The notes beneath the pieces were generated by a model. That model made no database searches. It had not been told where the DNA came from and saw only the letters and a program-made list of their open reading frames with translations. From Desulfobacteraceae bacterium (GTDB lineage Bacteria > Desulfobacterota > Desulfobacteria > Desulfobacterales > ETH-SRB1): a DNA stretch of 9,494 nt. A program made the position numbers and the translations under genes. Below are positions 1 to 9,494 of this stretch, piece after piece. Where the stretch lies: positions 1 to 9,494 of the forward strand of contig DAOWEW010000003.1 in NCBI GenBank assembly GCA_030638305.1, written 5' to 3'. Each line of letters begins with the position of its first letter. Positions within the stretch are counted from its first letter, which is position 1.

Positions 1-7
1 ACACTAT

Positions 8-259
8 ATGGAAACAGACAATTTAAAGATTATCTTTAAATTGTCACAAAGTGTTGAGCATGCTGGATACTATGTATCCATGGGAAATGCGTGGCTTATA
101 TCTGTTTGTATGGCAAAATTTCCGGATGAAACAATTATTTTTTTTAAAAACAATACCCTGGACAATAAAACACATAATAAAGCAATCCAAAAATCTCGCG
201 AAAGTTACAGAGTTTCAAAAGAGCATAAAAGAATAATAAATGAATTGAAAAGAAGGTAA
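8..259 (+). CDS. Hypothetical short ORF, possibly the 3' end of a gene entering from the left
   Basis: I do not recognise this 83-residue reading frame. The frame stays open to the left edge (the two codons before the ATG are sense codons), so it may be the tail of a longer gene or a remnant. Its C-terminal third is rich in Lys, Arg and Glu, as in a soluble helical tail; no catalytic motif, signal peptide or membrane segment is evident. There is no visible ribosome binding site in the seven bases before the ATG. A 13-bp perfect inverted repeat covers codons 4-13, unusual for a gene start. It converges on the leftward operon, with 110 bp between the stop codons. A second overlapping frame (51-236) is also open, so coding status is uncertain. 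Confidence 0.3.
   Translation: METDNLKIIFKLSQSVEHAGYYVSMGNAWLISVCMAKFPDETIIFFKNNTLDNKTHNKAIQKSRESYRVSKEHKRIINELKRR
17..45. repeat. Perfect 13-bp inverted repeat with 3-nt loop
   Basis: Arm GACAATTTAAAGA (17-29) is mirrored exactly by its reverse complement at 33-45, with loop TTA at 30-32. A second small hairpin follows directly (TGGATAC 63-69 against GTATCCA 73-79). The stem is mostly A/T with no T-tract after it, so it does not look like a standard intrinsic terminator. It could be an operator-like palindrome, the end of a small mobile element, or a remnant. No second copy is visible in this window. Confidence 0.6.
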
Positions 260-369
260 AGTTAATAAAGTTGATTTATATGGCAATAAAGTTAAACAAG
301 CTCCTATTTTTTTAAGCGAATGAAAAGCAAGTTGTTTTGAGTTTTCAAATTTCTGATATAATAATTCTA

Positions 370-1440
370 TTATCGTATTAGTCTGATAACGTTTGTTTGA
401 TTGGCGCAATTTTTTCTAATACAAAAGATTTGTTTGATTTCTGCCGGTTCTGTTTTTGTAATTAAATTCAGATCATATGGATTGTCCTGAACCGGGCAGG
501 CATATCTAATCTGTTTTTTTAGCATAAGAGCGCCTGAAGCGCAATTGAAAGCCCCGGCTATTTTCATGCTGCCAAAAATTGGTGCATATCCCCCTGTAAA
601 AATATCCGCAGGCACAATATTTCTATATGTTGTTTCATCCCCTGCCATACCATCAGCTTCCACGATACATATATCAGGATTAGCTTCAGTTTCGCAATTA
701 TTCAGGGAAACTTGAATCATTTTACAATATTTATTCTGACAGTTTTCTAAGGTTGTCATAAAAAATACGCTTCCTTCCCCCGGGACAGCCGATGGTGAAG
801 CCGAAAAATTAAACGGTTTAATTTTACCGTCATTGGCGATTCGCAATTTTTGATTACATATATACTCCATAACATTACCGCATTCATCAACACAGCCGGT
901 AAGGACGTATTTGCAGCGTCCCTCTTCCAGCCATGCTTTAGCAAGAATAAGAGCCTGATGAATCGGCGAAGTGAACTGAGTTAGCGTTAAAGTCGGACCT
1001 CGAAAATTCAACACTGTTGAGATATATGATACTGCGGCATTATGAACTGAATGCGAAAACGTTGTCGGAGAGACACTGCCGTCACCGTAATCTATAATAT
1101 CATCAAGAAACCGAAAGGTTGTCACGTGGGGCCCGAAAGCTGTTGCGAGAATAATTCCAATAGCTGATTCTTTGTCATTAATTTGAATGCCGCTGTCAGC
1201 GACTGCATCCCATGCGGCCAGCACAGCCATTTTGCTAAATCTGTCTGCTCTGCGTATTTTTTTTGACAGATTTATATCATTAATAGTTTTTTTTTCAACT
1301 CTGTATGCGGGATAAAAAGCATTTTGATCGTTACACGACTTTATTTGAGATGGTGCGACCCAGCCTTCTCGCAATGCAATGTCAAGGCTGTCAATTCCGC
1401 GTCCTCTTGCAGAAATTATTCCTATTCCGGCAATATTCAT
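370..1440 (-). CDS. Catalytically inactive ketosynthase-like protein (chain-length-factor type)
   Basis: The 356-residue product has the overall length and fold cues of a beta-ketoacyl synthase: N-terminal NIAGIGIIS, a SPTTFSHSVHNA stretch near 124-135, GPTLTLTQ near 148-155 and PGEGS near 220-224. The catalytic residues are gone. The nucleophile Cys position (about 157) reads FTSP with Thr in place of Cys; the HGTGT-like motif reads ADGMAG, with Asp263 for the first His; the KGxTGHT motif reads MKIAGAF, with Ala297 for the second His. It is therefore most likely a non-catalytic partner, like the chain length factor of type II polyketide synthases, for the complete ketosynthase encoded 22 bp upstream. 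I chose the ATG at 1440 because it begins the canonical N-terminus; the frame is open further upstream but inside the previous gene. Shine-Dalgarno is weak, suggesting coupling. It is the last gene of the operon; 260-369 beyond it holds no convincing terminator. An A9 tract (1287-1295) lies in the message. Confidence 0.85.
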   Translation of the reverse strand: MNIAGIGIISARGRGIDSLDIALREGWVAPSQIKSCNDQNAFYPAYRVEKKTINDINLSKKIRRADRFSKMAVLAAWDAVADSGIQINDKESAIGIILATAFGPHVTTFRFLDDIIDYGDGSVSPTTFSHSVHNAAVSYISTVLNFRGPTLTLTQFTSPIHQALILAKAWLEEGRCKYVLTGCVDECGNVMEYICNQKLRIANDGKIKPFNFSASPSAVPGEGSVFFMTTLENCQNKYCKMIQVSLNNCETEANPDICIVEADGMAGDETTYRNIVPADIFTGGYAPIFGSMKIAGAFNCASGALMLKKQIRYACPVQDNPYDLNLITKTEPAEIKQIFCIRKNCANQTNVIRLIR

Positions 1441-1462
1441 GTAATATGCTTTTAAAAACGGT

Positions 1463-2665
1463 TTACGGTTGGTTGATTTGATCTCTGGCAATAACAATAG
1501 AGGCATTATTTCCGCCAAAAGCCAGGGATGTGGATACGGCAAAACTGCCATTTATTTGTGTCTGCTCTGTAACCGGTTTGACAGCTATATCATCATCCTG
1601 TTGCATAAAACCTGCGCTGGCAGGTATCCAGCCTTCTCTCAGTGCAGCGGCTGTAAATGCTGCTTCCAGACCTCCTGCGGCGCCAAGAGTATGGCCAGTA
1701 TAGCCTTTTGTTGAAAAAAAATTTATTTGCGGACCAAAAACTTTTTCAAGCACGATTCCTTCAACCTTATCATTATCATGAGTCGCAGTGCCGTGAGCAT
1801 TTACAAAACATACATCTTGTGGAGTAATTTTTGCATCAGAGAGAGATTTACGCAATGCTGACTCCAGTCCTGAACCGTCAGGATGAGGAGCTGTGAGATG
1901 GTATGCATCTGCCGCTGCTCCATATCCTGCAAGACGCAATACTGACTTTTTATTTCTACTGCGTGAGAATTCTTCTGTTTCAAGAATCAGAATACCTGCT
2001 CCTTCCCCTAAATTCAGACCCGATCTATCTTTGTCAAAAGGCCTGCATAAAGATTTGCTTAAAATCCCAAGTGCTCCAAAACCACATAAAGGTATCCTGT
2101 TTAATTCGTCTGCTCCACCGGCAATGGCAACATCGCAAACACCGGTTCTTAACCATGACAGAGCTGTTCCGATTGCATCAGCACCGGACGAACAGGCGTT
2201 AACTACAGTAACTGATGGCCCGTTTGCTTTTATTGATTTAGCTACAGCTTCGGCAAGATTACCCTTTAGAAAACGGTCAGCAGAGGCCATGTCTGCCGCT
2301 CCTGTATTCCGGTATGTTTGATAAAAATCAATGTCATTCAACTGGCTTGCCACGCTGGTTCCAAGACACACCCCGGTTTTAATGCCGGAAAAGTCCTTTT
2401 GCAGGCCGGCATCATGTAAAGCTTCTTTTAATGCGGATATAGCGAGAGACAGGGTGCGCATTTCGTTTTTTTGTTTACTAACTTGTTTACTAACTTGTTT
2501 ACTAATCAGGGGACTTTTTACCTCAAAAACCGGATAGGGTAGAGAAGTGTCGAACAAACTAACCGGGCCTGCGTTTCTTTTCATGAGCCTGAATGATTCC
2601 AGGTGCTCCGTTATATTTTTTCCGGCAGCAGAGATTCCGCCAATTCCTGTGATGAATATTTTCAT
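1463..2665 (-). CDS. Beta-ketoacyl-ACP synthase (FabF/FabB-like, catalytically complete)
   Basis: This 400-residue enzyme should condense an acyl chain with malonyl-ACP, extending it by two carbons in the cytosol. It is of full family length with a complete Cys-His-His triad: Cys158 in VVNACSSG, His291 in NAHGTATHD, and His325 in KGYTGHTLGAAGG with Lys320 ahead of it. PFDKDRSGLNLGEGAG (209-224) and the C-terminal FGGNN are also typical. It follows the ACP gene by 49 bp, an intergenic gap almost filled by a heptamer repeat, and precedes a dead ketosynthase-like gene, so it probably forms a KS/CLF-style heterodimer with that product. The ATG at 2665 begins the canonical FITGIGGIS strand; only a weak AAAGAG precedes it. 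Near residues 55-65 it carries SKQVSKQVSKQ, from a 12-bp DNA triplication absent from the other ketosynthase here. Chain specificity cannot be read from the sequence. Confidence 0.93.
   Translation of the reverse strand: MKIFITGIGGISAAGKNITEHLESFRLMKRNAGPVSLFDTSLPYPVFEVKSPLISKQVSKQVSKQKNEMRTLSLAISALKEALHDAGLQKDFSGIKTGVCLGTSVASQLNDIDFYQTYRNTGAADMASADRFLKGNLAEAVAKSIKANGPSVTVVNACSSGADAIGTALSWLRTGVCDVAIAGGADELNRIPLCGFGALGILSKSLCRPFDKDRSGLNLGEGAGILILETEEFSRSRNKKSVLRLAGYGAAADAYHLTAPHPDGSGLESALRKSLSDAKITPQDVCFVNAHGTATHDNDKVEGIVLEKVFGPQINFFSTKGYTGHTLGAAGGLEAAFTAAALREGWIPASAGFMQQDDDIAVKPVTEQTQINGSFAVSTSLAFGGNNASIVIARDQINQP
2471..2506. repeat. Three tandem 12-bp units inside the ketosynthase gene
   Basis: Unit TTGTTTACTAAC (plus strand) occurs at 2471-2482, 2483-2494 and 2495-2506; the last copy differs only in its final base. 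In the gene's frame it encodes SKQV-SKQV-SKQ. Because the unit is a multiple of three, copy-number change would lengthen or shorten a loop without breaking the frame. Confidence 0.9.
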
Positions 2666-2673
2666 TTCTCTTT

Positions 2674-2707
2674 AACCCTGAACCCTGAACCCTGAACCCT
2701 GAACCCA
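2674..2707. repeat. Heptamer tandem repeat, G-quadruplex-capable on the message strand
   Basis: Four perfect AACCCTG units on the plus strand (2674-2701) plus a partial fifth (AACCC, 2702-2706). On the transcribed message this is five GGG runs separated by exactly four bases (GGGTTCAGGGTTCAGGG and onward), meeting the usual G3N1-7 quadruplex pattern. It fills most of the gap between the ACP stop codon and the ketosynthase ATG, its last GGG ending 10 bases before that ATG, so it occupies the ribosome landing region. Confidence 0.92.
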
Positions 2708-2714
2708 TGAACGG

Positions 2715-2987
2715 TTATCTGTTTTCATATACGTAATTCGCCAGCGTATCAATCGAATAGAATATTTTTTGGCCTTCCTTCATATCTTTGATTTCTATAC
2801 CGAAGTTACGCTGAAGCAGTACAACAATTTCAACTGCGTCCAGAGAATCCAGCCCCAGGCCTTCTCCAAACAAAATTTCATCATCTTTAATATCTTCCGG
2901 ACTCACATCTTCTAATGAAAGATTTTCTACCAGCAGTTCTTTTAATTTTTTTCGTATTTCAGGCAATTCCATTTTTTTTTCTTCCAT
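2715..2987 (-). CDS. Acyl carrier protein
   Basis: A small acidic 90-residue protein with the acyl carrier signature GLDSLDAVEIV; Ser48 is the expected site for the 4'-phosphopantetheine arm that carries the growing chain as a thioester. Length and helical layout fit a stand-alone type II ACP: helix 1 around 8-22, the DSL at the start of helix 2, and a terminal helix ending at Asn89. It would serve the ketosynthases and deliver the product to the acyltransferase encoded immediately upstream. A strong ribosome site (AAGGAG, 6 nt spacing) supports the ATG at 2987; a second in-frame ATG at codon 6 is separated from it by an A9 tract. It is probably a dedicated carrier for this pathway, but a role in primary fatty-acid synthesis cannot be excluded from sequence alone. 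No phosphopantetheinyl transferase is seen in the window. Confidence 0.95.
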   Translation of the reverse strand: MEEKKMELPEIRKKLKELLVENLSLEDVSPEDIKDDEILFGEGLGLDSLDAVEIVVLLQRNFGIEIKDMKEGQKIFYSIDTLANYVYENR

Positions 2988-2993
2988 CTATAG

Positions 2994-2999
2994 CTCCTT
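2994..2999 (-). promoter_or_regulatory. Strong Shine-Dalgarno of the ACP gene
   Basis: Message strand AAGGAG lies 6 nt before the ATG at 2987 and overlaps the TAA stop of the acyltransferase gene. It is the best ribosome site in the window, fitting the high level at which a carrier protein is usually needed relative to its enzymes. Confidence 0.8.
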
Positions 3000-3906
3000 A
3001 TCCACTCCAGACATCATGAAACATGAAACATTGGTATGGATATTTTTTAACAAATGCCTCAATTATTTTTACGTAATTTTGAACCCACTGATGGAGTTGT
3101 TGGCGCTTATCATATTTTCCATCATAGCGTGGATATATTACATTGGATACATCAACAATATACTTACGGCTTGAAACCTTATTTGACAGCAAAACCACTA
3201 CAGGAGATTCAACTGCGGCGGCGACAGCAAAACCGCTGAAAGGGAACCATGCTTTTTCACGTAGAAATGAAACTTCAACGGCTTTAGCCCCGTATCTTCT
3301 GTCTCCCATGATAGATACAATATGGCCTTTTTTCAAAACATCCATTATTTCTACTATACCACCAAGATATTGATCCGGAGAAATAATTTTTATATTATCC
3401 TTTTCTCTGTCAATATTCAGCGAGCTTCGTACTGCCTTATTGTCTTCAGGGCGCATAAGAAGATATACTGTTCTTCCTGCTTTTTTTAAGGCAGTTAAGG
3501 CGATTTGCCAGCTGCCTGCATGTGATGTTAACAAGATTATTCCTTGTTTATTATTTTGAAGCAGGGCCATCAGCTCATTGTATCCATTGAGCTGAATATC
3601 AAATGTTGTATGCCCGGAAACAGACGCATATCTGTCAATAAGCTGCTTCCCCTGACTGATAAACAGACGGTAAATATGCAACAGCCTTATTAAATAGTTG
3701 CGATCAGGAAATCTTTTATTGATATATGGCAGGGCAGCAGAAACCGCAGTCCGGTCAAAAACCAAATAATAAAGGCATACAATATACAAAAAACCATATG
3801 TTTTGCGCAACCCGAATAATTTCAGGAGAGCTTTAAAAAACCAGAAGCCGAATTTGTTTCCTCTTTTCCGGATATTTATATTTTGTGACTGTTTATTCGG
3901 CTTCAT
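2998..3906 (-). CDS. LpxL/HtrB-like lysophospholipid acyltransferase
   Basis: This 302-residue protein matches the lipid A biosynthesis acyltransferase (LPLAT) superfamily. It has a hydrophobic N-terminal stretch (about 19-50) likely to anchor it to the inner membrane, the catalytic-site motif SHAGSWQ (His129 to Gln134), MGDRRYG (200-206) and a C-terminal YPYQCFMFHDVW. In LpxL the motif is HX4E; here Gln replaces the acid, which I recall also seeing in acyltransferases of aryl-polyene-type clusters. It would transfer an acyl chain from ACP to a lipid or sugar acceptor, so it is the likely step that puts the product of this locus into a membrane lipid. The frame is open to a GTG at 3957, but I prefer the ATG at 3906 because it gives a normal N-terminus and only a 14-bp overlap with the glycosyltransferase gene, with a weak AAGAG before it. 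Confidence 0.87.
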   Translation of the reverse strand: MKPNKQSQNINIRKRGNKFGFWFFKALLKLFGLRKTYGFLYIVCLYYLVFDRTAVSAALPYINKRFPDRNYLIRLLHIYRLFISQGKQLIDRYASVSGHTTFDIQLNGYNELMALLQNNKQGIILLTSHAGSWQIALTALKKAGRTVYLLMRPEDNKAVRSSLNIDREKDNIKIISPDQYLGGIVEIMDVLKKGHIVSIMGDRRYGAKAVEVSFLREKAWFPFSGFAVAAAVESPVVVLLSNKVSSRKYIVDVSNVIYPRYDGKYDKRQQLHQWVQNYVKIIEAFVKKYPYQCFMFHDVWSG

Positions 3907-5086
3907 AATTACTGATTCTCTTGAGAAACATTTGCGCAGCACTAAATACAACGGCACCTGTTAATAATGCTGCTATTGGTGCAACGATCAAAGAACCAAG
4001 CAACCACTCTATAAGTCTTGCCGGAAGCTGTCCAAAAATTGTATTCAGGCTAATATCTGTCAGCCAGTGACCGTTTTGCATATAATAGCCCAGCTCAATG
4101 CAAATTAGTGGAACAAAAGGAGGCATGCATAAGTGTTGTATATTCAATGCCATTATTTTATTCAGATGCAGACGCGTTGCAACATAGGCAATTACCAAGG
4201 TATGCATTGATATAAGAGGCAGTACGGCAAAAAAGGTTCCAACTGCGGCCGACATGGCCAATCCGCCAGGGCTTGCGTTTTCTTTCAGTAATTTTTTTAC
4301 CAACTTTACAGGATGACGCATTAAACTGAAGTCAACCTGCTTTTTATGGGCCGCAACAACTTTTCGGTGCGGAAACGGTAAAAGGCGTCTTCCAACCAGC
4401 CTGGTATGCATACATGAAATGCGGAAATTATCTATAAATGGTTTAAAACCGGAAATTCGCAGATGAGGTTCAGGATACCAGACGTCAATTTCAACAGTTT
4501 TTAAATACAGTCCGGCCCAAACCGCTCTGGCCAGAACTTCAGCCTCAAAATCGTAATGCGAACCTTTCATGTCCAACGATAAAAGATGTTTTACAGGGTA
4601 AGCCCGAAATCCACTCTGGCAATCATCAATGGATACACCTGTTTCCACTCTGAGCCAGAAATTTGCAAGCTTTCTTCCAAACCGGCTTGAATTTGGAATG
4701 TTTTTTCCATTAAATTTTCTACATCCGATAATTATGGATGTTTCATCATCCTGAAGCAAAGGTATAAAATTTTCTAAATTCCGGGGATAGTGCTGGCCAT
4801 CTGCATCTATGGTAATCATAAAACGACCGCCATTGGCTTCAACATACCTTAAAGCAGTAAGAATAGCCTGTCCCTTTCCTTTGTTTTTATTATGCGTCAG
4901 CACCTCAACATCGCTTCCGGAAAATAATGCTGAAATATCCGTATCAGTACTGCCATCGTCAACAACAACCACTTTTTGCAAATATGAACGGCAACCCGAA
5001 ACAACATCTTTAACAGTATTCTTATTGTTAAAGACCGGAATAACGCACCAGATATGTTCAGTTGAAAATGAGCTGTTCTTTTCCAT
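3893..5086 (-). CDS. Family 2 glycosyltransferase fused to a DUF2062 membrane domain
   Basis: Two-part protein of 397 residues. The N-terminal part (about 10-230) is a GT-A fold family 2 glycosyltransferase resembling dolichyl-phosphate-mannose or undecaprenyl-phosphate sugar transferases: VIPVFN, VVVDDGSTD (41-48), the metal-binding DADGQH (94-99) and DDCQSGFRAYP (154-164). The C-terminal part (about 255-390) is a DUF2062 domain with hydrophobic segments near 278-303, 318-333 and 362-386, placing it in the inner membrane. It probably moves a sugar from a nucleotide donor to a lipid acceptor; substrate and linkage are unknown. It lies 28 bp after the second radical SAM gene and overlaps the acyltransferase by 14 bp, suggesting the two act on the same headgroup or product. 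Start choice is open: an in-frame GTG at 5092 lies nearer the GGAAA ribosome site; I prefer the ATG at 5086. Confidence 0.9.
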   Translation of the reverse strand: MEKNSSFSTEHIWCVIPVFNNKNTVKDVVSGCRSYLQKVVVVDDGSTDTDISALFSGSDVEVLTHNKNKGKGQAILTALRYVEANGGRFMITIDADGQHYPRNLENFIPLLQDDETSIIIGCRKFNGKNIPNSSRFGRKLANFWLRVETGVSIDDCQSGFRAYPVKHLLSLDMKGSHYDFEAEVLARAVWAGLYLKTVEIDVWYPEPHLRISGFKPFIDNFRISCMHTRLVGRRLLPFPHRKVVAAHKKQVDFSLMRHPVKLVKKLLKENASPGGLAMSAAVGTFFAVLPLISMHTLVIAYVATRLHLNKIMALNIQHLCMPPFVPLICIELGYYMQNGHWLTDISLNTIFGQLPARLIEWLLGSLIVAPIAALLTGAVVFSAAQMFLKRISNYEAE

Positions 5087-5114
5087 GCGCACTTATTTCC
5101 AAATAGCTAAAAAG

Positions 5115-6470
5115 TTAGCTTTTACGACCTTGTTCATCCTTTGCAAGAAGCATGTCCCACAAGGATCCGGAGTACCCGAGTTTATGAAGAAACTGCAAAC
5201 TGCTATCCAGAACATCAGGCGGAAAAATACAATGCCTTATGCCTTTAAAACTATTGTTCAATGTATTTTCAAGCCATTGTTTATCTATTCCAGGCGCAAT
5301 ATAATATACGGGTTCAAGTAATTCCCGGTCAGGCGAAATAATGCCTTGCTTCATTGCAATCCTGGCAAGAGCGGTATCAGGAAGAATGCGTATACCCATA
5401 AAAATAAATGAAACAGTTTTTTTCAGGTTTATTATATTATGTATTCCTTCCATAACAGTTTCTTGTGTTTCACCCGGGCAGCCAAACATGTAATAATGCG
5501 CTGTAGCGACACCGTTACGGATAAAAAGGTCGTTACATTTGATAATATCATTAAATTGAAAAGATTTGCCCAGTTTCTTCAGTGTGATGTTTGATGCAGC
5601 ATCAGCTCCAATTTCCGCAGCTTTAAGACCGGTTTGTTTCATGAGATGTATATGTTCGTCATCAAGGCCTTCGGGCTTGAAAAAAGCCGTCCATGGAATA
5701 AATATACCGCGCCTTTTCATTTCATTGACCACATCAAGATAGCGGCCATTGTCATCATTAAATACGGAATCGGTAAAGAATATATATTTGACCTTGTGTT
5801 CATTCATCAGGGTATTAATATCATTAACGACCTCTATAGGGTCCCTGCAACGAATAGTTGAACCTTCAAGAACAGGATAAGAACAATACACGCATTTATG
5901 AGTACAGCCACGTTTTGTCTGGATGGAAGCTATATTGCCGCTTTTCAGATAAAATTGCATAATGTCGGAATCATAAAATGCAGAAGGGATTTCATTCCCG
6001 CTCAACTTTAATGATGTTTTGATACATCTGTGCTCCGGATATTTTCCCTGCCTGGCATTATTAACAAACTCAACCATTAATTTTTCGCCTTCTCCTACAA
6101 TTCCGTAGTCAGCGCCAACTTTGCGCAGAATTATCTCCGGCATAATAGAAAACCCTGAACCACCCACAACAATTTTAGCATTTGTTGCCTGCCGAATTTT
6201 TTTTACTATATTTCCTGCTGCATCAATATATCTCTGTTCATTTAGCAGATTGACGTTGTCAATATTTCGTATTGATATGCCGATAATTTCCGGATTGACT
6301 TGTTTAATCCGATTTCCCAGCTTATCCAATGAGCAGTTATTTTGAAGGAAGTCAAATTGGTATACATCATAACCTGCTTTTTTCAGTGCTGCGGCAACCA
6401 TACTTAACCCAAGCGGATATGCAGGATAAGGAGTGGTCGCGATATTGGAAGAAATTAAAAGGATTTTCAT
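5115..6470 (-). CDS. B12-binding-domain radical SAM enzyme, lipid-biosynthesis type (second of two)
   Basis: This 451-residue protein has an N-terminal cobalamin-binding-like Rossmann domain (about 1-135, with PLGLSMVAAALKKAGYDV, PEIIGISIRN, VVGGSGFSI and GIVGEGE). A radical SAM domain follows, its 4Fe-4S ligands in the CX3CX2C motif RGCTHKCVYCS (Cys189, Cys193, Cys196). MFGCPGETQET is the usual late strand of the family. No DxHxxG motif is seen in the B12 domain, so any cobalamin would be bound without a protein His ligand, as in many members. Known relatives methylate unactivated carbons or make or rearrange C-C bonds; the context suggests the substrate is an acyl chain or lipid. It overlaps the preceding radical SAM gene by ATGA (6470-6467), indicating translational coupling. 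NCBI uses the family name 'lipid biosynthesis B12-binding/radical SAM protein' for proteins that look like this; I could not check the assignment. Confidence 0.9.
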   Translation of the reverse strand: MKILLISSNIATTPYPAYPLGLSMVAAALKKAGYDVYQFDFLQNNCSLDKLGNRIKQVNPEIIGISIRNIDNVNLLNEQRYIDAAGNIVKKIRQATNAKIVVGGSGFSIMPEIILRKVGADYGIVGEGEKLMVEFVNNARQGKYPEHRCIKTSLKLSGNEIPSAFYDSDIMQFYLKSGNIASIQTKRGCTHKCVYCSYPVLEGSTIRCRDPIEVVNDINTLMNEHKVKYIFFTDSVFNDDNGRYLDVVNEMKRRGIFIPWTAFFKPEGLDDEHIHLMKQTGLKAAEIGADAASNITLKKLGKSFQFNDIIKCNDLFIRNGVATAHYYMFGCPGETQETVMEGIHNIINLKKTVSFIFMGIRILPDTALARIAMKQGIISPDRELLEPVYYIAPGIDKQWLENTLNNSFKGIRHCIFPPDVLDSSLQFLHKLGYSGSLWDMLLAKDEQGRKS

Positions 6471-7741
6471 AATTCTCTATTTTTTTTGCCGGGTACCGGC
6501 CATGAACGATTTGAACTCAGGTCGATATTATTATATGTTCCGTCTTTCTTTTCTTTCTCAATAACTTCAAGATACAGTTTTGCCATTTTTATTTCTTTAC
6601 AGCAATCAGCATAGAATGCTTCCCAAGCATATTCATACATTTTTTGCAGTGAGTCCACACTCATTTTTTTTGGTTTAAAAACAACTTCACCGGCAGTATA
6701 ATGTTCCCAGTTATTATGAATTATTCTGTTTTCCTTCTCCAGTTGTTTTCTGACAGGAGAATGTGGAAAGGGCGTAAGAATAGTAAATTCTGCAAGATCC
6801 AGATCTATTTCCAGCAAAAAATCTACCAGTCGTTTAATATAATCTTCGTCATGATCATCTAATCCCAGAAGAATAGTGCCCTCAACTCCAATGCCGCGTT
6901 CTTTTAACCGCTTTATCTTGTTGCGGATATGATCAGAAGTGTCCACAATAGCCTGATATACATACCAGCATCCAGCCTCTACAGCCAGATCAAGTATTTC
7001 ATCATCATCTTTTATCGGATGAGATATCCATTTTTTTTTAAGAGGTGCAATAGATTTAAACAAGAGCTTTTCCCAGTCATCGTTTTGAGCCAGTGAATTA
7101 TCAACAAAAAACAGACGGTTGTTGTTAATACTTTCCAGTTCTTTTATTACTGCTTTAATGGGACGCGGTCTGAACTTGCGTCCTCCAAGAAATGGGGTGC
7201 AGCAGGGGAAACAGTTAAAACGGCAACCGCGTGAAGCATGGATAAGATCAACCATTTGAACGCCTCGAAAGTTATACAGTTCGCGTTTTAAAATACTGCG
7301 TCTTGCGGTTCCAACCAATGATATATCTGGAAAATTCTGATGGTAATTATAGATCTTTTTTAACCGGCCTTTCTTAAAATCTTCAATAACGGCATCAAAA
7401 CGTCCTTCCGGTTCGCCGATGAACACAGAATCAGCATGCTGCATAGTTTCTTCAGCATGCAGCATTGTTGCAATCCCGCCGAAAATAACTATTTTTCCGT
7501 GAGCTCTGTACCAGTCAGCAATTTTCCAGGCACGTGGTATCTGGCAGGTCAGCATGACTGAAATGGCTATTAAATCAGCTTGTTCATATAAGTCGAGTTC
7601 TTCGACGTTTTCATCGCAAAAAGAAATTTCGACATCATCTTTTATCGTCGCAGCAAAAACAACCGGGCCGTGAGGCGGCAAATTAAATTCAGGCTGATTT
7701 TTTAATTTTGGCCATTTGGGGTATATCAGTTTAATTTTCAC
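6467..7741 (-). CDS. B12-binding-domain radical SAM enzyme (first of two)
   Basis: A 424-residue protein with a cobalamin-binding-type N-terminal domain (CDENVEELD at 42-50, ADLIAISVMLT 55-65, FGGIATMLHAEE 87-98, GEPEG 109-113) and a radical SAM domain with CX3CX2C cluster ligands in RGCRFNCFPCC (Cys173, Cys177, Cys180). An extra Cys181 follows directly. LFFVDNS (210-216), GTILLGLDDHDEDY (288-301) and ILTPFPHSP (321-329) are typical of the Mg-protoporphyrin cyclase (BchE)/hopanoid C2-methylase (HpnP) branch. It shares little sequence with the second radical SAM protein, so the two probably catalyse different steps rather than being recent duplicates. The start is GTG at 7741, overlapping the previous stop as GTGA, with AAAAGG 6 nt upstream. 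The substrate is unknown; an acyl-ACP or lipid is inferred from the neighbours. Confidence 0.9.
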   Translation of the reverse strand: MKIKLIYPKWPKLKNQPEFNLPPHGPVVFAATIKDDVEISFCDENVEELDLYEQADLIAISVMLTCQIPRAWKIADWYRAHGKIVIFGGIATMLHAEETMQHADSVFIGEPEGRFDAVIEDFKKGRLKKIYNYHQNFPDISLVGTARRSILKRELYNFRGVQMVDLIHASRGCRFNCFPCCTPFLGGRKFRPRPIKAVIKELESINNNRLFFVDNSLAQNDDWEKLLFKSIAPLKKKWISHPIKDDDEILDLAVEAGCWYVYQAIVDTSDHIRNKIKRLKERGIGVEGTILLGLDDHDEDYIKRLVDFLLEIDLDLAEFTILTPFPHSPVRKQLEKENRIIHNNWEHYTAGEVVFKPKKMSVDSLQKMYEYAWEAFYADCCKEIKMAKLYLEVIEKEKKDGTYNNIDLSSNRSWPVPGKKNREL

Positions 7742-8406
7742 GTAATACCTTTTCTTTGTAACGTTATTACCATTTCATCGAAATCAGATATTTTTTCAAT
7801 AGTATCAACTACGTCTTCAAGGGATAGCGATTTCATAGTTGAAGTATTATCTTTATTGTCCAGAACAAAGCAAACAGCTTTTTCCTCATTTGCCTCAACT
7901 GCAATCGTTTTTGATGTTTCTCCACGAAGGATCATTTTGCCGGCATAATGCAGCATTGATGGTATCTGATTATGCTGGAATTTAATATATAGCAGAGGCC
8001 CCTGGCACCCAAAATAAATTGCTGCTTCAGCCATGGGAGTTGAGGGCAGGGTATAGATAAAAAGATTCCCCCTTGCGATTGTACGACCGCATGAAACATA
8101 ATCCTTAAAATAAGCCAGGTTAGACTCAAAGCATCCATCATTGTTTGTGCCTAGAATGCCAATGTCATGTTTCATATGCTCGGAATAAGTTATCCCGGCA
8201 TCATTCAGGGCAAGGGCTATGGAGCAGCAAGTCATCTTTGAAGTGGCATCAAACCTTCCGAAATTTTTAATCGCATACTTTAACACAGATTCATACTGCA
8301 AATGAGAATGTAACGATTTTAAATCATTATAATTACCTTGCAGCTTTTTTATAATACTGCCGTATCCGGTCAGTGTGATCCAGCCGATTCCTTTAATGAC
8401 AATCAT
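7738..8406 (-). CDS. Half-length ketosynthase-like protein without active-site Cys
   Basis: This 222-residue protein corresponds to the N-terminal half of a beta-ketoacyl synthase (it resembles the Pfam 'Ketoacyl-synt_2' type found in aryl-polyene-like loci). It begins IKGIGWITLTGYGS, has the DIGILGTNNDGCFESNLAYF region (81-100), LFIYTLPSTPMAEAAIYFG (115-133) and GPLLYI (136-141). Where an active enzyme has its nucleophile Cys it reads KFQHNQIP, with no Cys (about 142-149). The C-terminal half carrying both catalytic His residues is missing. No frameshift is needed to explain this: the frame runs cleanly to a TGA that overlaps the next gene's GTG, so it looks like a maintained short protein, not debris. 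It follows a complete ketosynthase by 18 bp and may be its regulatory or structural partner. A ribosome site is not obvious before the ATG at 8406. Confidence 0.8.
   Translation of the reverse strand: MIVIKGIGWITLTGYGSIIKKLQGNYNDLKSLHSHLQYESVLKYAIKNFGRFDATSKMTCCSIALALNDAGITYSEHMKHDIGILGTNNDGCFESNLAYFKDYVSCGRTIARGNLFIYTLPSTPMAEAAIYFGCQGPLLYIKFQHNQIPSMLHYAGKMILRGETSKTIAVEANEEKAVCFVLDNKDNTSTMKSLSLEDVVDTIEKISDFDEMVITLQRKGIT
7748..7753 (-). promoter_or_regulatory. Ribosome binding site deciding the GTG start of the first radical SAM gene
   Basis: Message strand AAAAGG lies 6 nt before GTG at 7741, inside the end of the half-ketosynthase gene. With the GTGA overlap it supports translation from GTG, giving the normal MKIKLIYPKW N-terminus for this family; the next Met would delete the first B12-domain strand. 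Confidence 0.65.
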
Positions 8407-8424
8407 AAGTTTACAGTTTACGGT

Positions 8425-9494
8425 TCACCCTTTTTTTAACACCACAGCACAGTTAACCCCGCCAAATCCGGAGTTTGTCGAAATTGTTACCGAACCATCG
8501 AGCGTTAAAGGCTCAGGGGAAACCCACCCTGAAGCCTCATTATCAATATTGCACAGGTTTACGGTAGGTGGAACAATTTTTTTATTTAAGGACTCAAATG
8601 CTATGATTATTTCTAAAAGACCGGCTGCTCCCAGTGTATGGCCTGTTCCACCTTTAATAGAATATACCGGGATTTTATGGTTTCCAAAAACAGTTTCCAA
8701 TGCCTTGATTTCCATTGAATCATTATATATGGTTCCTGTGCCGTGGGCTGAAAAGCAGCCAATATCTTTTTCTGAGACATTTGCGGATTTAAGTGCTTTG
8801 CGTATAGCCATGGCAAGTCCGCTTCCATCCCGTGATGGCCCTGTCATATGATTGGCATCATTTGTCAATCCCCATCCAGCGATTTCTCCAATTACAGGCC
8901 TGTTTTCTCTTAATGCTCTTGATTCGCTCATCAACAATAAAAATCCGGATGCTTCACCAAGGCTCAACCCGTTCCTGTCCCTGTCAAAGGGTTTTGCCAT
9001 ATCTTTATCAAGCGCCATTAAAGAAGAAAATCCTGCAAAAACGAATTCACTTACACTATCGCAGGCAACAACCATCGCACAGTCATTTTCATTGCTGATA
9101 ATCATTCCGGCAGCCTGAGCCACAGCAATGCTTGATGAGGCGCATGCTGCTGAAACAACAATACCGAGGCTGCTAAGCTCACACAAAAGCGATATTTTTT
9201 CAAGCAATTTATCCGGTCGGCTGCTTGCAGCATCAGTACTCTCAATCAGAACATGTCTTTCCAGTTTATCAATTTCACCAGCCGTAGTCGCCAAAATCAG
9301 AAATGCATCTTCAGGAATTGAAGAAATATTTTTTTGCAGCAATGGGTTTAGCATTTTTATGATAATTGACTCATCCTGCCCGTACGTCAGGCCAGGAACA
9401 ACAGCAGCATTTTGCGTAAGAAAAGACTTTGTGGGGAATCTGTCAAGTCGCCCTATTGCTGTTTTTTTTGCTAACAACCCATTCCAGCAGGAAT
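8425..9494 (-). CDS. Beta-ketoacyl-ACP synthase (FabF-like, catalytically complete), 5' end outside the window
   Basis: The frame runs off the right edge: upstream of an internal TTG at 9477 the codons read SCWNG, matching the family's usual helix before LLAKKTAIGRLDRF. About 20-30 N-terminal residues, including the start, are therefore missing. Numbering from the TTG codon, the catalytic triad is complete: Cys112 in VVSAACASSS, His245 in SAHGTGT, and His280 in KGGTGHTLGAAG with Lys275. PFDRDRNGLSLGEASG (163-178) and the C-terminal GFGGVNCAVVL are also classical. It should condense acyl groups with malonyl-ACP. Its product differs clearly in sequence from the other complete ketosynthase in the window, so the two pairs probably act at different steps or on different chain lengths. 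It is followed after 18 bp by a Cys-less half ketosynthase. The operon promoter must lie beyond the right edge. Confidence 0.93.
   Translation of the reverse strand, partial: SCWNGLLAKKTAIGRLDRFPTKSFLTQNAAVVPGLTYGQDESIIIKMLNPLLQKNISSIPEDAFLILATTAGEIDKLERHVLIESTDAASSRPDKLLEKISLLCELSSLGIVVSAACASSSIAVAQAAGMIISNENDCAMVVACDSVSEFVFAGFSSLMALDKDMAKPFDRDRNGLSLGEASGFLLLMSESRALRENRPVIGEIAGWGLTNDANHMTGPSRDGSGLAMAIRKALKSANVSEKDIGCFSAHGTGTIYNDSMEIKALETVFGNHKIPVYSIKGGTGHTLGAAGLLEIIIAFESLNKKIVPPTVNLCNIDNEASGWVSPEPLTLDGSVTISTNSGFGGVNCAVVLKKG

What the first reader, a model, noticed from the sequence alone, without database searches (positions are those of the whole stretch)
370..9494. Type II ketosynthase locus with two KS/inactive-KS pairs around two B12 radical SAM enzymes
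Seen: two complete ketosynthases, each followed by a ketosynthase-like protein without catalytic residues, plus ACP, LPLAT acyltransferase, GT2-DUF2062 and two B12-type radical SAM enzymes, all on one strand with overlaps or gaps under 50 bp. Known: aryl-polyene loci use a KS/chain-length-factor heterodimer with ACP, acyltransferase and glycosyltransferase, and ladderane candidate loci combine FabF-like genes and radical SAM genes. Inference: this operon builds an unusual radical-modified (methylated, cross-linked or cyclised) acyl chain and installs it in a glycolipid. I do not recognise this exact combination as a characterised pathway.
Basis: partly seen in the sequence, partly recalled or inferred. 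Interest (0 to 1): 0.75.

Follow-up and report, generated by a model that had tools for sequence, protein, structure and literature searches.

The report
Flexirubin-like lipid cluster with radical enzymes
This stretch of DNA, apparently from an oxygen-avoiding deltaproteobacterium, is the core of a widespread but chemically uncharacterised lipid-making gene cluster related to those for bacterial polyene pigments and to the proposed ladderane locus of anammox bacteria, and it carries two vitamin-B12 radical enzymes that probably decorate the growing chain.

Summary
In detail: nine co-directional genes, two ketosynthases with intact Cys-His-Lys-His, each followed by an inactive KS-like partner, plus two B12 radical SAM enzymes, GT2-DUF2062, LPLAT and ACP (KS1 is cut by the window edge). 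35 of 80 related loci, mostly MAGs of several phyla, hold all nine families, in the same order, often inside a larger cluster with LolA, MMPL exporter, LolB-like protein, dehydratase, thioesterase and a C-domain-fold acyltransferase; ketoreductase, CrtD-like oxidoreductase and third KS lie further up in 3 of 3 extended loci. rSAM2 is NCBIfam TIGR04072 (640.8 bits, cut-off 360). The relatives' ligase, reductase and LolA score best with flexirubin models, below cut-off. The 222-residue partner is half-size, like ApeC of aryl polyenes. Two anammox-like genomes carry a sister cluster with the same two KS/partner pairs, FlxY-like ligase and TIGR04072, in a separate clade; a third anammox-like genome shows no such cluster at its homologue. 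Best reading: an anaerobic flexirubin/aryl-polyene-like type II PKS whose acyl chain is modified (probably C-methylated) by B12 radical enzymes and put into an outer-membrane lipid. Product unknown; chemistry inferred. New variant of a known kind.

The parts
8425..9492 (-). KS1: active beta-ketoacyl synthase (5' end cut by the window edge)
   Evidence: Pfam PF00109/PF02801; C-H-K-H in 48 of 48 full-length relatives
7738..8406 (-). p2: half-size, inactive KS-like partner (ApeC-like chain-length-factor kind), 222 aa
6467..7741 (-). rSAM1: B12-binding radical SAM enzyme, unnamed family, CX3CX2CC
   Evidence: PF02310/PF04055 slightly below cut-off; cysteines kept in 61-62 of 63; mean identity 73% over 25 loci and the window, the highest of six genes compared
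5115..6470 (-). rSAM2: NCBIfam TIGR04072 B12-binding radical SAM enzyme
   Evidence: 640.8 bits, cut-off 360; CX3CX2C and R68-N-x-D in 75 of 75; R68 aligns, by my count in the printed alignment, with residue 69 (Arg) of 6wte
3893..5086 (-). GT2 glycosyltransferase with C-terminal DUF2062
   Evidence: PF00535 + PF09835; two Asp of DDG and both Asp of DxD kept in 51 of 51
2998..3906 (-). LPLAT (lipid A acyltransferase family), HX4Q
   Evidence: PF03279; H and Q invariant in 55 of 55
2715..2987 (-). Acyl carrier protein
   Evidence: PF00550; NCBIfam PRK09184 79.1 bits, cut-off 70; Ser kept in 48 of 48
1463..2665 (-). KS2: active beta-ketoacyl synthase, PRK09185-like (303.7 bits, cut-off 407)
   Evidence: C-H-K-H in 48 of 48 relatives
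370..1440 (-). CLF2: full-length inactive KS-like partner (chain-length-factor-like)
   Evidence: PF00109; hits 7f28_A at E 2.8e-4 (7F28 is ApeO-ApeC); first catalytic His lost in 36 of 36

Best explanation
The window is the core of an anaerobic relative of flexirubin/aryl-polyene clusters. A type II, mainly polyene-forming ketosynthase system (KS1 with half-size partner p2, KS2 with CLF2, on the ACP; ketoreductase and dehydratases come from other parts of the cluster in relatives) builds an acyl chain from an acid activated by a FlxY-like ligase. The two B12 radical SAM enzymes modify that chain or its head group, most likely by C-methylation of an sp2 carbon. LPLAT and GT2-DUF2062 put the chain into a (glyco)lipid, which LolA, an MMPL/RND exporter and a LolB-like lipoprotein carry to the outer membrane. 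Shown: gene content, conserved order, folds of two proteins (predicted), catalytic residues, relation to TIGR04072 and to flexirubin/APE-type proteins. Inferred: the product, the pairing of the KSs with their partners, the order of steps, what each radical enzyme does, the membrane location.
Against: All flexirubin models score below their equivalog cut-offs, and the one reductase tested passes plain FabG cut-offs (287.6/273, 243.8/222), so it is not a flexirubin cluster proper; exporter, thioesterase and third KS score best with other models, and another LolB-like protein had no NCBIfam hit. The 4HBT, LPLAT and GT could serve another lipid. B12 radical enzymes include cyclases and others, so methylation is a guess from distant relatives. 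No carrier's lipid is known to me. The LPLAT has Gln where an acidic residue is recalled for the family. Ligase, exporter and LolA are not in the window; in five close relatives the exporter was found in 4 of 5 and the C-domain-fold acyltransferase in 4 of 5, partly on other contigs. Some loci with the enzyme have a different setting (L063, L065, L066, L072, L074, L075), and the named isolate Desulfamplus (L071) shows no p2 or GT2.
Confidence: 0.55

Rival explanations
1. It is a ladderane or ladderane-precursor (PUFA/polyunsaturated hydrocarbon) pathway, as proposed for Kuenenia and Desulfotalea, with the radical enzymes desaturating or cyclising the chain.
For: rSAM2 is TIGR04072. Anammox-like genomes G094 and G174 (12 and 14 matches to PF13447) carry KS-CLF-MT-KS-half-CLF-FlxY-like ligase-rSAM/SPASM-TIGR04072-...-FabA-like-MT-MMPL-oxidoreductase-GT2, which fits the functions listed by locus number for kuste3335-3352 in Javidpour 2016 (passages); two more genomes of the same order show it too (L196, L197).
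Against: On the rSAM2 tree the window type (74 of 74 sequences, support 0.851) is apart from a clade of anammox-type sequences (8, support 0.972). The two anammox methyltransferases have no homologue within the flanks searched (0 and 1 of 81). Even among likely anammox kin the gene is not general: over cut-off in 7 of 59 genomes of the order of G094, and the anammox-like G159 (10 PF13447 matches) has only a 338.9-bit homologue without KS neighbours on its 19.6-kb contig. The one window-type carrier labelled Brocadiaceae (L076) has no PF13447 match (incomplete MAG). Rattray 2009 found no ladderanes in Desulfotalea (abstract and discussion).
Confidence: 0.15
2. The radical enzymes form rings rather than methylate: KS1 with p2 works like the KS/cyclisation-factor pair AmcF-AmcG, and rSAM1/rSAM2 close or cross-link a carbocycle on the ACP-bound chain.
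For: p2 is a short KS-like partner like AmcG (PMC10698177, section 9 and passages); KS1 and KS2 score 192.6 and 239.1 bits with the AmcF model, CLF2 45 with AmcG, ACP 42.6 with AmcB; BchE-type B12 radical enzymes are cyclases (recalled).
Against: All Amc scores are below cut-off; 0 of 39 p2 relatives match AmcG at E <= 0.1; half-size partners also occur in aryl-polyene systems, so half size does not imply cyclisation.
Confidence: 0.2
3. Primary lipid metabolism: a variant FASII/lipid A module that makes an unusual but ordinary membrane fatty acid, with the radical enzymes acting on something else (e.g. cofactors).
For: KS2 and KS1 are FabF-like; LPLAT is a lipid A acyltransferase homologue.
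Against: Long-conserved linkage of both radical enzymes with two KS/inactive-KS pairs and with LolA/MMPL/LolB across phyla; patchy presence: TIGR04072 scores of 567 bits or more in 22 of 395 genomes of one phylum (which scored at most four candidates a genome).
Confidence: 0.07

Closest known systems
Flexirubin clusters (NCBIfam FlxY, FlxB, LolA2, LolB2)
   Same: Best-scoring curated models for the ligase (3 of 3), the one reductase and both LolA proteins tested from relatives' clusters
   Different: All below equivalog cut-offs; B12 radical SAM enzymes are extra; host lifestyle differs (recalled)
Aryl polyene (APE) clusters
   Same: KS with half-size CLF, further KS, ACPs, DH, KR, thioesterase, LPLAT, GT, LolA, RND exporter, DUF3261/LolB-like
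   Different: Two to four radical SAM enzymes, a full-length second CLF, a C-domain-fold acyltransferase, CrtD-like and FAD oxidoreductases; no product known
Anammox-type 'ladderane' FASII locus (kuste3335-3352) and its counterparts in other bacteria (Rattray 2009)
   Same: TIGR04072 enzyme, two KS/inactive-partner pairs one of them half-size, FlxY-like ligase, rSAM/SPASM, MMPL, hotdog, GT2
   Different: Separate rSAM2 clade; anammox methyltransferases missing within the flanks; window type adds rSAM1 next to rSAM2, LPLAT, LolA/LolB, thioesterase, C-domain-fold acyltransferase
Cispentacin KS-CYF system (AmcF-AmcG)
   Same: Short KS-like partner beside a KS and an ACP
   Different: Below model cut-offs; p2 relatives do not match AmcG
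TsrM-type tryptophan C2-methyltransferase / BzaD
   Same: Nearest named or solved relatives of rSAM2; Arg at the position of residue 69 of 6wte
   Different: Far below their cut-offs (140.3/500 and 214.3/450); substrate unknown

Membership tests
NCBIfam TIGR04072 (lipid biosynthesis B12-binding/radical SAM protein) | Score over curated cut-off of 360 bits | tested here: met
   640.8 bits, positions 1-442 of 443
Flexirubin cluster | FlxY, FlxB, LolA2, LolB2 over equivalog cut-offs | tested here: not met
   458.5/520, 301.9/340, 112.5/125, 25.8/60 at best, in a few relatives' clusters; the genes themselves are outside the window
Aryl polyene cluster | KS paired with half-size, single-thiolase-fold CLF | tested here: inconclusive
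   Size and predicted fold of p2 fit the ApeC description in PMC8358021; 7f28_A is not in the list for the p2 profile and the pairing with KS1 was not tested
Aryl polyene cluster | LolA, RND/MMPL exporter, LolB/DUF3261, thioesterase, dehydratase, KR in the cluster | tested here: met
   In relatives: LolA 40/44, MMPL 41/47, 4HBT 41/51, hotdog 45/50, LolB-like label in 44 of 80, KR 3 of 3 extended; not inside the window
Aryl polyene cluster | Aryl polyene carboxylic acid product | not testable with these tools
   needs lipid chemistry
Anammox-type ladderane locus | rSAM2 in the same clade as anammox-type sequences | tested here: not met
   window type 74/74 apart, support 0.851; anammox type 8 sequences, 0.972
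Anammox-type ladderane locus | Two SAM methyltransferases (kuste3347-, kuste3338-like) in the cluster | tested here: not met
   0 and 1 of 81 (80 loci and the window) at E <= 1e-5, within flanks of at most 10 kb
Anammox-type ladderane locus | Ladderane lipids made | not testable with these tools
   no lipid data for a window-type carrier found
Cispentacin-type KS-CYF (AmcF-AmcG) | AmcG (80 bits) and AmcF (325 bits) cut-offs | tested here: not met
   CLF2 45 bits AmcG; KS2 239.1, KS1 192.6 AmcF; p2 relatives 0 of 39 AmcG at E <= 0.1

The most novel reading that the evidence does not exclude
The anammox-type ladderane locus and this window-type cluster are branches of one anaerobic superfamily related to flexirubin/aryl-polyene machinery, in which B12 radical SAM enzymes act on an ACP-bound polyene: in some anammox bacteria (with an overlooked half-CLF at the place of kuste3345) towards ladderanes, here towards an undescribed methylated or carbocyclic outer-membrane lipid made by deltaproteobacterial, Nitrospirae, Omnitrophota and PVC lineages.
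Probability: 0.25. Interest if true: 0.78.

Novelty: new variant of a known kind. Interest (0 to 1): 0.52.

Why it matters
How anammox bacteria make ladderanes is still unresolved (PMC9821293, passages); Kuenenia genes expressed in E. coli gave no new fatty acid products (PMC4790861, passages). A sister cluster with the same two KS/partner pairs and the same radical SAM family, present in bacteria of which some are isolates (Desulfamplus magnetovallimortis, L071, though without p2 and GT2; Desulfosarcina sp. BuS5 has an 83% identical rSAM1), offers a second place to learn what TIGR04072 enzymes do to an ACP-bound chain. It may also explain part of the antiSMASH 'ladderane' calls in non-anammox MAGs, such as those of the Cariaco Basin study (PMC9902471, passages), as flexirubin/APE-like lipid clusters.

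Tried and rejected
(1) Own genome: none is held. (2) Mobile or viral setting: no relative of rSAM2 confirmed in viral contigs, only remote B12 rSAMs in 10 plasmid records, all under 60% identity; no Rfam match. (3) The idea that the half-size p2 is a cyclisation factor like AmcG and thus special: weakened when an APE paper showed half-size CLFs there too and p2 relatives did not match AmcG. (4) The idea that the window-type cluster lacks a ketoreductase: an artefact of the 10 kb flanks; an SDR lies further up in 3 of 3 extended loci. (5) Orthology of the two KS pairs with the two anammox-type pairs: inconclusive; KSs beside a full CLF are nearer KS2 (5 of 5), those beside the half partner only marginally nearer KS1 (5 of 5, differences 0.03-0.04), no outgroup. 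(6) A search for papers on C31 hydrocarbons with Desulfotalea found none; a link of the cluster to Ole-type hydrocarbons was not tested. (7) Promoter/terminator scan: 41 promoter-like sites against 27.5 expected, mostly 9 of 12 matches, and 7 terminator-like against 8.3; nothing used. (9) Profile and fold lists do not exclude families that are not listed.
Full report

Both radical enzymes are real and constrained. rSAM2 scores 640.8 bits with NCBIfam TIGR04072 (cut-off 360). CX3CX2C and the R-N-x-D motif are invariant in 75 of 75 relatives; the Arg aligns, by my count, with residue 69 of 6wte, tryptophan C2-methyltransferase, which I recall as lying by the cobalamin. rSAM1 passes no curated cut-off but is the most conserved of six genes compared over 25 loci and the window (mean identity 73%, against 54-62%), with its cluster cysteines kept in 61-62 of 63.

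Conserved cluster. A scan of genome contigs with the rSAM2 alignment found 211 relatives; the best 80 were kept: mostly MAGs labelled Deltaproteobacteria/Desulfobacterales, Nitrospirae, Omnitrophota, PVC groups, Elusimicrobia and others. Of these 80, 35 carry all nine families, all 35 on one strand in the window's order; many of the rest are cut by contig ends. In loci long enough to tell: rSAM1 abutting rSAM2 55 of 70 (a strict count; several misses are labelled rSAM1 but fail the distance rule), p2 53 of 63, KS1 49 of 57, GT2 61 of 74, LPLAT 58 of 69, ACP 54 of 63, KS2 42 of 56, CLF2 39 of 52, MMPL 41 of 47, LolA 40 of 44, hotdog 45 of 50, 4HBT 41 of 51, the 440-residue protein 36 of 49. Exceptions: L063, L065, L066, L072, L074 and L075 show few of the families or another arrangement, L064 and L070 lack KS1, p2 and rSAM1, and Desulfamplus (L071) lacks p2 and GT2. 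Distances between loci correlate between genes (r 0.72-0.90), which fits joint inheritance but does not separate it from species history.

Source. DNA identity is 87-94% to L001-L005, MAGs labelled Deltaproteobacteria or Desulfobacteraceae, one contig named EthSRB1. In their genomes the exporter and the C-domain-fold acyltransferase exist in 4 of 5 each, the exporter on the same contig in L004, others on other contigs. In L131 (genome of L004) CLF2 is followed by the BamE-like gene, ACP2 and the 440-residue protein; in L005, and in the 369 bp seen in the window, it is not.

Relation to ladderane loci. In 199 genomes of the phylum of L076, 13 hold TIGR04072 over cut-off. Of the 16 with strong matches, three (G094, G159, G174) have 10-14 matches to PF13447, the other 13 have 0-2, which I take as an anammox marker. 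G094 (440.0 bits) and G174 (417.6) have there: polysaccharide deacetylase, KS, CLF, methyltransferase, KS, a 195-198 aa half-CLF, FlxY-like ligase (422.5 and 451.9 bits), rSAM/SPASM (up to 47% identical to window-type ones), TIGR04072, SDR (seen in G094), ACP, FabA-like, methyltransferase, MMPL, amine-oxidase-type oxidoreductase, GT2. This fits the functions listed by locus number for kuste3335-3352 in the passages of Javidpour 2016 and the description in Rattray 2009 (Rattray's figure was not seen). G159 (338.9, below cut-off) has no KS beside its homologue. In the order of G094, 7 of 59 genomes are over cut-off and many more carry a 304-342-bit paralogue; four of the seven were inspected and all four have the arrangement (L101, L107, L196, L197). 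The short gene at the place of kuste3345, listed as 'unknown' in print, matches the p2 model (24.5 and 32.0 bits; hhalign probability 96.5%). A B12 radical SAM gene 32% identical to the window's rSAM1 (34% to the best relative) lies about 4 kb upstream of the first KS in G094 (L103). Two loci from the phylum of G002 hold the anammox-type order too (L180, L182). The rSAM2 tree (107 sequences and 3 outgroups; FastTree supports, rerooted by script) keeps that type (8 sequences, 0.972) apart from the window type (74 sequences, 0.851; 80 with six near relatives at 1.0). In the phylum of G002, 84 of 395 genomes are over the cut-off, 22 of them at 567 bits or more, the rest mostly 360-440 (at most four candidates scored a genome); TIGR04072 therefore holds several cluster types, and seven homologues from L076's phylum have no KS neighbour (L108-L110, L112, L113, L115, L116).

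Reading. Gene roles match the aryl-polyene list of PMC8253772 (Table 1 in passages), and ApeC of APE is half-size like p2 (PMC8358021, passages). The best-scoring curated names for ligase, reductase and LolA are flexirubin ones, below cut-off. I therefore call it an anaerobic flexirubin/APE-like type II PKS with B12 radical tailoring, and a sister of the anammox type, not a member of either. The chemistry of the radical enzymes is inferred from distant relatives (BzaD, TsrM): methylation first, ring formation second.

Literature limits. The library is open-access PMC only. The listings of searches showed no paper giving a product for this cluster type. Rattray 2009 (abstract, first parts of sections 8 and 11, passages) proposes anaerobic PUFA or hydrocarbon synthesis for the shared loci; the Cariaco Basin paper (passages) calls the function of ladderane clusters in non-anammox MAGs unknown; the anammox methyltransferase paper (passages) states that the ring-forming enzymes are not identified.

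Noticed in passing
window 2674-2712: Telomere-like tandem repeat (AACCCTG, 5.4 copies, 96% match) in the longest gap, between ACP and KS2.
   Followed up: no
window 2471-2505: In-frame 12-bp tandem repeat (2.9 copies, perfect) in KS2, coding a KQVS repeat; the DNA alignment of L002 to the window breaks here.
   Followed up: no
window 2998-3906: The LPLAT has HX4Q where the lipid A acyltransferase family is recalled to have HX4D/E; Gln in 55 of 55 relatives.
   Followed up: partly
L006:16992-18335 and 32 other loci: A conserved ~440 aa protein next to ACP2, without Pfam or NCBIfam match in two members scanned, folds like condensation-domain/wax-synthase/PapA5 acyltransferases with an HxxxDA motif.
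   Followed up: yes
L101:8065-8649 (and L107:6863-7459): In anammox-like genomes the gene at the place of kuste3345 ('unknown' in print) is a half-size KS-like protein beside a KS, and the 'phenylacetyl-CoA ligase' is FlxY-like.
   Followed up: partly
G159 (L117) and the order of G094: Only 7 of 59 genomes of the order are over the TIGR04072 cut-off; 22 more carry only a paralogue of about 304-342 bits, and G159's has no KS neighbours.
   Followed up: partly
L126:2181-3741: In one close relative a fragment matching window 4921-5421 (end of rSAM2/start of GT2) sits directly beside CLF2, as if the genes between were lost or the assembly collapsed.
   Followed up: no
L103:15214-16557: A B12 radical SAM gene about a third identical to rSAM1 lies about 4 kb upstream of the anammox-type locus in G094.
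   Followed up: partly
L108, L109, L110, L112, L113, L115, L116: Genomes of L076's phylum with TIGR04072-like enzymes but no KS neighbours; the family seems to hold other functions too.
   Followed up: no
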